Below, piece after piece: positions 1 through 64,000 of a stretch of 64,000 nt of DNA (its first letter is position 1; the number at the start of each line of letters is the position of its first letter). Under the pieces are notes generated by a model. It searched no databases, was not told the DNA's origin, and worked only from the letters and a program-made list of their open reading frames with translations. A program made the position numbers and the translations under genes. The stretch is from Anaerotignum sp. (GTDB lineage Bacteria > Bacillota > Clostridia > Lachnospirales > Anaerotignaceae): the NCBI RefSeq assembly GCF_030625865.1, contig NZ_DAOUQB010000007.1, positions 1-64,000 on the forward strand, written 5' to 3'.

Positions 1-292
1 TTTCCAGCAATGGAGTGGAAATACAGAATACCAATGAAAGGATAGTCAAAAATATAATGTTTGTTCGTTCCTTTTTTTCTTCTTTGGGGGATGGAAACCC
101 ATAGATTAGATGCCCGATATCCACATTTGTGCTTTCGGCAAGGGTTACTAAGGTTTCTATATCAGGTTGGCGAATTCCTTCTTCATAATCTGCAATATCT
201 TGGGGAAGTAAACTTGTTTTCTTTGCCAATTCTTCTTGTGTAAGCTTTTTTCGATTTCGCAGATACGCAATATTTTCTCCAATATTTAACAT
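1..292 (-). CDS. XRE-family HTH regulator with a membrane segment (partial, runs off the window)
   Basis: Reading the minus strand from an ATG at 292 gives an open frame that continues past base 1, so the C-terminus is missing. Residues about 5-60 form a Cro/C1-type helix-turn-helix, with the pattern LTQEELA near residue 18 and DIADYEEGIRQPDIETL after it. A Lys/Glu-rich linker follows, then a hydrophobic stretch starting near residue 82 that looks like a membrane helix. A strong AAAGGAGG site lies 10 bases upstream of the ATG. It is probably a membrane-anchored DNA-binding regulator; its target is unknown. Confidence 0.8.
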   Translation of the reverse strand, partial: MLNIGENIAYLRNRKKLTQEELAKKTSLLPQDIADYEEGIRQPDIETLVTLAESTNVDIGHLIYGFPSPKEEKKERTNIIFLTILSLVFCISTPLLE

Positions 293-410
293 AACAGCTA
301 TTTCCTCCTTTTGGGAAATTATAACAGTAAGTTAAGAATATGTCATTACAATTTATAGAAATAATTGGAAAATATCTTGTTTGTTTATTATTTATGTTGA
401 TTTTCGGGAA

Positions 411-440
411 CACAAAAAGGACAGCTGTTTACTGTCCTTT
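411..440 (-). terminator. intrinsic terminator downstream of brnQ
   Basis: A perfect 9-bp inverted repeat, AAAGGACAG with a 7-base loop, is followed on the minus strand by a short T run. It lies about 110 bp beyond the brnQ stop. Confidence 0.6.
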
Positions 441-546
441 AGATTGTGGAAAAACATTGAAACGTCTCAAATCCCGTGCTTTTTGTGAAAAGCAAGACCC
501 AAGTGGGTGTTTGAGGGCAAAGCCATCAAGCTTTTGAAATTATCAA

Positions 547-1866
547 TTAAGCAAGATCAGAGCCTTCCTTTTTTGCATTAAGGATAGCTTTTTGGGACAT
601 AGGGATAAATTTACCGATAAGACCGCCAATAATTGCGGGAACTACCCATCCACACTGGTATCCACCAAAAGGAAGACTTTTGATGAACTCAAAAGGTAAG
701 CCAAATCCATATAATACATCAGCTGCACTTGCCAATAATGCCAAGATAGCGGCACCAATATAGATGTTCTGATTTTTGATATGTTTACCGAAGAATGTCA
801 AAATAATCATAACGAGAACAACAGGATACAACAGATTTAAAATGGGAGCTGCAATGCTGATAATTGTTGAAATACCGAAGTTGGAAACAACATAACTGAA
901 AATAATAGTAATAAGTACCATTGATTTATAAGAAATTTTCCCGTTGGTTTGTTCTTCAAAGAAGGACGCACAAGAGGAAACCAAACCGATTGCAGTGGTT
1001 AAGCAGGCGAAGAATACAATAACGCCCAAAATTAATACACCATAGCTACCGATTAAGGTTTGGGTAATTGCAACAACCAAAGCGGTCTGATTGTATCCTT
1101 CAAAGCCGCCGGCAGAGGTTGTAGCGCCTAAGTAAGCCAAACCACCATAAATAATGAATAATGCAACAGCAGCAAAAACGCTGGACTGAATTACAATGCG
1201 CATGGTAGATTGACTTTCGGTATATCCCTTGCTTTTCGCAGCGGAAATAATAATAATAACAAAAACGACAGCAGCGAGTACATCCATGGTTTGATAGCCA
1301 GCAAGGATGCCTTCTTTTACTGTATCAAAATTCGTGGTAGGAACAATTTCACCAATTGGATGGATGTAGCCAATGACAATCAAAGCCAAAAGACAAGCAA
1401 CCAAAGCAGGTGTTAAAAATTTACCGATTACGTCTACTACACCGGAAGGACGAATGGTTAACAAAAGTACTAAAACAAAAAAGATTGCCCCAAACACCCA
1501 GGAATTAATAAATGGGAAAATTGGCATTACACCCATTTCATAGGTTGTAGCTGCAGTACGGGGAATTGCTAAAAAGGGTCCAATACATAATACAATTAAA
1601 GAATTGATAATTACAGAGGGTACTTTACCCAATTTCCCGGTAATACCGTTCATGGAAACATCACCGGTTTTAATCATTGCCATGATTGCTACCAATGCCA
1701 GCCCCACATCGGCAATAAAGAAACATAAAAATCCTGTAAACCATTGGCTGCCTGCATTTATGCCCAAATATGGGGGAAAAATCAGGTTGCCCGCACCAAA
1801 GAACATTGCAAATAATGCCAAACCGATTACCGCAATGTCAATCATGCTTTTTTTCTTTTCTTTCAT
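547..1866 (-). CDS. brnQ: BrnQ branched-chain amino acid : cation symporter
   Basis: This 439-residue polytopic membrane protein fits the LIVCS family, which imports leucine, isoleucine and valine with Na+ or H+. Residues 15-35 carry the family hallmark FAMFFGAGNLIFPPYLG, and further typical stretches are GPFLAIPRTAATTYEMG and TIRPSGVVDVIGKFLTP. About twelve hydrophobic segments are visible and the length is normal. The ATG at 1866 is preceded by a good AAGGAGG site. It stands alone, with a hairpin downstream. I found no T-box or other known leader upstream. Confidence 0.95.
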   Translation of the reverse strand: MKEKKKSMIDIAVIGLALFAMFFGAGNLIFPPYLGINAGSQWFTGFLCFFIADVGLALVAIMAMIKTGDVSMNGITGKLGKVPSVIINSLIVLCIGPFLAIPRTAATTYEMGVMPIFPFINSWVFGAIFFVLVLLLTIRPSGVVDVIGKFLTPALVACLLALIVIGYIHPIGEIVPTTNFDTVKEGILAGYQTMDVLAAVVFVIIIISAAKSKGYTESQSTMRIVIQSSVFAAVALFIIYGGLAYLGATTSAGGFEGYNQTALVVAITQTLIGSYGVLILGVIVFFACLTTAIGLVSSCASFFEEQTNGKISYKSMVLITIIFSYVVSNFGISTIISIAAPILNLLYPVVLVMIILTFFGKHIKNQNIYIGAAILALLASAADVLYGFGLPFEFIKSLPFGGYQCGWVVPAIIGGLIGKFIPMSQKAILNAKKEGSDLA

Positions 1867-2569
1867 AGATGAGTCCTCCTTGCGTAACTAACTTTTCTAC
1901 TTTTTCTCTCTTACATCGCAAAAAGAATATAATAAAAATGCGATATGTTTATATTATGTTATAAAATGTCTGGGATTTCAAACCAATGAAAAATATTTTA
2001 GTGAAACAAATTTTGATATTAATGTCGTGAAAATAAAAAAACATTGAAAAATCGTTAATTTAGTATAAAATAGAGTTGGAAACAAACAAAATTTAAAGTT
2101 TTTATTATTTTGATGAAATGTGCAAAGTGCAAAAACAAATTTTCAATAAAAAACATTTCATTCGGTTGCTGTTGTGAATAAAGTTGAATTTTTGACGGAT
2201 TAATCAAAAAAAATTATCAAAAATACAATAAAATCAGGAAAGAAATAGAATGAATTGTGCTGGAATGATGAACAATAAATGTTATGCAAAGATGTATTAA
2301 AGTGGAAACTTTCTACTGAAAGTAAAAAAATATGCTTTTTTTGTTGGAATTTGCTTTGATTAAAAGTGTTCTTTTTTAAAAACACATGGCGTCAGATTAA
2401 AAATGTCCATCTGCTGAGGACGCTTATGGTGGCGGCTGTATTTTAATAAAAACAAGTGAACATAACAAAGGAGTTTGTTAAAATTTGAAGAATACTATCA
2501 GCTTATAGACATAAAATGGGGTAAGTTGCATTTTATAGTCTAAAGAGAAAAGAAAAGTAGGAGGAAATT
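1867..2569. other. AT-rich intergenic region, no gene recognised
   Basis: This 700-bp gap separates the divergent brnQ and XRE genes and must hold both promoters. It is very AT-rich with stops in all frames. The only GC-rich patch is at 2391-2440. There GCGTC pairs with GACGC around an inner AGAT/ATCT, which could be a small structured RNA or an operator; I cannot assign it. Confidence 0.5.
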
Positions 2570-3289
2570 ATGAAAGAAGTCAGTATCCATGTAGGTAAGC
2601 GGATCAGGCTTTACAGGAAGATGAAAAAACTTACAATTGAAATCTTTGCTGGGATGATTAATAAAAGTAAAGCAACTGTTTCTAAATATGAAAATGGGGA
2701 TATCTCTATTGATATTGAAACGTTATTTTCCATTGCAGATGCACTGAATATTTCTGTGAATCAGCTTGTGGACTATGAAAATCCCGCTGCACTGAATGAA
2801 GTGGATGGGGATGCTTTTGCAAAGAGGAGAACAGGAAAAACCCGCTATTATTTGTACTTTTATGATGGCAGAAGAGGACGCATTGTGAAAAATATTATCG
2901 AAGTACAAGGTGTGGGAGAGAATGGCGTCTATGATGCAAATTTTTATGCAGATATAGAAGATTACAGCAATTGTTACAATTGTAAATTCCTTTATCATGG
3001 TACCATGCGCAAGTTTGATGCCCTTACTAATTTTAATTTTGAAAATCAAAATAATAAAGTAGAACAAGTCTTTTTATATGCGATAAATTCCTTTACGCAT
3101 AATAAAAGCATGGTGGGAATGCTATCAGGATTATCCACACAGCCAATCCTTCCGGCAGCTTTTAAGGTATTGCTTTCACCTGACATTATGGAAGAGAGTG
3201 AAGAAATGAAGGAACAATTGGTCATCACAAAGGAAGATATGAAGCAAGTTAAAAAGCTGAACATGTTTGTCATTAATCAGAATCCTTAA
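2570..3289 (+). CDS. XRE-family transcriptional regulator with a C-terminal domain of unknown function
   Basis: This 239-residue protein starts at an ATG behind GTAGGAGGAAATT. Residues about 8-66 are a Cro/C1 helix-turn-helix (RLYRKMKKLTIEIFAGMINK, then KATVSKYENGDISIDIETL). The remaining 170 residues are rich in aromatic residues and charge. They contain YYLYFYDGRRGRIVKNIIEV and a Cys-x-x-Cys-type pair (SNCYNCKF), and do not match a ligand domain I recognise. The gene is monocistronic and ends at a strong bidirectional terminator. It may act on itself or on the neighbouring brnQ; this is inference only. Confidence 0.85.
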   Translation: MKEVSIHVGKRIRLYRKMKKLTIEIFAGMINKSKATVSKYENGDISIDIETLFSIADALNISVNQLVDYENPAALNEVDGDAFAKRRTGKTRYYLYFYDGRRGRIVKNIIEVQGVGENGVYDANFYADIEDYSNCYNCKFLYHGTMRKFDALTNFNFENQNNKVEQVFLYAINSFTHNKSMVGMLSGLSTQPILPAAFKVLLSPDIMEESEEMKEQLVITKEDMKQVKKLNMFVINQNP

Positions 3290-3293
3290 GAAT

Positions 3294-3330
3294 AAAAAAG
3301 CCTTTTTCGAAATAGAAAAAGGCTTTTTTA
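3294..3330. terminator. bidirectional intrinsic terminator
   Basis: AAAAAGCCTTTTTC pairs with GAAAAAGGCTTTTT around a 6-base loop and is flanked by A and T runs. It serves the XRE gene on the plus strand and the convergent protease-linked gene on the minus strand. Confidence 0.85.
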
Positions 3331-3334
3331 TGTT

Positions 3335-3760
3335 TTAAAACTTATCCATTAAAGCAATTGACATTAAAAGTCCTGCAATTTTTGCAGCCTGGGGGTTAAA
3401 GTTTTCATCTGGGCTTTCGCTGCTGCGTGCGGCAATGAGCCCCCCCTCCTGCGTTAAGGTTGTAACATTCTGGTTTACGCCTTGCAGTGTATGAAGAAAG
3501 AGCAACGAACGTGTGATTTCATGGATTTGTCCTCGGCCTCCTTCATCTAAAAAAGGCGCAATTGCCCGTAAAAGGGTGACTTCTTTTGGTGGGTGTTCAA
3601 CGGTAAAAGCTTTTTGATCACCTGCCGCCAACTGTATTTTTTGTATATAGTTTTTCTCGATCGCTTCTCGCAATGATGTAGCCATCTCCATAAAGTCTTT
3701 TTCTAAACCTTCTGTTTTCTGTAGTGTTTTTGCCAATTCATAAACCATATTACGTTCCAT
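3335..3760 (-). CDS. small helical protein linked to the split protease (unknown function)
   Basis: This 141-residue cytoplasmic protein has no signal peptide. It is predicted mostly helical, with a central LLRAIAPFLDEGGRGQIHEI stretch near residue 83. Its ATG shares its first base with the protease stop codon (TAATG), so the two genes are translationally coupled. The central stretch resembles MLRAIQPYLATEDKKQLDT in the 12581-13048 product on the other side of the protease. The pair looks like a family that travels with this protease. The function is unknown; a partner, inhibitor or substrate of the protease is possible. Confidence 0.8.
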   Translation of the reverse strand: MERNMVYELAKTLQKTEGLEKDFMEMATSLREAIEKNYIQKIQLAAGDQKAFTVEHPPKEVTLLRAIAPFLDEGGRGQIHEITRSLLFLHTLQGVNQNVTTLTQEGGLIAARSSESPDENFNPQAAKIAGLLMSIALMDKF

Positions 3761-4485
3761 TAAGCTAAAACCACCTTTCCTGTTTGAGTAAGACAGGTTC
3801 TTTGATCCAACAGTCCTCCATTTTCAATTGCTATTTTAACTAAGGTCGCCTTAATATCGTTTGGCCAGGCGTAGGGAAATCGTTGGAATAGCAAGGCGGC
3901 CGCCCCACTTACCAAAGGGGTGGCCATGGAGGCCCCGCTCATGCTAATATAGTTGGGATAAATGATATTTTCCCGACTTCGATTAGGCATGGAAAATTGA
4001 TAATCCGGAGAGAGAACAGAAACAATGTTTTCTCCGGGCGCCCAAATGTCAGGCAGGTAGGAAACCTCTTTGGTGAAGAGCGAAAAAGGCTTATGTCGTA
4101 AAAAATAGTTGCGGTCTTCCCAAGTTCCAACGGTAATTACCATGGGGCTGATGGGAGGAGGCGGCTGAAAGCCCCTGCGTCCGTCAGGATTTCCTGCGGC
4201 GGCAACAACAACGATTCCTCTGTGCCATAGTGCTTCAACACTTTCCTTTAGAGGCTGATTTACCTTTCTGTCGTTAGAACCAATGGATAAATTTACTACT
4301 CTTATATTATATTTTGCAGCATTGTCCATTATCCATCTTAATGCGGCAACTGCATGGGATGAGCTGCCTTGGCCGCTGTGATCAAGGATTTTTAAGGAAA
4401 TAATATGGGCTTCCGGTGCAATTCCTGCATAACGTCCGCTGGAGAGTGTGCCGTTACCGCAGGCGATACCCGTGACGTGGGTCAC
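3760..4485 (-). CDS. subtilisin-family (S8) protease, C-terminal part of a split gene
   Basis: The open frame of 241 codons starts with an accidental GTG inside the protease motif, so it is not a natural gene start. Its first residues (MTHVTGIACGNG) continue exactly where the fragment at 12240-12458 stops. The oxyanion Asn is in VVVAAAGNPDG (about residue 99) and the nucleophile Ser in SMSGASMATP (about 186). The catalytic Asp and His are absent because they lie on the other fragment. No ribosome site precedes the GTG. Alone it should be inactive and probably untranslated. Joined with the upstream fragment it would give a 308-residue protease without a signal peptide, hence intracellular. Confidence 0.9.
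   Translation of the reverse strand: MTHVTGIACGNGTLSSGRYAGIAPEAHIISLKILDHSGQGSSSHAVAALRWIMDNAAKYNIRVVNLSIGSNDRKVNQPLKESVEALWHRGIVVVAAAGNPDGRRGFQPPPPISPMVITVGTWEDRNYFLRHKPFSLFTKEVSYLPDIWAPGENIVSVLSPDYQFSMPNRSRENIIYPNYISMSGASMATPLVSGAAALLFQRFPYAWPNDIKATLVKIAIENGGLLDQRTCLTQTGKVVLA
4471..4482. repeat. left junction core of the inserted element
   Basis: CGTGACGTGGGT here matches CGTGACATGGGT at 12243-12254 with one mismatch. On the minus strand both encode Thr-His-Val-Thr in the protease reading frame. The mismatch is synonymous (CAC versus CAT for His). Confidence 0.8.
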
Positions 4486-4563
4486 GTATCTTTATATTGC
4501 TTTTGTAACTGTATTGTTATAAAATAAAAGAATAACCATATAAAAAATTTAGGAGGGACTCCG

Positions 4564-4833
4564 GTGAAAATATCTGAAAAGGGTCAGGCTTTATTAGCGA
4601 AATATAAAAAGTTTCAAAAGTTAGATATATTTTTATTGGCATTGGCCGCATTAAGCTTTGTGTTTTTACACAATATTTATTTGATGATTGCCCTTGTGGT
4701 ATTTACGTTTGTTTTGGAAGCAAAGGTTTATGTGTGTCCCCACTGCAAAAAAAAGTTGGATTGTCGCAGAAGGGTACAGGAAGATACTTGTTGTCCTCAC
4801 TGCAAAAAATATATGTTTAAAGATTTAGACTGA
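4564..4833 (+). CDS. small membrane protein with a zinc-ribbon tail
   Basis: This 89-residue protein starts at GTG, 10 bases after TTAGGAGGGACT. After a charged N-terminus, two closely spaced hydrophobic segments (about residues 20-56) probably cross the membrane. The C-terminus has two CPHCKK motifs (residues 59-64 and 78-83), plus extra cysteines between them, which looks like a zinc ribbon. It is the first gene inside the left end of the element and ends in its own terminator. The function is unknown. It could be an element-maintenance or regulatory protein. Confidence 0.75.
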   Translation: MKISEKGQALLAKYKKFQKLDIFLLALAALSFVFLHNIYLMIALVVFTFVLEAKVYVCPHCKKKLDCRRRVQEDTCCPHCKKYMFKDLD

Positions 4834-4839
4834 AATTCT

Positions 4840-4866
4840 GCCCGCTGATTGATGCGGGCTTTTTTT
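4840..4866 (+). terminator. intrinsic terminator
   Basis: GCCCGC, an 8-base loop and GCGGGC are followed by seven T. It closes the small zinc-ribbon gene. Confidence 0.85.
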
Positions 4867-4991
4867 ATGAGAAAATTAAAAGATGGAATGGAATATTTTG
4901 AATTTAAAAAAGCACAAAATTGTTTTATTTGGGATAAGGCAGACTTTTTCTTGTATATATTGATAATGAGAAAAAATAAGGGGGCGAAAGG

Positions 4992-5906
4992 ATGCCCAAG
5001 GCTGCCTTATACTGTCGTTTATCCGTTGAGGATGGAACGGGAGAGGAAAGTGAAAGTATCCGAAATCAAAGAATGATGTTGATAGCCTATGCCCAAAAAA
5101 ATGGTTGGGAAATTTACGATATCTATGAGGATGAAGATTATTCGGGTTTAAGGGAGGATCGCCCTGCTTTTTGCCGTATGCTGAAAGAGGCAAAGGCAAA
5201 AAAGTTTGAAATAATCCTTTGCAAAACCCAGTCACGCTTTACTCGCAGCGCTGCGACGGCTGAGATTTATCTCCATGAAAAATTTCCCCTATGGGGAATT
5301 CGTTTTGTTACCGTTATAGATGGCGTGGATACCGCAAAGAAGGAAAATAAAAAAGCTAGACAGATTAATAGCCTGGTGAACGAATGGTATTGCGAGGAGC
5401 TTTCTGAAAATATTCGCTCTGTTTTGCGAAGAAAGATGGAGTTGGGACAATTTCTGGGGAATTATGCCCCTTATGGGTATGAAAAGGATGCCGAAAATCG
5501 TCACCGTCTGGTTATTCTTGAGGGGGAGGCGAGGGTGGTAAGATATATTGCAAAGCTGTATCTGTCTGGACTATCTTGCAAAAAAATAGCAGAGAGATTG
5601 ACCTGGGAAAACATTCCTACGCCCTCTCAGGAAAAACAAGAACGAGGGCAAGATCTGGGGCGTAAGCCATGTGCTCACTGGGGAGGAGGAACAGTAAGGA
5701 AAATACTGATAAACCCTGTTTACATTGGGCATATGATACAGGGCAAGGAGCAGAAAATAAGTTATAAATCAAAAAAAACGGTAGAGGTTCCCATGGAGAA
5801 CTGGGTGGTCGTTAAAAATACCCATGCACCGATTTTAAGCGATAAAGTCTTTGAAAAGGTTCAGAAAAAAATGAAAAAAAACCGAAGGGGGCTACATAGC
5901 GTTTGA
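4992..5906 (+). CDS. serine recombinase (resolvase/recombinase domains), C-terminally short
   Basis: This 304-residue protein starts at an ATG preceded by AAGGGGGCG. The N-terminal resolvase domain (about 1-150) has ALYCRLSVEDG with the nucleophile Ser11, the SESIRNQR motif and the RFTRSAA segment. The recombinase domain (about 155-285) shows APYGYEKD, IAERLTWENIPTP and the WGGGTVRKILINPVYIG motif. The protein ends shortly afterwards (MKKNRRGLHSV). It lacks the Cys-rich zinc ribbon and coiled coil that make related large serine recombinases about 450-700 residues long. The stop codon lies inside the promoter of the thi operon, so the 3' end may have been replaced. It is the likely integrase of the surrounding element; whether it is still active is unknown. 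Confidence 0.9.
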   Translation: MPKAALYCRLSVEDGTGEESESIRNQRMMLIAYAQKNGWEIYDIYEDEDYSGLREDRPAFCRMLKEAKAKKFEIILCKTQSRFTRSAATAEIYLHEKFPLWGIRFVTVIDGVDTAKKENKKARQINSLVNEWYCEELSENIRSVLRRKMELGQFLGNYAPYGYEKDAENRHRLVILEGEARVVRYIAKLYLSGLSCKKIAERLTWENIPTPSQEKQERGQDLGRKPCAHWGGGTVRKILINPVYIGHMIQGKEQKISYKSKKTVEVPMENWVVVKNTHAPILSDKVFEKVQKKMKKNRRGLHSV

Positions 5907-5931
5907 CAAAGAAATGCCCCTGTGATATTCT
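5903..5931 (+). promoter_or_regulatory. sigma-A promoter of the thi operon
   Basis: TTGACA at 5903-5908, a 17-bp spacer and TATTCT at 5926-5931 lie just before the TPP aptamer. The -35 box overlaps the recombinase stop codon. Confidence 0.8.
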
Positions 5932-5960
5932 GAAAAAAGGAAGTGATTCCGGTATCATCA

Positions 5961-6044
5961 AATGGGAGCTTGTAGGCAGGCTGAGAGGAAGTACCAATAC
6001 TTCGACCGTAAACCTGATTTGGATAATGCCAACGTAGGGACATA
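5961..6044 (+). promoter_or_regulatory. TPP (THI-box) riboswitch
   Basis: The conserved THI-box elements appear in order: GGGAGC, CTGAGAGG, AAACCTGAT, GGATAATGCC and AACGTAGGGA. It lies in the leader of thiM-thiE and is followed by an attenuator hairpin. TPP binding would favour termination, as known for this class in Firmicutes. Confidence 0.95.
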
Positions 6045-6057
6045 CTTCGTTTATGGA

Positions 6058-6084
6058 GACATTCCCCAAGGGAGTGTCTTTTTT
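6058..6084 (+). terminator. riboswitch-controlled terminator
   Basis: GACATTCCC pairs with GGGAGTGTC (one G-T pair) around a 3-base loop, followed by six T. A second hairpin lies at 6084-6131 (TTAACGGA/TCCGTTAA). A small AAAATCC/GGATTTT hairpin abuts the thiM ribosome site. Confidence 0.8.
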
Positions 6085-6214
6085 AACGGATGTTTGGAGG
6101 TGCAAAGTTGCAGCAGACACTGTCCGTTAAGAGTAAAATTATGAATTAATTTTACAAATTGTTTTTACGGAGCGTTCCACTGCAAAATCCAATGGATTTT
6201 AAGGAGGAAAAACA

Positions 6215-7042
6215 ATGGAAAAAGATTTAATTAAGCGTGTAAGAAAAACGGTACCCTTAGTGCACAACATTACAAATTATGTTACGGTAAATGATGTGGC
6301 TAATATTTTATTGGCCTGTGGCGGTTCTCCCATTATGGCAGATGATGCAGGGGAAGCTGCTGAAATTACAAGTATTTGTGGAGGGTTAAATATTAATATT
6401 GGTACATTAAATTCCCGTACCATTGAATCTATGCTTCTGGCAGGAAAGAAGGCCAAAGAGCTGGAACATATCACTGTTTTGGACCCGGTAGGCGCAGGAG
6501 CATCAAAACTGCGTACAGAAACGGCAATGCGCCTTTTAGAGGAGGTTGGTTTTTCCGTAATCCGTGGGAATGTTTCGGAGTTGAAAACCCTTTGGGGGAA
6601 GGAAGGGAAAACAAAAGGTGTGGATGCGGATATTGCGGATAGTGTCACCGAAGAAAACTTGGACGAAATGGTACAGTTTGCAAAAAAATTAAGCAAGAAA
6701 ACAGGGGCGGTGATTGCAATGACCGGAGCAATTGATGTTGTAGCCCATGAAAATAAAGCATATGCCATTCGCAATGGGAATCCTTTAATGTCTAAAATAA
6801 CAGGAACGGGATGTATGCTAAGTGGTGTCGTTGCGGCATATTGTGTGGCAAATCCTGAAAATTTATTAGATGCTACAGCGGCTGCGGTAGCGGCAATGGG
6901 GCTTTCCGGAGAAATTGCCCTTGAAAGATTGAAAAAAACGGAGCTAGGGGGGACCTCTTCCTATCGTACTTATATTATTGATGCCATGAGTAACATGACT
7001 GATGAAATTTTAGAGGAGGGAATGAAAATTGAAGCTAGATAA
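6215..7042 (+). CDS. thiM: hydroxyethylthiazole kinase ThiM
   Basis: This 275-residue kinase phosphorylates 4-methyl-5-(2-hydroxyethyl)thiazole, the thiazole salvage step of thiamine synthesis. Family marks are PLVHNITNYVTVNDVANILL near the start, GGSPIMADD, VLDPVGAGAS (phosphate binding) and KITGTGCMLSG with the catalytic Cys loop. Length is normal. The ATG follows TTAAGGAGGAAAAACA. It is the first gene behind the TPP riboswitch and overlaps thiE by 14 bp, so the two are coupled. Both lie inside the inserted element. Confidence 0.96.
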   Translation: MEKDLIKRVRKTVPLVHNITNYVTVNDVANILLACGGSPIMADDAGEAAEITSICGGLNINIGTLNSRTIESMLLAGKKAKELEHITVLDPVGAGASKLRTETAMRLLEEVGFSVIRGNVSELKTLWGKEGKTKGVDADIADSVTEENLDEMVQFAKKLSKKTGAVIAMTGAIDVVAHENKAYAIRNGNPLMSKITGTGCMLSGVVAAYCVANPENLLDATAAAVAAMGLSGEIALERLKKTELGGTSSYRTYIIDAMSNMTDEILEEGMKIEAR

Positions 7043-7667
7043 AAAAAGCTTATTATTATATGCAGTGACAGACCGTATGTGGCTAAGTGGAAGAAAACTT
7101 GCTGATGATGTGGAAAAGGCACTCCTAGGGGGAGCAACTTTTGTGCAGTTACGGGAAAAGGATGCGTCCTTTGATATGTTTGTAGAGCAGGCGAAGGAAG
7201 TAAGGGAAGTTTGTAAAAAATACGGAGTACCCTTTGTAATTAATGATAATATTGAAGTGGCTTTGGCCGTAGATGCAGACGGCGTCCATGTGGGACAAAG
7301 CGATATGGAGGCAGGGCGTGTTCGAGAAAAGCTGGGAGAGAATAAGATTATTGGCGTTTCCACCCGTACTGTGGAAGAGGCATTGCTTGCACAAGAAAAG
7401 GGTGCCGATTATTTGGGTGTTGGGGCTATGTTTCAAACCTCTACAAAGCTGGATGCGGCAGATGTATCCTTTGATGAGTTGAAAGAAATTTGTGAAGCAG
7501 TTCATATTCCTGTGGTTGCTATTGGCGGAATCAGCAACAAGAATGTTGAAAGCCTTGAGGGCACAAATATTGATGGGGTTGCTGTGGTTTCGGCTTTGTT
7601 TGCGGCAGAGGATATTAAAAAAGCGGCTCATGACATGAGAGAAAAATTAGAAAGGTTTATAAAATAA
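7029..7667 (+). CDS. thiE: thiamine-phosphate synthase ThiE
   Basis: This 212-residue TIM-barrel enzyme joins thiazole phosphate and pyrimidine pyrophosphate into thiamine monophosphate. Visible marks are LYAVTDR, GGATFVQLREKD, VPFVINDNIEVA, DGVHVGQSD, GADYLGVGAMFQTSTK (pyrophosphate loop) and PVVAIGGISNKN. It starts at TTG 7029, inside the end of thiM, behind GAGGAGGG. With ThiM it forms a salvage pair; no de novo thiamine genes are seen in this window. A strong terminator follows at 7761. Confidence 0.96.
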   Translation: MKLDKKSLLLYAVTDRMWLSGRKLADDVEKALLGGATFVQLREKDASFDMFVEQAKEVREVCKKYGVPFVINDNIEVALAVDADGVHVGQSDMEAGRVREKLGENKIIGVSTRTVEEALLAQEKGADYLGVGAMFQTSTKLDAADVSFDELKEICEAVHIPVVAIGGISNKNVESLEGTNIDGVAVVSALFAAEDIKKAAHDMREKLERFIK

Positions 7668-7760
7668 CGCCTGAAAGGCTGAAGTTGTGGAGTCCATTAT
7701 TCAAATTCAGTTTTTGGGAGACTATTTCGGATTTCCTGAAAAGTTCGATAATCAAATATA

Positions 7761-7796
7761 AAACCCCCTTTGGCATATGCCAAGAGGGGGTTTTAT
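7761..7796. terminator. bidirectional intrinsic terminator
   Basis: AAACCCCCTTTGGCA is followed by a compact loop and TGCCAAGAGGGGGTTTT. It is shared by the convergent thiE and GntR genes. Confidence 0.9.
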
Positions 7797-8509
7797 TATC
7801 CGGTAGGCTGGACAATTTGATTTACTTTAAAAATCAGCTGCAAAGCACGCCTGGAGTTTTCAATGTGGACTTGAACGGCTTTATTTAGTGCGTCCAAATC
7901 TCCGGTAAAGGCAGCTTTTAATATTGCTTCGTGTTCTGCCACACATTCACAGTCTCGGTAGTGGGGTTGGTTTAAATATGTACCTGTTGCATAGGTAAAA
8001 GGCTGTAAATTGGTAAATACATCAATGGCTTTTTGGTTGCCTGATGCGGTTAAATAGAGCGTGTGAAACTCCAAATCCATTGCGAAATATTTTTCCGGAT
8101 AAAGAGAAGATTCACTGTTTTGTACAAATCTTTTTTGCTCTTCAAGGTTTTCCACCAGTTGCTGTCGCAGACTATTGTTATAATTTAAAGTTGAAACAAT
8201 GTCTTTAACAAAAAAGGTATCCATCATCAAGCGCATATCAAAAATATCGTTTAGCTCATCAGGCGTTAGTAAGTATACACTCATACCTTTATTTGGCGTA
8301 TTTGCTACCAACTTTTCGTCGGCTAAACGCTGAAGAGCCTGTTTTACAGGTGTATCACTAACATTATATTTTCTTGCGAGTTCTTTAATATTCAGTTTTT
8401 CACCAGGCTGGAATTGCTTTTTGGCAATATCGCTTTTTATTTCTTGATAAATGCGATTTGTCAAGGTTAATTTTTTGCCGCTCAAGGCATTCTTTTTTTC
8501 TTCATCCAT
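7796..8509 (-). CDS. GntR-family (FCD/FadR type) transcriptional regulator
   Basis: This 237-residue protein has an N-terminal winged helix (about residues 15-85: RIYQEIKSDIAKKQFQPGEK, then IKELARKYNVSDTPVKQAL). A C-terminal helical FCD ligand domain with FHTLYLTASGN and EHEAILKAAFTGD follows. FCD regulators usually bind small organic acids and control their uptake or catabolism. It is transcribed divergently from the TRAP transporter, so it probably senses the substrate and controls that operon. The ATG at 8509 follows AAAAAAGGGGGAAT. A palindrome upstream (8565-8584) fits an FCD operator. Confidence 0.92.
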   Translation of the reverse strand: MDEEKKNALSGKKLTLTNRIYQEIKSDIAKKQFQPGEKLNIKELARKYNVSDTPVKQALQRLADEKLVANTPNKGMSVYLLTPDELNDIFDMRLMMDTFFVKDIVSTLNYNNSLRQQLVENLEEQKRFVQNSESSLYPEKYFAMDLEFHTLYLTASGNQKAIDVFTNLQPFTYATGTYLNQPHYRDCECVAEHEAILKAAFTGDLDALNKAVQVHIENSRRALQLIFKVNQIVQPTG

Positions 8510-8564
8510 GGTATTCCCCCTTTTTTACAATTTAGTTCACTTTTCATCGTCTTTCCCCCAAGTT

Positions 8565-8584
8565 ATTATAGTATAGACTATAAT
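8565..8584. promoter_or_regulatory. candidate GntR/FCD operator
   Basis: ATTATAGT-ATAG-ACTATAAT is a perfect 8-bp inverted repeat between gntR and dctP. Its core TAGT-N4-ACTA follows the T-N-GT...AC-N-A layout known for FadR-subfamily operators. Binding is inferred. Confidence 0.5.
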
Positions 8585-8863
8585 GAAAATCTACTTTTTT
8601 GCAAAAACACATGATATTCTAAGGATTTTTTAAGAATATTTTAATTTAAATGCCTTATTGCGTTAATAAGTGATTTATTTTTTGAAATAAAACATTTATT
8701 AAAAATACATAGAGTTGATTTGTCACAAAACAAAAGGTATATTTTTGTGCATAAGTATTTCTTTTTTTTATTTATTAAAATTTAATTAAAAAATTTAGCA
8801 AAAAATAATAAAAAAAAGTCTTAAAATGTAGAATTTAGAAAGATTATTCGTCTTTATTACGGA

Positions 8864-8892
8864 TTGACTATGAAAAAATTGATAATTATAAT
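8864..8892 (+). promoter_or_regulatory. sigma-A promoter of the TRAP operon
   Basis: TTGACT at 8864-8869, a 17-bp spacer and TATAAT at 8887-8892 predict a transcript starting near 8899, about 155 bases before the dctP ATG. Confidence 0.75.
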
Positions 8893-8897
8893 TAAAA

Positions 8898-9008
8898 AAG
8901 ATGATTAATTTCTAATAAAACAAGTTTTTTTATTAAATAATCATCTTGTATCCTCGGCCGGGATAGACCAGAAATGATCTTACAAAAGATGATTCCAGAA
9001 CTTGTTTT
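8898..9008 (+). ncRNA. structured leader of the TRAP operon with alternative pairings
   Basis: AAGATGATT occurs at 8898-8906 and 8986-8994, and its complement AATCATCTT at 8939-8947, so the middle copy can pair with either. Fold 1 adds TAATAAAA(8913)/TTTTATTA(8928). Fold 2 adds AAAACAAGTT(8917)/AACTTGTTTT(8999) and an inner TATCC/GGATA hairpin. It matches no riboswitch class that I recognise. Confidence 0.5.
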
Positions 9009-9053
9009 GGAGAGAGAAAACCGGAAATCGTTCAATATTTGGGAGGGAAATCT

Positions 9054-10196
9054 ATGTTGAAAAGAGGTATAGCTGCTGCATTAGCAACAGTTATGATGCT
9101 TGGACTCACTGCATGTGGGGAAAAACCTGCTGAAACAGCAACAGGTGATTCCAATACCCCTGCAACTCCGGCGGGCTTTGTAGAAAAGAAGGTTGAGCCT
9201 GATAATTTTGATTCAGGAGTAGAATTAACCGATGATTGTTATCGTTTTATTTATGCTCTTGGCAATGCCCCTGCGACAATTGACGCTGCAAAATACTTTA
9301 AGATGCGTTTGGAGCAGGAAAGCAATGGGACATTAAGTTGTGACATTTATACTGATAACGTTTTGGGCAGTGAACGTGAATTATTAGAAGGTTGTCAATT
9401 TGGCAATTATGATATCGTATTGGCTACAAATGCAACTGTAGCATCTTTTAGCAATGATATTTTTTGTTTAGACATTCCTTGGTTATTTGATAACAAGCAG
9501 CAAGTTTATGAGGTGCTGGATGGTGTTTTAGGTGACACACTTGCCGCAGGTTTGGAAGATAAAGGCTTTAAGTTATTAGAATGGCAGGAAAATGCTTTTC
9601 GTACATTAACAACTTCAGACAGAAAAGTTGAAACTGTGGATGACCTGAAAGGGTTGAAAATCCGTATCATGGAAAACGAATTGCAGTTGGCACAGTGGAA
9701 AAATTATGGGGCAAACCCCACACCTATGGCATTTACTGAATTATTTACTGCATTACAGCAGCACACAGTAGATGGTCAGGATAATGGTGCAGAATTAACT
9801 TGGCAGACAAAATTCTGTGAAGTGCAGAAGTATTATACTTATACAAAACATATTTACTCCCCTTATCTTATCCTGATGAGTAAGGATAAATTTGAAAAGC
9901 TAACACCCCAACAGCAGGATATCGTAATGCGTGTTTCTGACGAAGCGGTAAATTACGAGCGTGAAAGATGTTCCAAGTACGAAGCAGTTGCTTTAGAAAA
10001 TATCAAGAACTACCCCGGCATGACTTATACAGAGTTGACTCCGGAAGCGGTTGAAGAGTTTAAAGCTGCATGTACTGACATTAAAGGTTTAGCTTACAAA
10101 AAAGTAACTCATCCGGAAATTGTAGACTTATTGTATAGTGAGGCTGAAAAAGCGAAAGAAAAGTTCCCTGCTGAGGGTACAGATTCAGCTTCGTAA
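9054..10196 (+). CDS. dctP: TRAP transporter substrate-binding lipoprotein (DctP family)
   Basis: This is the extracellular receptor of a tripartite ATP-independent transporter. The ATG at 9054 lies 6 bases after GGGAGGG; a TTG at 9039 is in frame but overlaps the ribosome site. The signal peptide ends in a lipobox (GLTAC, Cys about residue 21), so the mature protein is membrane-anchored, followed by a Thr/Ala/Pro linker. DctP marks are GSERELLEGCQFGNYDIVLA, the GLKIRIME segment with the substrate-carboxylate Arg, and DGQDNGAELTW. At about 380 residues it is of usual size. The substrate is probably an organic or sugar acid. Confidence 0.94.
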   Translation: MLKRGIAAALATVMMLGLTACGEKPAETATGDSNTPATPAGFVEKKVEPDNFDSGVELTDDCYRFIYALGNAPATIDAAKYFKMRLEQESNGTLSCDIYTDNVLGSERELLEGCQFGNYDIVLATNATVASFSNDIFCLDIPWLFDNKQQVYEVLDGVLGDTLAAGLEDKGFKLLEWQENAFRTLTTSDRKVETVDDLKGLKIRIMENELQLAQWKNYGANPTPMAFTELFTALQQHTVDGQDNGAELTWQTKFCEVQKYYTYTKHIYSPYLILMSKDKFEKLTPQQQDIVMRVSDEAVNYERERCSKYEAVALENIKNYPGMTYTELTPEAVEEFKAACTDIKGLAYKKVTHPEIVDLLYSEAEKAKEKFPAEGTDSAS

Positions 10197-10216
10197 ATAA
10201 GAGGGGAGGCAGTTAA

Positions 10217-10705
10217 ATGAAATTCTTTAATGAACATTTGGAAGAGTTCTTTATTATTCCATTGATGTTTTTGATGAGTATCATTATTTTCATTCAGGTT
10301 ATCATGCGTTACGCATTCCAAAATTCCTTGGTTTGGTCAGAGGAATTATCAAGATATATGTTTATTTGGCTTATTTATTTTGCGGTAAGCTATACAGCAC
10401 GTCGTGAAAAACACATTCGTATTGATGCTGCAATTAACTTATATCCCAAGAAGTTTAGACCATATATTGAAATTTTAAGTGAAATTATTGTTTTAGGTTT
10501 TTCTATATTTATTGCTGTAACAGCAGTAACGGTATATCAAAAAATTACTTGGAGCGGTCAGATTTCTCCTGCTATGCGTATTCCCATGCAATATGTGTAT
10601 GCAGCACCTTTGATTGGATTTATTTTAACAGCGATCCGTCAGCTTCAATGTATTGTGAGAAGGATAAAGGCAATTAAGAATCATGAGGAGGTGGCTGAAG
10701 CATGA
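10217..10705 (+). CDS. dctQ: TRAP transporter small membrane subunit (DctQ family)
   Basis: This 162-residue protein has four predicted membrane helices. The family signature is a Trp-Ser-Glu-Glu motif after the second helix (NSLVWSEELSRYMFIWLIYF), followed by TARREKHIRID. It pairs with the large subunit to form the transport channel. It starts at an ATG 11 bases after GAGGGGAGG and overlaps dctM by 4 bp (ATGA). Confidence 0.92.
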   Translation: MKFFNEHLEEFFIIPLMFLMSIIIFIQVIMRYAFQNSLVWSEELSRYMFIWLIYFAVSYTARREKHIRIDAAINLYPKKFRPYIEILSEIIVLGFSIFIAVTAVTVYQKITWSGQISPAMRIPMQYVYAAPLIGFILTAIRQLQCIVRRIKAIKNHEEVAEA

Positions 10706-11991
10706 CAAGTGGTATTGCTCTCGTTGTTTTTGGCACGCTGATTGTTTCCTTAATTTTAACCGTGCCCATCGGTTTTTCACTGGGTATTGCTTCTTTGGGA
10801 TATATTTTATATACCAAGCAGTTAACTTTTGGATTTATTACACAGAACTTAGTAACAGGTGCGGACTCTTTTCCAATTATGGCAATTCCGTTTTTCGTAT
10901 TTGCCGGGGAATTAATGGGCGGCGGCGGGATCTCCCGAAGATTGCTGAATGTTGCCAATGTATATTTTGGTCGAGTTAGAGGCGGTTTGGCCATTGTAAC
11001 AGTTGTTGTTTGTATGTTCTTTGCGGCAATTTCCGGCTCCGGCCCTGCAACAGTTGCGGCAGTAGGTGGTATGGTTGTTCCTACAATGCTGCAAAAAGGC
11101 TATGACAAAAAGTTTGTATTGGCTTTGATTGCTGCGGCTGGGTCCATCGGCGTTATTATTCCACCTAGTATTCCAATGGTTGTTTACAGCGTTACCACAA
11201 ACAGCTCTGTTAGTAAGTTGTTTATGGCGGGTTTTGTTCCCGGTATTATTATCGGCCTGGTATTGATCGGTTACGCTTATTTTTTTGCCAGAAAGATGGG
11301 TTACAAGGGTGACGAAGAACCTTTTACTGTGAAGAGAGCAGTAAAAGAAACCTGGGATAGTAAGTGGGCTTTGCTTTCACCTATTATCATTTTAGGCGGT
11401 ATTTACGGCGGTATCTTTACACCAACAGAAGCAGCGGCTGTAGCCGTAATCTACAGTTTGATCATTGGTTGTTTGGTTTACAAAGAACTGAATTTGAAGC
11501 AATTAATGGAAGTTACCAAGAATGCTTGTGAAACTACGGCTACAATTCTGATTGTAATTGGTTGTGCTGCCGGTTTCTCTAAGGTTCTTACACTGGGACG
11601 TATCCCTACAACGGTAGCTACATTCTTAACATCCATGACAGACAGTAAGATTGTCATTTTATTGTTAATTAATGTGTTGTTGTTAATTGTTGGTTGTTTT
11701 ATGGAAACATTGTGTGCAATTATGATTTTAGCCCCCATTCTGTTCCCTGTAGTTACAGCATTGGGTGTAGACGTAACACACTTTGGTATTATTATGGTAG
11801 TAAACTTGGCAATTGGTTTTATTACACCTCCTTTAGGCGTAAACTTATTTGTCGCCGCCCGGGTTGGCGAGACCACGTTGGATTCTGTTATAAAGGGGAT
11901 CATGCCTTTCTTGGTGTTAATGATTATTACGTTGCTCATAATTACTTATGTACCCGCAGTTTCCATGTTCTTGCCTAATTTGTTATCCTAA
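10702..11991 (+). CDS. dctM: TRAP transporter large permease (DctM family)
   Basis: This 429-residue polytopic subunit carries the Na+-coupled transport. Typical stretches are PIMAIPFFVFAGELMGGGGI, FFAAISGSGPATVAAVGG, IGVIIPPSIPMVVY, GGIYGGIFTPTEAAAVA and GFITPPLGVNLFVAA, in the usual order. It begins with the ATGA overlap of dctQ and has a GAGGAGG site inside the dctQ end. It is the last gene of the element; a hairpin and a terminator follow before the right junction. Confidence 0.95.
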   Translation: MTSGIALVVFGTLIVSLILTVPIGFSLGIASLGYILYTKQLTFGFITQNLVTGADSFPIMAIPFFVFAGELMGGGGISRRLLNVANVYFGRVRGGLAIVTVVVCMFFAAISGSGPATVAAVGGMVVPTMLQKGYDKKFVLALIAAAGSIGVIIPPSIPMVVYSVTTNSSVSKLFMAGFVPGIIIGLVLIGYAYFFARKMGYKGDEEPFTVKRAVKETWDSKWALLSPIIILGGIYGGIFTPTEAAAVAVIYSLIIGCLVYKELNLKQLMEVTKNACETTATILIVIGCAAGFSKVLTLGRIPTTVATFLTSMTDSKIVILLLINVLLLIVGCFMETLCAIMILAPILFPVVTALGVDVTHFGIIMVVNLAIGFITPPLGVNLFVAARVGETTLDSVIKGIMPFLVLMIITLLIITYVPAVSMFLPNLLS

Positions 11992-12046
11992 GGCAAGCTG
12001 AAGGCGGAAAGGAAGTTATGGTTTATGATATTTGTAAATAAGATTA

Positions 12047-12081
12047 AGAGGCAATTATTGGATTGTGCAATCATCTTATTT
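12047..12081 (+). repeat. stem-loop after dctM that repeats the leader motif
   Basis: AAATAAGAT pairs with ATCTTATTT, with an inner GCAAT/ATTG(T)GC helix. It contains a further copy of AATCATCTT, the motif used three times in the dctP leader. Confidence 0.45.
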
Positions 12082-12160
12082 GCTGCAGTTTGTATGTTCT
12101 ATTATTATTGATTCAAGTTATCTCCTATCGTAAGATAGTTGTGACTCATATTGAACTCCA

Positions 12161-12195
12161 GAAGAACCCTCTTTCTAAAAGAAAGGGGGTTCTTC
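12161..12195 (+). terminator. stem-loop terminator after dctM
   Basis: GAAGAACCCTCTTTC, a 5-base loop and GAAAGGGGGTTCTTC form a long stem. The T tail is weak (CGTTGTCTT). It closes the TRAP operon near the right end of the element. Confidence 0.7.
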
Positions 12196-12239
12196 GTTGT
12201 CTTAATCAGCGTTTATATTATGAAAAAACGGAAATTTGA

Positions 12240-12458
12240 TTACGTGACATGGGTGCCGTGACCGTTATCATCATAGGCAGCCTTTTTTCCACCGACAAAA
12301 TCACGAAAGATGGTGATCCTATTTTGGGGCGTGATAAAATCCGCAACGGGGGAGATACCTGTATCTAGGAAGGCAATGCCGATTCCTTTTCCTGTAAAAA
12401 GGGATTCAGGAGAGGTTTTGGCTTCGCCGGTTGGAGACGAATAATTTGGAAAAGACAT
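12240..12458 (-). CDS. subtilisin-family (S8) protease, N-terminal part of a split gene
   Basis: The frame starts at ATG 12458, 8 bases after AAAGGAG. An ATG at 12467 is in frame but touches the ribosome site. Its 72 residues carry the catalytic Asp (GIAFLDTGI, D32) and catalytic His (DDNGHGTHVT, H67), then hit TAA supplied by the inserted DNA. No signal peptide is visible. The missing rest, with the catalytic Ser, is at 3760-4485. If transcribed now it would make a short inactive peptide. Confidence 0.88.
   Translation of the reverse strand: MSFPNYSSPTGEAKTSPESLFTGKGIGIAFLDTGISPVADFITPQNRITIFRDFVGGKKAAYDDNGHGTHVT
12243..12254. repeat. right junction core of the inserted element
   Basis: CGTGACATGGGT is the partner of the left core at 4471-4482. 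Protease sequence continues to the right of it; element sequence, with an immediate stop codon in the protease frame, lies to the left. Confidence 0.8.
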
Positions 12459-12580
12459 GGAAAACATCTCCTTTCTTTCTCTATTAAAATATGTGGAAAT
12501 AAGTTTTTGGGAATAGGCAAAGGTATTTTTTCTTCTTGTTTGTCATATGTTTTTAAAAGGCTTGTTGGGGGAGGTTTAAA

Positions 12581-13048
12581 ATGGATGGGAAACTGAACAG
12601 CGAGCAAATGAAGCTTTTAACCGGAATGATGGGAGCTGAAGGCAACGATGCTCTGCAAATGATAGACAGAATAGAGCGATTGCGCCGTCTTTTGGGGAAT
12701 GCTGAGGTACAAAAGCAACAGGACATACAAGTGAAGGAAAATTCTGCGTTGGAATCACCCTTTGGCAGTACACAAGGGGAAAATATTTTATTTGCGGCCA
12801 TTCCTTTTTTGGATATGGAATTTCAAAAAAATATTTTTGTTGCAGTGCGATTTATGGAGCTAAGGCGTGTTTTAGAGGGGACAAAGCTGGAGGCAAGGGA
12901 AAAGCAGGAGGATCCTGTGAGTCGTCGGCATAAAATGCTGCGTGCCATACAGCCGTATTTAGCCACCGAAGATAAAAAACAGCTGGATACAATGATAAAA
13001 ATAATGGAAATAAGAGAAATTATGGGTCGTAAGGAGGGACAAAAGTGA
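12581..13048 (+). CDS. small helical protein linked to the protease, two repeat units (unknown function)
   Basis: This 155-residue, highly charged and probably all-helical protein lacks a signal peptide. Two segments resemble each other: NILFAAIPFLDMEFQKNIFV (about residue 67) and MLRAIQPYLATEDKKQLDT (about 111). Both resemble LLRAIAPFLDEGGRGQIHEI in the gene at 3335-3760. The ATG follows GGGGGAGGTTTAAA. It is transcribed divergently from the protease and is coupled to the next gene by a GTGA overlap. The function is unknown; the linkage suggests a role with the protease. Confidence 0.8.
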   Translation: MDGKLNSEQMKLLTGMMGAEGNDALQMIDRIERLRRLLGNAEVQKQQDIQVKENSALESPFGSTQGENILFAAIPFLDMEFQKNIFVAVRFMELRRVLEGTKLEAREKQEDPVSRRHKMLRAIQPYLATEDKKQLDTMIKIMEIREIMGRKEGQK

Positions 13049-13305
13049 GTAAAGAAAAGGAGATACCGGAAATGCAGGCTTTGGGAGAAGAAAGACTGCG
13101 CTTAATTCGAGAAGCGGCGGAAAAAAGCCGAGGAAAAACAGGAATGGACAGATTGGATGTTTTTTTGGAATATGGGGAGCGATTAGCACAGGGAGGTAAA
13201 CTGCCTGAAGACCAGCAAAAGGCACTATTGGCGGCAGTAAGTGCTACATTACCTGAGGAAGAACGAGAAAGAATGGTACAGATTATGTCCATGTTGGGAT
13301 ATTAG
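13045..13305 (+). CDS. small charged helical protein, coupled to the preceding gene (unknown function)
   Basis: This 86-residue protein starts at GTG 13045, overlapping the previous stop (GTGA), behind AAGGAGGGAC. It is Glu/Lys/Arg-rich. The segment QKALLAAVSATLPEEERERM is a weaker match to the Leu-Leu-x-Ala-Ile-x-Pro-Tyr-Leu pattern of its neighbours, which suggests a third diverged family member. A terminator follows at 13347. No known domain is recognised. Confidence 0.75.
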   Translation: MSKEKEIPEMQALGEERLRLIREAAEKSRGKTGMDRLDVFLEYGERLAQGGKLPEDQQKALLAAVSATLPEEERERMVQIMSMLGY

Positions 13306-13346
13306 TGTTTTTGAAAGGGGTTCTAACAATACTTAAAAAATGGCTT

Positions 13347-13382
13347 GCGGTATTTGCATCTTGGCAGATGCCGCTTTTTTAT
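13347..13382 (+). terminator. intrinsic terminator
   Basis: GCGGTATTTGC pairs with GCAGATGCCGC (two G-T pairs), followed by six T. It closes the two small protease-linked genes. Confidence 0.85.
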
Positions 13383-13451
13383 GCATATATTGGTATGGAA
13401 AGAGAGGCAATATGCATTTATTGCTTATGATTGTACGGCTTTACAGTAAAT

Positions 13452-13514
13452 AAAAAAGCCCTTATTGCTCATTACAAATGTTGCATTGTAACTATTGGAA
13501 TAAGGGCTTTTAAG
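13452..13514. terminator. bidirectional terminator of a shared repeat type (copy 1)
   Basis: The outer stem AAAAGCCCTTATT/AATAAGGGCTTTT encloses an inner TTACAA/TTGTAA helix. Its GCCC...ATTGC core recurs at four other sites in the window. The rest of the 13306-13625 gap shows nothing else. Confidence 0.75.
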
Positions 13515-13625
13515 TTTAGATTGGCAAATAGATTTTTATTAGGAATTTGCCCAATTTTTGGACGACCCTTCTCATGAAAGAAGTTTTGCAATAAGGAAAA
13601 AAATTTGCAAATTCTTTAAAACAAA

Positions 13626-13952
13626 TCAAAAGAGTCCTGATAAGTAAAGAAATAGTATGAAAAGGGGTAGTTGATTCCTGTTGCAGTTTGAAGTTGTGCA
13701 GCAATCATTATTTTGGTATGGTTTGTTACAGTTTGTTTCACAAGAATTCTTTGATTTTTGAGAAGAGGACGCCGGTTTATGCATAGGAACATTTTTGCAA
13801 ACAGGCTTTTCTTCGCAAACAGGGGCAGGATTACAAATGGGTTTGTTCATTGCAGTTTCCTTTCGCATTTGCCTAGGCATAGGACGGCGGTTTGGTGTAA
13901 ACCCGTTTAGGCAGGTATGAAAAGGATCTGGTAAATTAGGGTTATGATACAT
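13626..13952 (-). CDS. small Cys/Pro/Asn-rich protein (unknown function)
   Basis: This 108-residue product starts at ATG 13952 behind AAGGAGGTCTATTCC. A longer in-frame start at 14024 has no ribosome site. It has about nine cysteines, several in Pro-x-Cys or Asn-Cys contexts (KPICNPAPVCEEKPVCKN, then DCCTTSNCNRN), and a hydrophobic tail (PLFILFLYLSGLF). The composition resembles spore-coat or exosporium-type small proteins, but no family is recognised. Confidence 0.65.
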   Translation of the reverse strand: MYHNPNLPDPFHTCLNGFTPNRRPMPRQMRKETAMNKPICNPAPVCEEKPVCKNVPMHKPASSSQKSKNSCETNCNKPYQNNDCCTTSNCNRNQLPLFILFLYLSGLF

Positions 13953-14078
13953 GGAATAGACCTCCTTATTATCGTTGTTTAAATATATGATGAAAAGGTA
14001 AATATTTTTCTTCTTTTTTTTCACCCTTGTACTTTTTTATGTTATAGTAATAAGGAAGGTTAGGAGTGAAATGACGGC

Positions 14079-14867
14079 ATGAGAGAGCAGCGGGAACGAA
14101 ACTTCCGTATTTTAGAATTCAAAGAGAATAAATTTGATATTATTGGAGACGTCCATGGTTGTTATGATGAGTTAGTTGCGCTTGTGGGTAAGCTAGGATA
14201 TGAAAAAAGAGGGCAAGCTTATTCCCATCCCAATGGCAGAAGGTTGATTTCCGTGGGGGATGTTGCTGACAAAGGGCCACAAAATTTATTGGCTTTGGAA
14301 TTTTGGATGGATCAGGTAACTTATGGCGGTGGTTTCTGGGTACATGGGAATCATTGCAATAAGTTGTATCGTTATTTTTTAGGGAATAAAGTTCGCCTTT
14401 CTCATGGTCTGGAAAAAACCGTTGAAGAGTTTGAAAAATTGTCCAAAGAAGAAAGGGTGGCTTTTCGAAATCGCTTTATGCACTGCTATGAAAGCCAATG
14501 TTTTTATCTTTTGCTGGATAAGCGGAGGCTGGCCGTTACCCATGGGGGTCTGCGGGAAGATTCTATGGGGAGGTTCTCCAATAAGATTCGTGCGGTTTGC
14601 CTATATGGTGAAACCACCGGAGTTCTTGAAGAAAATGGGAAGCCGAAACGGTTGGATTGGGCTGCGGAATATCGAGGAAAGGCATTTGTGGTTTATGGGC
14701 ATACCGTTGCGGCAGAGCCTAGGGTTATCCATAATACCGTAGATATTGACCAAGGCTGTGTGTATGGGGGATATCTGACGGCGTTGCGTTATCCCGAGCG
14801 AGAGTTTGTGCAGGTAAGAGGAAAACAGTACACCGAGTATCGGGGCTGTGGAAAGGTGCCGGACTAA
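14079..14867 (+). CDS. PrpE-like metallophosphoesterase
   Basis: This 262-residue calcineurin-like phosphoesterase has the metal-binding motifs in order: IIGDVHGCYDEL (about 21), ISVGDVADKGP, WVHGNHCNKL, VTHGGLRED and VYGHTVA, ending in VDIDQGCVYGG. The pattern is closest to PrpE/ApaH-type enzymes and the phosphatase part of bacterial Pnkp, which act on dinucleoside polyphosphates or phosphorylated nucleic-acid ends. The usual GDxVDRGP reads GDVADKGP here. It is cytoplasmic and stands alone. The ribosome site GGAG is rather far from the chosen ATG. The exact substrate is unknown. Confidence 0.85.
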   Translation: MREQRERNFRILEFKENKFDIIGDVHGCYDELVALVGKLGYEKRGQAYSHPNGRRLISVGDVADKGPQNLLALEFWMDQVTYGGGFWVHGNHCNKLYRYFLGNKVRLSHGLEKTVEEFEKLSKEERVAFRNRFMHCYESQCFYLLLDKRRLAVTHGGLREDSMGRFSNKIRAVCLYGETTGVLEENGKPKRLDWAAEYRGKAFVVYGHTVAAEPRVIHNTVDIDQGCVYGGYLTALRYPEREFVQVRGKQYTEYRGCGKVPD

Positions 14868-15191
14868 ATAAAAGACTACTTATTAAAAGAGGAAAGACTT
14901 AAAGAATTATAATTTTTAGGTATATTATCTAATATTTTTTCATAAAGAATTTAAATGCTTTGAAAAAGATATTTCTTTGTTAGAGAAAAATGATTAAGCA
15001 ATTCTATTTGGTATTTCAACAAACAGTAAAACCATCTGTGGAGCAACGGATGGTTTCTTTATTTACAAAACTACTTTTATAGCAGGGTTTTTAGAAATGC
15101 GTAATATTCTGGAATAAAAAGAGGATTTTTGCTGGGGATGACGTATTTTTTTAGTATAAGAATAGGGTTTAGGATTAAAAGGAGGGATAGT
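14868..15191. other. intergenic region with one terminator
   Basis: It holds a terminator at 15028-15060 (AAACCATC...GATGGTTT) and the presumed dgt promoter. A GGAGGGATAGT ribosome site at 15181 sets the dgt start. Nothing else is seen. Confidence 0.6.
15028..15060 (+). terminator. intrinsic terminator
   Basis: AAACCATCTGT pairs with ACGGATGGTTT around a short loop, followed by a broken T run. It lies downstream of the PrpE-like gene. Confidence 0.65.
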
Positions 15192-16205
15192 ATGGAGTTG
15201 CGGCTCTTACAAGAGGCAAGAGAAGAAAAGATTCTTGGGGAATATGCAAAAAAAAGCGTTGACACCAAAGGGAGAGAGAGACCCGAGGAAAAATGTGATA
15301 TTCGCACGGATTTTCAAAGGGATAGAGACCGCATTATCCACTGTAAGTCCTTTCGCCGTATGAAGCACAAAACTCAGGTTTTTATTTCTCCCGAGGGAGA
15401 TCATTATCGAACACGTTTAACCCATACCCTGGAGGTTGCTCAAATTGCAAGAAGTATCGCAAGGGCATTAAGCTTGAATGAAGATTTAACAGAGGCAATT
15501 GCTTTGGGTCACGACTTAGGCCATACTCCCTTTGGCCATGCGGGGGAGCGAAAACTGTCCAAGCTTTGTAAAACCCATGGCGGTTTTTCTCATAATGAGC
15601 AAAGTTTGCGGGTTGTTGAGCGGTTGGAGAAAAATGGGGAAGGCTTGAATTTGACCTGGGAGGTTCGTGATGGAATTTTAAACCATCGTACCAGCGGGAA
15701 CCCAGCCACTATGGAGGGAAAGGTGGTTCAGCTTTCAGATAAAATTGCCTATACCAATCATGATATTGATGATGCTGTACGGGCGGGTATGTTGAAGCCT
15801 GAGAATATCCCGGAGGAAATTGTTGCGCTTATTGGTAACACTTCCAGCAACCGGATCAATGCAATGATAAGGGATACCATTGGAAATAGTGCCGGTTTGA
15901 ATGAAATCCGTATGAGTATGCAAATGCGGGAAACCTTGATGAACCTGAGAGAGTTTATGTTTCAAAATGTTTACATGAGTGAGATTGCCATGGAGGAGCA
16001 TGAAAAAGCAGAAAAAATAATCGAGGATTTATATAAATTCTATATAAACCATCCGGAAGTTATGGAGGGAGAGTTTTTACAGCTATTGCAGGATGGGGAA
16101 TCCCTATGGAAGGTGGCATGTGATTACATCGCCTGTATGACCGATCGATTCGCGGTAGCCAAATATATGGAGCTTTTTATTCCCAGAGAATGGAGAAAGA
16201 GTTGA
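15192..16205 (+). CDS. dgt: dGTP triphosphohydrolase-like HD protein
   Basis: This 337-residue type-2 Dgt-like enzyme hydrolyses dNTPs to nucleoside and triphosphate. The ATG at 15192 follows AAGGAGGGATAGT; an in-frame ATG at 15129 has no site. Motifs are DRDRIIHCKSFRRMKHKTQV, HTLEVAQIARSIA, the HD metal motif GHDLGHTPFGHAGE and LSDKIAYTNHDIDDA. In Clostridia this gene usually sits directly before dnaG and rpoD, as here. The first 14 residues of the longer frame are unlikely to be translated. Confidence 0.93.
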   Translation: MELRLLQEAREEKILGEYAKKSVDTKGRERPEEKCDIRTDFQRDRDRIIHCKSFRRMKHKTQVFISPEGDHYRTRLTHTLEVAQIARSIARALSLNEDLTEAIALGHDLGHTPFGHAGERKLSKLCKTHGGFSHNEQSLRVVERLEKNGEGLNLTWEVRDGILNHRTSGNPATMEGKVVQLSDKIAYTNHDIDDAVRAGMLKPENIPEEIVALIGNTSSNRINAMIRDTIGNSAGLNEIRMSMQMRETLMNLREFMFQNVYMSEIAMEEHEKAEKIIEDLYKFYINHPEVMEGEFLQLLQDGESLWKVACDYIACMTDRFAVAKYMELFIPREWRKS

Positions 16206-16397
16206 AATGATGGATGTAATTTTAGAAAACAATGTCATTTTTACATAGTTTTTTGGGCATATATACAAAATAAAGGATTGTAAAAGGATTTTTAAAGTTT
16301 CTGTCGAATTATTATATTCGAGAAGGGAGTGCAAGAAAAGGTTCACTTCCTTTTGGCCTGTTTATAGAAAAATGGAAGGAAAAGGTAGGTGTTGGTG

Positions 16398-18176
16398 TTG
16401 CGTTATCCCCGTGAAATCGTGGAAGAGGTTCGTTTGCAAAACGACATCGTTGAGGTAATCTCTCAGTATGTGCCATTGAAAAGAAAGGGAAATTCTTATT
16501 TCGGACTCTGCCCGTTTCACAATGAAAAAACGCCATCCTTTTCCGTCAACAGCGAGAAACAATTTTATTATTGCTTTGGATGCGGTGCTGCAGGAAATGT
16601 TTTTGGTTTTATCATGGAAATGGAAAACTGTGATTTTCCGGAAGCTATGAAAAAACTGGCAGACCGTGCACATATTACCCTGCCGGAACCGGAAAAAAGC
16701 GGGCAGGTCTTGGCGGCGGAGCAATTAAAGGCGAAACTGTTTGAGATTCATAGTGTTGCGGGGCGGTTTTATTATGATATTTTGCAAAGTGAAGAAGGAG
16801 CCGAAGCACGCAGCTATATGGAAAGAAGAAAGTTGCAGCCGGCGGTCAGCCGAAAATTCGGTTTAGGCTATGCGCCGGAGCGCCGAGGTGCTTTGCTGGA
16901 GTATTTAAAAGAAAAAGGATACGCCATCAATGATATGCTGAAAAGTGGTTTAGTCATTGAAAATAAGGATAAAAACGGATATCATGATCGCTTTCGTGGC
17001 AGGCTTATGTTTCCTATATTCGATCCCCAAGGCAGAGTTGTTGGTTTTGGAGGACGAATCATTAAAAAGGGAGAGCCAAAATACTTAAATTCACCGGAAA
17101 CAATTTTGTTTAGTAAAAGCAGAAATCTTTACGGCCTAAATTTTGCCAAGGCAGCCCGAAAGAAGGAACTGATATTGGTAGAAGGCTATATGGATATGAT
17201 TTCTCTTTATCAAGCCGGGTTTCATAATGTGGTGGCAGCTTTGGGGACAGCTTTTAATCAAGATCATGCCCGAACATTAAAAAAGTTCGCCGAGGACATT
17301 ATTCTACTGTATGACAGTGATGAGGCGGGAACCAATGCTGCATTAAGGGCCATTCCTGTTTTAACTGCAAATGGTTTTCGTGTTCGGGTGACCCAAGTGC
17401 CTGATGGAAAGGATCCCGACGAATTTATCAAGCAAAACGGTGCCTTAGAATTTTCAAAGTTATTGATAAATGCAGTGCATTATATTTCTTTTGAAATAGC
17501 CTGTATTCACAAAAAGTATAATTTGAAAAACCCTGAGCATAGGGTACGCTTTGCCACAGAGGCGGCAGACATTCTTTCAAAGTTGGATAACGCCATTGAA
17601 AGGAATGTATACGCAGGTGAGGTGAGCCGCATGACAGGGGTGGAAGAGGCAGCAATACGAAGTGAAATTGATAAGCGCGTGCAAAAAGAGGAGGATGCTT
17701 TTCAAAAAGAGGCCGAAAAGAGACGACAAATGAATCAAAAAGCAAGTAATGTGGAACACCATAGGGAAAAGGGACTCAGAGAGGCTCAAAGAAGTATCTT
17801 GTACTATTGTGCGTCGGAACAAAAAATTTATGAAAAGTTAGTAAGCGTTTTAGAGAAAGAGGATTTTACCGAAGAACTCTATTTTCGGGTTTTTCAGGCA
17901 ATTGGCCAATTATGGCGGGATAGCGGCAGTGTTTTTCCCGCAGAACTGGTAAGTTTTTTTGAAAATGGAGCCGAGCAAAAGCCTGTAACGGAGATTTTCG
18001 CAATCCAACTTTCCGCCCAAAGTAAGGAAGATTTACAAAAGGCGATAAATGAAGCGGTAAAACTACTGAAACGGACGAAAATTGACAAGTTTACGGCTGC
18101 CGCCACCACAGTGGAAGAAATACAAAGGCTGGTGGAAGCCAAAAGAATGCTGGATTCCCTGTATATTACCATCTAA
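16398..18176 (+). CDS. dnaG: DNA primase DnaG
   Basis: The primase makes RNA primers for replication. I choose TTG 16398 (MRYPREIVEEV), the family's normal start, 8 bases after AGGTAGG; GTG 16389 and 16395 are in frame too. Order: CHC2 zinc-binding domain (CPFHNEKTPSFSV, later FYYCFGCGAAGNVF), RNA polymerase core with GFGGRIIKKGEPKYLNSPET, Toprim with LILVEGYMDMISL and the metal site ILLYDSDEAG, then a C-terminal helicase-binding region. About 593 residues is a normal length. It precedes rpoD by 39 bp in the classic macromolecular synthesis operon. Confidence 0.97.
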   Translation: MRYPREIVEEVRLQNDIVEVISQYVPLKRKGNSYFGLCPFHNEKTPSFSVNSEKQFYYCFGCGAAGNVFGFIMEMENCDFPEAMKKLADRAHITLPEPEKSGQVLAAEQLKAKLFEIHSVAGRFYYDILQSEEGAEARSYMERRKLQPAVSRKFGLGYAPERRGALLEYLKEKGYAINDMLKSGLVIENKDKNGYHDRFRGRLMFPIFDPQGRVVGFGGRIIKKGEPKYLNSPETILFSKSRNLYGLNFAKAARKKELILVEGYMDMISLYQAGFHNVVAALGTAFNQDHARTLKKFAEDIILLYDSDEAGTNAALRAIPVLTANGFRVRVTQVPDGKDPDEFIKQNGALEFSKLLINAVHYISFEIACIHKKYNLKNPEHRVRFATEAADILSKLDNAIERNVYAGEVSRMTGVEEAAIRSEIDKRVQKEEDAFQKEAEKRRQMNQKASNVEHHREKGLREAQRSILYYCASEQKIYEKLVSVLEKEDFTEELYFRVFQAIGQLWRDSGSVFPAELVSFFENGAEQKPVTEIFAIQLSAQSKEDLQKAINEAVKLLKRTKIDKFTAAATTVEEIQRLVEAKRMLDSLYITI

Positions 18177-18215
18177 GATGGTTAGACTATAAGAGCAGAG
18201 AAAGGAAGGATTGCG

Positions 18216-19289
18216 TTGAAATCCGTCGAAGAAACTACGTTGTTGACCCGTTTAGAGGAACTGGTGCAGCATGGAAAAAAGAAAAAGGGTGTATTAGAAT
18301 ATAAAGAGATCATGGATCATTTGGCGGATTTGGACCTTGACCCCGACCGAATTGAACGTATTTATGAGTATCTGGAATCTCAAGGAATTGATGTTTTAGG
18401 TAACATAGAAGCGGAAGAGGAGATTGAAAAGGATCTGGATCTGACATTACCCGAGGGCATCAATATTGACGATCCCGTTCGTATGTATTTAAAGGAAATC
18501 GGTAAGGTTCCCCTGTTAAGTGCAGATGAGGAAGTTGATCTTGCCCAGCGTATGGAAGATGGCGATGAGGAAGCAAAGAAGAAGCTTGCCGAAGCCAACC
18601 TGCGTTTGGTTGTCAGCATTGCAAAGCGCTATGTGGGTAGAGGGATGCTGTTCTTGGATCTCATTCAGGAAGGGAATCTGGGGTTAATTAAGGCAGTCGA
18701 AAAGTTTGATTACCATAAAGGATATAAATTCAGTACCTATGCAACCTGGTGGATTAGACAGGCGATTACCCGTGCCATTGCCGATCAGGCAAGAACCATC
18801 CGTATTCCCGTGCATATGGTAGAAACAATCAACAAATTGATTCGTATTTCCAGACAGCTCTTGCAGGAGTTGGGGCGTGAACCAACGGCAGAAGAACTGG
18901 CAGTGGAAATGCAGATGTCCGAGGATAAGGTTCGTGAAATTATGAAAATTGCCCAGGAGCCGGTTTCTTTGGAGACTCCCATCGGTGAGGAAGAGGACAG
19001 TCATTTGGGAGATTTTATACCCGATGATGATATTCCTGCTCCTGCGGAAGCGGCAGCCTTCACATTGCTGAAAGAACAGCTCATTGAGGTGCTGGATACA
19101 CTGACTGATAGAGAAGAAAAGGTATTGCGTTTGCGTTTTGGTTTGGATGATGGACGAGCAAGAACCTTGGAAGAGGTAGGAAAAGAATTTAACGTTACCC
19201 GTGAACGTATTCGCCAGATTGAGGCAAAGGCACTTAGAAAGCTGCGTCATCCCAGCCGCAGTAAAAAATTGAAAGACTATTTGGAATAA
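18216..19289 (+). CDS. rpoD: RNA polymerase primary sigma factor (sigma-A)
   Basis: This 357-residue housekeeping sigma factor starts at TTG 18216 behind AGGAAGGATTGCG. Region 1.1 is short; region 1.2 is [17 protein letters not shown]. Region 2 has [36 protein letters not shown] and [13 protein letters not shown] for -10 recognition and melting. Region 3 follows. Region 4.2 is [19 protein letters not shown] for -35 recognition. It is typical of Firmicutes in size. Terminator at 19356. Confidence 0.98.
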
Positions 19290-19355
19290 TTATAAGTGTT
19301 CAATGGATAAATGTTTTTAAGCATTGTTTTGTCTCTGAATATAGAAATAAGAAAT

Positions 19356-19396
19356 CGCCATTCGGCTTCCTTAATGGAACCGGAGGGCGTTTTTTA
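19356..19396 (+). terminator. intrinsic terminator of the dnaG-rpoD operon
   Basis: CGCC...GGCTTCC pairs with GGAACC...GGGCG and is followed by six T. Confidence 0.8.
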
Positions 19397-20233
19397 TTAA
19401 GGGTATGATTCTTATAATAATTTGGATGGAAAAAGGACAGGCTGCTCATTTCAAAATTTGCAACATGTCCGATTCCCATTTTTATTGGAAGGGTTATTTG
19501 GGCAAAAGTTAAGTAGTATTATTTATATTATTGATTCGTGCTATATGTTCCATAAATTTCGGCTTTTGGGAATTTGAATAAACAAATTATGATGCCGAGC
19601 AGGGTGATGATACTACGAATGGATATAATAAAAAGTTCTTTTCCGCTTTTTGTCATCTGACTTTTTTGGCGTACTGGTCTAGGCTATATGTAATGGAAGC
19701 ACCGCCTGTCTGATAACTGGTTTTTAAATTTAATTTAAAACAAAATAATTTTCTTGCTGCAAAAAATATTAAGTGGTACACATGTAATATCCATAAATTT
19801 ACATATATCATATATTAAAACGTTTGCTATGTCAATATTATTAAATAATTTTTTATAATATAATATTTAATATTCATGTGTCTTGCAGAATTTGAAGAAT
19901 CTGATGAGTTCTCCCAACAATTCAAATTTGTTGCGTAAGAGGAATGATATATATAGGGTTTTTATTCCAAAAAAACGGGGAGATAGTTTATTGAAATTAC
20001 CTATACGTAACACAATTTCTGTTCCAAAGACTGAATAAAGTCCCTTCTTTCATTGCTTTAAAGAGGATGCTGTGATATATTTTTATAAAAAGGTGAAGAC
20101 TACAGAAAAAATTAAATATTTTATTTTAAAATGGTCTGCAATGTGCAAGAAAAGATTTATTTTACAGTTTTTTGGAAAATCGTTGTATAGCTGGAACGAT
20201 GGGAATAAACTTTGACATAGAAAGGAAAAATAT
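19397..20233. other. long AT-rich intergenic region, no gene recognised
   Basis: No convincing gene is found in 840 bp between rpoD and trmK. On the minus strand at about 19530-19830 two short frames overlap by ATGA. The first ends QTGGASITYSLDQYAKKVR and the second begins MTKSGKELFIISIRSI. Neither has a clear ribosome site or full length, so this may be the remains of a two-gene operon or chance. I see no known RNA family. Confidence 0.4.
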
Positions 20234-20920
20234 ATGGATATATCAAAAAGACTGCAGGCTGTTGCAGCTTTGGTTTCCTATACCGTTGTGGCGGATATTG
20301 GAACGGATCACGGTTATGTACCTATATACCTACATAGAATAGGGAAGATTAGGAAAGCTTTTGCCTGTGATGTGCGAATGGGGCCATTGGAAAAAGCAAG
20401 GGAGAATATTCTTTTGCACAAAGCCCAAGATTTTATTGAACCCAGACTGGGCAGCGGCCTTATGCCTATACAACCTGGGGAGGCGGAAACGGCAGTAATT
20501 GCAGGTATGGGCGGTATGCTTACAGTACGAATATTAAAGGATAGTCCAGAGGTTGTGGCAACTTTAAAAGAGCTGATTTTGGCGCCACAGCATGATGTGG
20601 ATGCAGTGCGCCGTTTTTTGCATACCATTGGATTTTCTATTGAATCAGAGATGATGATGAAGGAAGATGGAAAATATTATAATATTATGCGTTGTATTCC
20701 GGGAGAAGAAAAATATCAGCGGGAAATTGATTATTTATATGGAAAAAGATTATTGGCACAAAAGAACCCCTTACTAAAAGAATTATTAACCACCGAAGAG
20801 AAAAAATATCGTTTGGTGGAGCAAAGGTTGCTGGAAAGCTCCACCGAAAACGCCAAAGAGCGTTTGGTGCAGGTAAGAGAGAAATTGAGATTCATGAGGG
20901 AGGCTTTGACATGCTTGTAA
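20234..20920 (+). CDS. trmK: tRNA (adenine22-N1)-methyltransferase TrmK
   Basis: This 228-residue SAM-dependent enzyme makes m1A22 in tRNA. Marks are the start LDISKRL-like (MDISKRLQAVAALV), the SAM loop VADIGTDHGYVPIYL, the acidic SAM ligand CDVRMGPLEKARENI, and AVIAGMGGMLTVRIL, followed by LILAPQHD. Length is normal. The ATG follows GAAAGGAAAAATAT. It overlaps the Nif3-like gene by 10 bp, a pair conserved across Firmicutes. Confidence 0.95.
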   Translation: MDISKRLQAVAALVSYTVVADIGTDHGYVPIYLHRIGKIRKAFACDVRMGPLEKARENILLHKAQDFIEPRLGSGLMPIQPGEAETAVIAGMGGMLTVRILKDSPEVVATLKELILAPQHDVDAVRRFLHTIGFSIESEMMMKEDGKYYNIMRCIPGEEKYQREIDYLYGKRLLAQKNPLLKELLTTEEKKYRLVEQRLLESSTENAKERLVQVREKLRFMREALTCL

Positions 20921-22035
20921 CAGTGAAGGATATTGTGGCATTTATGGAGGGTGTTGCACCCCATGATTTAGCGGAAAGCTGGGATAATACGGGGCTTGCT
21001 ATAGGCGATCCCCACCAAGAAGTAAAGAAGGTTTTAATTGCTTTGGATGCCATAGATTCTGTGATAGATGAAGCCATTGAAATTGGCGCAGATTTAATAC
21101 TAACCCATCACCCCATGCTGCTCTTTAAGAAGATAAATAGCATTACAAAAAGCGACGCCCTAGGTAAGCGGATTTATAAATTGATTGAAAATAAAGTGGC
21201 TGCCCTTTCTGCTCATACCAATTTAGATGTTGCAAAAGGGGGCACCAATGATGTTTTGGCGAAGATGATCGGCCTTACCAATGTGGAAATTCTCCAGGAA
21301 ACATGGTCAGAAAATCTAAAAAAAATTGTAACCTATGTACCGGAAAGCCACTTAGATGTGGTGCGTGAAGCTATGTGTACGGCAGGTGGCGGGCATATTG
21401 GTGGATACTCTCATTGTACCTTCCAAACGACAGGAGAGGGTACTTTTTTACCCTTGGATGGGACATCTCCCTATATTGGTTCACAAGGAGTTTTAGAAAA
21501 AACTTCGGAGGTGCGATTGGAAACCATTGCCCCAGAAGGAAGGGTAGAAAAAATCATGGAAGCAATGATAGATGTTCACCCTTATGAGGAAGTGGCTTAC
21601 GATATTTATCCCGTGGAGCAGAAAGGCGGGAAAGAAGGCATTGGCCGCATTGGGGACTTAAAAAAGCCTATGATTTTCTCTGAGTTTGCAGTATTATTAA
21701 AGGAAAAACTTGCCTTGGGGCAGTTGATTCGCCTTGTAGGTGATCCCAACCGGATGATTCAACGTATAGGTCTTTGCACCGGAAGTGGCGTGGAATACAT
21801 GGCATCTGCAAAAAAACAGGGCGCAGATCTTTATTTAACAGGGGATTTAAAATTTCATGAAGCCCAAAGAGCCTTGGAGATGGGACTTTGTGTTGGAGAT
21901 ATTACCCATTATGCCAGCGAAGTACTTATTGTACCTGTGTTACAGGAGGCATTATGCAAGGAAGTGAAAGAAAAGGGCTGGGAATTAGAAGTGGCATGTT
22001 CAAAGATAAATGGGCAGACATTCTGGTCAATTTGA
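20911..22035 (+). CDS. Nif3-like dinuclear metal centre protein
   Basis: This 374-residue member of the Nif3/YqfO/YbgI family has the metal-binding N-terminus (SWDNTGLAIGDP, LILTHHPMLLFK with the His pair, SAHTNLDVAKGG) and C-terminus (DLYLTGDLKFHEAQ, GDITHYASE). An inserted PII/CutA-like domain (about 125-230, with VTYVPESHLDVVREAM) is typical of the longer Firmicute form. Proposed roles include GTP cyclohydrolase I type activity and metal handling; the true role is unsettled. It starts within the end of trmK behind GAGGGAGGC. Confidence 0.92.
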   Translation: MLVTVKDIVAFMEGVAPHDLAESWDNTGLAIGDPHQEVKKVLIALDAIDSVIDEAIEIGADLILTHHPMLLFKKINSITKSDALGKRIYKLIENKVAALSAHTNLDVAKGGTNDVLAKMIGLTNVEILQETWSENLKKIVTYVPESHLDVVREAMCTAGGGHIGGYSHCTFQTTGEGTFLPLDGTSPYIGSQGVLEKTSEVRLETIAPEGRVEKIMEAMIDVHPYEEVAYDIYPVEQKGGKEGIGRIGDLKKPMIFSEFAVLLKEKLALGQLIRLVGDPNRMIQRIGLCTGSGVEYMASAKKQGADLYLTGDLKFHEAQRALEMGLCVGDITHYASEVLIVPVLQEALCKEVKEKGWELEVACSKINGQTFWSI

Positions 22036-22054
22036 TGGAATAGGAGGAGTTGTT

Positions 22055-23716
22055 TTGGAGCAAATGCAGATTAATGTTATGGGAAAAGATGTTATGGTGG
22101 AAGAAGGTATTACTTACGGAGCATTGGCGGAAAGTTTTGAGGGATATTGTTTAGGCTGTATTATGGTGGCAAAGCAAGGAAATCGACTGAGAGAATTACA
22201 CAATAAAATTCATGATGATACCCCTGTTTCTTTTCTGGATATCTCCCATGAAGAAGGAATGCGGGTATATCACAGAGGGGTGTCTTTTTTACTGGTAAAA
22301 GCAATTTATGATTTATTTGGGAAAGATGCATCGTTGATTATTGAACATTCATTAAAAGGAAACTTATATTGTGAAATTGCCAAACCGAAGGTCACAATGG
22401 ATGATGATTTATTGGGCAAAATAAAAGAAAAAATGGATGAGTATACAAGGGCTGATTTAACAATTGTTAAGCACACTTTCCGAAAGGATAAAGCCATTGA
22501 AATTATGAAAAACCAATGTATGTTTGATAAGGTAGAATTGCTCCGTTTCCGTCGTGCTTCCAATGTCAATTTGTATGAAATAGAAGGTTTCTTTGACTAT
22601 TTTTATGGATATATGCCTGTTTCAACAGGAGCGCTAAATGTATTTCAGCTCACGCTGCATGAAAATGGGTTTATGATTCAAATGCCTGAGGCAAACAATC
22701 CAAATATAATTGAGCCGCCGTTGCAGCTTAAAAAAATCAGTGCAGTTTATATGGAGCAGATGAAATGGTGCCAACTTATGGGTGTTGCAAATGTGGCTGA
22801 TTTAAATAATACTTTGGTAAGGGGAGAGTTTGGCGACTTAATACGAATTAATGAAGCTCTCCATGAAAAGAAAATTGCTCAGATTGCAGATCAGATTTTT
22901 CATAAAATAGATCAAGTAAAAATGGTTTTAATTGCAGGACCATCTTCATCGGGGAAGACCTCTTTTGCAAACCGTTTATGCATTCAGCTTCGGGCTTTAG
23001 GGGTTCGTCCTCATAAAATTTCCTTAGATGATTATTTTGTAAATCGTGAGTTTACCCCTGTAGATGAGCTTGGAAATAAAAATTTCGAGAGTATTGATGC
23101 ATTGGATTTGAAGCAATTAAACGAGGATTTAAAAAGGATTATTGCAGGGGATAGAGTGGAAATTCCCACCTTTAACTTTGTGAGCGGAACCCGGGAATAT
23201 AGAGGCAATTATATTCAGCTGGATAAAGATGAAATTTTAGTTATTGAGGGAATTCACGGTTTAAATGGCAGATTGACTTCAGAAATTCCCGACGAAAATA
23301 AGTTTAAAATTTTTATTAATGCAATTACCCAGTTAAATATTGATGACCATAATAGAATTTCTACTTCTGATAGTCGTTTGATTCGTCGAATGGTTCGTGA
23401 TAATCAATTTAGAGGCAGAGACGGTGCTGCTACCATTGAGTCTTGGAATATGGTAAAGAAGGGGGAAGAGGAGAATATTTTCCCATATCAGGAAAATGCG
23501 GATGCGATTTTTAATTCCGCCACAATATATGAGTTAAGTGTTCTAAAGCAATATGCTGAGCCGCTGTTATTTGCCATTGACCCTTCCAAGCCGGAGTATA
23601 TCACTGCAAAACGTTTAATCAAATTTTTAGGATATTTTCTGGCTGCGCCCGGAACTGAAATACCCAATAATTCCCTCATTAAGGAATTTGTTGGAGGAAG
23701 CTGTTTCAAGGTTTGA
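22055..23716 (+). CDS. nucleoside (uridine-like) kinase with TGS/ThrRS-like N-terminus
   Basis: About 553 residues. I choose TTG 22055, 5 bases after AGGAGGAG; the longer frame from 22010 overlaps the preceding gene and lacks a site. Residues 1-60 resemble a ubiquitin-like TGS domain and the next part the second additional domain of threonyl-tRNA synthetase. The C-terminal half is a uridine-kinase fold with Walker A VLIAGPSSSGKTSFANRL and LDDYFVNREFTP, and the lid segment RRMVRDNQFRGRDGAATIES. This fused architecture is widespread in Clostridia; the physiological substrate is uncertain. The rnpB promoter overlaps its stop codon. Confidence 0.88.
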   Translation: MEQMQINVMGKDVMVEEGITYGALAESFEGYCLGCIMVAKQGNRLRELHNKIHDDTPVSFLDISHEEGMRVYHRGVSFLLVKAIYDLFGKDASLIIEHSLKGNLYCEIAKPKVTMDDDLLGKIKEKMDEYTRADLTIVKHTFRKDKAIEIMKNQCMFDKVELLRFRRASNVNLYEIEGFFDYFYGYMPVSTGALNVFQLTLHENGFMIQMPEANNPNIIEPPLQLKKISAVYMEQMKWCQLMGVANVADLNNTLVRGEFGDLIRINEALHEKKIAQIADQIFHKIDQVKMVLIAGPSSSGKTSFANRLCIQLRALGVRPHKISLDDYFVNREFTPVDELGNKNFESIDALDLKQLNEDLKRIIAGDRVEIPTFNFVSGTREYRGNYIQLDKDEILVIEGIHGLNGRLTSEIPDENKFKIFINAITQLNIDDHNRISTSDSRLIRRMVRDNQFRGRDGAATIESWNMVKKGEEENIFPYQENADAIFNSATIYELSVLKQYAEPLLFAIDPSKPEYITAKRLIKFLGYFLAAPGTEIPNNSLIKEFVGGSCFKV

Positions 23717-23741
23717 CAATAGAAAAAGGATGTCGTATAAT
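23713..23741 (+). promoter_or_regulatory. consensus sigma-A promoter of rnpB
   Basis: TTGACA (23713-23718), a 17-bp spacer and TATAAT (23736-23741) are a perfect match. The -35 box overlaps the stop codon of the kinase gene. Confidence 0.9.
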
Positions 23742-23746
23742 GGTGT

Positions 23747-24084
23747 TCGTGAGTAAGCTGGATGGTCGCGCCCCATAAAGGTGAGGAAAGTCCGGGCTTC
23801 GCAGAGCAGGGTGCCGGTTAACAACCGGTGGAGGCGACTCTAAGGAAAGTGCAACAGAAATAAACCGCCTGTTTTTACAGGTAAGGATGGAAAGGTGGGG
23901 TAAGAGCCCACCGCTCTTCTGGTAACAGGGGAGGCTCTGTAAACCCCACCCGAAGCAAGACGAAAAGAAACGATAGGGCTGCTCGTCCTGTTTCTATAAA
24001 TGTCGCATGATGCTGTTGGCAACAACAGACCAAGATAGATGGCTGTCCACGACAGAACCCGGCTTACATGGCTTGCTCACGATA
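23747..24084 (+). ncRNA. rnpB: RNase P RNA (bacterial)
   Basis: The catalytic RNA of RNase P matures tRNA 5' ends. Universal core elements are visible: GAGGAAAGTCCGGGC near the 5' end, ACAGAAATAAACCGCC, GGTAAGGATGGAAAGGTGGG, GTAAACCCC...GAAGCAAGA, and AACCCGGCTTACA near the 3' end. The ends TCGTGAGTAAGC and GCTTGCTCACGA pair to close P1. The length of about 338 nt is normal. A consensus promoter precedes it and a terminator follows. Confidence 0.96.
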
Positions 24085-24096
24085 CTTTAACAAGTT

Positions 24097-24130
24097 ATCC
24101 CCTAGAATCATTGATTTTAGGGGATTTTTT
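24097..24130 (+). terminator. rnpB terminator
   Basis: ATCCCCTAGAATCA pairs with TGATTTTAGGGGAT, followed by six T. Confidence 0.9.
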
Positions 24131-24306
24131 ACGTTTGATTGTCAAATGTAAAAATTACTTATTATATCGTTTTTACAAGATATAATGCCGGGTTCCTTAT
24201 ATGAAATACTCATTTTTTGCTATATTAGATTTTCTTCATTATACTGAGGTTTGGGTGAAATGGCAATATAGAATATTAACGAAAAAATTTTAAACTTGTT
24301 AAAAGA

Positions 24307-24347
24307 AAAAGCCTAAAGATTAGTTAATATATAATCTTTAGGCTTTT
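24307..24347. terminator. bidirectional terminator at the island edge
   Basis: AAAAGCCTAAAGATTA and TAATCTTTAGGCTTTT form a perfect 16-bp stem with a 9-base loop. It lies just downstream of the recombinase remnant. Confidence 0.85.
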
Positions 24348-24355
24348 GTATAAAA

Positions 24356-24640
24356 TTAAGCAACGTCTTGAAGACAATCTCTTAGATCATCTACATTAAA
24401 ATGTAAGTAGAGTTCCAGCTCAGCTACGCTGGAGTGTCCTGTGAAACGGATTATCTTTTCCGGTTCTGTCTTGTTTGCTAGCATACTCATGACAAATGAA
24501 TGTCTAAAAATATGAGATGATAGACCCTGTTCTTCAATACCTATGTATTTAAGGACTCTCTTTATGGTATTGTTAAATGCGGTAATATTTTGAATTAGAT
24601 TATAATCCGTGCAGACACTAAAATAAAATGGATATTCCAA
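24356..24640 (-). pseudogene. tyrosine recombinase (phage integrase family), C-terminal remnant
   Basis: The 94 codons carry only the end of the catalytic domain: SSHIFRHSFVMSMLA (His-x-x-Arg box), IIRFTGHSSVAELELYLHF (Gly-His box and Tyr nucleophile). The N-terminal DNA-binding region and the first catalytic Arg are missing. No related frame or ribosome site lies upstream. It marks one edge of the AT-rich accessory island next to rnpB. It could be the leftover integrase of a decayed genomic island. Confidence 0.82.
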
Positions 24641-24691
24641 AAACGGTCATTAAAGAATAAACTTAAATTTTGCTAATTTTGAGGGTCATTT

Positions 24692-25879
24692 CTAAAGAAG
24701 GTCTTTTTTTACTAAAAAATAAGTTACTTCTGCGTTAGAGTCATTCTTGCTTTTCATGATGATATCCCCAGTTTTATTCGTGAAATAATGATTTAAAATA
24801 TTCAATTTATCTTGATTAAAATCAAATTTAATTGGTACAAACTCTTGTTTCACATAGTCGAATTTGTAAATAGTATTTTCTTGCGAATTTGTAGTTCCAA
24901 AGTATAAATAATCATCTATTTTTCCTATAGAATCTAATACTGAATAACGGCTACTTATGTCTGAACCCAATTCATCCGGAATAATCATAGGTATCAAATC
25001 TTTATTACTTTGTATTTGTTCTATTAATATTTGTCCGTTTAAAGTATGAAAAATCAGATTATTTCCAATCGCATACATATCCATTACAGGATCATCACCA
25101 ATTTTTGATAGTTTACTTGAGATTAACGGTATTTCTGTAAACTCTTCAGAAGATATATTATAGGTTAATATGTGTGTACTCTCGCTGTAATTATCATATT
25201 TCAATGTGTATAGAAACATTGCGCCGTCATTTACAGTAATACAGGAAATTACATCTCCGGTCCCATTTTGATACTTACCAGACATAATTTCTTTTTGAGA
25301 AGAATTTTGCAGGTTAAACGATGTGACTTTGTAATTTGTACCACTTTCACTTGATGCACTTTCGTCTACTGGAATGATTTCAAATACAAACAAAGTATTA
25401 TTCTCTACATATGTATTGCAAATAAATGTATTGCCAGTCCATTCATAGAATGCAGAGGTATCCCCTGTAGACAAATTCACCTCAAAAATTTTATTTATGT
25501 CATTCTTAAATAAGCAAGGGATATACAGTTTGCCATCATGACTAGATATTCGTCCAGAAATAAATTTGTAGTCTGTGAGATCAAATAACTTTACAGTGGC
25601 ATCTTCTGCAATGGTATATTTATAAAATTGTATATTTAAAAACTCATTGCTCTTATCCCATTCTTCTACAGAATAAATAATTTGCTTATCATCAAAGAAA
25701 AGTATATCTGCTTCATTTGGCAAATTGATTTTTTCTGTATCGGATTTATTTATTACTATGCCCATTGGAGCAGAAGCATCAATTTCTTTTACATTACTTT
25801 CCTTTGATGTAGGAACAGTATTTGCTGCGCACCCAGTTAAACATAAAAAGCATAGCATCAGTACCAATAGTTTTTTCAT
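24692..25879 (-). CDS. surface lipoprotein, probable beta-propeller (unknown function)
   Basis: This 395-residue protein has a lipoprotein signal (CFLCLTGCAAN, Cys about 17) and a long secreted part. That part has repeating short strand patterns such as DILFFDDKQIIYSVEE, DGKLYIPC, NNTLFVFE, DGAMFLYTLKYD, GNNLIFHTLNGQ and DDYLYFGTTN. Such repeats suggest a beta-propeller or related solenoid. The ATG follows CAAGGAGATTTTATCACT. It lies between the integrase remnant and the C39-like peptidase. No enzyme signature is recognised; a sensor or binding role is possible. Confidence 0.8.
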   Translation of the reverse strand: MKKLLVLMLCFLCLTGCAANTVPTSKESNVKEIDASAPMGIVINKSDTEKINLPNEADILFFDDKQIIYSVEEWDKSNEFLNIQFYKYTIAEDATVKLFDLTDYKFISGRISSHDGKLYIPCLFKNDINKIFEVNLSTGDTSAFYEWTGNTFICNTYVENNTLFVFEIIPVDESASSESGTNYKVTSFNLQNSSQKEIMSGKYQNGTGDVISCITVNDGAMFLYTLKYDNYSESTHILTYNISSEEFTEIPLISSKLSKIGDDPVMDMYAIGNNLIFHTLNGQILIEQIQSNKDLIPMIIPDELGSDISSRYSVLDSIGKIDDYLYFGTTNSQENTIYKFDYVKQEFVPIKFDFNQDKLNILNHYFTNKTGDIIMKSKNDSNAEVTYFLVKKDLL

Positions 25880-25996
25880 AGTGATAAAATCTCCTTGTCA
25901 AATTGAATTAGGCTATCATAAAAGTGAAATTAAGAACATTGGTATCTGACTTCCTGTTATATAAAACTCCAAATTATGACAGCCTATGAAATAAAA

Positions 25997-26803
25997 TTAA
26001 TATGCCATTTCTTGTGCAAAGTGGTCATTAGTTGCGTTGTATAACTCGGTTAAAGTTACCCAATAGCTTCCGCCTGCTGATGGCCTAACATTTTTAATAT
26101 TAGGATCGGTTAGTAAAATTTCATCTCCATAGGAATTATATCCGTTTGCGTTCAAAAAGTGTCCATTTGTTTTATACTCCCAGTTTCCGGTTCTTTTAAA
26201 TCTTAGTCTGCATACGACAGGTGTTTCGTGATCTACAGCATACTCTACCATACGCAGAATTTTGCTTTTGCTTGGCTGAGATATTATAACATAAGTGGAG
26301 CCATAATCTTTATTGTCATTAATATATTCAACCATTGGCTCTAAATCACTACCAGCACTAGTTGTACCAATTGCATTAGCTATAGTATTTTGTGAGCTTG
26401 AGTATCCATTAATATAATGAAGTGTCTGTTTGACGGTAGCTGGGCCACAATAATAATTCCGCTCCTGAGTGAAAACTTTAACACCTAATGCCCCACCTGA
26501 TGAAGCAGAACGTGCAACTTTTGATTGTGAGAGTGCACTCAGTTTTTCAATTACGGAGTTATCTTGAATGTTACTACGGCTTGACAATTTATTAGATTTA
26601 CCATTTAAAATTGCTTGTATATCTGCTTCAGATAATGCACTTTTGGAAACATGTCCAGCATCACCTGAAACAGAAAGTGCAGATGTATCAATTTTAGCTT
26701 TAGATTCATTTGCCGTTAGGTCATTTGCAAATGCCATCGTTCCCATTGATGCAATCATTGCTACTGTGAGTACCCCAGTAAATAATTTTTTCGTTTTAAA
26801 CAT
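25997..26803 (-). CDS. secreted C39-like (papain-fold) cysteine peptidase
   Basis: This 268-residue protein has a Sec signal peptide (about 1-26, ending GTMAFAND). A low-complexity Ser/Ala/Lys region follows, then a C39_2-type domain: catalytic Cys in ERNYYCGPATVKQTL (about 119), His in TNGHFLNANGY (about 215) and Asp in LLTDPN. The long Ser-rich stretch may be a propeptide. The ATG follows AAAGGGGGCATATT. Its upstream DNA is a near copy of that before the frameshifted gene at 28819-29417, so the two were probably co-regulated. Substrate unknown. Confidence 0.88.
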   Translation of the reverse strand: MFKTKKLFTGVLTVAMIASMGTMAFANDLTANESKAKIDTSALSVSGDAGHVSKSALSEADIQAILNGKSNKLSSRSNIQDNSVIEKLSALSQSKVARSASSGGALGVKVFTQERNYYCGPATVKQTLHYINGYSSSQNTIANAIGTTSAGSDLEPMVEYINDNKDYGSTYVIISQPSKSKILRMVEYAVDHETPVVCRLRFKRTGNWEYKTNGHFLNANGYNSYGDEILLTDPNIKNVRPSAGGSYWVTLTELYNATNDHFAQEMAY

Positions 26804-26899
26804 AATAATATGCCCCCTTTAAATCTTTTTTGGTTTAACGTTAATGTATAATCGACATCAATTAAATTGTATACTTTTTGCAAATTATGTTTTAATTTA

Positions 26900-27026
26900 A
26901 TTCATGCCAACCTTTTAATCTTATTTTTTAAAAACATTGTGCACTTTGTTTTCACCTCTACGGTAGCATGATACTACAAACATAGTCAAGTCTAGAATTT
27001 CGACATCTTTTGTCATTTTTAAAATG
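26900..27026 (-). repeat. 127-bp promoter block, copy 1
   Basis: Roughly 90 percent identical to 29486-29613, in the same orientation relative to its gene. It carries the promoter and dyads listed separately and most of the 5' leader. The remaining DNA up to 27292 shows no gene. Confidence 0.85.
26958..26989 (-). promoter_or_regulatory. promoter with BlaI/CopY-like dyads before the C39-like peptidase
   Basis: Minus-strand -35 TTGACT (26984-26989), an 18-bp spacer and -10 TACCGT (26960-26965). Two dyads overlap it: CTACGGTAG (26958-26966) and CTACAAACATAG (26974-26985). The layout resembles BlaI/MecI/CopY operators (TACA-N2-TGTA); the repressor is not in this window. Confidence 0.45.
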
Positions 27027-27292
27027 ATTATTTGCTTTTCGACGCAACTTTTATTAAATATATTTATGCCAAAACATCTAAGTTTAAATACGGCTCATGT
27101 AAAAGCTTTTAAGATGGTAAATATATTTACCTATGGATAATATTAATTTGCTTAATTTTAACTAAAAAATATTGAAAGTGTTATGAACATAACCAACCTT
27201 TAAAACACTAATGTAAGAAATCCGTTAAGTTTGTTAGGTGTGTAGGTTAAGCAACTGTTTTTATACCAAAGTCACAGACTTTACATATATAT

Positions 27293-27333
27293 AAAAAAAA
27301 TCCTTAATTTATAAAGTTAAAGGATTTTTTATC
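27293..27333. terminator. bidirectional terminator
   Basis: AAAAAATCCTTAA...TTAAAGGATTTTTT lies between the C39-like gene's upstream region and the membrane protein at 27438; the minus-strand gene ends toward it. Confidence 0.75.
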
Positions 27334-27437
27334 TTTATTCACTTCAAAACAACCGTATTTTTCTTAATTTTTAATGCACCTATAAACTAAACTGACGTTT
27401 GTACTTTACATATCAAATAGGGGGGAATACATACTGC

Positions 27438-27959
27438 TTATTCGCCCCAATATCCTTCTGATAATTGTGTTACTTTACCTGATACAGCATTTACTGTAAC
27501 ATATTTATTTTCTTTATCTAATTTTATACCATAATAATACTTTCGACTGCAACCTAACAATGATTTTTCGCAATTAAGTACAGGTACAGTGGATTCACTA
27601 TACGAATAATTGATAAATTCAGCTTTTCTATCCAAGTTCATATATTGTTCTACAAAGCGTTTTCCATCATTATATGTATAATTTGGTATCGTATAATAAA
27701 TTATTAAAGGTAAAATAAATGAAATTAGAACAATACTAATAATTTTTATCTTTGTTATCTTTGAATAATCCCTGTGCTTTCTAAACAATACCATATAATA
27801 CCAACAGGGTTGTATTATGAATGGAATAAAAATAGCCACAGAATAGGTTCCTCTATACTCCGTGCCCACTTGAAATCCCCAGTATAATTCCAATAATGAT
27901 ATTGTACTAATACAAATAAGTAATAAAATTTTTGTTTTTATACTATCTGATAATTTCAT
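27438..27959 (-). CDS. membrane protein with extracytoplasmic tail (unknown function)
   Basis: This 173-residue protein has three hydrophobic segments (about 10-30, 40-58 and 72-92), then an 80-residue polar C-terminus with three cysteines (LNCEKSLLGCSRK, plus Cys in the membrane part). The tail ends in YVTVNAVSGKVTQLSEGYWGE. A modest AGAGGGATT ribosome site precedes the ATG. It belongs to a string of minus-strand accessory genes in the AT-rich island. No family recognised. Confidence 0.7.
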   Translation of the reverse strand: MKLSDSIKTKILLLICISTISLLELYWGFQVGTEYRGTYSVAIFIPFIIQPCWYYMVLFRKHRDYSKITKIKIISIVLISFILPLIIYYTIPNYTYNDGKRFVEQYMNLDRKAEFINYSYSESTVPVLNCEKSLLGCSRKYYYGIKLDKENKYVTVNAVSGKVTQLSEGYWGE

Positions 27960-27993
27960 ATAATCCCTCTATTAAGTAATAAAAGCTTGACCA

Positions 27994-28033
27994 CTATAAT
28001 AATATCATATCATATGATATGATATTATTATAG
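27994..28033. repeat. perfect 40-bp palindrome
   Basis: CTATAATAATATCATATCAT is followed directly by its exact reverse complement with no loop, then TTTTTTA. It lies 35 bp upstream of the 27438-27959 start codon. It could form a cruciform, serve as a terminator on the plus strand or be a mobile-DNA scar. Confidence 0.85.
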
Positions 28034-28096
28034 TTTTTTAGTATCAAATACTACAATATATTGCTACACATCCCCTATATGTAATGTAAATCCTTT

Positions 28097-28138
28097 AAAA
28101 CAGCCCCAACTAATATGAATTAGATGGGGCTGTTTTTT
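28097..28138. terminator. bidirectional terminator
   Basis: AAAACAGCCCCA pairs with TGGGGCTGTTTT; the interior has a CTAAT/ATTAG helix. It ends the minus-strand gene at 28194. Confidence 0.85.
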
Positions 28139-28193
28139 GAGCGTTAGGTATCAAATTATATATAGTTCTACTAGATGATCTATAATTCCTCGA

Positions 28194-28400
28194 CTATTCT
28201 TCATAAGTAAAATAAAAGAATAGCGATGCTACTATCCAAGCAATAGCCCCTAAATAACACAATCCCGCATCTAAATATATATGAGGCAAATTTAACATAT
28301 TTAAATATCCAACAAATCTACCAATAAGCCCTCCAAACAAAGGGCTGAATAGTATTGAAATAATTGTTAATGTTCTTATGTCTTTTCTTTTATTTTTCAT
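28194..28400 (-). CDS. small membrane protein (unknown function)
   Basis: This 68-residue protein has a basic N-terminus (MKNKRKDIRTL), then two hydrophobic segments (about 10-32 and 42-65) with Gly-rich FGGLIGRFVGY between. The ATG follows TAAAGGAGCATGGT. It is a typical accessory-island small membrane protein. Confidence 0.65.
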   Translation of the reverse strand: MKNKRKDIRTLTIISILFSPLFGGLIGRFVGYLNMLNLPHIYLDAGLCYLGAIAWIVASLFFYFTYEE

Positions 28401-28474
28401 ACCATGCTCCTTTAAAAATTCACTTATAAGATTCTAAATTGAAGATAAGCATATAATTTTTATCCATTATTTGC

Positions 28475-28771
28475 TCAATTCTGACTATTTTTATTAAGCC
28501 AATAAGTTGTATTGAAAATACCAATGTGTTTAATTTTTCTACATTCTATTTTTTCACCAGATGTTTCAATAATTTTCTTCATATCAATGTCATATTCTAT
28601 CATATATGTGCCGATATTATCAATCTTACCTAACGATTCACTTGATACCTGATAAGATAGTTTTTGAGATTCGAGCTTATCATTATGTCTAATTTGTTGT
28701 GTACAGCCTACTAAAATCAGCATTGCAGAAAACAAGGATAAATGCATAAATTTTAAATATATCTTCTTCAT
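28475..28771 (-). CDS. small lipoprotein (unknown function)
   Basis: This 98-residue protein has a lipoprotein signal ending LVGCTQQ (Cys about 23). The 75-residue mature part has DNIGTYMIEYDIDMKKIIE and a second Cys (KIECRKIKH). The ribosome site GGGGCTGAG is weak. It is one of several exported products in this island. No domain recognised. Confidence 0.65.
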   Translation of the reverse strand: MKKIYLKFMHLSLFSAMLILVGCTQQIRHNDKLESQKLSYQVSSESLGKIDNIGTYMIEYDIDMKKIIETSGEKIECRKIKHIGIFNTTYWLNKNSQN

Positions 28772-28818
28772 GTATTAACTCAGCCCCTTAATACTTATAT
28801 TGCTCTCAAATTATACTA

Positions 28819-29417
28819 TTAATATAGAAAGTTATATCCCATCTTCCATGTCCATGACCATTCTGTATCTCTTCCATTAAGATCATATTCAACAACTGCA
28901 TTTAAGTCTTGATAATTTGGGTAATAGAGCAAATATGCTGTATTTATTACACCAGAATCTGGATTATTATAATATTTAAAGCTATATTTAGATGAAGAAG
29001 CACCTGCCTGCAAGGTATCTTTCTTTTGAAATAATGCAAAATCAGTTCCTACAGTAGGTGTTATCCCTTTGAATTTAGGCAATTCCAAAGATACAGAAAT
29101 CGGAAACCCTTCGGTCTTTGCTACGATTGTGCTTGATGGCGTCCAATCTGTTAATGTTGCTTTCTTGTTGTCTTTTGTAATTTCCCATTCAAAGCTTCTT
29201 AACCCAATTCCAGCTCCTGGGGTTTTAATTCTAGCATTACTTTGCATATCCAGATACCATAAGTCAGAATCTGAATCATTCGAGTATCCTTTAACCACTC
29301 CGTAGCCCTCTGTATAACTGTTACCTAAATTTTTGGTGAAGACCATTTTTGAGAATAACCTGTGATAGAGGCCCTTGTACTAAACAGATTAATATTGTCT
29401 GCAATAGGAATATTCAT
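28819..29417 (-). pseudogene. accessory protein disrupted by a frameshift
   Basis: A start with a good AAAGGGGG site lies at ATG 29417 (MNIPIADNINLFSTRASITG). That frame ends after 30 codons, while a second frame opens at 29346 and runs 175 codons to 28819. The switch falls at an AAAAA run, so one base was probably lost or gained there. The second part is Asp/Ser/Tyr-rich with GFPISVSLELPKFKGI and SWTWKMGYNFLY, suggesting beta structure. The promoter block upstream is the sister of the one before the C39-like peptidase. The family is not recognised. Confidence 0.65.
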
Positions 29418-29485
29418 ATGACGCCCCCTTTCGTATACTTTAAAAGTAGTTTTATATCTGGAGGGTACAATAGACGTCCTTTAAA

Positions 29486-29613
29486 ATTCATGCCAACCTT
29501 GTAATCTTATTTTTTAAAAACATTGTGCATTTTGTTTTCGTTTCTACGATAGCATGTCGCTACAAATGTAGTCAAGATTGAAATTTCGACATCTTTTGTC
29601 ATTTTTTAAAATG
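29486..29613 (-). repeat. 127-bp promoter block, copy 2
   Basis: Near copy of 26900-27026, differing at about a dozen positions. It includes the full leader and promoter. The 29418-29733 gap holds no other gene. Confidence 0.85.
29544..29575 (-). promoter_or_regulatory. promoter with BlaI/CopY-like dyads before the frameshifted gene
   Basis: Minus-strand -35 TTGACT (29570-29575), an 18-bp spacer, TG and -10 TATCGT (29546-29551). The dyad CTACAAATGTAG (29560-29571) is a perfect TACA-N2-TGTA box. A second partial dyad, CTACGATAG, is at 29544-29552. Confidence 0.5.
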
Positions 29614-29733
29614 GTTTATGTTTTACACAAAACTACTGCGATAACTTAACTTTACAGAAGGCTTTTTTTTTGATATTATAAGTTAAATTTAGGGTGAAAT
29701 TTCTTTACCGATATTTTAGTTTGATTTATTGTT

Positions 29734-30024
29734 ATGACGATGTTTATTCAGGTTCTTTTTTACAAAAGGGCTTTTTTTGTAAAAAAATGCTTTCGTGAAG
29801 GTGAGGCGCAAAAAGTGAAGGGATATATGCAAATTGTGTCAGGGGTATATTTTTTAATTGTTGCCGTAGGTCTTTTTTTGTGGATACATTTTTTTTCGGT
29901 GGACAGTTTAATAAATAATATGATTGCTGTTGTATTGGGTTTGATTGTTTTATGGTTTTTATTGCTTTATTTTGTTATGAAGAGCAAAGTAAGACCAAGT
30001 AACAAAAAAGAGGAGGATAAATGA
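29734..30024 (+). CDS. small membrane protein (unknown function)
   Basis: This 96-residue protein has two hydrophobic segments (about 32-52 and 60-83) and a basic tail ending KKEEDK. The N-terminal part FYKRAFFVKKCFREGEAQKV is amphipathic. No clear ribosome site precedes the ATG. Its stop overlaps the carbonic anhydrase start (ATGATGA region), so the two are probably co-translated; a GAGGAGG site for the next gene lies inside its end. Confidence 0.65.
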   Translation: MTMFIQVLFYKRAFFVKKCFREGEAQKVKGYMQIVSGVYFLIVAVGLFLWIHFFSVDSLINNMIAVVLGLIVLWFLLLYFVMKSKVRPSNKKEEDK

Positions 30025-30581
30025 TGAATGAGCGGGTAAATAAAATGCTGGAATATAACCGAGTATTTGTAGATAATGAGCTTTTTTCAAAATATGCAAC
30101 GTCGAAATATCCTGATCGTAAAATAGCGATTTTATCCTGTATGGATACCAGAATGACGGAGCTTTTACCGGCGGCTTTGGGATTTAAAAATGGTGATGTA
30201 AAAATCATAAAAAATGCAGGTGGGCAAATCAGCCATCCTTATGGCAGTGTGATTTTTAGTTTGCTGGTTGCAATTTACGAACTGGGTGTAGATACGGTAT
30301 TGGTAATCGGTCATGATGATTGCGGTGTGAGAATTTTGGATGGAGAGAAAATTGTAGAAAAAATGAAATCCAAAGGAATTACCCAAGAGGCTTTGGATGA
30401 AGCGGAACGAAATCACCGAAATCCCATTGAGTGGATGACAGGATTTGGGGATGTTTGCCAGGCAGTGGAAAAAACCATGGGAATCATAAAAACACATCCG
30501 TTGATTCATAGCGGCGTAGAGGTTTACGGCTTTGTCATGAACCCTGAGACTGGTGAGGTTCGGCAAGTTCAGCATGTGTAG
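30021..30581 (+). CDS. beta-class carbonic anhydrase
   Basis: This 186-residue zinc enzyme interconverts CO2 and bicarbonate. The zinc ligands are Cys40 (ILSCMDTRM, with the Asp-Arg dyad), His98 and Cys101 (VLVIGHDDCGVR). NAGGQISHPYGSVIFSLLV is typical. It belongs to the short, type-II-like clade common in anaerobes. It starts at ATG 30021 behind GAGGAGG. The SRAP gene overlaps its last 8 bp. Confidence 0.94.
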   Translation: MMNERVNKMLEYNRVFVDNELFSKYATSKYPDRKIAILSCMDTRMTELLPAALGFKNGDVKIIKNAGGQISHPYGSVIFSLLVAIYELGVDTVLVIGHDDCGVRILDGEKIVEKMKSKGITQEALDEAERNHRNPIEWMTGFGDVCQAVEKTMGIIKTHPLIHSGVEVYGFVMNPETGEVRQVQHV

Positions 30582-31146
30582 GCAGTTTTTATGGCGGCAA
30601 ATGGAAGATAGCAAGGCGGTTCAAAAAATTATGGGTGAAATACACAGAAAAACCCCCAATATTGAATTGCCGGAAATTCTACGCCCATCCAATGAAATCC
30701 CATATCTATTGGTATCCAACGAGGGGAAAACCACAGCAACTGTAGGACATTGGGGGTTTCAAATCCAAAACGGAAAATTGATTTATAATGCAAGGCAGGA
30801 GACAGCATTGTCAAAAAAACTATTTCAAAGTTGTTTTGAACATGGTCGATGTATTGTCCCGGCACATAGTTTTTTTGAGTGGGATCAGAACCATCATTGC
30901 TTTGAATTCTCCATGAACAACAAGAGTTTACTCTATTTTGCGGCTTTATTTCGAAACCAAGGAGCGGAAACGCAAATTGTGATATTAACTACCCATAGCA
31001 GGGGAACGGTGGAAGAGGTTCATCACCGAATGCCATTAATATTAGATGAAAATGAACTACGTGTATGGCTTTATGACCCTTCTGCCTCTGAATTTTTGTT
31101 ATCTCAAGGAGTCCGTGTATTAAAAAAAGAATATGTAAAAGGATAG
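30574..31146 (+). CDS. SRAP-domain protein (HMCES/YedK family)
   Basis: About 190 residues from ATG 30574, chosen because the family needs Cys as residue 2, which crosslinks abasic sites in single-stranded DNA. The start reads MCRQF instead of the usual MCGRF. Other marks are NARQETA, CIVPAHSFFEWD and HHRMPLIL with the catalytic His. The start codon lies within the end of the carbonic anhydrase gene (8-bp overlap), so coupling is likely. Confidence 0.92.
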   Translation: MCRQFLWRQMEDSKAVQKIMGEIHRKTPNIELPEILRPSNEIPYLLVSNEGKTTATVGHWGFQIQNGKLIYNARQETALSKKLFQSCFEHGRCIVPAHSFFEWDQNHHCFEFSMNNKSLLYFAALFRNQGAETQIVILTTHSRGTVEEVHHRMPLILDENELRVWLYDPSASEFLLSQGVRVLKKEYVKG

Positions 31147-31150
31147 AAAA

Positions 31151-31177
31151 GGCTTGAGAAAATCTTAAGTCTTTTTT
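31151..31177 (+). terminator. intrinsic terminator
   Basis: GGCTTGAG pairs with CTTAAGTC (G-T pairs) around a 5-base loop, followed by six T. It ends the carbonic anhydrase-SRAP operon. Confidence 0.65.
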
Positions 31178-31320
31178 ACGAGGAGAAAAAGTGTAGAAAA
31201 GTATGATACAATTGGTTTAAGCGGAGATATATTATCTGATATTAAAACAATATAAGAGCGTTGTAAAAAAAGAAATTTTGGGTATTTTTAATCGTATATA
31301 AAATAAACAGGAGGCTTTCT

Positions 31321-32004
31321 ATGAATGTAACTTATTTGAATCACAGCGGGTTTTTAGTGGAGACACAAAATAAAGTTCTTGTATTCGATTATTATTCTCA
31401 AGGGGGACGTTTTGATTATTTTAACCCTGAAAATTATCAGGGGAAGGATATTGTTTTTTTTGTATCCCATAGTCATAATGACCATTTTGATGCAAAAATA
31501 TTGGATTGGGCTAAAACGGTGTCTTATGTGATTTCTGATGAAACGAGCCTCACTTCGGATTTTCAGGGGGAAGGTCTATACGTGAAACCCCATGCAACCT
31601 ATGAATTCCACGGAATGCAGATCGAAACATTGCTTTCCAATGATGAAGGCGTTGCTTTTGCGGTAGAGGTGGACGGAAAGATGATCTATCATGCTGGGGA
31701 TTTAAATTGGTGGCATTGGAATGGAGAAGGCAAAGAATTTAATGACGAAATCGCCAAGAGTTATAAGGGAGAAATTCAAAAAATAAAGGGCAAAAAATTT
31801 GATTTGGCATTTATTCCTGCGGATTTGCGTCTGGAAGATAAATATTGTTGGGCAACTGATTATTTTATGCAGGAAGTTGGGGCGGCTGCTGTTTTCCCCA
31901 TGCATTTTTGGGGTAGGTTTGATGTCTGTGGGATGTTAAAAGAAAAAAACTATGGGGATAAAATACAGAATATTACGAAAGAAAACCAAAAATTTGAGTT
32001 TTGA
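31321..32004 (+). CDS. metallo-beta-lactamase-fold hydrolase (UlaG-like)
   Basis: This 227-residue cytoplasmic hydrolase has the metal motif SHSHNDHFD (about 57-65) and a later AGDLNWWHWNG. An early LNHSGFLVET and a final MHFWGRFD carry further ligand candidates. The pattern fits the RomA/UlaG-like branch rather than beta-lactamases. The substrate is unknown. It is monocistronic; the ATG follows AGGAGGCTTTCT. Confidence 0.88.
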   Translation: MNVTYLNHSGFLVETQNKVLVFDYYSQGGRFDYFNPENYQGKDIVFFVSHSHNDHFDAKILDWAKTVSYVISDETSLTSDFQGEGLYVKPHATYEFHGMQIETLLSNDEGVAFAVEVDGKMIYHAGDLNWWHWNGEGKEFNDEIAKSYKGEIQKIKGKKFDLAFIPADLRLEDKYCWATDYFMQEVGAAAVFPMHFWGRFDVCGMLKEKNYGDKIQNITKENQKFEF

Positions 32005-32139
32005 AGCAAAAATAACTTGGAGGAGAATTAAGTTTTTCCACGAAGAGGTGTTTTGAAGGATTGAAACTTACCTTAGTCAGAGAAGGTACAGATCTCTGCC
32101 TTTTGATGTGTAGTCAATGAAAATTGGGAGTGACAGAGT

Positions 32140-32946
32140 ATGAAGGGCAAAAATTGGCGGGAATATCAGCCCCCGAGAAAACAGAAAAAACGGCGTAGGC
32201 GCAGAAAAGTCAGATTGCAGGCAAAGCTGATATTATTGCTTTTTCTTTTTGTATTGGGATATGTTGGATTTCAGCTTTATTTTCATTACAGTAAGCCGTA
32301 TATCATAGGGTTGGATGCAGGCCACGGCGGTGTTGATACAGGCGCTGTGGGGGTGATCCGAGAAGTTGATTTGACGGAAAAAACAACGGCGAAGCTGGCA
32401 GAACTTCTGAAGGCAGATGGCCGCTTTCGGGTGGTGCTTTCTCGTAACGAAGGGGATGGGAAAAGCATTACCGATAGAAACAAATTGTTTCAAAGGGCAA
32501 AGCCAAGCCTAGTGCTTTCTATTCATGCAAATTCTGGTGAAGATGCATCTGCCTTTGGTTTTGAGTGTTATCCTTCGCCTCCGGGCAAAACAAACTATGA
32601 GGAAAGTTTGGTGTTTGCCCAATACATAGCGAAAGAAATGGAGGGGGCAGGAGCAAGACTTCGAGGGACTGATGGCATTAGATTTGGTTATTATGTTCCC
32701 GATGAAGAGGGAAATTCCGACAAGCTGTTGTTGGACTCCACAGATACGAAAATTTATGATTATGATACCTTTGGGATGCTAAAAAATATGACTTGTCCCG
32801 CTGTGCTGGTGGAGCAATGTTTTGTTACCAATCAGCAGGATGTGAATGATTTCGGCTCTGACGAGGGGTGTACAAAAGCTGCGGAGGCATACTACCATGG
32901 GATATGCAAGTATTTAGAGAGCTTGGAACATGGAGGGGAAAAATAA
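32140..32946 (+). CDS. N-acetylmuramoyl-L-alanine amidase (Amidase_3, CwlD-like)
   Basis: This 268-residue protein has a very basic cytoplasmic start (KQKKRRRRRKVR), one membrane helix (about 30-48) and an external amidase domain. Zinc-site marks are GLDAGHGGVDTGA (first His), REVDLTEK (Glu), LSIHANSG (second His) and the catalytic VLVEQCFVTN. It cleaves the bond between muramic acid and L-alanine in peptidoglycan. CwlD homologues of this size act in spore cortex modification, but a vegetative role cannot be excluded. Confidence 0.9.
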   Translation: MKGKNWREYQPPRKQKKRRRRRKVRLQAKLILLLFLFVLGYVGFQLYFHYSKPYIIGLDAGHGGVDTGAVGVIREVDLTEKTTAKLAELLKADGRFRVVLSRNEGDGKSITDRNKLFQRAKPSLVLSIHANSGEDASAFGFECYPSPPGKTNYEESLVFAQYIAKEMEGAGARLRGTDGIRFGYYVPDEEGNSDKLLLDSTDTKIYDYDTFGMLKNMTCPAVLVEQCFVTNQQDVNDFGSDEGCTKAAEAYYHGICKYLESLEHGGEK

Positions 32947-33011
32947 CCTTCGATATTTATTTTTTTACTTTAGTTTTATAATACATTAAAACTTTAAATA
33001 TTGTTTCAAAT

Positions 33012-33073
33012 AAAAAAAGTCCCTATGCAAGGATTGATAAGACAAATCTTATATTCTGCAATAGGGCTTTTTC
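33012..33073. terminator. bidirectional terminator of a shared repeat type (copy 2)
   Basis: AAAAGTCCCTATGCA and TGCAATAGGGCTTTTT enclose an inner GATAAGA/TCTTATA helix. It lies between the convergent amidase and AI-2E-family genes. Confidence 0.75.
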
Positions 33074-33098
33074 TATGATTTTACTTACCAAGGGCGGG

Positions 33099-34262
33099 TT
33101 ATTTTACGTCTATTTGTTTTTCTTTTAAACGATAATTTGTTGTTTCTCTCAGCAATGTATAAACAACAGAGACAATCGGAATAAATACAATCATACCAAT
33201 TACGCCAAATAAACTGCCACCAACGGTTATTGCCGCCAGAACCCATATGGATGGCAGACCAACAGAGCCGCCTACGATACGAGGGTAAATCAGGTTGCCT
33301 TCTATTTGTTGCAAAATCAGAAAGAGGATAACAAAGGTAAGAGCCTGTGCAGGACTTACGGTTAAAATCAGAAGGGTTCCGATAAGGCAACCGAAAAAAG
33401 CTCCGAAAATAGGTATCAAAGCAGTAAAAGTGATTAATACACCCACCAGTAATGCATAAGGAAAACGGAAAATAACCATTACAATGAAAAACATGGTACC
33501 TAAAATGACCGCGTCCAAGCATTGCCCGGTAAAAAAGTTTGTAAAAGTTCTGTGGGTTAGGCCGCAAATTTCGATTACTTGCTGGGCACGTTTTTCGGTT
33601 AAGAAAGCAAAAAGAAGTTTGCGACTTTGTCTGCCCAGGGTTTCTTTTTGCAAAAGAATATAACAGGCAAAGACAAAGGCGATAAAAAAAGTTGCAAAAC
33701 CGCTTAAAATTCCTTTCGCAACACCAATGGTGGAATCAAAAAAGTTGCCAGCACCTGTTTTGAAAAAGTCCGCCACTGTTTTTATCAACTGCTGCCAATC
33801 AATTTTAATTCCATCCAACCAGGATAAGATATCAGGATAGGCAGCCAGAAGCCCCTTAAATTTCGTTACCAAGCGGGGAACTTTTTCGGGCAAGGATTGG
33901 GCTAAATCGGTAACGGTAGTAGCCAATTGCGGCAATACCATGGCAGTTACCACAAACAATAGAGCAAGCACCAAGATGATAGACACAAGGAGGCTTATGG
34001 GGGTTGCCAATTTTTCCAGATGCTGTGCTTTTTTTCCTGTGGCTTGTTTTAAGGCCTTTGCAAAAAGCACTTTTCGAATACGCTCCATGGGAACACTTAG
34101 GATAAAGGCGATTGCACAACCTAAGATTAAAGGAAATAGGACATGCAGAATATAACCAATGGAACTTAATACAACATCAAAACGGTAAAGCCCAATAAGG
34201 AGGAGTATTGTAAAAACAATCAGCCCTCGTATTTTGCGAAGACTACTTCGATTTATTTCCAA
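33099..34262 (-). CDS. AI-2E-family (PerM/YtvI-like) transporter
   Basis: This 387-residue membrane protein has seven to eight helices. Typical stretches are VLFPLILGCAIAFILSVPME near the start, ALLVGVLITFTALIPIFGAF and GNLIYPRIVGGSVGLPSIWV near the end. Members are proposed to export small molecules or, in some species, act as Na+/H+ antiporters. The ATG at 34262 lacks a strong site (AGGTGCTGAAA). It is monocistronic and divergent from lytS. Substrate unknown. Confidence 0.9.
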   Translation of the reverse strand: MEINRSSLRKIRGLIVFTILLLIGLYRFDVVLSSIGYILHVLFPLILGCAIAFILSVPMERIRKVLFAKALKQATGKKAQHLEKLATPISLLVSIILVLALLFVVTAMVLPQLATTVTDLAQSLPEKVPRLVTKFKGLLAAYPDILSWLDGIKIDWQQLIKTVADFFKTGAGNFFDSTIGVAKGILSGFATFFIAFVFACYILLQKETLGRQSRKLLFAFLTEKRAQQVIEICGLTHRTFTNFFTGQCLDAVILGTMFFIVMVIFRFPYALLVGVLITFTALIPIFGAFFGCLIGTLLILTVSPAQALTFVILFLILQQIEGNLIYPRIVGGSVGLPSIWVLAAITVGGSLFGVIGMIVFIPIVSVVYTLLRETTNYRLKEKQIDVK

Positions 34263-34455
34263 TTTTCAGCACCTACTTTCAAGTTTAGTATGGAGTTTAA
34301 AATTTGCTTTTGGGTCGTTTTACAAAAAATATATGGTGAGACAGGTGCCCAAAAACCTCAATGATTTACTTTATAATAATCAAATAATTTGAAATAGTAT
34401 AGCATGTATAAAATGAAATGGCAATGTGTACCAACCCTAAAAAAATATCCCTATG

Positions 34456-34484
34456 TTGACCACTTTCTTGGGTTGTAGTATTCT
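34456..34484 (+). promoter_or_regulatory. sigma-A promoter of the lytS-lytR operon
   Basis: TTGACC (34456-34461), a 17-bp spacer and TATTCT (34479-34484) lie 38 bp before the lytS ATG. Confidence 0.65.
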
Positions 34485-34521
34485 TATATCAGAAAATCGT
34501 GAAAGTAATTGAGGGAAGTTT

Positions 34522-36240
34522 ATGACCATTGATATTTTTAAAAATTTGATTTTAAATTTGTCTATGCTGGTAATTATAGCCCAGCTTTTAACAAAAACAA
34601 CATTTATCAAGCAATTCATGTTTTCATACAAGACAGATATCAAGTCGAATATTGGTTTAGCGGTGATTTTTGGCTTGATTAGTGTTTTGTCTACCTACAC
34701 AGGGATTAATGTCAACGGCGCCATTGTGAATACCCGCGTCATTGGGGTAATGTCAGGGGGGATTATTGGTGGGCCTATTGTTGGGATAGGTGCGGCAATT
34801 ATTGGTGGATTGCACCGCTATTTTTTTGATGTTGGAGGATTTACAGCTACAGCATGTGCAATTTCAACATTCGTAGAGGGTACCATGGGGGTTTTGGCTT
34901 CAAAATATTTAAAGAGAAACAACTGGAAGAAGCAGGATATTTTTTTAATAGCCGCCTTAGCGGAAGTTTTTCAGATGGTTATTATTTTATTGGTGGCAAA
35001 GCCTTATGCTGCAGCCTTGGCTACGGTGAAAATCATTGCGCTACCCATGATTCTTTTTAATTCTTTGGGGATGGTTATTTTTATATCCGTATTTAATTCT
35101 ATCTTTATTGAGCAGGACAATGAATCTGCAAAAAGAATTAAGCTGGCTTTTGATATTTCGGAACGGTGCCTGCCCTTTTTGAGAAAAGGAATGTATAATA
35201 AGGAAAATATGGATAAAGTCACAAAAATGATCTTGGAAAATTCCAGGGATGGCGGCGTAGTTATTACAGATAAAGAGAGAATCCTCAGCTATCAATGTGA
35301 TGAGGTGTTGCTGAAAGAAGAATACACACAAAGAGGTTTACCGGAAATTGCGCGCAGGGTAATTGCGGCGGATGGGGTAAAAATAGCTGAGATTGCAGAA
35401 GAGAATGATATTTTTTATGAGCATTTAAAAAAATTTACCATTGTTGGAGCGCCGCTTCACAGCAAAGGTAGCGTGGTAGGAGTTATCTTGGTATTTACAA
35501 AAAAGTTTAAAATCTCTATTCAAACGGATCGGGACTTTGTAGATGGTTTGTCTAAGCTTTTTTCTACCCAGCTGGAGTTGCTAGAAGCACAGAAGCAGCG
35601 AGAGTTATTGCAAAAGGCTGAATTTAAGGCGTTGCAATCTCAAATCAATCCTCATTTTTTGTTTAATGCTTTAAATACCATTACGGCCTTTTGTCGTGAA
35701 AAGCCGGAAAAAGCAAGGGAACTGCTCATTGTGTTAAGCACTTATTTTAGAAATACGCTGAATACAAATCAATATATGATTGATATTTATGATGAATTTT
35801 CCCATGTGGATTCCTATTTGCAGTTGGAAAAGGCAAGGTTTGAGGATAGGTTGACGTTGGTTATGGATGTTCCTACCGATCTTAACTGCAACGTACCCAG
35901 TTTCATATTGCAGCCCATTGTAGAAAATGCAGTGAAGCATGGGGCGATGAAACGCAGTACAGGTAAGGTTGAGGTTAGGGTGCGTCAAACAGAGGAATTG
36001 GTTATAATTTCAGTAAAGGATTCTGGGTATGGAATCCCGGAGGAAATTATAAATGCACTTCATAATGATACATTGGATAGCACAAGAGTAGGACTTTCCA
36101 ATGTGGACAAAAGACTACGAAGTATCTACGGGGAAAAATACGGGTTAGACATTCAATCATCACCGGAGGGGACGGAAATTAACATAAGAATTCCATTGAA
36201 CAAGGGGGCGGAAACGGATGAAAATAGCAATCGTGGATGA
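34522..36240 (+). CDS. lytS: LytS/BtsS-type sensor histidine kinase
   Basis: This 572-residue membrane kinase starts with a 5TM-LYT sensor (about 1-195: GVMSGGIIGGPIVGIGAAII, then GLHRYFFDVGGFTATACAI). A GAF-like region (about 220-345) follows. The kinase core has QSQINPHFLFNALNTI with the phosphorylated His, the N box QPIVENAVKHG and the G box VKDSGYGIPEE. Homologues such as E. coli BtsS and B. subtilis LytS respond to pyruvate. It overlaps its response regulator by 23 bp, and a CstA-family transporter follows. Confidence 0.95.
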   Translation: MTIDIFKNLILNLSMLVIIAQLLTKTTFIKQFMFSYKTDIKSNIGLAVIFGLISVLSTYTGINVNGAIVNTRVIGVMSGGIIGGPIVGIGAAIIGGLHRYFFDVGGFTATACAISTFVEGTMGVLASKYLKRNNWKKQDIFLIAALAEVFQMVIILLVAKPYAAALATVKIIALPMILFNSLGMVIFISVFNSIFIEQDNESAKRIKLAFDISERCLPFLRKGMYNKENMDKVTKMILENSRDGGVVITDKERILSYQCDEVLLKEEYTQRGLPEIARRVIAADGVKIAEIAEENDIFYEHLKKFTIVGAPLHSKGSVVGVILVFTKKFKISIQTDRDFVDGLSKLFSTQLELLEAQKQRELLQKAEFKALQSQINPHFLFNALNTITAFCREKPEKARELLIVLSTYFRNTLNTNQYMIDIYDEFSHVDSYLQLEKARFEDRLTLVMDVPTDLNCNVPSFILQPIVENAVKHGAMKRSTGKVEVRVRQTEELVIISVKDSGYGIPEEIINALHNDTLDSTRVGLSNVDKRLRSIYGEKYGLDIQSSPEGTEINIRIPLNKGAETDENSNRG

Positions 36241-36958
36241 TGAAAGGCCATCCAGAAGTGAGTTACGGCATTTGATTACCCATTGCTTGCCGGAAGCAGA
36301 AATTATGGAAGCAAGTTCCGGAGAAGAGGCTATGGAATTATTTTTAAAAGAGGACTTTGATTTAATTTTTATGGATATCAATTTAGGGGACATAGATGGG
36401 ACAACCTTAGCCGCCATGGCAAAAAAGGCCCAGCCTAAGGTGGAGATTGTTTTTGCTACTGCATACAATAGCTATGCGGAAAAGGCATTTGATATTGATG
36501 CCCTAAATTATATTTTAAAGCCTTTTGACCCCAAAAGAATTGAACAGACGGTTCAGCGTTATATGAAAAAGTGCAATAAAGAAAATAATGGGAGGGAAAT
36601 GGCTAAGGAAGAAGAAAAATCACCTATTTCAAAAATTTCCATTAACTGCGATAAAAAGATGATATTGGTTGACATTTCTGACATTGTATATATTGAAACG
36701 GGGAAGCGTGCTTGTATTTTACATGCCAAAGGAAAGTCATTTACGGCGGCTTGTTCCATGAATTCTTTTGAAGAACGGTTGAAAGAAAACGGCTTTTTTC
36801 GTATCCATAAAAGCTACTTGATCAATTTGAAATATGTGATTGAAATTTATCCTTGGTTCAACAACACCACATGCGTAAAGATGCAGGGCTACGAAAAGGA
36901 AATTTTGACGGTAGGCAGAAATCAGATAAAAGAATTGAAACAACTTTTTAGTATGTAG
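36218..36958 (+). CDS. lytR: LytTR-family response regulator
   Basis: This 246-residue protein has a receiver domain (KIAIVDDERPSR; phospho-acceptor Asp in LIFMDINLG, about 54; Lys in NYILKPFDP). After a Lys/Glu linker comes a LytTR DNA-binding domain (about 140-246: SDIVYIETGKRACILHAKGK, RIHKSYLINLKYV and VGRNQIKELKQLF). It starts inside lytS behind AAGGGGGCGG, so the pair is coupled. It is the likely activator of the cstA-type gene downstream, by analogy to BtsR and btsT. Confidence 0.95.
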   Translation: MKIAIVDDERPSRSELRHLITHCLPEAEIMEASSGEEAMELFLKEDFDLIFMDINLGDIDGTTLAAMAKKAQPKVEIVFATAYNSYAEKAFDIDALNYILKPFDPKRIEQTVQRYMKKCNKENNGREMAKEEEKSPISKISINCDKKMILVDISDIVYIETGKRACILHAKGKSFTAACSMNSFEERLKENGFFRIHKSYLINLKYVIEIYPWFNNTTCVKMQGYEKEILTVGRNQIKELKQLFSM

Positions 36959-37481
36959 CCTTTTATTGGCAGTAAAAGGTGATATATTTTATAAAAGTTT
37001 TGTGAGGGTCTTGTGCCTTTTGAGAAAGGTTTGAGGCTCTTTTTTGTTGTTCTGAGAAAGACAGAAAGGCGATATCATTACGTTTTGTAATGAAATACTT
37101 CTGGTATAAAAGTAATGAGAAAATTTAGAAAAAATCCAAATATAAGTCTGCAGTAATAAAAAGTAAAAAACTGTAAGGCGAAAAGATGCAAGAAATGATA
37201 GAAATGGAATTTGTTTTATACTACATTCTTTATTTTTATTAAAAATGAATGAGAGACCAATGCATTTTGCACAGGCATTTTCACATTTTATACTTGGATT
37301 TTAACCAGTGACACTAAAAAACAGTACAAAATCAGAAAAATAGGCTATTCTTTTCCTATCAGCATGTTTCAAGAGGAATATGCAGCATGAGCCGTTTGAA
37401 TATTCAGACGGCAAAAGTTCTGTCCTGAAGGACAGACGAACTTATAGTATATTAATCTTTAGAGGAAAGGAAGGAAAAATT
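36959..37481. other. intergenic region before cstA
   Basis: This 520-bp AT-rich gap must hold the cstA promoter and any LytTR binding repeats, which I could not pick out with confidence. A compact TCTGTCC/GGACAGA hairpin with a TGAA loop lies at 37419-37436 in the presumed leader. The cstA frame stays open upstream to 37380 but without a ribosome site. Confidence 0.5.
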
Positions 37482-38915
37482 ATGATTAGTTTTTTCGTAT
37501 GTCTTGCAATTCTTATCATTGGGTATTTATTGTACGGTGGTTTTGTTGAAAGAACCTTTAAACCCGATGACAGACCTACGCCGGCTACAACAATGGCGGA
37601 TGGAACAGACTACGTAGTAATGAGCAACCCTAAAATTTTTCTGATCCAGCTGTTAAACATTGCAGGATTAGGGCCAATTTACGGTGCGATTGCAGGTGCT
37701 TTATGGGGGCCATCCGTATTTTTATGGATCACTTTCGGTACTATTTTTGCAGGTGGTGTGCATGATTACCTTTCGGGTATGATTTCCATGCGTCATAAAG
37801 GTACCAGTATTTCTGAAATTGTAGGTATCTATCTTGGACCCTTCATGAAAACAGTAATGCGTATTTTCTCTGTTGTATTACTTGTTTTAGTTGGTACTGT
37901 TTTTGCAACAGGCCCCTCCGCTTTGTTGGCAATGCTCACACCGGAAGCTTTCAATGCAAAATTCTGGCTGGTTGTTGTTATTGCATATTATTTCTTAGCC
38001 ACATTAGTTCCCATTGATAAGTTGATCGGTAAAGTTTACCCCATCTTTGGTATTTGTCTTATCGTTATGGCCATTGGTGTAGCAGGGGGAATTATTATAA
38101 AGGGCTATACTATCCCTGAAATTACATTTACGAACCTTCATCCTAAGGGTACGGCGGTTTGGCCATTTATGTTTATTACAGTTGCTTGTGGTGCAATTTC
38201 CGGTTTCCACGCAACCCAGTCTCCTTTGATGGCTCGTTGTTTGGAACATGAAAGAGACGGTAGAAAAATTTTCTATGGTGCTATGGTTTGCGAGGGTATC
38301 ATTGCTTTGATTTGGGCAGCGGCTGGTGTTGCGTTTTATGAAAGCACAGGCGGCTTACAGGAAGCAATTGCAAGACTTGGTGGCCAGGGCGGCGTTGTGT
38401 ATGAAATCTGCAACTCTCTTCTTGGACCTCTAGGTGCTATTATCGCAATGGTTGGTGTGATTGCTTGCCCTATCTCTTCTGGTGATACCGCATTCAGAAG
38501 TGCTCGTTTGGTACTCTCTGACTGGTTTAAAATTGATCAGCACAAAATTAAAACCAGACTTGCAGTTACCATTCCACTGTTGGCAATTGGTGCACTTCTT
38601 TCTCAGCTTGACATTACAGTTATGTGGAGATATTTCTCTTGGAGCAACCAAACATTGGCTATGATTGCGCTATGGGCTGCCGCAGCTTACTTGCGTAAAA
38701 ATCAAATTTTACCTTGGATTGCTGCCGTTCCTGCAACATTTATGTCAGCAGTCAGCTGTACTTATATTTTGATGGCTCCGGAAGGCTTTAAGTTAAGTGC
38801 GGCAATTTCTTACCCGGCAGGTATTATTTTCGCCATTGTCTGTTTAGGCTTGTTTATTGTTAAGGTTATGAAAAAAGCACCTAACATGGAACAGGGCGTG
38901 GCGCAGGATATGTGA
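37482..38915 (+). CDS. cstA: CstA-family transporter (carbon starvation / pyruvate or peptide uptake)
   Basis: About 477 residues with many membrane helices. ATG 37482 is chosen for its AGAGGAAAGGAAGG site. Marks of the family are KIFLIQLLNIAGLGPIYGAI, GTIFAGGVHDYLSGMISMRH, FATGPSALLA, ISGFHATQSPLMARC and SSGDTAFRSARL. The length fits the shorter Firmicute form. Known members move pyruvate (BtsT, CstA of E. coli) or peptides. Position behind a LytS/LytTR pair supports pyruvate; this is inference. Confidence 0.93.
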   Translation: MISFFVCLAILIIGYLLYGGFVERTFKPDDRPTPATTMADGTDYVVMSNPKIFLIQLLNIAGLGPIYGAIAGALWGPSVFLWITFGTIFAGGVHDYLSGMISMRHKGTSISEIVGIYLGPFMKTVMRIFSVVLLVLVGTVFATGPSALLAMLTPEAFNAKFWLVVVIAYYFLATLVPIDKLIGKVYPIFGICLIVMAIGVAGGIIIKGYTIPEITFTNLHPKGTAVWPFMFITVACGAISGFHATQSPLMARCLEHERDGRKIFYGAMVCEGIIALIWAAAGVAFYESTGGLQEAIARLGGQGGVVYEICNSLLGPLGAIIAMVGVIACPISSGDTAFRSARLVLSDWFKIDQHKIKTRLAVTIPLLAIGALLSQLDITVMWRYFSWSNQTLAMIALWAAAAYLRKNQILPWIAAVPATFMSAVSCTYILMAPEGFKLSAAISYPAGIIFAIVCLGLFIVKVMKKAPNMEQGVAQDM

Positions 38916-39282
38916 TATATAAAACAGATTTCTAAAAACTCTCCGATGGGTCAGCGAAACTCTTTGTAGAAAAAGCTTAGTGCTTCCCAGCTTTTTTCAA
39001 TATACGAAAGATAAAAGCCCGATTGCTTTGAAAATCATTGCAATACGGGCTTAATTTTTTAAAAATAGTTGTTTTTATTAGTATGTTTCATTTGAAAGAG
39101 AAACAGAGGAAAAGGTATACTCAAAAAGATAGAAATGATGATATTTCTAAAATCATAGGCGAAAAAGGGCGGAGGTCTCAGTAAAAGCCTTAGGAAAAAG
39201 GGCTTTACAGCGGACAAGTTTGCGTATAAACTATTAGGTATATTGGGCTTGTTAGATTATGATGTGAAAGGAAGTATGAATC
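38916..39282. other. intergenic region between cstA and gltX
   Basis: It contains the terminator at 39012-39060 and a GC-richer stretch at 39160-39230 with GGGCGG...GGGCTTTACAGCG, probably the gltX leader. No T-box specifier or antiterminator motif was seen. Confidence 0.5.
39012..39060. terminator. terminator of a shared repeat type (copy 3)
   Basis: AAAAGCCCGATTGC pairs with GCAATACGGGCTT, followed by AATTTTTT. It ends cstA. Confidence 0.75.
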
Positions 39283-40731
39283 ATGGAAATTAGAACGAGA
39301 TTCGCGCCCAGCCCCACAGGATATATGCATATCGGGAACCTGCGTACGGCGCTATATGAATATTTAATTGCAAAATCTCAAGGCGGTAAGTTTATTTTGC
39401 GTATTGAGGATACAGACCAGGAACGCTATGTAGAAGGGGCAACGGATATTATTTATAATACCCTGAAAATGACAGGTTTGCACCATGATGAAGGCCCTGA
39501 CGTAGGGGGGGACTATGGCCCTTATGTACAGAGTGAAAGAATGGGAATGTACATGGATTTTGCCAAGGAATTGGTGGAAAAAGGACAGGCGTACTATTGT
39601 TTTTGTACCAAAGAGCGGTTGGAATCTTTAAAGGAAAACAATGCAGAAGGCTCTGCCTTTGCGAAGTATGACCGTCATTGCTACAATTTGCCAAAAGAAG
39701 AGGTGCAGGCAAAACTGGATGCGGGAGAGCCTTTTGTTATTCGTCAGAAAATGCCCGAAGAAGGGACAACTGCTTTTCAGGATATGGTTTATGGCGAAAT
39801 AACGGTGGAGAACAAAGAGCTGGATGACCAGATTTTGATGAAAGCCGATGGATTCCCTACCTACAATTTTGCCAACGTTGTGGATGACCATTTGATGAAG
39901 ATTACCCATGTTGTAAGAGGCAGCGAATATTTATCCTCTACGCCAAAGTATAACCTATTATATCAGGCTTTTGGTTGGGATGCACCGGTATATGTGCATT
40001 TGCCTGCTGTTATGCGAGATGCCCACCACAAACTTTCCAAACGCCATGGAGACAAGTCTTTTGAAGATTTGATTAGAGCAGGATATTTGGTGGAAGCCAT
40101 TGTAAATTATATTGCATTGTTAGGTTGGAGTCCTTCTGATAATACAGAGATATTTACATTGAAAGAACTGGAAGAAAAGTTCCATATTGAAGGGTTAAGC
40201 AAATCGCCAGCCATCTTTGATATTAAAAAATTGACATGGATGAACGGCGAATATATGAAAGCCATGGATTTTGAGAAGTTTTTTGCTTTGGCGGAGCCAA
40301 AATTAAATGAAGCATTGGCGGGAACCCAGTTGGATTTCAGAAAAATTGCGGTACTTTTGCAAAAACGTTTGGAAACGTTGAATGACATTCCTCATCTGGT
40401 TGCCTTTTTCAAGGAGCTGCCCGTGTATGGTACAGAATTGTATACCCATAAGAAGATGAAAACGAATGATGACATTGCTCTGGCAAGTTTGCAGGCGGCA
40501 ATTCCTGTTTTAGAGGGCTTGGAAGAGTGGAACGAAACAGCAATTCATGATTGTTTGATGGCATTGGTTGGTGAATTGGGCATCAAGAATGGTCAGTTAT
40601 TATGGCCTGTAAGAACTGCTCTTTCCGGTGAACCGACTTCCCCCGGTGGCGCCATTGAATTAGCCGATATTTTGGGAAAAGCGGAGACAATTCGTCGCTT
40701 ACAAAATGGTGTTTCTCTTTTGAGTAAATAA
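39283..40731 (+). CDS. gltX: glutamyl-tRNA synthetase
   Basis: This 482-residue class I synthetase charges tRNA-Glu. The HIGH-type signature is [20 protein letters not shown], the ATP loop [11 protein letters not shown], and catalytic-domain marks include [10 protein letters not shown] and [20 protein letters not shown]. Length and C-terminal anticodon-binding domain ([20 protein letters not shown]) are normal. It starts at ATG 39283 behind GAAAGGAAGTATGAATC. It is monocistronic. It may be discriminating or not; that cannot be told here. Confidence 0.97.
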
Positions 40732-40765
40732 TAAAAACAGAGGAAGAACTTCTTCCCCAAAAAAC

Positions 40766-40820
40766 AAAAGCCTGTATTGTAAGGATTTATAAATCAAATC
40801 CAAGCAATTGGGCTTTTTTT
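40766..40820. terminator. terminator of a shared repeat type (copy 4)
   Basis: AAAAGCCTGTATTG...AGCAATTGGGCTTTTTTT with an inner GGATTT/AAATCC helix. It ends gltX. Confidence 0.75.
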
Positions 40821-40989
40821 ATTGCTCATTTTTCAACCTTCTAAGAAGTAACATTTTAAAAATATTTGGGGATGGTAATAATTTTATGAAAATTTTTTCT
40901 CCTATTTTATGTTAAGAATCTGTACCTGATTTCTTAATGGAATTGACGGTTTTTGTCCATTGTTTCTTCAAAAAGATTTGTTATAGTAT

Positions 40990-41121
40990 ATTCATGAAAT
41001 TGCTGACCAGTCTTTTAGACTTTTATATATATTCGGATGATCTGAATGTAGATATCCTCCCCTCGAGAAAAGCAGGTAACAATTACAGTGTATGGCGCTG
41101 TATTTGTTACCTGCTTTTTTG
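40990..41121 (+). ncRNA. candidate small RNA
   Basis: A possible TATAGT -10 box near 40983 precedes about 120 bases with no plausible gene. These end in a long terminator stem (41068-41082 with 41104-41118). A pyrimidine-rich CCTCCCCTC single strand sits just before the terminator, as in some sRNAs that bind ribosome sites. The -35 is weak; the call rests on structure alone. Confidence 0.3.
41068..41120. terminator. strong stem-loop terminator
   Basis: AAAAGCAGGTAACAA pairs perfectly with TTGTTACCTGCTTTT; an inner TACAG/CTGTA helix extends it. It could end the minus-strand methyltransferase gene or a plus-strand small RNA. Confidence 0.8.
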
Positions 41122-41142
41122 TATTAAATGAGTATTTTGTAA

Positions 41143-42345
41143 TTAAGGGTTTTGGCAAACTTGAAAAATATAAAATTTTAAATAATAGGATTCATCCGCC
41201 GCCCAAAGGATAGGGTGGTCGGGAGACTGTGTGCGATATTCCACTTGGCGCAGGCGTTTATGCACATTTTTTGCGGCTTGCCCTATGGTTTGTGTGAATA
41301 ATTCATAGTTCATAAAGTGTGAGCAGGAACAGGTTGCTAAAAAGCCTCCGTCCTTGATGAGCTTCATTGCCCTCAGATTAATTTCACGATAGCCCTTAAC
41401 TGCATTTTTTATAGAATTACGAGATTTTGTGAAAGCAGGGGGGTCCAGGATAATTACATCAAACTTTCTTCCTTCGGCCTCCAAGCGGGGGAGCAATTCA
41501 AAAACATCCTCGCATTGAAAATGCACGACGGTTTCAAGCCCGTTAAGCTTTGCGTTCTCTGTTGCCTGATCCACGGCAAGCTGAGAGGCGTCAATGCCCA
41601 ATACCTTTTTTGCCCCGGCGATTCCGGCATTTAGGGCAAAAGAGCCTGTATGGGTAAAGCAGTCCAAAACATCTGCATCTTTGCAAAGCTTATGAATGGC
41701 GGCACGGTTATACTTTTGGTCAAGGAAAAAACCTGTTTTTTGCCCATCTTCCACATCGACGATATATTTAACGCCATTTTCTATGATTTCAACTTTTGTA
41801 TCAAAGGGGTCGCTTAAAAAGCCTTTCACACGCTCCATGCCCTCTTGAAGACGTACTTTTGCATCGCTTCTTTCGTAAATACCACGAATAAAAACACCGT
41901 CTTTTTCCAATGTATCACAGAGAAGGCGCAGTATGGTATCTTTCATTTTATCAATACCCAAGGCTAAAGACTGCACCACCAGTACATCAGAAAATTTATC
42001 AACAATAAGACCGGGCAAAAAGTCCGCCTCGCCAAAAATAAGGCGGCAGGAGGAAGTATCCACGGTTTTTTTGCGGTAGACCCAGGCTGCTTCCACACGG
42101 CGACGCAAAAAATCTTCATCTATTACTGTATTTTTGTCCCTTGTCATTATGCGGATGATAATTTTTGAATGGTTATTATAAAAGCCTGTGCCTAGAGGAT
42201 AACCGTCAAAATCCAAGACGGAAACCAGTTCCCCGTTTACCACAGTTTCACTTACATTTGCAATTTCGTTATCAAAGATCCAAAGTCCGCCTGCTTTTAG
42301 CATACGGCCCTCACCCTTTTTTAAGGTGACGGTGGGTAAATTCAT
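41143..42345 (-). CDS. class I SAM-dependent 23S rRNA (cytosine-C5) methyltransferase (RlmI-like)
   Basis: About 400 residues from ATG 42345, set by AAAGGAGGATTCTTCC; the longer frame to 42438 has no site. An N-terminal PUA domain (VTLKKGEGRMLKAGGLWIFD) leads into an RNA-binding middle and a Rossmann methyltransferase: VLDCFTHTGSFALNAG (SAM loop), LGIDASQLAVDQATENAKLN, and the catalytic IILDPPAFTKSR. Later, CSCSHFM holds the Cys pair. It fits the RlmI/YwbD-like family, which makes m5C in 23S rRNA. The exact target base is unproved here. Confidence 0.9.
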   Translation of the reverse strand: MNLPTVTLKKGEGRMLKAGGLWIFDNEIANVSETVVNGELVSVLDFDGYPLGTGFYNNHSKIIIRIMTRDKNTVIDEDFLRRRVEAAWVYRKKTVDTSSCRLIFGEADFLPGLIVDKFSDVLVVQSLALGIDKMKDTILRLLCDTLEKDGVFIRGIYERSDAKVRLQEGMERVKGFLSDPFDTKVEIIENGVKYIVDVEDGQKTGFFLDQKYNRAAIHKLCKDADVLDCFTHTGSFALNAGIAGAKKVLGIDASQLAVDQATENAKLNGLETVVHFQCEDVFELLPRLEAEGRKFDVIILDPPAFTKSRNSIKNAVKGYREINLRAMKLIKDGGFLATCSCSHFMNYELFTQTIGQAAKNVHKRLRQVEYRTQSPDHPILWAADESYYLKFYIFQVCQNP

Positions 42346-42457
42346 GGAAGAATCCTCCTTTATTAAGGTGAAAAAAAGAGCGTTTTGAGACACTCGTTGA
42401 AGTAAAATAAAAATAAATTCCCTTTTTCCCTTATACATTGACTTTTTGTAATGATAG

Positions 42458-42484
42458 GGGGTATCAAAAGTTTCGATACCCCCG
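42458..42484 (-). terminator. stem-loop downstream of deoD
   Basis: GGGGGTATC pairs with GATACCCCC around a 9-base loop. The T tail is poor, so termination strength is doubtful. Confidence 0.55.
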
Positions 42485-42496
42485 GTAGTTTTTAGA

Positions 42497-43216
42497 TTAT
42501 TTTGAATCCATTTTTATAGCGGTTTCCAATGCAATTTCCATCATTTGTGTAAAGGTTGTCTGGCGTTCTTCGGCGGTGGTTTCCTCGCCGGTAAGAGGCT
42601 TATCGGAAATGGTCAGCAAGGCCAACGCACGTTTTCCCAATCTAGCTGCATTCATATATAAAGCAGCAGCTTCCATCTCTACACACAGGATACCCATTTT
42701 CGTCCAACTTTTCATTGAGTCAGGACGGTCATCATAGAACGTATCAGAGGATAAAATATTCCCCACTTTTAACTCTTGCCCCAGTTCTTTAGCGGACTCT
42801 ACTGCAGCGGTCAGCAAATCATAATCAGCTAAATTACAAAGGGTTCCTGGTATTTCATATTGGACACCAAAATTAGAAGTGGTGCTTGCGCCCATACCTG
42901 CAACAATATCACGCAGTTGAAGCTTATCATTGAAAGCACCTGCGGATCCGATGCGAACAATATTTTCTACATCATAGAATGAAAACAGCTCATAGCTGTA
43001 GATTCCCATGGAAGGCATACCCATGCCGCTAGCCATAACAGACACTTTTGTTCCTTTATATGTTCCCGTGTAGCCTTGAATTCCTCTAACGTTGTTGATC
43101 AAAACAGCATCCTGCAAAAAAGTTTCGGCAATGAATTTTGCACGTAAGGGATCACCGGGCATCAAAACGGTTTTTGCAAAATCACTTTTTTCTGCGGAAT
43201 TATGTGGCGTTGCCAT
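42497..43216 (-). CDS. deoD: purine-nucleoside phosphorylase DeoD
   Basis: This 239-residue hexameric-type enzyme splits purine nucleosides with phosphate for salvage. Marks are [45 protein letters not shown] (phosphate Arg) and [20 protein letters not shown] (nucleoside Met-Glu), and the catalytic Asp in [11 protein letters not shown]. Start ATG 43216 follows AAAGGAGGTAATTTCTT. It stands alone, divergent from the lysine riboswitch. Confidence 0.97.
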
Positions 43217-43377
43217 AAGAAATTACCTCCTTTGTACTCTGTAAAATACAGTTTTGCATTTTTTTTTATTTCTATACCATACTATACCATTTTTTTGGAT
43301 TTAAGGGAATAGTCCATGAGAAAAAGGCGTTTTATATGAAAAAAACCCATAAAAATTCCATTTTATTCTAGAAATGC

Positions 43378-43407
43378 TTGACATTAGATAGAAAGGCATG
43401 GTATGTT
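43378..43407 (+). promoter_or_regulatory. sigma-A promoter of the lysine transporter
   Basis: TTGACA (43378-43383), an 18-bp spacer and TATGTT (43402-43407), about 45 bp ahead of the lysine aptamer. Confidence 0.6.
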
Positions 43408-43451
43408 ATAAATGAATAATAGTCGATTTTATTCGACGGAAAATAAATATA

Positions 43452-43613
43452 AGATAGAGGTGCGATGTTCATGAGTAGCCCTTCGTATTACGTCAAGGAG
43501 GCGGAAGAGGAAAGGGAGCATTGCCGAAGTTAGGGGTCTCTGCCTTGAGGGATGCTTGGCTGGCGCACTACAAAATATGTAATGTGCTGTCACTTATGTG
43601 GAGCGCTATCGGG
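43452..43613 (+). promoter_or_regulatory. lysine riboswitch (L-box)
   Basis: Conserved elements appear in order: AGATAGAGGTGCGA, GAGTAG, AGAGGAAAGGGAG, TTGCCGAAG, GGGTCT...GCCTTGAGGGATGCTTGGC and TGTGCTGTCA, closed by GATAG/CTATC. A terminator follows at once. Lysine binding would stop transcription into the transporter gene. Confidence 0.93.
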
Positions 43614-43650
43614 AACTCGGAACTTCCAAATATTAATTGGGATACTTTTG

Positions 43651-43683
43651 AAGCCATGCGTTGCATGGCTTTGTTTTTTTTTC
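43651..43683 (+). terminator. riboswitch-controlled terminator
   Basis: AAGCCATGC, a 3-base loop and GCATGGCTT are followed by TG and a long T run. It is the expression platform of the L-box. Confidence 0.9.
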
Positions 43684-43844
43684 TTGGATTCTATTCTTTT
43701 GTTTTAGTAGAAACAAGAAACAATTATAATGCCTGTGTACGGGATATTAGGTTGTCTTGCGACTTGTGTGCAGGGGGATAGGATGATGTTTCCAAGGTAG
43801 GTTTTATGCAGCTTTATTTTATGATTACGGAAAGGGGAAGGGTT

Positions 43845-45485
43845 ATGAGAAACATGCAGAAAAATCCCATGATCAACAAGATCGCAATTTTTTCACTCTT
43901 GATCATGGCAATGACGGTTACTGTTTTTGCAGGCGATGCGGAAGCAGGACAAGTGAGTAATATGTATGCAACAATTTGGTCTTTGGTACCACCGCTTGTG
44001 GCTATTATTTTGGCGTTGATTACGAAGGAGGTTTACTCCTCGTTATTTGTAGGTATTGTTGTGGGTGCACTGTTTTACAGTAATTTTAACCTGAAACAGG
44101 CATATTTGACCATGCTTACAAGTGACACAGATGGGGGATTGTTGGCAAAGCTTGCTGACGGTTGGAATGTAGGTATTTTAATTTTCTTAGTTGTATTGGG
44201 AATCATTGTGTCATTAATGAATAAGGCCGGGGGTTCTGCAGCTTACGGTGAGTGGGCGCGTCAAAGAATTAAAACAAGAAAGGGCGCTTTACTTTCAACG
44301 TTCATTTTGGGGGTTTTGATCTTTATTGATGACTATTTTAACTGCTTGACAGTAGGTAGCGTTATGCGTCCTGTAACAGATACCCATAAGGTATCCCGTG
44401 CGAAGCTGGCTTATATTATTGATGCCACTGCGGCACCTGTTTGTATTATTGCGCCAATTTCTTCCTGGGCAGCGGCAGTTGCCGGGGTTGTGGACGGTGT
44501 AAATGGTTTGGATTTATTTATCCGTGCCATTCCTTACAATTTCTATGCATTGCTCACAATTGTTGCAATGATAACATTGACTTTATTGAACTTTGATTAT
44601 GGCCCTATGCGTCTACATGAAATGAATGCACAGAAAGACAATGATCTTTATACAACGGAATCCAGACCGTTTGCAGCGGAAGCGGAAGCTGTTGTAACAG
44701 GCAAAGGTAAGGTTATCGATTTGATTTTACCTGTTGTTGTTTTAATTATATGCTGTGTAATCGGTATGATTTATACAGGTGGATTTTTTGAGGGAGAATC
44801 TTTTGTAAATGCTTTTGCAGGCAGTGATGCTTCCGTTGGTTTATTGTTGGGTTCTGTTGGAGCATTGCTGATTACGTTCTTACTGTATATTCCTCGTGGA
44901 ATTTTATCCTTTAACGAATTTATGTCTTGTTTGCCTGAAGGCTTTAAGGCAATGGTACCTGCAATTTTGATTTTGACCTTTGCGTGGACATTAAGCGGGA
45001 TCACCGGATTATTGGGAGCAAAAGAATTTGTTGCAGGGGTTTTGGCAAGCAACGTAGGCATGCTTCAAGTTTTATTACCTGTTATTGTATTTTTAATTGC
45101 TGTTTTCTTGGCTTTTGCAACAGGTACTTCTTGGGGAACTTTTGGTATCCTTTTGCCCATTGTAGTTCCTATTTTAGACCCTACAAGCGAATTGTTGATT
45201 ATTACCGTAGCGGCTACATTAGCCGGTGCTGTATGCGGTGACCATTGCTCTCCTATTTCCGATACCACCATTATGGCATCAACGGGAGCACAGTGCGATC
45301 ATATTAACCATGTTTCCACACAGCTGCCTTATGCTTTGACAGTAGCGGCAGTGGCGGCAGTGAACTATATTTTGGCTGCTAGCATTCAAAACTGGATGAT
45401 TAACTTGCCTATTGCCATTGTAATGATGATAGTTACAATTTTTATTATTAAGAGTATCTATGACGCAAAAGATAAGAAGGCATAA
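43845..45485 (+). CDS. NhaC-family transporter, probable lysine permease
   Basis: About 546 residues with many membrane helices. ATG 43845 is chosen for its GAAAGGGGAAGG site. Family stretches are ITKEVYSSLFVGIVVGALFY, GVLIFIDDYFNCLTVGSVMR, DATAAPVCIIAPISSWAA and AVCGDHCSPISDTTIMASTG. NhaC-type Na+/H+ antiporter relatives behind L-boxes were proposed as lysine transporters (LysW), and the riboswitch here strongly supports that role. It ends at a terminator at 45545. Confidence 0.92.
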   Translation: MRNMQKNPMINKIAIFSLLIMAMTVTVFAGDAEAGQVSNMYATIWSLVPPLVAIILALITKEVYSSLFVGIVVGALFYSNFNLKQAYLTMLTSDTDGGLLAKLADGWNVGILIFLVVLGIIVSLMNKAGGSAAYGEWARQRIKTRKGALLSTFILGVLIFIDDYFNCLTVGSVMRPVTDTHKVSRAKLAYIIDATAAPVCIIAPISSWAAAVAGVVDGVNGLDLFIRAIPYNFYALLTIVAMITLTLLNFDYGPMRLHEMNAQKDNDLYTTESRPFAAEAEAVVTGKGKVIDLILPVVVLIICCVIGMIYTGGFFEGESFVNAFAGSDASVGLLLGSVGALLITFLLYIPRGILSFNEFMSCLPEGFKAMVPAILILTFAWTLSGITGLLGAKEFVAGVLASNVGMLQVLLPVIVFLIAVFLAFATGTSWGTFGILLPIVVPILDPTSELLIITVAATLAGAVCGDHCSPISDTTIMASTGAQCDHINHVSTQLPYALTVAAVAAVNYILAASIQNWMINLPIAIVMMIVTIFIIKSIYDAKDKKA

Positions 45486-45544
45486 TACCGCTGATTTTCT
45501 TTTGGAATAAAGAGAAGAATGAGTCTGAATAAAAAGACAGATGA

Positions 45545-45575
45545 AGGGTGCCGATCAAGTGGGCACCCTTTTTTT
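45545..45575 (+). terminator. intrinsic terminator
   Basis: AGGGTGCC and GGGCACCCT with an 8- to 9-base loop, followed by seven T. Confidence 0.9.
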
Positions 45576-45613
45576 AACAAAGAAAAAGTGAGTAATATTA
45601 AATTTATCAAATT

Positions 45614-45670
45614 AAAAAAGGACGGTAACGGAACTGAATTAATTTTCAGAAGTGGCTACTGTCCTTTTTA
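45614..45670. terminator. bidirectional stem-loop downstream of the hemerythrin gene
   Basis: AAAAAGGAC...GTCCTTTTT encloses an inner CTGAA/TTCAG helix and further pairs. It ends the minus-strand hemerythrin gene. Confidence 0.65.
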
Positions 45671-45676
45671 TGTAAT

Positions 45677-46084
45677 TTATTTGCTATGTTCCATAATATG
45701 TTTTGCAACCTTAACGTCTTCTCGTTTAATATGGTTAATCAGCCAGTTGCCTACCTGCATATTTACGTCTCCAACCAGTTGAATAGTGGGGCCTTCGGCC
45801 TTAAGGCGAGAGGCAATATTATCTACTACTTTGATAAAGCCTTCATGATATTTTTTGTGATTTACAAAGTCAGGGTAATTATATTTCTGCTGTAATACCT
45901 GCTCATGAGCAAAATGGGTTTTGGTATATTGTGCCAAGAAGTCCACGGTGTTAGCGACCTCGTTTCGTCCTTTTCCTGAGGAACAAGCCACCAAAAGATT
46001 ATTGATTGCTTGGATCAGTTCTTTGTGCTCGCTGTCAATTTGTGCATTCCCTGTTTCCAGATCCTTTGTCCAAGTAAAAGCCAT
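45677..46084 (-). CDS. bacteriohemerythrin
   Basis: This 135-residue single-domain protein binds O2 or other small ligands at a di-iron site. The iron ligands follow the family order: His in NAQIDSEHKELIQ, His-Phe-x-x-Glu in YTKTHFAHEQVL, His-x-x-x-His in VNHKKYHEGF, and His-x-x-x-x-Asp in LINHIKREDVKV. The ATG follows TTAAGGAGGTTTTTTT. In an anaerobe it may protect against oxygen or nitric oxide. It is monocistronic. Confidence 0.95.
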   Translation of the reverse strand: MAFTWTKDLETGNAQIDSEHKELIQAINNLLVACSSGKGRNEVANTVDFLAQYTKTHFAHEQVLQQKYNYPDFVNHKKYHEGFIKVVDNIASRLKAEGPTIQLVGDVNMQVGNWLINHIKREDVKVAKHIMEHSK

Positions 46085-46441
46085 AAAAAAACCTCCTTAA
46101 CCATTGCTGTTATAAATTTTGTAGTGATAAAATTAAATTTGTAATATCTTTTTAAATGTATTATACTACAAGTTAGTTTAAAAGAAAAGACATATTATAA
46201 AATAATAATTATCTTTTAACAATTTAGGTCATTTTGAAGCAAAAGGGGAATTGAGGGAAAGATGCTTGCGAAAAAGCAACCATTACAGTAATATAAAAAT
46301 AAAGCTGTTTAAGGAGCTTTCTATGGACAGTTTCCTTATTCTGGATATTAAAGCCTGGTTTTGTATGGGAAAATGCATATTGGGAATTATATTTTTATTT
46401 GGCGAAGTTATTTTTGACCTCAAAAATGGGAGGAATGTGAT
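46085..46441. other. intergenic region between hemerythrin and nfo
   Basis: It is AT-rich and must hold the divergent promoters. An open frame from 46251 runs into nfo in another phase and has no family features. No known RNA is seen. The nfo ribosome site GGGAGGAATGTGAT is at 46428-46441. Confidence 0.5.
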
Positions 46442-47278
46442 ATGTTTTGGATTGGTTGCCATTTATCGGCAGCAAATGGATATCTTGCCATGGGGAAAGA
46501 TGCGGAGAAAATTGGAGCGAATGTATTTCAATTTTTTACCAGGAATCCCAGAGGTGGCAGCGTGAAAGCTCTGGATCGAGAGGATATGGAGGCGTATATA
46601 TCCTTTGGGCAGGAGCGTGGTTTTGGAAGATTATTAGCCCATGCGCCTTATACCATGAATCCTTGTTCGGCAGACAAAGGCTTGCGTGAATTTGCTCTCC
46701 GCATGATGGAAGAAGACTTGGAGCGGCTGGAGCTGTTACCAGATGTAATGTATAATTTTCATCCCGGCAGTCATGTAAAGCAAGGGGTGGAAGTTGGAAT
46801 TGGTATGATTACAGAAATGCTTCATGAAGTTTTGCAAAAAGGTGGAAAAACGCCGATTTTGTTGGAGACTATGGCAGGGAAAGGCAGTGAAGTAGGGCGG
46901 AGCTTTGAGGAAATTCGCCGGATTATTGATGGTGTTCATGGACATGAACGAATGGGAGTTTGTTTGGATACATGTCATGTTTATGACGGGGGATATGATG
47001 TTGTGGAAAATCTTGATGATGTTCTGGAGGAATTTCACAGTATCATCGGACTGGACAGGCTTAGAGCAATTCATTTAAATGACAGCAAAAACCCCATGGG
47101 CAGCCATAAGGACCGTCATGAAAAAATTGGAGACGGTTCCTTGGGAATAGAAGCAATTTCAAGAATCATTAACCACCCGAAATTAATACATTTACCCTTT
47201 TATCTGGAAACACCCAACGATTTAGAAGGATATGAAAGGGAAATTTCTTTATTGAGAGGACTTAGAAAAGAGGGATAG
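46442..47278 (+). CDS. nfo: endonuclease IV (deoxyribonuclease IV, AP endonuclease)
   Basis: This 278-residue TIM-barrel enzyme nicks DNA at abasic sites. Zinc-site marks are [74 protein letters not shown] and [23 protein letters not shown] 46442 has GGGAGG nearby. Two bases separate its stop from the ogt start, so the pair is a base-repair operon. Confidence 0.96.
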
Positions 47279-47280
47279 AA

Positions 47281-47748
47281 TTGGAGAAAATACACTTTTA
47301 TCACAGTCCCATTGGGACATTGGCTTTGGGGGAAGAGGATGGCTTTCTAACCCGTGTATCGTTTCAGGAAGAAATAAAAACGCCTCATATTATGGAAAAC
47401 ACTCCTTTATTAGAAGAGGCAACTAAGCAGTTGGAGGAATATTTTTGTGCTAACAGGAATACTTTTTCGCTGCCTTTAAAACCGAGGGGCACAGAATTTC
47501 AAAAAAAGGTGTGGCAGGCACTGGAACGCATTCCCTATGGTGTTACCGCTTCATACGGGGAGATTGCAAAGCAGATTGGGAATCCTAAGGGTGCAAGAGC
47601 GGTAGGTATGGCGAACAATAAAAACCCCATAGCAATCATAATTCCTTGCCACAGAGTGGTTGGCAGCGATGGAAAGCTGGTAGGGTATGGTGGTGGATTG
47701 GATAAAAAAGTTTTTCTGTTGGAGATGGAAGAAGAGAACAAAAAATAA
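47281..47748 (+). CDS. ogt: methylated-DNA–protein-cysteine methyltransferase
   Basis: This 155-residue suicide enzyme removes alkyl groups from O6 of guanine. The active Cys is in IIIPCHRVVGSDGKLVGYGG, preceded by FQKKVWQALERIPYGVTASY and GNPKGARAVGMANNKNP. It starts at TTG 47281, directly after nfo, with GAGGGA as the site inside the nfo end. A terminator follows. Pairing with nfo makes sense for alkylation and abasic-site repair. Confidence 0.96.
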   Translation: MEKIHFYHSPIGTLALGEEDGFLTRVSFQEEIKTPHIMENTPLLEEATKQLEEYFCANRNTFSLPLKPRGTEFQKKVWQALERIPYGVTASYGEIAKQIGNPKGARAVGMANNKNPIAIIIPCHRVVGSDGKLVGYGGGLDKKVFLLEMEEENKK

Positions 47749-47790
47749 AACAGCTGTTGGAAGGGGAGAACAGTTACCAACAGCTGTTTT
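47747..47790. terminator. bidirectional terminator
   Basis: AAAACAGCTGTTGG and CCAACAGCTGTTTT form a perfect 14-bp stem between the convergent ogt and folT. Confidence 0.9.
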
Positions 47791-47807
47791 AATCTGATTT
47801 TAGAAAA

Positions 47808-48320
47808 CTAAGCTTTCTGTGTTTTAAAAATATGGGATGTATAACCAGCAAAAATACGAATCACAATAATTTCGATACCGGTCATAACACATACCTGTAA
47901 AATACGGGTGGGCATCAATGTCCAGAAGGGAACGCCATATAACATGGAGATCCAAAGGGTATTTAAGAGCAAAGAGCCAAAAAATTCATTTAAAACAGAT
48001 GCTATGACTATGTTTTTTAGATTTGTTTTCTTATAAAGAAAGATACCATACAGGATACCGTTTAAGAATGCGGTAAGGGTGAAGCCGGGGAAAAATTGTC
48101 CAATAGGGAATAATGTTGCTCCCAGAAAATCTGCTACAGCAGCAACAATACCGGCGGGAACAGGTCCCAAAAGAATACCGGCTATGGCGATGGGGGCAAA
48201 GGCAAACCCGATTTTCAAGTTCCAAGCGGAGATGGAAAGAAAGCGAGAAAGAATGATAGAAATTGCTACCAAAAGAGCCATAATAACGAGACGGTGAGTG
48301 GCTGAAAATTTTTGTTGCAT
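47808..48320 (-). CDS. folT: folate ECF transporter substrate-binding subunit FolT
   Basis: About 170 residues with six hydrophobic segments. ATG 48320 follows AAGGAGGTCTTTTTC; the longer frame to 48359 has no site. Marks are LVIMALLVAISIILSRFLSI, FAPIAIAGILLGPVPAGIVA, ADFLGATLFPIGQFFPGFTL and YKKTNLKNIVIASVLNEF. It captures folate and needs the shared EcfAAT module, not in this window. The THF riboswitch upstream fixes the substrate call. Confidence 0.93.
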   Translation of the reverse strand: MQQKFSATHRLVIMALLVAISIILSRFLSISAWNLKIGFAFAPIAIAGILLGPVPAGIVAAVADFLGATLFPIGQFFPGFTLTAFLNGILYGIFLYKKTNLKNIVIASVLNEFFGSLLLNTLWISMLYGVPFWTLMPTRILQVCVMTGIEIIVIRIFAGYTSHIFKTQKA

Positions 48321-48346
48321 GAAAAAGACCTCCTTTTTGTTGTTGT

Positions 48347-48374
48347 GGGGTTTTTTCATAAATAAAAAACCCCT
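48347..48374 (-). promoter_or_regulatory. leader hairpin near the folT ribosome site
   Basis: GGGGTTTTTT pairs with AAAAAACCCC just ahead of the folT ribosome site. With the upstream pairings at 48395-48445 it may form part of the expression platform. The mechanism (termination or ribosome-site masking) is not clear. Confidence 0.45.
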
Positions 48375-48474
48375 TCATTATCGTGAGTAACTACGCAAAT
48401 ATCCCCAAAACAGAATGCAAAGACATTCCGGGGGTTGCTGTGATAATAAAGAGGAATCGCTTCTTCATTATTTG

Positions 48475-48573
48475 ACAGCGGGATGCGGGGTTTGTACCGC
48501 AAGGATTAACCTTTTCGTTCTCGTGGCAACTCCCCGTCCACAAGACACTTAACGCACAAAGCCCTACTCTGTA
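48475..48573 (-). promoter_or_regulatory. tetrahydrofolate (THF) riboswitch
   Basis: On the minus strand the class elements appear in order: AGAGTAGGGC, GCGTTAAGTG, GGGGAGTTGCCACGAGAACG, GGTTAATCCTTGCGGT and CCGCATCCCGCTG, closed by ACAG/CTGT. It lies about 155 bp before folT. This agrees with the known THF class in Clostridia controlling folT or folE. Confidence 0.9.
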
Positions 48574-48638
48574 TTTGCACATGGTTGCCCATGCAGTTTT
48601 ATTCTAGCATCCTTTTTCCATGGGGTAAATAGGCTATT

Positions 48639-49211
48639 TTACAGAACAAAAGCCCGGGTAAAACGGAATTTTGAGTCAAAAGTACCCGCCAATAAGACAT
48701 TACCCATATCCATACCAAATTCTTTCGTTAATTTTACAAAAAGTCGGTCACTTTCCATAAAGCCACCGTTGGAAAAGCAAAAGCACATGGCAAAAGCGTC
48801 TTTGGGAATGTCGGCAAAATGTTCTTCCAAAACGGATACAATTTTTCGGTCTTTTTCTTGGGAAAGCTTTTCTTTTAACTCGGAAAGCTCAAAGTCTAAG
48901 TGTAAAAAGCCTTGGGAAGCATAGTAAATTGCTGTAATAAAATCTGCCAAGTCAGATTCTCCTTGAAAGGGCAGGGTATTTTTGGTTGGGCGAGGAAAAT
49001 CACCAACGGTGCAGACAAACCAAGGTGTTTCCTCGGCAAAAAAGGATGTTGCGTATAATTTCTTTGTTAGTATATTCGTTTCGTTTACCGCAAATACCAA
49101 GGTATTGCCTGTAATATCAGAAACGATAGGCAGTTTTCTTTTTTTCAGTATAGATATAAGTTGATCGGATGCGCCGATTAGGCGGATGCCGTCTGTATGA
49201 AACCCGAGCAT
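48639..49211 (-). CDS. conserved-looking hypothetical protein
   Basis: This 190-residue cytoplasmic protein has no signal or membrane segment. Notable stretches are MLGFHTDGIRLIGASDQLIS at the start and FLHLDFELSELKEKLSQEKD in the middle. FAMCFCFSNGGFMESDRLFV and LAGTFDSKFRFTRAFVL lie near the end. The ATG follows AAAGGAGGGCATCTC. It looks like a real gene with normal codon use, but I recognise no family. Confidence 0.75.
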   Translation of the reverse strand: MLGFHTDGIRLIGASDQLISILKKRKLPIVSDITGNTLVFAVNETNILTKKLYATSFFAEETPWFVCTVGDFPRPTKNTLPFQGESDLADFITAIYYASQGFLHLDFELSELKEKLSQEKDRKIVSVLEEHFADIPKDAFAMCFCFSNGGFMESDRLFVKLTKEFGMDMGNVLLAGTFDSKFRFTRAFVL

Positions 49212-49318
49212 GAGATGCCCTCCTTTTATTATTTTTTATATATACTATTGTAATATAGAGCAGGAGAATTGAAAAGGATGTTTTTATACAGGAAAAACGC
49301 TAAAAAAACCGAAAAATA

Positions 49319-49348
49319 TTGACAGTCTATTTGGAAAATTGTTATAAT
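49319..49348 (+). promoter_or_regulatory. sigma-A promoter of sufCB
   Basis: TTGACA (49319-49324), an 18-bp spacer and TATAAT (49343-49348) lie 70 bp before the sufC ATG. Confidence 0.8.
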
Positions 49349-49417
49349 TTAGGGTAGTTTTTTTATTTGAATTTGCGAAAGATAAAGACAGTTGTCTTTG
49401 AAACGGAGGATAGAAAT

Positions 49418-50128
49418 ATGTTGGAGCTGAAGAACGTTTCTTTTTCGGCTGACGGAAAAGAAATATTAAAAAATATCAACCTTGTCATTGAAGAGGGAAA
49501 GTTTGTGGTAATGACAGGGCCAAATGGCGGTGGAAAATCAACACTGGCAAAAGTTATTGCAGGAATTGAAAAGCCCGATAGCGGACAGATTCTTTTGGAT
49601 GGACAGGATATTACAGATTGGTCAATCACCAAACGTGCAAATTGCGGCGTTAGTTTTGCTTTTCAACAGCCCGTTCGCTTTAAAGGCGTTACGGTAAAGG
49701 ACTTGATTATGCTTGCCAGCGGCAAAAACTTGAGTACGGCTGCTGCGTGTGAATATTTATCGGAAGTTGGTCTTTGTGCTAAGGATTACATTGACCGTGA
49801 GATAAACGGCAGTCTTTCCGGGGGAGAATTAAAGCGAATTGAAATTGCCACGGTGATGGCAAGAAAAACAAAGCTTACCTTATTTGATGAACCTGAGGCG
49901 GGAATTGATTTGTGGAGCTTTAAGAATTTAATAGATGTATTTGAAAAAATGCACACAGAAATTAAAGGCTCTATTTTAATTATTTCCCATCAAGAACGGA
50001 TTTTGAACATTGCTGACCAGGTTGTGGTAATAAGCGGCGGAAAAATTGCTCAGGTTGGAACGAAAGAGGAAGTATTGCCTGGATTATTTGGTGTGGATTT
50101 GGGCTGTAAATTTTTTAAGGAGGCATAA
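49418..50128 (+). CDS. sufC: Fe-S cluster assembly ATPase SufC
   Basis: About 236 residues from ATG 49418, set by ACGGAGGATAGAAAT. It is an ABC-type ATPase without membrane partner: Walker A TGPNGGGKSTLAKV, Q loop FAFQQPVRFKG, signature NGSLSGGELKRIEIA and Walker B LTLFDEPEAGID. The FDEPEAGID form is characteristic of SufC rather than transport ATPases. It is followed by the SufB-like gene with 5 bp between. No sufS, sufU or second scaffold gene is adjacent. Confidence 0.93.
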   Translation: MLELKNVSFSADGKEILKNINLVIEEGKFVVMTGPNGGGKSTLAKVIAGIEKPDSGQILLDGQDITDWSITKRANCGVSFAFQQPVRFKGVTVKDLIMLASGKNLSTAAACEYLSEVGLCAKDYIDREINGSLSGGELKRIEIATVMARKTKLTLFDEPEAGIDLWSFKNLIDVFEKMHTEIKGSILIISHQERILNIADQVVVISGGKIAQVGTKEEVLPGLFGVDLGCKFFKEA

Positions 50129-50133
50129 GTAAC

Positions 50134-51057
50134 ATGTTCAGTGATATAATCAAAAATTTGCTCTCCGAGGTAGCAGGGGTTGAGGGTATTCCTACCATAG
50201 GGGCATTTAATATTCGCAATAACGGCAAGAGTGCAGGCAGAAGCTCCACAGAAACCATTCAGATTATTCCTAAGCCGGATGGCACAGGAATTGATATTAT
50301 GATTAAGCCGGGAACAAAAAATGAGAGTGTGCATATTCCTGCACTGGTTACGGAAACAGATATGCATGATGTGGTATATAACGATTTTCATATTGGAGAG
50401 GGCGCAGATGTAACCATTGTTGCCGGTTGCGGTATCCATAATTGCGGTAGCGGCATCTCTCAGCATGATGGGATTCATCGTTTTTTTGTAGGGAAAGATG
50501 CAAAAGTTAAATATGTAGAAAAGCATATCGGGGAAGGGGATGGAAATGGACAGAATATTATCAATCCCCAAACGCATATCTTTGCTGAGGAAAACAGTTA
50601 TCTTGAAATGGATACAGTGCAGTTGAAAGGTGTAGATTCCACCAAGCGAATTTCCACCGCAAAATTAGGGGCGGGAGCTACGGTTGTGATTAAAGAAAAA
50701 ATCATGACCCACGGAGAGCAGTATGCAGAAACCTCCTTCGATGTTGAACTGGAGGGGGAGGGTTGCAGTGCAAAGCTGATTTCCCGTTCTGTTGCCAGGG
50801 ATAGCTCCAAACAGCTATTTCGCTCTAAGCTTTGCGGAAACAATGCCTGCTATGGTCATTCCGAATGTGATGCCATTATCATGGATAACGGCATTGTTGC
50901 GGCAGAACCCGAAATTATTGCAAATAATGTAGATGCTACCCTCATCCATGAGGCTGCCATTGGCAAAATCGCAGGGGAGCAGTTGACAAAGCTCATGACA
51001 TTGGGCTTAACGGAAAAAGAAGCAGAAGCTCAAATCATTAATGGGTTTTTGAAATAA
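50134..51057 (+). CDS. sufB: SufB/SufD-family Fe-S scaffold
   Basis: At 307 residues it is shorter than SufB (about 470). The right-handed beta-helix core is present, with ADVTIVAGCGIHNCGSGISQ, DAKVKYVEKHIGEGDGNGQN and SRSVARDSSKQLFRSKLCG. The scaffold Cys lies in GHSECDAIIMDNGIVAAEPE, followed by HEAAIGKIAGEQL. With SufC alone it resembles the minimal two-protein SUF-like (SMS) systems described in archaea and anaerobes. It starts at ATG 50134 behind AAGGAGGCATAAGTAAC. Confidence 0.9.
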   Translation: MFSDIIKNLLSEVAGVEGIPTIGAFNIRNNGKSAGRSSTETIQIIPKPDGTGIDIMIKPGTKNESVHIPALVTETDMHDVVYNDFHIGEGADVTIVAGCGIHNCGSGISQHDGIHRFFVGKDAKVKYVEKHIGEGDGNGQNIINPQTHIFAEENSYLEMDTVQLKGVDSTKRISTAKLGAGATVVIKEKIMTHGEQYAETSFDVELEGEGCSAKLISRSVARDSSKQLFRSKLCGNNACYGHSECDAIIMDNGIVAAEPEIIANNVDATLIHEAAIGKIAGEQLTKLMTLGLTEKEAEAQIINGFLK

Positions 51058-51083
51058 GAAGACGTCCCAAAGGAGATGGGTAT

Positions 51084-51608
51084 GTGAGCAGTACGGTAAA
51101 AAAGGAAGTTATCAGCTGGATTAAAACGATTCTTTTGGCTGTGATATTAGCCGGATTAATGAACAGATTTTTAATTATAAACGCGCAGGTTCCCACCGGT
51201 TCTATGGAAAATACCATTATGACAGGAGACCGTATTATGGGGCTTCGAACATCATATTGGTTTGAGGAACCACAAAGGGGAGATGTGGTTATCTTCCGCT
51301 ATCCGGATGACCCCGAAGGTAAAACGTTGTTTGTTAAACGTATTATCGGCGAGGGTGGAGATGTAGTAAAAGTGGAAAACGGCAATGTTTATGTAAATGA
51401 TGAAGCATTGGAGGAGCCTTATATAAAAGAAATAACCCAAGGGAATTTTGGGCCTTATGAGGTGCCGGAAGGTTGTTACTTTATGATGGGAGATAATCGA
51501 AACAAATCTCTGGATGCTCGTTTTTGGGATAATAAATATGTAGAATCGGATGAAATTTTAGGGAAAGTAAAATTTCGCTACTTCAAGGGTTTCAAATGGA
51601 TTTCTTGA
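51084..51608 (+). CDS. lepB: signal peptidase I
   Basis: This 174-residue membrane peptidase removes Sec signal peptides. A single N-terminal helix (about 12-30) is followed by the catalytic Ser in AQVPTGSMENTIMTGDRI and catalytic Lys in LFVKRIIGEGGDVV. Box E is FMMGDNRNKSLDARFW. It starts at GTG 51084 behind AAAGGAGATGGGTAT. It may be co-transcribed with the two small genes that follow. Confidence 0.95.
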   Translation: MSSTVKKEVISWIKTILLAVILAGLMNRFLIINAQVPTGSMENTIMTGDRIMGLRTSYWFEEPQRGDVVIFRYPDDPEGKTLFVKRIIGEGGDVVKVENGNVYVNDEALEEPYIKEITQGNFGPYEVPEGCYFMMGDNRNKSLDARFWDNKYVESDEILGKVKFRYFKGFKWIS

Positions 51609-51623
51609 GTTGGAGGGAATGGT

Positions 51624-52001
51624 ATGAAAAAAAAGGACAAACTGCTACTGATCTTTCTGGGTTTTTTGGTGGTTGTGGCTTTTATTGGCGGACAAATGTG
51701 GAACAGTCATAAGAATTTTACCAAAGAAAAATGGGAAAACTATGAGGGAAACAGTCGGCAGGCAATTTTAGATAATTTTTTTGATCGTACCATTGTCGAT
51801 AACCTTCCTCAAGAAGATTTGATAGAATATTTGGGGGAACCGGAGCGTAAAACAGATGATGAAATGATTTACTATCTGGGTACACCAAAAGGCTTGTTTG
51901 GAAATGAAGATGGCGAGGAAGAATTTTTGATTTTTACCTTTACGGATGGAAAAGTCACAGGCGTATCTAAGGTTCCGGCTTCTGCTGTGGCGTCAGAATA
52001 G
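51624..52001 (+). CDS. membrane-anchored small protein (unknown function)
   Basis: This 125-residue protein has a basic start and one membrane helix (about 6-25). An external domain follows with DLIEYLGEPERKTDDEMIYY and LIFTFTDGKVTGVSKVP. The strand pattern resembles BamE/SmpA-like small domains, but this is only a resemblance. The ATG follows TTGGAGGGAATGGT. It lies between lepB and a zinc-ribbon protein with tight spacing. Confidence 0.75.
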   Translation: MKKKDKLLLIFLGFLVVVAFIGGQMWNSHKNFTKEKWENYEGNSRQAILDNFFDRTIVDNLPQEDLIEYLGEPERKTDDEMIYYLGTPKGLFGNEDGEEEFLIFTFTDGKVTGVSKVPASAVASE

Positions 52002-52013
52002 GAGATGATAGGT

Positions 52014-52217
52014 ATGAAATGTCCTTTTTGCGGTGAAGAAATGACCCCGGGTTATTTGGAATCGGGAAGATATTTCATGTGGAAGGCAGAGGATGAAAGG
52101 GGAAAAAAGAGAGAATATCTATTGGCCAAAAGCTATATGGGCGGTACAAAATTAACGGGAGAAATTTGCCCTTACTGTCGCAAATTAGTTTTAGATATTC
52201 CCGAGAACCCGACATAA
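52014..52217 (+). CDS. small zinc-ribbon protein
   Basis: 67 residues from ATG 52014; ATG 52005 is in frame but sits on the GGAGATG ribosome site. Two CxxC pairs (MKCPFCGEEM and EICPYCRKLV) frame the domain. The middle carries GRYFMWKAEDERGKK. Similar short PF20097-like proteins are common in Clostridia; the function is unknown. It probably ends the lepB operon. Confidence 0.75.
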   Translation: MKCPFCGEEMTPGYLESGRYFMWKAEDERGKKREYLLAKSYMGGTKLTGEICPYCRKLVLDIPENPT

Positions 52218-52304
52218 AAAAATTCAAAGTATGATTTATTTTGAATTCTTTATGGTAGAATACTTAATACAATAAATCATTATAATAATAAGGAGGTATG
52301 TGAC

Positions 52305-52511
52305 ATGAAGGCAACAAAAGATATGACAATTGGTGAACTTTTAATGATGGACAGAAGCGTAGGTGCGGTTTTGATGGAAAATGGTATGCACTGTGTTGGT
52401 TGCCCCTCAGCAGCAGGGGAAACTTTGGAAGAGGCTAGTATGGTACATGGCATGGACATTGAAAAGCTTTTAAGTGATATTAATGGTTTTTTCGAAAACA
52501 AAGAGAAATAA
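52305..52511 (+). CDS. DUF1858-domain protein
   Basis: This 68-residue protein matches the DUF1858 pattern: [20 protein letters not shown], then [19 protein letters not shown] with a Cys-x-x-Cys. The same domain occurs at the N-terminus of ScdA/RIC-like proteins linked to Fe-S repair and in hybrid-cluster contexts. The exact role is unknown. The ATG follows AAGGAGGTATGTGAC. Confidence 0.9.
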
Positions 52512-52588
52512 ATACAGGATTTGTTTCTGTAAAAGGAAAAACAAATTGTTTTAACAACGGAAAATTGAATGCGGGAGAAATAAGATTG

Positions 52589-52634
52589 CCCTTTTTTATG
52601 GTATTGTTCAATACTATGAAGAAGGGTTTTTTTT
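52589..52634 (+). terminator. intrinsic terminator
   Basis: CCCTT...AAGGG enclosing GTATTG/CAATAC, followed by eight T. Confidence 0.75.
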
Positions 52635-52666
52635 ATTGGATAAAAAAATTTCTATATAAAAAAATG

Positions 52667-52701
52667 AAAAAGGTGTCAAGCGATACCATAGCTTGACACC
52701 A
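52667..52701 (-). terminator. amt terminator
   Basis: GGTGTCAAGC pairs with GCTTGACACC around a 9-base loop, with TTTTT on the minus strand. Confidence 0.9.
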
Positions 52702-52749
52702 AGAAAGAAATTTTCCTTTTTAACCTTTTTAACCAAGGAATTTCTTGTT

Positions 52750-53964
52750 TTAAATTTTATATGCTTGTTCATTATAAATACTTAAATCAAGTCCACGAAT
52801 TTCCACTTCTTTGGAAACGCGGACAGGCGCAAAAGCATTGATGACTTTTAACAGTGCGTATGTTACCACGTAACTATAAGCGGCTATAAGAAGCACTGAA
52901 AAAAGCTGAATTATCAACTGATGGGTGTTTCCTTCAATGAGGCCGCTGAATCCCCCGATTTGACTTTCCGCAAACACACCAACCAGTATGCTTCCCGCAA
53001 TGCCGCCGACCCCATGAATGCCCCAAACATCAAGGGCATCATCCCAGCCCCATGTTTTTCTCTTTTGTATTGCAAAGTAGCATACAATACTGGAAATGAT
53101 ACCGATTAGGATGGCTGCCCAAGGCTGTACATAGCCTGCGGCGGGTGTAATTAATACCAAACCTGCTACGGCGCCTGTCAGCATTCCGATTAAACTGGGA
53201 CTCTTTTCCTGTCTCCAGGAGATGATGAGCCAAGTTACCATAGCAATACTGGCGGCGATACCTGTATTGACAAATGCCATTGCGGCCACACCATCGGCAG
53301 CCAAGGCACTTCCGCCGTTAAATCCGAACCAGCCGAACCAAATCAGCCCTGCACCCAGAGCAACATAGGTAATGTTGTGAGGACTTTGATCTTCATCCGG
53401 CATGATGTGTCTTTTTCCGATGAAAAGCACACAGGGCATAGCCGCAATTCCCGCAGTTAGGTGAATGACAAGGCCTCCTGCAAAGTCTTTTACGCCCATT
53501 TGCTGAAGGAATCCTCCGCCCCATACCCAATGGGCAACAGGAATATAAACCAGAAAACTCCAACAAACCAGTAAAATTAAATAGCTCTTAAAGTTCATTC
53601 TGTCTGCAAATGCTCCGGTAATTAATGCCGGCGCAATGACTGCAAACATAACTTGGAAAATAAAAAATACGATAAAAGGTATCGTAGGGGCATAGGTGCT
53701 GTTTGGAGCCATCCCTACGCCATTTAGGAAAGCATAATCCAAATTTCCTATGAGACCATGAACATCCGGCCCGAAGACCAGGCTGAAACCGCATACGACC
53801 CAGATGGCAGTAACAACGCCCATAGAGACAAAACACTGTGTCATAATTGACAGGGTATTTTTCCGTCTTACCAGCCCGCCATAAAAAAATGCAAGTCCTG
53901 GGGTCATTAAACATACCAAAGCGGCACTAATTAATACAAATGCGGTGTTTCCAGAATTAATCAT
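52750..53964 (-). CDS. amt: ammonium transporter (Amt family)
   Basis: About 404 residues with eleven membrane helices. ATG 53964 follows GGGAGTGTTAAGA; the frame to 53979 adds five residues on top of that site. Marks are LMTPGLAFFYGGLVRRKN, the first pore His in PVAHWVWGGGFLQ and the second in VWGIHGVGGIAGSI. It conducts ammonium into the cell. No PII (glnK) gene is adjacent, unusual for amt. The gene follows an ammonium-sensor two-component pair on the same strand, its likely controller. Confidence 0.95.
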   Translation of the reverse strand: MINSGNTAFVLISAALVCLMTPGLAFFYGGLVRRKNTLSIMTQCFVSMGVVTAIWVVCGFSLVFGPDVHGLIGNLDYAFLNGVGMAPNSTYAPTIPFIVFFIFQVMFAVIAPALITGAFADRMNFKSYLILLVCWSFLVYIPVAHWVWGGGFLQQMGVKDFAGGLVIHLTAGIAAMPCVLFIGKRHIMPDEDQSPHNITYVALGAGLIWFGWFGFNGGSALAADGVAAMAFVNTGIAASIAMVTWLIISWRQEKSPSLIGMLTGAVAGLVLITPAAGYVQPWAAILIGIISSIVCYFAIQKRKTWGWDDALDVWGIHGVGGIAGSILVGVFAESQIGGFSGLIEGNTHQLIIQLFSVLLIAAYSYVVTYALLKVINAFAPVRVSKEVEIRGLDLSIYNEQAYKI

Positions 53965-54073
53965 TCTTAACACTCCCATCCTTTTGTTTTGACTTTATGA
54001 TAGCGGATGGAGTGTAAAATGAAAATACAGGAATTTCTGTATTTTTTGTCGATATCGACTGTATTTTTTATAA

Positions 54074-54721
54074 TCAAGGTTCAATGATATGATTTCTTAC
54101 GGCATATAATACAAGGTCGATAATACTTTTAAAACCGAGTTTGTGCATAATATTGGAACGGTGGGTTTCGACTGTTTTGATACTTAGGCAGAGAAGGTCG
54201 GATATTTCTTTATTGGATTTCCCCTCTGCAAGGAGTTGTAGGACTTCTCTTTCTCTGGATGAAATGGGCGTGGATTGGCATTGATCACTAGGAAGATTAT
54301 TTAAATAACCATTTACAACAAGCTGAGTTACTCCCTGAGAGAGAAAAATATTCCCGTTATCTACTGTTTCTATGGATTGAATCAACTCCTCCAGAGCATT
54401 ATCTTTCAATACATATCCTTTTACCCCTGCTTGCAGTGCCATGATGACAAATTCTTCGGATTTATGCATGGTAAGAATAATATTCTTAGTTTCTGGGGAT
54501 GACTGCTTTAACTTAATTGCCAGATCAATTCCGTTGAGCTTGGGAATGGAAATGTCTAATATGGCTATGTCAGGTTTTAAGTCTAGAATATTTTTAAATG
54601 CTTCTACGCCATCGGCGGCCTCTCCAACCACTTCAATATTTTCTTGCTGAGAAAGCAGAATCACTAATGACTGTCGAAGAATTTTATGATCATCAGCCAA
54701 AAATACCTTGATTTTTTTCAT
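54074..54721 (-). CDS. NarL/LuxR-family response regulator
   Basis: This 215-residue protein has a receiver (KVFLADDHKILRQSLVILLS; acceptor Asp in IAILDISIPKLNG, about 54; Lys in GYVLKDNALEEL). A LuxR-type helix-turn-helix follows (about 150-210: ISSREREVLQLLAEGKSNKE, then IKTVETHRSNIMHKLGF). Its ATG follows ATGGAGGTGCCTT and lies inside the end of the kinase gene (29-bp overlap), so the pair is coupled. It probably controls the amt gene 110 bp downstream of it. Confidence 0.95.
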   Translation of the reverse strand: MKKIKVFLADDHKILRQSLVILLSQQENIEVVGEAADGVEAFKNILDLKPDIAILDISIPKLNGIDLAIKLKQSSPETKNIILTMHKSEEFVIMALQAGVKGYVLKDNALEELIQSIETVDNGNIFLSQGVTQLVVNGYLNNLPSDQCQSTPISSREREVLQLLAEGKSNKEISDLLCLSIKTVETHRSNIMHKLGFKSIIDLVLYAVRNHIIEP

Positions 54722-56621
54722 AAGGCACCTCCATAATTATTCTTGTTCCTACGCCTTTTTCACTTTCAATAAATAATGCGGCGCTTATCATATCTGCCCT
54801 TTCTCTGATAGAGTTTAGCCCGATTCCCCGGCTTACACTGGATATGTCAAAGCCACTGCCATTATCAGAAATGCGGAGCAGGATTATTTTATCATTTAAA
54901 ATTAGCATATTTACATAGGCTTCCGTTCCGCCGGAATGCTTTATGATATTCGTAAGGCTTTCTTGTATGATGCGGTAAATATTCATTTCGACGGTTTCAT
55001 CCCACCGAGGTAAATGATCATCTATTTTACAGTTGAAGCGAATACTGCCGATTTCGTTTAGCTTATTGCAAAGATTTCGTATGCTTTTTGCCAAACCGTC
55101 TTGGTTTAAGCCCACGGGTTTTAAATTATACATTACATTGCGAATTTCTTCGATGGTACTGTCTGCAAGCTTTATGGTTTTGGATGTTTGTTCTTTCAGT
55201 GCCTCATCCTTTGTGGAATTATGTATTAATCCAAGGTTTATTTTTAATGCAACCAAAGATTGTCCCACGCCATCGTGTAGGTCTCGGGCTATTTTTTCCC
55301 GTTCCTTTTCCTGTGTTGCAGCAAGAACATAGGCTTGACGTTTTAAAATTATATTTTGCTTTTCAATTGTTTCATTTAAATCTTGAGTTAAATTTTCATA
55401 ACGTTTTTCCTGAATATGCTGCATCCATGAATTATAATCAGAAAACTCAACGATGTTCAGACCTTTTTCTTCTTCTTCCTCGGAAACCCTGATGCCCACT
55501 GTTTTTTTGATGAGATAAAACATGAGAAAGCCTACGCCAAATGCCCAGACGAAATTTATCCCAGCCCCTAAAATTTGTATTAATATATGGTGGGTCCTTC
55601 CCGTGGTCAAGGCTTCCGTTGACTGGAAAGCCCCACACAGGATTACCCCGCATGTCCCCCCGAAGGCATGGATCGGTACGGCATTGACGGTATCATCAAT
55701 CTTAAGTTTCATTAATACAAGGCTCCCCAGTACAACGGTGGAACCGGTGAGGAACCCTACAAAAATTGATTGAACGGGCGTCAAGATGTCAGAGCCTGCT
55801 GTAATGGCAACCAATCCCCCCAAAGCACCGCTAAAAATAGACTCCATCATGCTCTGATCCTTTGCTAGGATATAAGTGGTTACAACGGCACCAATGACTC
55901 CTGCGGATGCTGCAAAATTGGTATTTAAAAGAATTAAGCCTATTTTATCCTCAAATCGTAATAGATTACCTCCGTTAAATCCAAACCAGCTGAACCATAA
56001 AATAAAGGTACCAAGGGTTGCAAAGGGAATATTAGAACGAAGCAGCCGCTTGGGTTTTCCATCCTTATCCCATCTGTCCTTTCTGGGACCTACAACAATT
56101 GTGCCTGCCAAGGCGATCCATCCCGCTGTGGAATGGATTACAGTTGCGCCTGCATAATCTGTATACCCTAAGTGTGACAATAAAGTTGGCTGTCCCATAT
56201 ATACGCCGCCCCAAACCCAGTGGCCGAAAACAGGATAAATTATGGTACCTACAATAACAGCGGCAATGACAAGGGCCTTTAGTTTTGTTCGTTCAGACAT
56301 GCTGCCGGAAAAAATTGTGACAGATGTACCCGCAAACATCATTTGATAAAAAATAAAGACATAATCATAATTGCTATTTAAATTTGAAAGAAACCAGTGG
56401 TTTGTCCCAATTAGTCCTAATGAGGTCTTTCCAAACATAAAGGCAAAGCCAACAAGAAAAAAGGACAAAGCCGCAACAACAAAAGCAATAATATTTTCAA
56501 TTGCCACACTAATCACGTTTTTTGATTGCACAAAGCCCACTTCATAGCATACAAATCCTGCCTGCATAAAAAAAACAAAGCATGCGCAAATCAGTACCCA
56601 CATATGGTCAAGTCCGTTCAT
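54693..56621 (-). CDS. ammonium-transporter–histidine kinase fusion (ammonium sensor kinase)
   Basis: This 642-residue protein joins a full Amt domain (about 1-390) to a kinase. The Amt part has VFGHWVWGGVYMGQP (first pore His), IHSTAGWIALAGTI and the second His in VPIHAFGGTCGVIL. A coiled linker (about 400-440) leads to a HisKA_3 domain with EKIARDLHDGVGQSL (His449) and an ATPase domain with RIIQESLTNIIKHSG and ISDNGSGFD. This architecture matches the ammonium sensor Ks-Amt5 from anammox bacteria. It reads external or internal ammonium and drives the overlapping NarL-type regulator. Confidence 0.93.
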   Translation of the reverse strand: MNGLDHMWVLICACFVFFMQAGFVCYEVGFVQSKNVISVAIENIIAFVVAALSFFLVGFAFMFGKTSLGLIGTNHWFLSNLNSNYDYVFIFYQMMFAGTSVTIFSGSMSERTKLKALVIAAVIVGTIIYPVFGHWVWGGVYMGQPTLLSHLGYTDYAGATVIHSTAGWIALAGTIVVGPRKDRWDKDGKPKRLLRSNIPFATLGTFILWFSWFGFNGGNLLRFEDKIGLILLNTNFAASAGVIGAVVTTYILAKDQSMMESIFSGALGGLVAITAGSDILTPVQSIFVGFLTGSTVVLGSLVLMKLKIDDTVNAVPIHAFGGTCGVILCGAFQSTEALTTGRTHHILIQILGAGINFVWAFGVGFLMFYLIKKTVGIRVSEEEEEKGLNIVEFSDYNSWMQHIQEKRYENLTQDLNETIEKQNIILKRQAYVLAATQEKEREKIARDLHDGVGQSLVALKINLGLIHNSTKDEALKEQTSKTIKLADSTIEEIRNVMYNLKPVGLNQDGLAKSIRNLCNKLNEIGSIRFNCKIDDHLPRWDETVEMNIYRIIQESLTNIIKHSGGTEAYVNMLILNDKIILLRISDNGSGFDISSVSRGIGLNSIRERADMISAALFIESEKGVGTRIIMEVPYEKNQGIFG

Positions 56622-56820
56622 TTTATCATCCCTTTATTCCCCAATTTCACCTGGTAAAATCGGTTTCTTTCATCATTATATCATCAAACTTCTAGTTTTT
56701 ACAAAAAAATCACAAATAAGGAAAAGGAGGATAACAGGGAAAGAGCTTTAGAATATGTCTTCGATGGTAGCCAAAAGAAGACCAACAGAAATGGATTATG
56801 TAGAGAAATATATGGAGAAT

Positions 56821-56852
56821 AAAAAAGCAGTCCCAGGAATGGGACTGCTTTG
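56821..56852 (-). terminator. intrinsic terminator
   Basis: AAAGCAGTCCC pairs with GGGACTGCTTT around a 6-base loop; the minus strand ends in six T. It closes the 56912-57580 gene. The remaining 56622-56820 shows no gene. Confidence 0.85.
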
Positions 56853-56911
56853 ATAGGAATGAAAAAATTTAATTGTTTAAAACGTTACCATCATAAAATT
56901 AATGGTTATCA

Positions 56912-57580
56912 TTATGCCTGTATTTTATTTGCCGCATTATGTTCCGCCAGTTGTTTCTCCAAAAGGCTGAAATCAACACCGGTCACTTTGTCGGGCCAAG
57001 TTTCCTTGGTTATTTTCATTTGCTCCGCGGCATCATCCCATTTCCCATCCTGTATTGCTTCGAAAATTTGCACGAAAGCAATGAGGCGTGGTAAGTTTCC
57101 ACCCATGGGAAGGCCAAGAAAGCGCTTTTTATATTTTTTGATTATTTCCAAAGCATCCTGATTTTCTTCAAGATGTATGAGTACATAAGCAAGGTTTAAG
57201 AAATAAACGGCACCGTTGGCTTTTTTTAATGCACCGCCATTGATGCTTTTTAGTTTTTGTTTTGCCGTAACAAAATCATCTTTTTCCATATAAGCAACAG
57301 CAATATTCATGATTAACATGGAACGAATGTTATTGGGGCGTTTTCCCTGGAGTAATTTTTCCGTTTCCTCAATATACGTATCCGGATCGGATTCAATCAA
57401 AGGCATCAGAGAATTCACTTTTTGGGCGAATTTTTTAAACCAGTGTGCGTAATAAACAACGCCCAAACCCATTACAAAAATAATCAAGTAAAACAAAATT
57501 TGAGAGTTTTCACCAAAAATTTTGCCCGCTCCCAAAAGAATGGCAATAAATAATAACACAAAAACATATAAGATTCGCAT
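56912..57580 (-). CDS. membrane-anchored TPR-like protein (unknown function)
   Basis: This 222-residue protein has two N-terminal membrane helices (about 1-22 and 28-45). A helical cytoplasmic part follows in TPR-like pairs: SMLIMNIAVAYMEKDDFVTA, GAVYFLNLAYVLIHLEENQD and LIAFVQIFEAIQDGKWDDAA. The ATG follows AAAGGAGGAAATAAGA. It lies 19 bp after the ABC-F gene on the same strand, so they may be co-transcribed. The function is unknown. Confidence 0.75.
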   Translation of the reverse strand: MRILYVFVLLFIAILLGAGKIFGENSQILFYLIIFVMGLGVVYYAHWFKKFAQKVNSLMPLIESDPDTYIEETEKLLQGKRPNNIRSMLIMNIAVAYMEKDDFVTAKQKLKSINGGALKKANGAVYFLNLAYVLIHLEENQDALEIIKKYKKRFLGLPMGGNLPRLIAFVQIFEAIQDGKWDDAAEQMKITKETWPDKVTGVDFSLLEKQLAEHNAANKIQA

Positions 57581-57599
57581 TTCTTATTTCCTCCTTTGT

Positions 57600-59519
57600 T
57601 TATTGCAGTTCCTCCCATTGTGCGTAGAGTAACTCCAATTTTTTCTCTAGTTTGGTCTTTTCTTCAAAAATTTTCTGAGCCCTGCTGTAGTCGGCGCTGG
57701 CTAAAGCCATGTCTTCATCTGCTTTTGCAATTGCTTCTTCAGTTTCTTCTATTTCCTGTTCCAAACGGGAAATTTTTGACGCTAATTTTCGTTCTGCTGC
57801 TTGTTGTTCTTTCTGCTTCAACCAGTCAGCTTTTGTTTCGCTGGCAGAAGCAAGGATAGATGTTGGAGAGGTGATTCCTGCTTCTTTTGCTTTTTCAGCT
57901 TCGTTTCGTGTCTGTTCAGCTTTTTTCTCCAAATAATAATCGTAATTTCCCGTATACTGTACTACGCCGTCTGGAGTTAATTCTAAAATTTTTTCTGCTG
58001 TTCTATTAATAAAATAACGGTCATGGGAAATATAGACAACGGTTCCTTCATAGCAGTTCAAAGCATCTTCCAGGACTTCCTTAGAGAACATATCCAAGTG
58101 GTTGGTAGGCTCGTCCAGCATGAGTAAATTTGCCTTGGAAAGCATGATTTTTGCCAGGGAGACACGGCCTTTTTCCCCACCGCTTAATGCAGAAATGGGC
58201 TTGAATACATCATCATTGGTAAAAACAAAGGCAGCTAGAACGTTTCGGATTTGTCCCGCTGTAAGGTTAGGGTAGGTATCGGCAATTTCGGCGAAAATTG
58301 TTTTTGTTTCATCCAGTTTTTGCTGTTCCTGATCGTAGTAGCCGACATGAACATTGGTGCCAAAACGGATTGTTCCCGAGTCTTCTGAAACTTCCCGCAG
58401 GAGCATTTTGAATAATGTAGATTTTCCTACTCCGTTGGGGCCGATAATTGCGGCTTTTTCTCCTCGTTTTACATCTATATTTACATTTTGGAATATTTTA
58501 TTACCACTATAAGATTTAGAAAGCCCTTCCGCATGAAGCACATCATTACCGCTTGTAATAAAGGGGGTTAGAGTTAAGCGCATATGGTCAGGCAGGGAAT
58601 CCGGCCGATCGACACGGTCTATTTTTTCTAATCTTTTTTCTCGGCTTTCGGCGCGCTTAACGGATTTTTCCCGATTAAAAGCGCGAAGGGTACGAATAAC
58701 CTCTTCTTGGCGTTTAATTTCCTTTTGCTGCGTATCAAAAGCTTTTTGTTGAATCTCTCTGTTTATTTCTTTTTGATTAAAATAAAAACTATAATTTCCG
58801 TTATATACATTAGATTTTTTATTTTCGAGTTCTACTACTTTTGTAACAATTTTATCTAAGAAGTAGCGATCGTGAGAAATAATTAAAACAGCCCCCTCAT
58901 ACCCTCTGAGAAAGTCTTCCAGCCATTCGATGGAAGCAATGTCCAAATGATTGGTGGGCTCGTCCAGAAGTAAAAGATCGGGCTTAGAGAGCAAAAGCTT
59001 GCCCAGATAAATTCGGGTTTTCTGTCCCCCGGAAAGTTGGGAAAGGGGACGGTTAAATTCAGATTCAGAAAAACCCAATCCTTTTAGAACGCCTCGCAGA
59101 CGGCTTTGATAGCTATATCCGTCATTTTGCTCAAAAAAGTGTTGTAAACGAGAATATTCCTCCATCTTGTCGGACAATTTTTGTCCGGTGAGAGCCCCCA
59201 TTTCGTTTTCCATTTCACGAAGAAGCTTTTCGGTTTCTAAAATTTTTTCGAAAACCGATAGCATTTCTTCATAGATTGTGCGGTTGCTTTCGATTTGCTG
59301 ATTCTGTGCCATGTATCCTAGGGTAGCATCTTTCTTGATATAAAATTCGCCGCCGTCTCCTGAGGTTTCTCCGGTTAATACTCGAAATAAGGTTGTTTTA
59401 CCTGCACCGTTTACTCCGACAATGGCGGCTTTTTCTTTTTCTTCTAAGTGGAAAGTAATTTTGTCTAAAACGACATCAATGCCGTATGCTTTGTGTAATT
59501 GTTTGCATGCTAGTATCAT
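57600..59519 (-). CDS. ABC-F family ATPase (translation factor / ribosome protection type)
   Basis: About 639 residues from ATG 59519, set by ACGGAGGACAAAAAA. It carries two ATPase domains without membrane parts. Domain 1 has AAIVGVNGAGKTTLFRVL, LSGGQKTRIYLGKLLL and LLLLDEPTNHLD. Domain 2 has AAIIGPNGVGKSTLFKML, LSGGEKGRVSLAKIML and LLMLDEPTNHLD. A linker rich in charged residues sits between (about 240-310), and a coiled coil ends the protein. It fits the YdiF/Uup branch. Members act on the ribosome; a link to antibiotic resistance is possible but not shown. Confidence 0.93.
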   Translation of the reverse strand: MILACKQLHKAYGIDVVLDKITFHLEEKEKAAIVGVNGAGKTTLFRVLTGETSGDGGEFYIKKDATLGYMAQNQQIESNRTIYEEMLSVFEKILETEKLLREMENEMGALTGQKLSDKMEEYSRLQHFFEQNDGYSYQSRLRGVLKGLGFSESEFNRPLSQLSGGQKTRIYLGKLLLSKPDLLLLDEPTNHLDIASIEWLEDFLRGYEGAVLIISHDRYFLDKIVTKVVELENKKSNVYNGNYSFYFNQKEINREIQQKAFDTQQKEIKRQEEVIRTLRAFNREKSVKRAESREKRLEKIDRVDRPDSLPDHMRLTLTPFITSGNDVLHAEGLSKSYSGNKIFQNVNIDVKRGEKAAIIGPNGVGKSTLFKMLLREVSEDSGTIRFGTNVHVGYYDQEQQKLDETKTIFAEIADTYPNLTAGQIRNVLAAFVFTNDDVFKPISALSGGEKGRVSLAKIMLSKANLLMLDEPTNHLDMFSKEVLEDALNCYEGTVVYISHDRYFINRTAEKILELTPDGVVQYTGNYDYYLEKKAEQTRNEAEKAKEAGITSPTSILASASETKADWLKQKEQQAAERKLASKISRLEQEIEETEEAIAKADEDMALASADYSRAQKIFEEKTKLEKKLELLYAQWEELQ

Positions 59520-59594
59520 TTTTTTGTCCTCCGTTTTTTCTGGGGATATAAGTACAATCATAGCAGAAATATGGGAATAATAAAAGAGTTATTG

Positions 59595-59624
59595 TTGACA
59601 ATAAAATAACAGGAGTGCTATACT
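59595..59624 (+). promoter_or_regulatory. sigma-A promoter of rex
   Basis: TTGACA (59595-59600), an 18-bp spacer and TATACT (59619-59624). A loose TTGTTGA...AATAACA dyad over the -35 could be a Rex site, but its spacing is not canonical. Confidence 0.7.
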
Positions 59625-59658
59625 GAATTTAAGTTGACAAGGAGAGGATTTGGATAAA

Positions 59659-60360
59659 ATGGATAGTGAAAAGAAAATTTCGCCGGCGGTTATTAATCGG
59701 CTTCCACGATATTACCGCTATCTTGGCGATCTTTTGGAGAGCGATATTACCAGAATTTCATCAAAAGAGCTGAGTGCAAAAATGAACATTACCGCCTCCC
59801 AAATACGCCAGGATTTAAACAATTTCGGAGGTTTTGGTCAGCAGGGTTACGGCTACAACGTGGAGTATCTTCATAATGAAATAAAGAAGATTCTGGGGTT
59901 GGATAGGTTATATAATATGATTGTAGTCGGAGGCGGCAATATTGGGCAGGCTTTGGTAAATTATACCAACTTTGAAAAAAGAGGTTTTGTGATTAAAGCT
60001 GTTTTTGATATTAACCCCCGTATTATTGGCATGACCATCCGTGGCATTGAGGTATATGACGTAGATCAAATGGAAGAATATCTCAAGAATAATATTGTAG
60101 ACGTTGCAATACTTACACTGCCTCGCTCAAAGGCGGCAAAGGTTGCCAATGACTTGGCAAAGTGGGGCGTGAAGGGTATGTGGAATTTCAGCCACGTGGA
60201 TTTACAGGTTCCTGATGATGTTTTGGTAGAAAATGTGCATCTCACAGATAGTTTAATGACTTTGATTTACAAAATAAATGAAATGTACACCGAGGAAAAT
60301 GAATTAAACCATCTTTCCAATGGATTACCAATTAAACCAAAGCTTGAAGTTGGAGATTAA
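59659..60360 (+). CDS. rex: redox-sensing transcriptional repressor Rex
   Basis: About 233 residues from ATG 59659, 10 bases after AAGGAGAGGA; TTG 59650 is too close. The N-terminal winged helix has AVINRLPRYYRYLGDLLESD, ISSKELSAKMNITASQIRQD and GGFGQQGYGYNVEYLHNEIK. The Rossmann NAD(H) domain has MIVVGGGNIGQALVNY and AVFDINPRIIGMTIRG. It represses fermentative and respiratory genes until NADH is high. Length and motifs are canonical. Confidence 0.97.
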   Translation: MDSEKKISPAVINRLPRYYRYLGDLLESDITRISSKELSAKMNITASQIRQDLNNFGGFGQQGYGYNVEYLHNEIKKILGLDRLYNMIVVGGGNIGQALVNYTNFEKRGFVIKAVFDINPRIIGMTIRGIEVYDVDQMEEYLKNNIVDVAILTLPRSKAAKVANDLAKWGVKGMWNFSHVDLQVPDDVLVENVHLTDSLMTLIYKINEMYTEENELNHLSNGLPIKPKLEVGD

Positions 60361-60368
60361 TATTGTAC

Positions 60369-60396
60369 AAAAACTGCTCTGTTGAGGGCAGTTTTT
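60369..60396 (+). terminator. rex terminator
   Basis: AAAAACTGC and GCAGTTTTT frame a 10-base interior with one inner C-G pair. The 60397-60651 gap shows nothing else. Confidence 0.75.
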
Positions 60397-60651
60397 ATTT
60401 TATAAAAAGGGAGATTACCGGTTGTTAATATTACGTTTTCATTTTCTGTATTACGTTGGGAACCAAAATAAGTAAAATAAAGTGTAAGGAAAATTCTGTG
60501 GCTCTGCATAGTTGTTATTTATTTAACAAAAAAAGGAATCGTACTTGGTTCTTGAAAAAATATTTGCTAAAGAAAGGGTAAAAATCATTGAATTGAGAAG
60601 TTGACTTATGGTATTTTTATTGAATAGTTATTTTGGGGAGTTAAAAGGCTT

Positions 60652-62004
60652 ATGGCAAAGTCAGAAAAAAAGGAATCTTATATATTTACAAATGGGGATT
60701 TAAGGAGACTGATCATACCCATTGTAATTGAGCAATTTTTAGCAATTTTGGTGGGCTTATCGGATTCCATTATGGTTGCAAGTGTGGGGGAATATGCTGT
60801 TTCCGGTGTTTCTTTGGTGGATAATATTTTTGTATTATTGATTTATTTATTTGGCGCCCTTGCCACAGGAGGTGCGGTGGTTGCCGGGCAATACTTAGGG
60901 CAAGATAACAGAACAAAGGCTTGCCAGGCCACAGATCAGCTGGTACTTTTAACGGCAATTTCTGCTTTTGTTATTACAGCTGGGATATATTTAGCAAGAG
61001 GTTTTATTTTGCATGATGTTTTTGGGAAAATTGAGGCAAATGTAATGGAAAGCGCACATACATATTTGATGATTGTATCGGCCTCTATTCCCTTTATTGC
61101 CCTTTATAATGCAGGGGCGGCAATATTCCGTTCTATGGGCAATTCAAAGGTTCCTATGTTTCTTTCCGTGCTGATGAATGCAATTAATGTTGGTGGGAAT
61201 GGGATTTTAATTTTTGGCTTTGGGATGGGGGTCAAAGGGGCGGCCCTTGCCACATTGGCATCTCGTATTGTAGCCGCCGGGGGAATCATCCTGTTATTGC
61301 GGGGACAAGAGCATTTGCTCCACCTTTCCAGACCCTTTTCTTTTCGTTTGGATAAAGGAATGCTTAAAAAGATAGCGTTTATCGGCATTCCAAATGGGTT
61401 AGAAAACAGTATGTTCCAGTTGGGAAAAATCATGGTTTTGAGTATGGTAACAGGTTTTGGCACAGCAGCCATTGCGGCAAATGCAGTGGGCAATATTATT
61501 GCTACGTTCCAAATTATGCCAGGTATGGCCGCCAGTATGGCCCTTGTCACAGTTTGTTCTCGTTGTGTAGGAGCAGGGGACTACGAGATGGCTAGATACT
61601 ATACCCGAAAAATTTTAAAGCTGATTCATATTTTAATTATCGTTTTTAATGTGGTCATTTTAGTAGCTTTGCCTTGGATTTTGGCACTGTATCACCTTTC
61701 TCCACGGGCAACTCAGCTGGCAACGGAAATTGCATGGCTTCACGGCATCTGTGCAGCGATGATATGGCCGGAGGCCTTTCCTCTGGCAAATACCCTACGT
61801 GCGGCAAATGACGTAAAATTCTGCATGATTTGGTCTATTTTTTCTATGTGGGTTTTCCGTATTGTATTTAGCTATATTTTAGGTGTTTATTTTGGAATGG
61901 GGCTATTTGGTGTTTGGGTTGCTATGATTATTGATTGGTGTGTAAGGGCATTATTTTTCATTGTACGTTACCGCGGCACAAAGTGGCAGCTTCATAAAAT
62001 TTAA
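60652..62004 (+). CDS. MATE-family efflux transporter
   Basis: This 450-residue protein has twelve hydrophobic segments. Marks are PIVIEQFLAILVGLSDSIMV, GALATGGAVVAGQYLGQDNR, ALYNAGAAIFRSMGNSKVPM and IPNGLENSMFQLGKIMVLSM, as in the NorM/DinF superfamily. It exports drugs or metabolites by cation antiport. The site GGGGAG is 14 bases before the ATG. It is convergent with a MerR regulator that could control it. Substrate unknown. Confidence 0.93.
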   Translation: MAKSEKKESYIFTNGDLRRLIIPIVIEQFLAILVGLSDSIMVASVGEYAVSGVSLVDNIFVLLIYLFGALATGGAVVAGQYLGQDNRTKACQATDQLVLLTAISAFVITAGIYLARGFILHDVFGKIEANVMESAHTYLMIVSASIPFIALYNAGAAIFRSMGNSKVPMFLSVLMNAINVGGNGILIFGFGMGVKGAALATLASRIVAAGGIILLLRGQEHLLHLSRPFSFRLDKGMLKKIAFIGIPNGLENSMFQLGKIMVLSMVTGFGTAAIAANAVGNIIATFQIMPGMAASMALVTVCSRCVGAGDYEMARYYTRKILKLIHILIIVFNVVILVALPWILALYHLSPRATQLATEIAWLHGICAAMIWPEAFPLANTLRAANDVKFCMIWSIFSMWVFRIVFSYILGVYFGMGLFGVWVAMIIDWCVRALFFIVRYRGTKWQLHKI

Positions 62005-62033
62005 AAAAGATTCTCCTGATTTCAAATTAACAG

Positions 62034-62077
62034 AAAAAGCCCCATTGCTTTTGTATACTGGCAATTCGGGCTTTTTC
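62034..62077. terminator. bidirectional terminator of a shared repeat type (copy 5)
   Basis: AAAAAGCCCCATTGC and GCAATTCGGGCTTTTT. It lies between the convergent MATE and MerR genes. Confidence 0.8.
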
Positions 62078-62156
62078 TATATGATAAAAGTGTTTTTAAA
62101 GGGCGCACCTTATGTTATTATGTTAACCTTTTCGGCTGTAAAAGGGAGCTTTGTCC

Positions 62157-62975
62157 TTATCTTTTTTTCACGGGGTAGCAAACCTCGGTTACCCATTCGT
62201 TGCTGTTGGAGGTTTCGTAGGGACTTACATGGTAAATACAGAACGACAGACCATTAAATTCATAGCCATTATCCTTTACCCAATTTGCTACGGCCTCATT
62301 GACCTCGTTTACCTTATCATAACTGCCTTGATAAGTGGCGGAGGCAATTGAAATGGGAGCTACGTGTTTAAATACAACGTGCTCTGTATTGGGGTAAGTG
62401 CCTTTTACAGATTTTTGTACTTCTACATCTACGTCAGACTCTTTATGCTCTCCATCATGGAAGATTGCTAAGGTATAACAAGGTTCTCCATCCTGTATTT
62501 GCAAAGAGGCGGTTTCTTCCATTAAAATACCCCAGAGCATCCCTTCTTGATCATAAGAGGGGATAATTTGTCTAACACTCGCAACATATCTTTCCGGTAA
62601 TTCTTTTAATGATACACTATAGGTCATGGCTGTTTCATCCTTTCTGAGTTTGGCAATGGTTGTTTCCAAAAGAATCAATCGGCGGTTGATATCCTCGGCC
62701 TCTTCCATAACTTCAGTCTTTTTGACAGCAAGAAATTGAGAGAGGGCTTCCGGATTATCAAAGTTTTTCATAATTTCTATGATTGCGGCTAAAGAGAACC
62801 CCATATTTTTCAGGGACGTAATTCTTTCCGCAATAGGGAGTTGGGTTTCGCTATAATATCGATACCCAGTGAAGGAGTCAATGGTTTCGGGCTCCAACAA
62901 GCCGATTTCATCGTAATGACGAAGCATTCGGATACTAATCCTGGATAATTTTGAAAACACACCTATCTTAAGCAT
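62157..62975 (-). CDS. MerR-family regulator with GyrI-like effector domain
   Basis: This 272-residue protein has the MerR winged helix (MLKIGVFSKLSRISIRMLRH, then GYRYYSETQLPIAERITSLK) and a coiled dimer helix (about 80-120). The C-terminal GyrI-like multidrug-binding domain (about 125-272) includes the conserved Glu context TEHVVFKHVAPISIAS and GYEFNGLSFCIYH. It resembles BltR/BmrR, which activate efflux genes on ligand binding. The MATE pump next to it is the natural candidate target. Confidence 0.92.
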   Translation of the reverse strand: MLKIGVFSKLSRISIRMLRHYDEIGLLEPETIDSFTGYRYYSETQLPIAERITSLKNMGFSLAAIIEIMKNFDNPEALSQFLAVKKTEVMEEAEDINRRLILLETTIAKLRKDETAMTYSVSLKELPERYVASVRQIIPSYDQEGMLWGILMEETASLQIQDGEPCYTLAIFHDGEHKESDVDVEVQKSVKGTYPNTEHVVFKHVAPISIASATYQGSYDKVNEVNEAVANWVKDNGYEFNGLSFCIYHVSPYETSNSNEWVTEVCYPVKKR

Positions 62976-63063
62976 TTTATCACCTCACGCGTGGTATTTT
63001 TGAGCTCAAATTCAGTATAGAGTATTACATAATGAGAGAGTCAATAGGAATTTTATAATTTAT

Positions 63064-63107
63064 AAAAAAACCCCTTTGCCGATTTTTGCAAAAGGGGGGG
63101 TTTTTTA
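63064..63107 (-). terminator. intrinsic terminator of the liv operon
   Basis: AACCCCCCCTTTTGC pairs with GCAAAGGGGTTTTTT on the minus strand around a short AT-rich loop. Confidence 0.9.
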
Positions 63108-63818
63108 TTTTGTTTTTCCTAGATATGCCTGTTTAATTTCTTCGTTTGCCAAAAGCTCATCCCCAGTACCTTCCATGGTAATGGTTCCTGTTTCAATAAC
63201 ATAAGCCTTATGGGCAATTTTTAAAGCCATATTTGCATTTTGTTCGATGAGCAAAACGGTAATGCCTTCTTTATTGATTGTCTGGATAATGTTGAAAATA
63301 TCCTTTACAACCAAAGGAGCAAGACCCAAAGAGGGTTCATCCATCATAATTACCTTTGGTCTGCTCATTAATGCTCGACCAACGGCCAACATTTGTTGTT
63401 CACCACCGGAAAGGGTACCTGCCATTTGCCATTCTCTTTCCCGCAAACGGGGGAATAGAGTAAAAACATATTCTAAATCATCTTTTAAGTTGTCCTTTCG
63501 CAGATAAGCACCAATTTTCAGATTTTCTAAAACAGTAAGATTGGGAAAAACCCTTCGTCCTTCAGGTACCAGGGTAATCCCTTGAGAGACAATAAAATCA
63601 GGGGACTGCCCAACGATTTCCTTCCCTTTATAAAGAATGGAGGCCTGCTTTGGTTTTACCAACCCGGAAATGGATTTTAGGGTGGTGGATTTTCCGGCAC
63701 CGTTTGCGCCGATTAAAGTAACGATTTCCCCTTCAGGAACAACCATATTAATTCCTTTTACGGCTTCGATTCCACCATAGGAGACCACCAGATTTTTAAT
63801 TTCTAAAATATTACTCAT
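63105..63818 (-). CDS. livF: branched-chain amino acid ABC transporter ATPase LivF
   Basis: This 237-residue ATPase has Walker A TLIGANGAGKSTTLKSIS, signature AGTLSGGEQQMLAVGRALM, Walker B VIMMDEPSLGLAP and the His switch IEQNANMALKIAHKAYVIE. The pattern and size are those of LivF, the final gene of livKHMGF-type operons. It overlaps the end of livG by 8 bp. With BrnQ at the other end of the window this gives two routes for branched-chain amino acids. Confidence 0.95.
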   Translation of the reverse strand: MSNILEIKNLVVSYGGIEAVKGINMVVPEGEIVTLIGANGAGKSTTLKSISGLVKPKQASILYKGKEIVGQSPDFIVSQGITLVPEGRRVFPNLTVLENLKIGAYLRKDNLKDDLEYVFTLFPRLREREWQMAGTLSGGEQQMLAVGRALMSRPKVIMMDEPSLGLAPLVVKDIFNIIQTINKEGITVLLIEQNANMALKIAHKAYVIETGTITMEGTGDELLANEEIKQAYLGKTK

Positions 63819-64000
63819 CTTCAGCCACCCCCAAATATGCGTCGATTACTTTCTGATTATTTTGAATCTCATTGGGTGTACCGTTTGCAATCATTTTACC
63901 AAAATCGATTACATAAATACGGTCTGAAATATCCATAACCAGATTCATATGATGCTCAATCATGAAAACCGTAAGATGGAAATGATCTCTCACTTTTCGG
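63811..64000 (-). CDS. livG: branched-chain amino acid ABC transporter ATPase LivG, C-terminal part (runs off the window)
   Basis: The frame is open through base 64000, so the N-terminus and Walker motifs are outside. What is visible is the end of an ABC ATPase: the His switch IEHHMNLVMDISDRIYVIDF and the terminal VIDAYLGVAEDE. Together with the adjoining livF this identifies LivG. GTG 63993 is internal and not a real start. Confidence 0.88.
   Translation of the reverse strand, partial: RKVRDHFHLTVFMIEHHMNLVMDISDRIYVIDFGKMIANGTPNEIQNNQKVIDAYLGVAEDE

Follow-up and report, generated by a model that had tools for sequence, protein, structure and literature searches.

On the minus strand of the window, by which we mean the whole 64,000-nucleotide stretch of Anaerotignum sp. 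DNA analysed in the present study, a gene encoding an S8 subtilase (PF00082) is interrupted by an insert of about 7.8 kb carrying a serine recombinase and several cargo genes (Table 1). The split falls within the motif DNGHGT[H]VTG, and the crossover dinucleotide corresponds to the first two bases of the catalytic-His codon, which is opened by the central CA of the minus strand. The catalytic Asp and Ser motifs are kept in the protease halves, the latter reading GSSMATP or GTSMSTP in lineage g9 and a few others in the alignment. Small conserved neighbours with no Pfam or NCBIfam match (12581-13305 and 3335-3760) flank the S8 gene in many family members. The Rfam search of the window identified an RNase P class A RNA (23750-24083), a lysine riboswitch (43447-43616) and a THF riboswitch (48474-48573), and no RNA family inside the element.

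Table 1. Features of the interrupted S8 locus (positions in the window)
Feature	Position	Strand	Remarks
S8 3' part	3760..4485	-	Ser motif SGASMATP; gives last base of catalytic-His codon once joined
attL core	4471..4488	.	host arm CGTGAC, GTGG (central TG 4478-4479), element arm GTCACGTA
Small membrane zinc-ribbon-like protein	4564..4833	+	adjoins attL
Possible recombinase promoter	4931..4962	+	GGGATA-N16-GTATATATTG; sigma-E-like -35, imperfect -10; conserved within Anaerotignum; weak
Short serine recombinase, 304 aa	4992..5906	+	Resolvase and Recombinase domains present, zinc ribbon and coiled coil absent
thiM (hydroxyethylthiazole kinase) and thiE (thiamine-phosphate synthase)	6215..7667	+	cargo
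GntR/FCD regulator	7796..8509	-	cargo
TRAP transporter DctP, DctQ, DctM	9039..11991	+	cargo
attR core	12241..12254	.	element arm TACGTGAC, ATGG (central TG 12250-12251), host arm starts GT
S8 5' part	12243..12467	-	Asp (LDTGI) and HGTH; start 12467, or 12458 by Shine-Dalgarno spacing
S8 promoter, sigma-K-like	12485..12516	-	TTCCCAAA, followed by CATATTTTA (12485-12493); split and intact loci have the same promoter type

The contents of the element vary among lineages. The Anaerotignum elements contain thiM-thiE together with the GntR-TRAP set, and those of g7 contain GntR-TRAP alone; the G006 element encodes a MATE-like transporter (by reading of the open reading frame), the g9 element a 610-aa protein and a ferritin-like protein (named from sequence reading), and the 2.5-kb element of G014 only the recombinase, thiM and thiE. 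The small membrane zinc-ribbon-like protein is present in five short-recombinase lineages (g1, G006, g7a, g11 and g2) and absent from the others. The possibility that the element holds the sole thiM was rejected, as a second copy (46%) exists.

Element ends and the predicted circle junction

The left core CGTGACGTGGGT (4471-4482) and the right core CGTGACATGGGT (12243-12254) have CGTGAC[G/A]TGGGT in common, and crossover at the central TG would release a circle of 7,772 bp. A sequence-only reading of this DNA had claimed that the joined ends form a perfect 8-bp inverted repeat, that neither existing junction has this repeat in full and that the chromosome-side target is not symmetric, and these claims were borne out. 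The joined ends read TACGTGAC-ATGG-GTCACGTA, with arms palindromic at 8/8 positions around a 4-bp centre, whereas the attL arms match at 6/8 (CGTGAC-N4-GTCACG) and those of attR and the reconstructed chromosomal site at fewer. When 10 positions outward from the centre are counted, the dyad matches are 8 for attP, 7 for attL, 6 for attR and 5 for attB. The element arms (4481-4488 on the left, 12241-12248 on the right) are the sole copies of the 8-mer on both strands of the window. The window contains three perfect 8-bp palindromes with an N4 spacer, where 0.98 would be expected, so finding one such palindrome somewhere is unremarkable; its weight comes from its position at a junction already fixed by the protease frame, where the chance of finding it is about 4^-8 (1.5e-5).

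The central dinucleotide TG, which is non-palindromic and common to both sites, was found at every junction read. Together with a symmetric P site and a less symmetric B site, this fits the attP/attB-type serine-recombinase site that had been suggested, and the assigned boundaries are correct to the base, falling in the same codon in all 28 loci read at both ends. In each of these 28 loci, the joined sequence is in frame and reads DNGHGTH or NNGHGTH followed by V[T/A]G. The sequence supports the presence of serine-recombinase crossover-site features at the junction. The sites look short, with approximately 8-13 bp per arm, matching a recombinase that lacks the zinc ribbon and the coiled coil.

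A short recombinase under purifying selection

The recombinase contains a Resolvase catalytic domain (PF00239, E=5.5e-24), with an invariant Ser in YCR[LI]S, and a Recombinase domain (PF07508, E=2.7e-26, residues 179-297). The zinc ribbon (PF13408) was not found in the short recombinases of the window and of three other loci (L015, L080 and L101), nor was the coiled coil that lies inside the zinc domain, and the protein stops just past the recombinase domain; full-length relatives at the same codon extend through zinc-ribbon as well as coiled-coil-like sequence. Thus, the enzyme is different from an ordinary integrase. Truncation by frameshift was considered and rejected, because no C-terminal domain lies downstream in any of the three forward frames to 6215 and the relatives all stop at the same place; in six genera, recombinases at the S8 site are complete at approximately 295-320 aa. 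An AlphaFold2 model (mean pLDDT 79.6) is nearest in fold to SPbeta integrase complexes. A second, separate short form is present in g12. In the genome to which the window belongs, three serine recombinases in a row were observed (G000:C36:60987-64940; L004-L006), with similar triplets in relatives. Within Anaerotignum, dN/dS is 0.18 for the N-terminal part of S8, 0.075 for the C-terminal part and 0.042 for the recombinase, and in other lineages the values for S8 and the recombinase are mostly below 0.16; the short N-terminal piece in g7b, with few changes, gives 0.36. These ratios indicate that purifying selection is acting on both protease halves and on the recombinase.

Discrimination between attP and attB has been assigned to the zinc domain and coiled coil of integrases (PMC3783163), and deletion of the coiled coil from LI integrase abolishes the difference between attB x attP and attL x attR recombination (PMC10754689). 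Since both parts are missing here, the recombinase is predicted to act without a directionality factor (RDF). No element-encoded RDF was found, and the minimal element L101 (2.5 kb) has space for recombinase, thiM and thiE only; an RDF may be encoded elsewhere. In the same study, phage integrases with the coiled coil deleted were poorly active (LI, approximately 2%) or dead (phiC31) (PMC10754689), which counts against the excision proposal.

Distribution, co-variation and inheritance

A search with the rejoined protein covered 58 family genomes (Anaerotignum and relatives). The S8 gene is split in approximately 36 of them, belonging to 10 genera, a count that takes in some genomes with the halves on different contigs, and is intact in approximately 14. 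The sequence-only reading had made its boundaries depend on related elements sharing end points and arms, and they withstood this check: the end points are the same in 28/28 loci and the arms co-vary in the short-recombinase lineages; in L087 and L089, two g12 loci with a different short recombinase, arm agreement is just 2/12. Among the 18 short-recombinase loci with both arms read (8 lineage groups), the element arms match each other at 7-12 of 12 positions; the mean per group is 9.4/12, compared with 6.6 after permuting partners across lineages (p=0.0003). The left host arm co-varies with both element arms (BL-PL p=0.0045; BL-PR p=0.0006), and the right host arm showed no significant co-variation in permutations of the same lineages; all of these p values serve as guides, the lineages being related. 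In g9, position 3 is T rather than G in the left host arm and in the two element arms, giving the Val codon GTA, and in g7b these three arms have T for C at position 6, giving the Thr codon ACA, so that both host-arm changes are synonymous. The residue after this Val is Thr in the short-recombinase lineages except G014, and Ala, Cys or Ser in most intact homologues. In most elements with full-length recombinases, arm symmetry is weaker or missing. By this co-variation, the chromosome side is not a neutral target, the left (coding) arm being fitted to the element arms and changing with them, and the site pair looks more like a long-maintained excision device than a recent integration.

Distances among short recombinases agree with those of the S8 C part (r=0.94, 22 S8-linked short recombinases) and of SpoIVA (r=0.91, 19 recombinases). 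Two intact S8 loci (L102 and L103) were observed in the otherwise split g7, and the second of these, in G061, retains the Thr codon typical of split genes. G061 falls within the split g7 clade in both the S8 and SpoIVA trees, and G027, likewise intact and without a short recombinase in the orthologue search, falls there in the S8 tree (the SpoIVA tree does not include it). Because G061 is intact inside a split clade and keeps the split-type codon, precise loss of the element fits, and a single old insertion with occasional precise loss would be the simplest account of the trees.

Several side observations concern other recombinases at or near this site. Full-length recombinases of 439-537 aa sit at the S8 His codon in other genera (L095, L096, L098, L086 and L088). 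In g12 (L016, L018 and L030), a short recombinase followed by thiM-thiE lies outside the S8 gene; in L016 (9992-12441) this related set adjoins gltX, and other recombinases occupy the g12 S8 site. It is possibly a relocated or leftover element. Two recombinases, one beside each S8 half, were observed in G017 (L084 4439-5392 and L085 5685-7283) and in G008 (L093 and L094), in both cases with the halves on different contigs, and perhaps represent a second insertion into the same site.

Might the element then be an ordinary integrative mobile element, directed at a conserved codon of the protease and picked up independently many times? The presence of the full-length enzymes in g4, g10, g14 and part of g12 means that the site is open to repeated insertion, it seems to have been entered more than once, and some genera contain both split and intact genes. 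Against this, the cargo is metabolic, the elements examined showed no recognisable conjugation or phage genes, the orthologue search gave short orthologues in this family only, the recombinase tree follows those of the host proteins, and the host arm changes with the element arms. We regard repeated acquisition of the short-recombinase element as unlikely, and vertical inheritance remains the preferred reading.

Promoters and a probable link to sporulation

Upstream of S8, TCACC or TCCC precedes a CATA -10 box by approximately 15 nt, in split and intact loci alike, and the promoters of L010 and L074 are the same as those of other Anaerotignum. A loose form of this pattern was found in 33/40 S8 loci against 0.5 in shuffles, a control that overstates the significance because the counted loci share ancestry. 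The sigma-E and sigma-K promoters of C. difficile have very similar -10 elements and differ at -35, ATA versus AC (PMC3789822). The -35 of many split loci is TCCC, unlike the AC of sigma-K, which counts against the sigma-K reading. The call rests on the published consensus (PMC3789822, PMC517825) with spoIVA, whose promoter in the family is of the sigma-E type, as comparison, since neither of two further controls was detected in the family: YabG (TIGR02855) was not found in any of the 58 genomes, and DpaA gave no match above the cut-off in any. The recombinase promoter pattern, GGATA-N16-17-[C/G][A/T]TATT, is no more than suggestive of sigma-E. SpoIVA is present in 53/58 genomes, making the family spore formers by gene content. 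Given the promoter likeness and these sporulation genes, the S8 gene is probably linked to sporulation, and the rebuilt product would most likely be a late mother-cell protease. YabG is a sporulation coat protease, and the S8 protease might do related work.

The sporulation-type S8 promoter bears on another possibility, phase variation, in which excision and re-integration would toggle the protease in growing rather than terminal cells. An enzyme that has neither zinc ribbon nor coiled coil may be bidirectional (PMC10754689), and G061 suggests that loss from the germline is possible. Nevertheless, the assemblies of the split genomes contain the element, and its loss removes the recombinase itself, as in G027. 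Together with the promoter, these points make phase variation improbable.

Still less credible is a dead relic, consisting of a truncated integrase and a broken protease gene, both non-functional. The recombinase indeed lacks the usual C-terminal domains, and the circle-junction pattern TACGTGACRTGGGTCACGTA had no match in IMG/VR and none in the own genome assembly, but selection on the recombinase and both protease halves, intact catalytic motifs, a conserved promoter, the frame kept in 28/28 loci and the co-varying arms make this very unlikely. Finally, each protease half is an open reading frame of its own, and the two might be produced as separate polypeptides that combine into an active enzyme with the element still in place; this we consider hardly conceivable, because many N frames enter arbitrary element sequence and stop soon past the junction, and because in four genomes of four genera (L073, L086, L090 and L101) the unexcised N side encodes Gln (CAG/CAA) and the C side supplies the His-making base, so that the catalytic His exists in the recombined gene only.

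Discussion

Herein, we propose that the insert is a domesticated, vertically inherited intervening element, which is quite likely excised, probably in the mother cell, to rejoin the protease gene. Because it carries its own recombinase, has mirror-image ends and is inherited at the same spot across the family, its most likely role is that of a genetic switch excised on purpose. First, the short recombinase would bind the 8-13-bp arms around the central TG at both ends and cut out the element as a circle, and excision would rejoin the protease gene, since this TG (CA on the coding strand) provides the first two bases of the catalytic-His codon. Second, attL x attR recombination might proceed without a directionality factor, given the missing zinc ribbon and coiled coil, in which case control would lie in the timing of recombinase production. 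Third, the sigma-K-like promoter of S8, and perhaps the sigma-E-like one of the recombinase, would time excision to sporulation and confine it to the mother cell; the circle would be lost with the dying mother cell, and the element with its cargo would stay in the forespore DNA. For the full proposal, namely a family-wide programmed excision by a minimal RDF-free recombinase that completes a sporulation protease's His codon in a terminal cell, with element ends and host co-evolving, we see about an even chance.

Like the known elements skin, gin and yin, the element carries its own site-specific recombinase and splits a gene that can be restored in frame (28/28 loci). The skin element of sigK (B. 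subtilis and C. difficile) is a serine-recombinase element in a mother-cell gene whose precise excision restores the frame, as proposed here, but it is prophage-like and has a large serine recombinase, joined in C. difficile by an RDF (PMC5025042); the Anaerotignum element has a 304-aa recombinase, metabolic cargo, a protease target and inheritance across genera, and its excision is predicted. The gin element in gerE of Bacillus cereus is also non-prophage, has an imperfect inverted repeat around a short shared core and rebuilds a sporulation gene, as proposed for S8; unlike the present element, it has three recombinases together with GirX, a 42-aa factor, and is limited to some strains (PMC5595907). 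The yin element in yabG of Clostridium botulinum V73 lies in a protease gene of sporulation, which excision rebuilds, as would be the case here, but it is a prophage in one strain, with a zinc-ribbon recombinase and a putative RDF (PMC10747680), whereas here the target is an S8 subtilase in many genera of a family without detected YabG. The large serine integrases (LI, phiC31, Bxb1 and SPbeta YokA) share the catalytic and recombinase domains; the short enzyme differs in having no zinc ribbon or coiled coil, its arms are short and symmetric, and its element encodes no RDF that was found.

The sporulation intervening elements described in the papers found are mostly prophage-like, have a directionality factor and are in some cases restricted to few strains. 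The short recombinase offers a natural test of the roles of the zinc ribbon and coiled coil in serine integrases, and a compact enzyme (approximately 300 aa) with short sites may serve as a tool. If the proposal is true, an element kept in many genera, its half-sites co-evolving and its recombinase stripped down, would be proof that intervening elements of this kind are able to turn into lasting components of development, and the family would harbour a bacterial counterpart of developmentally removed intervening DNA.
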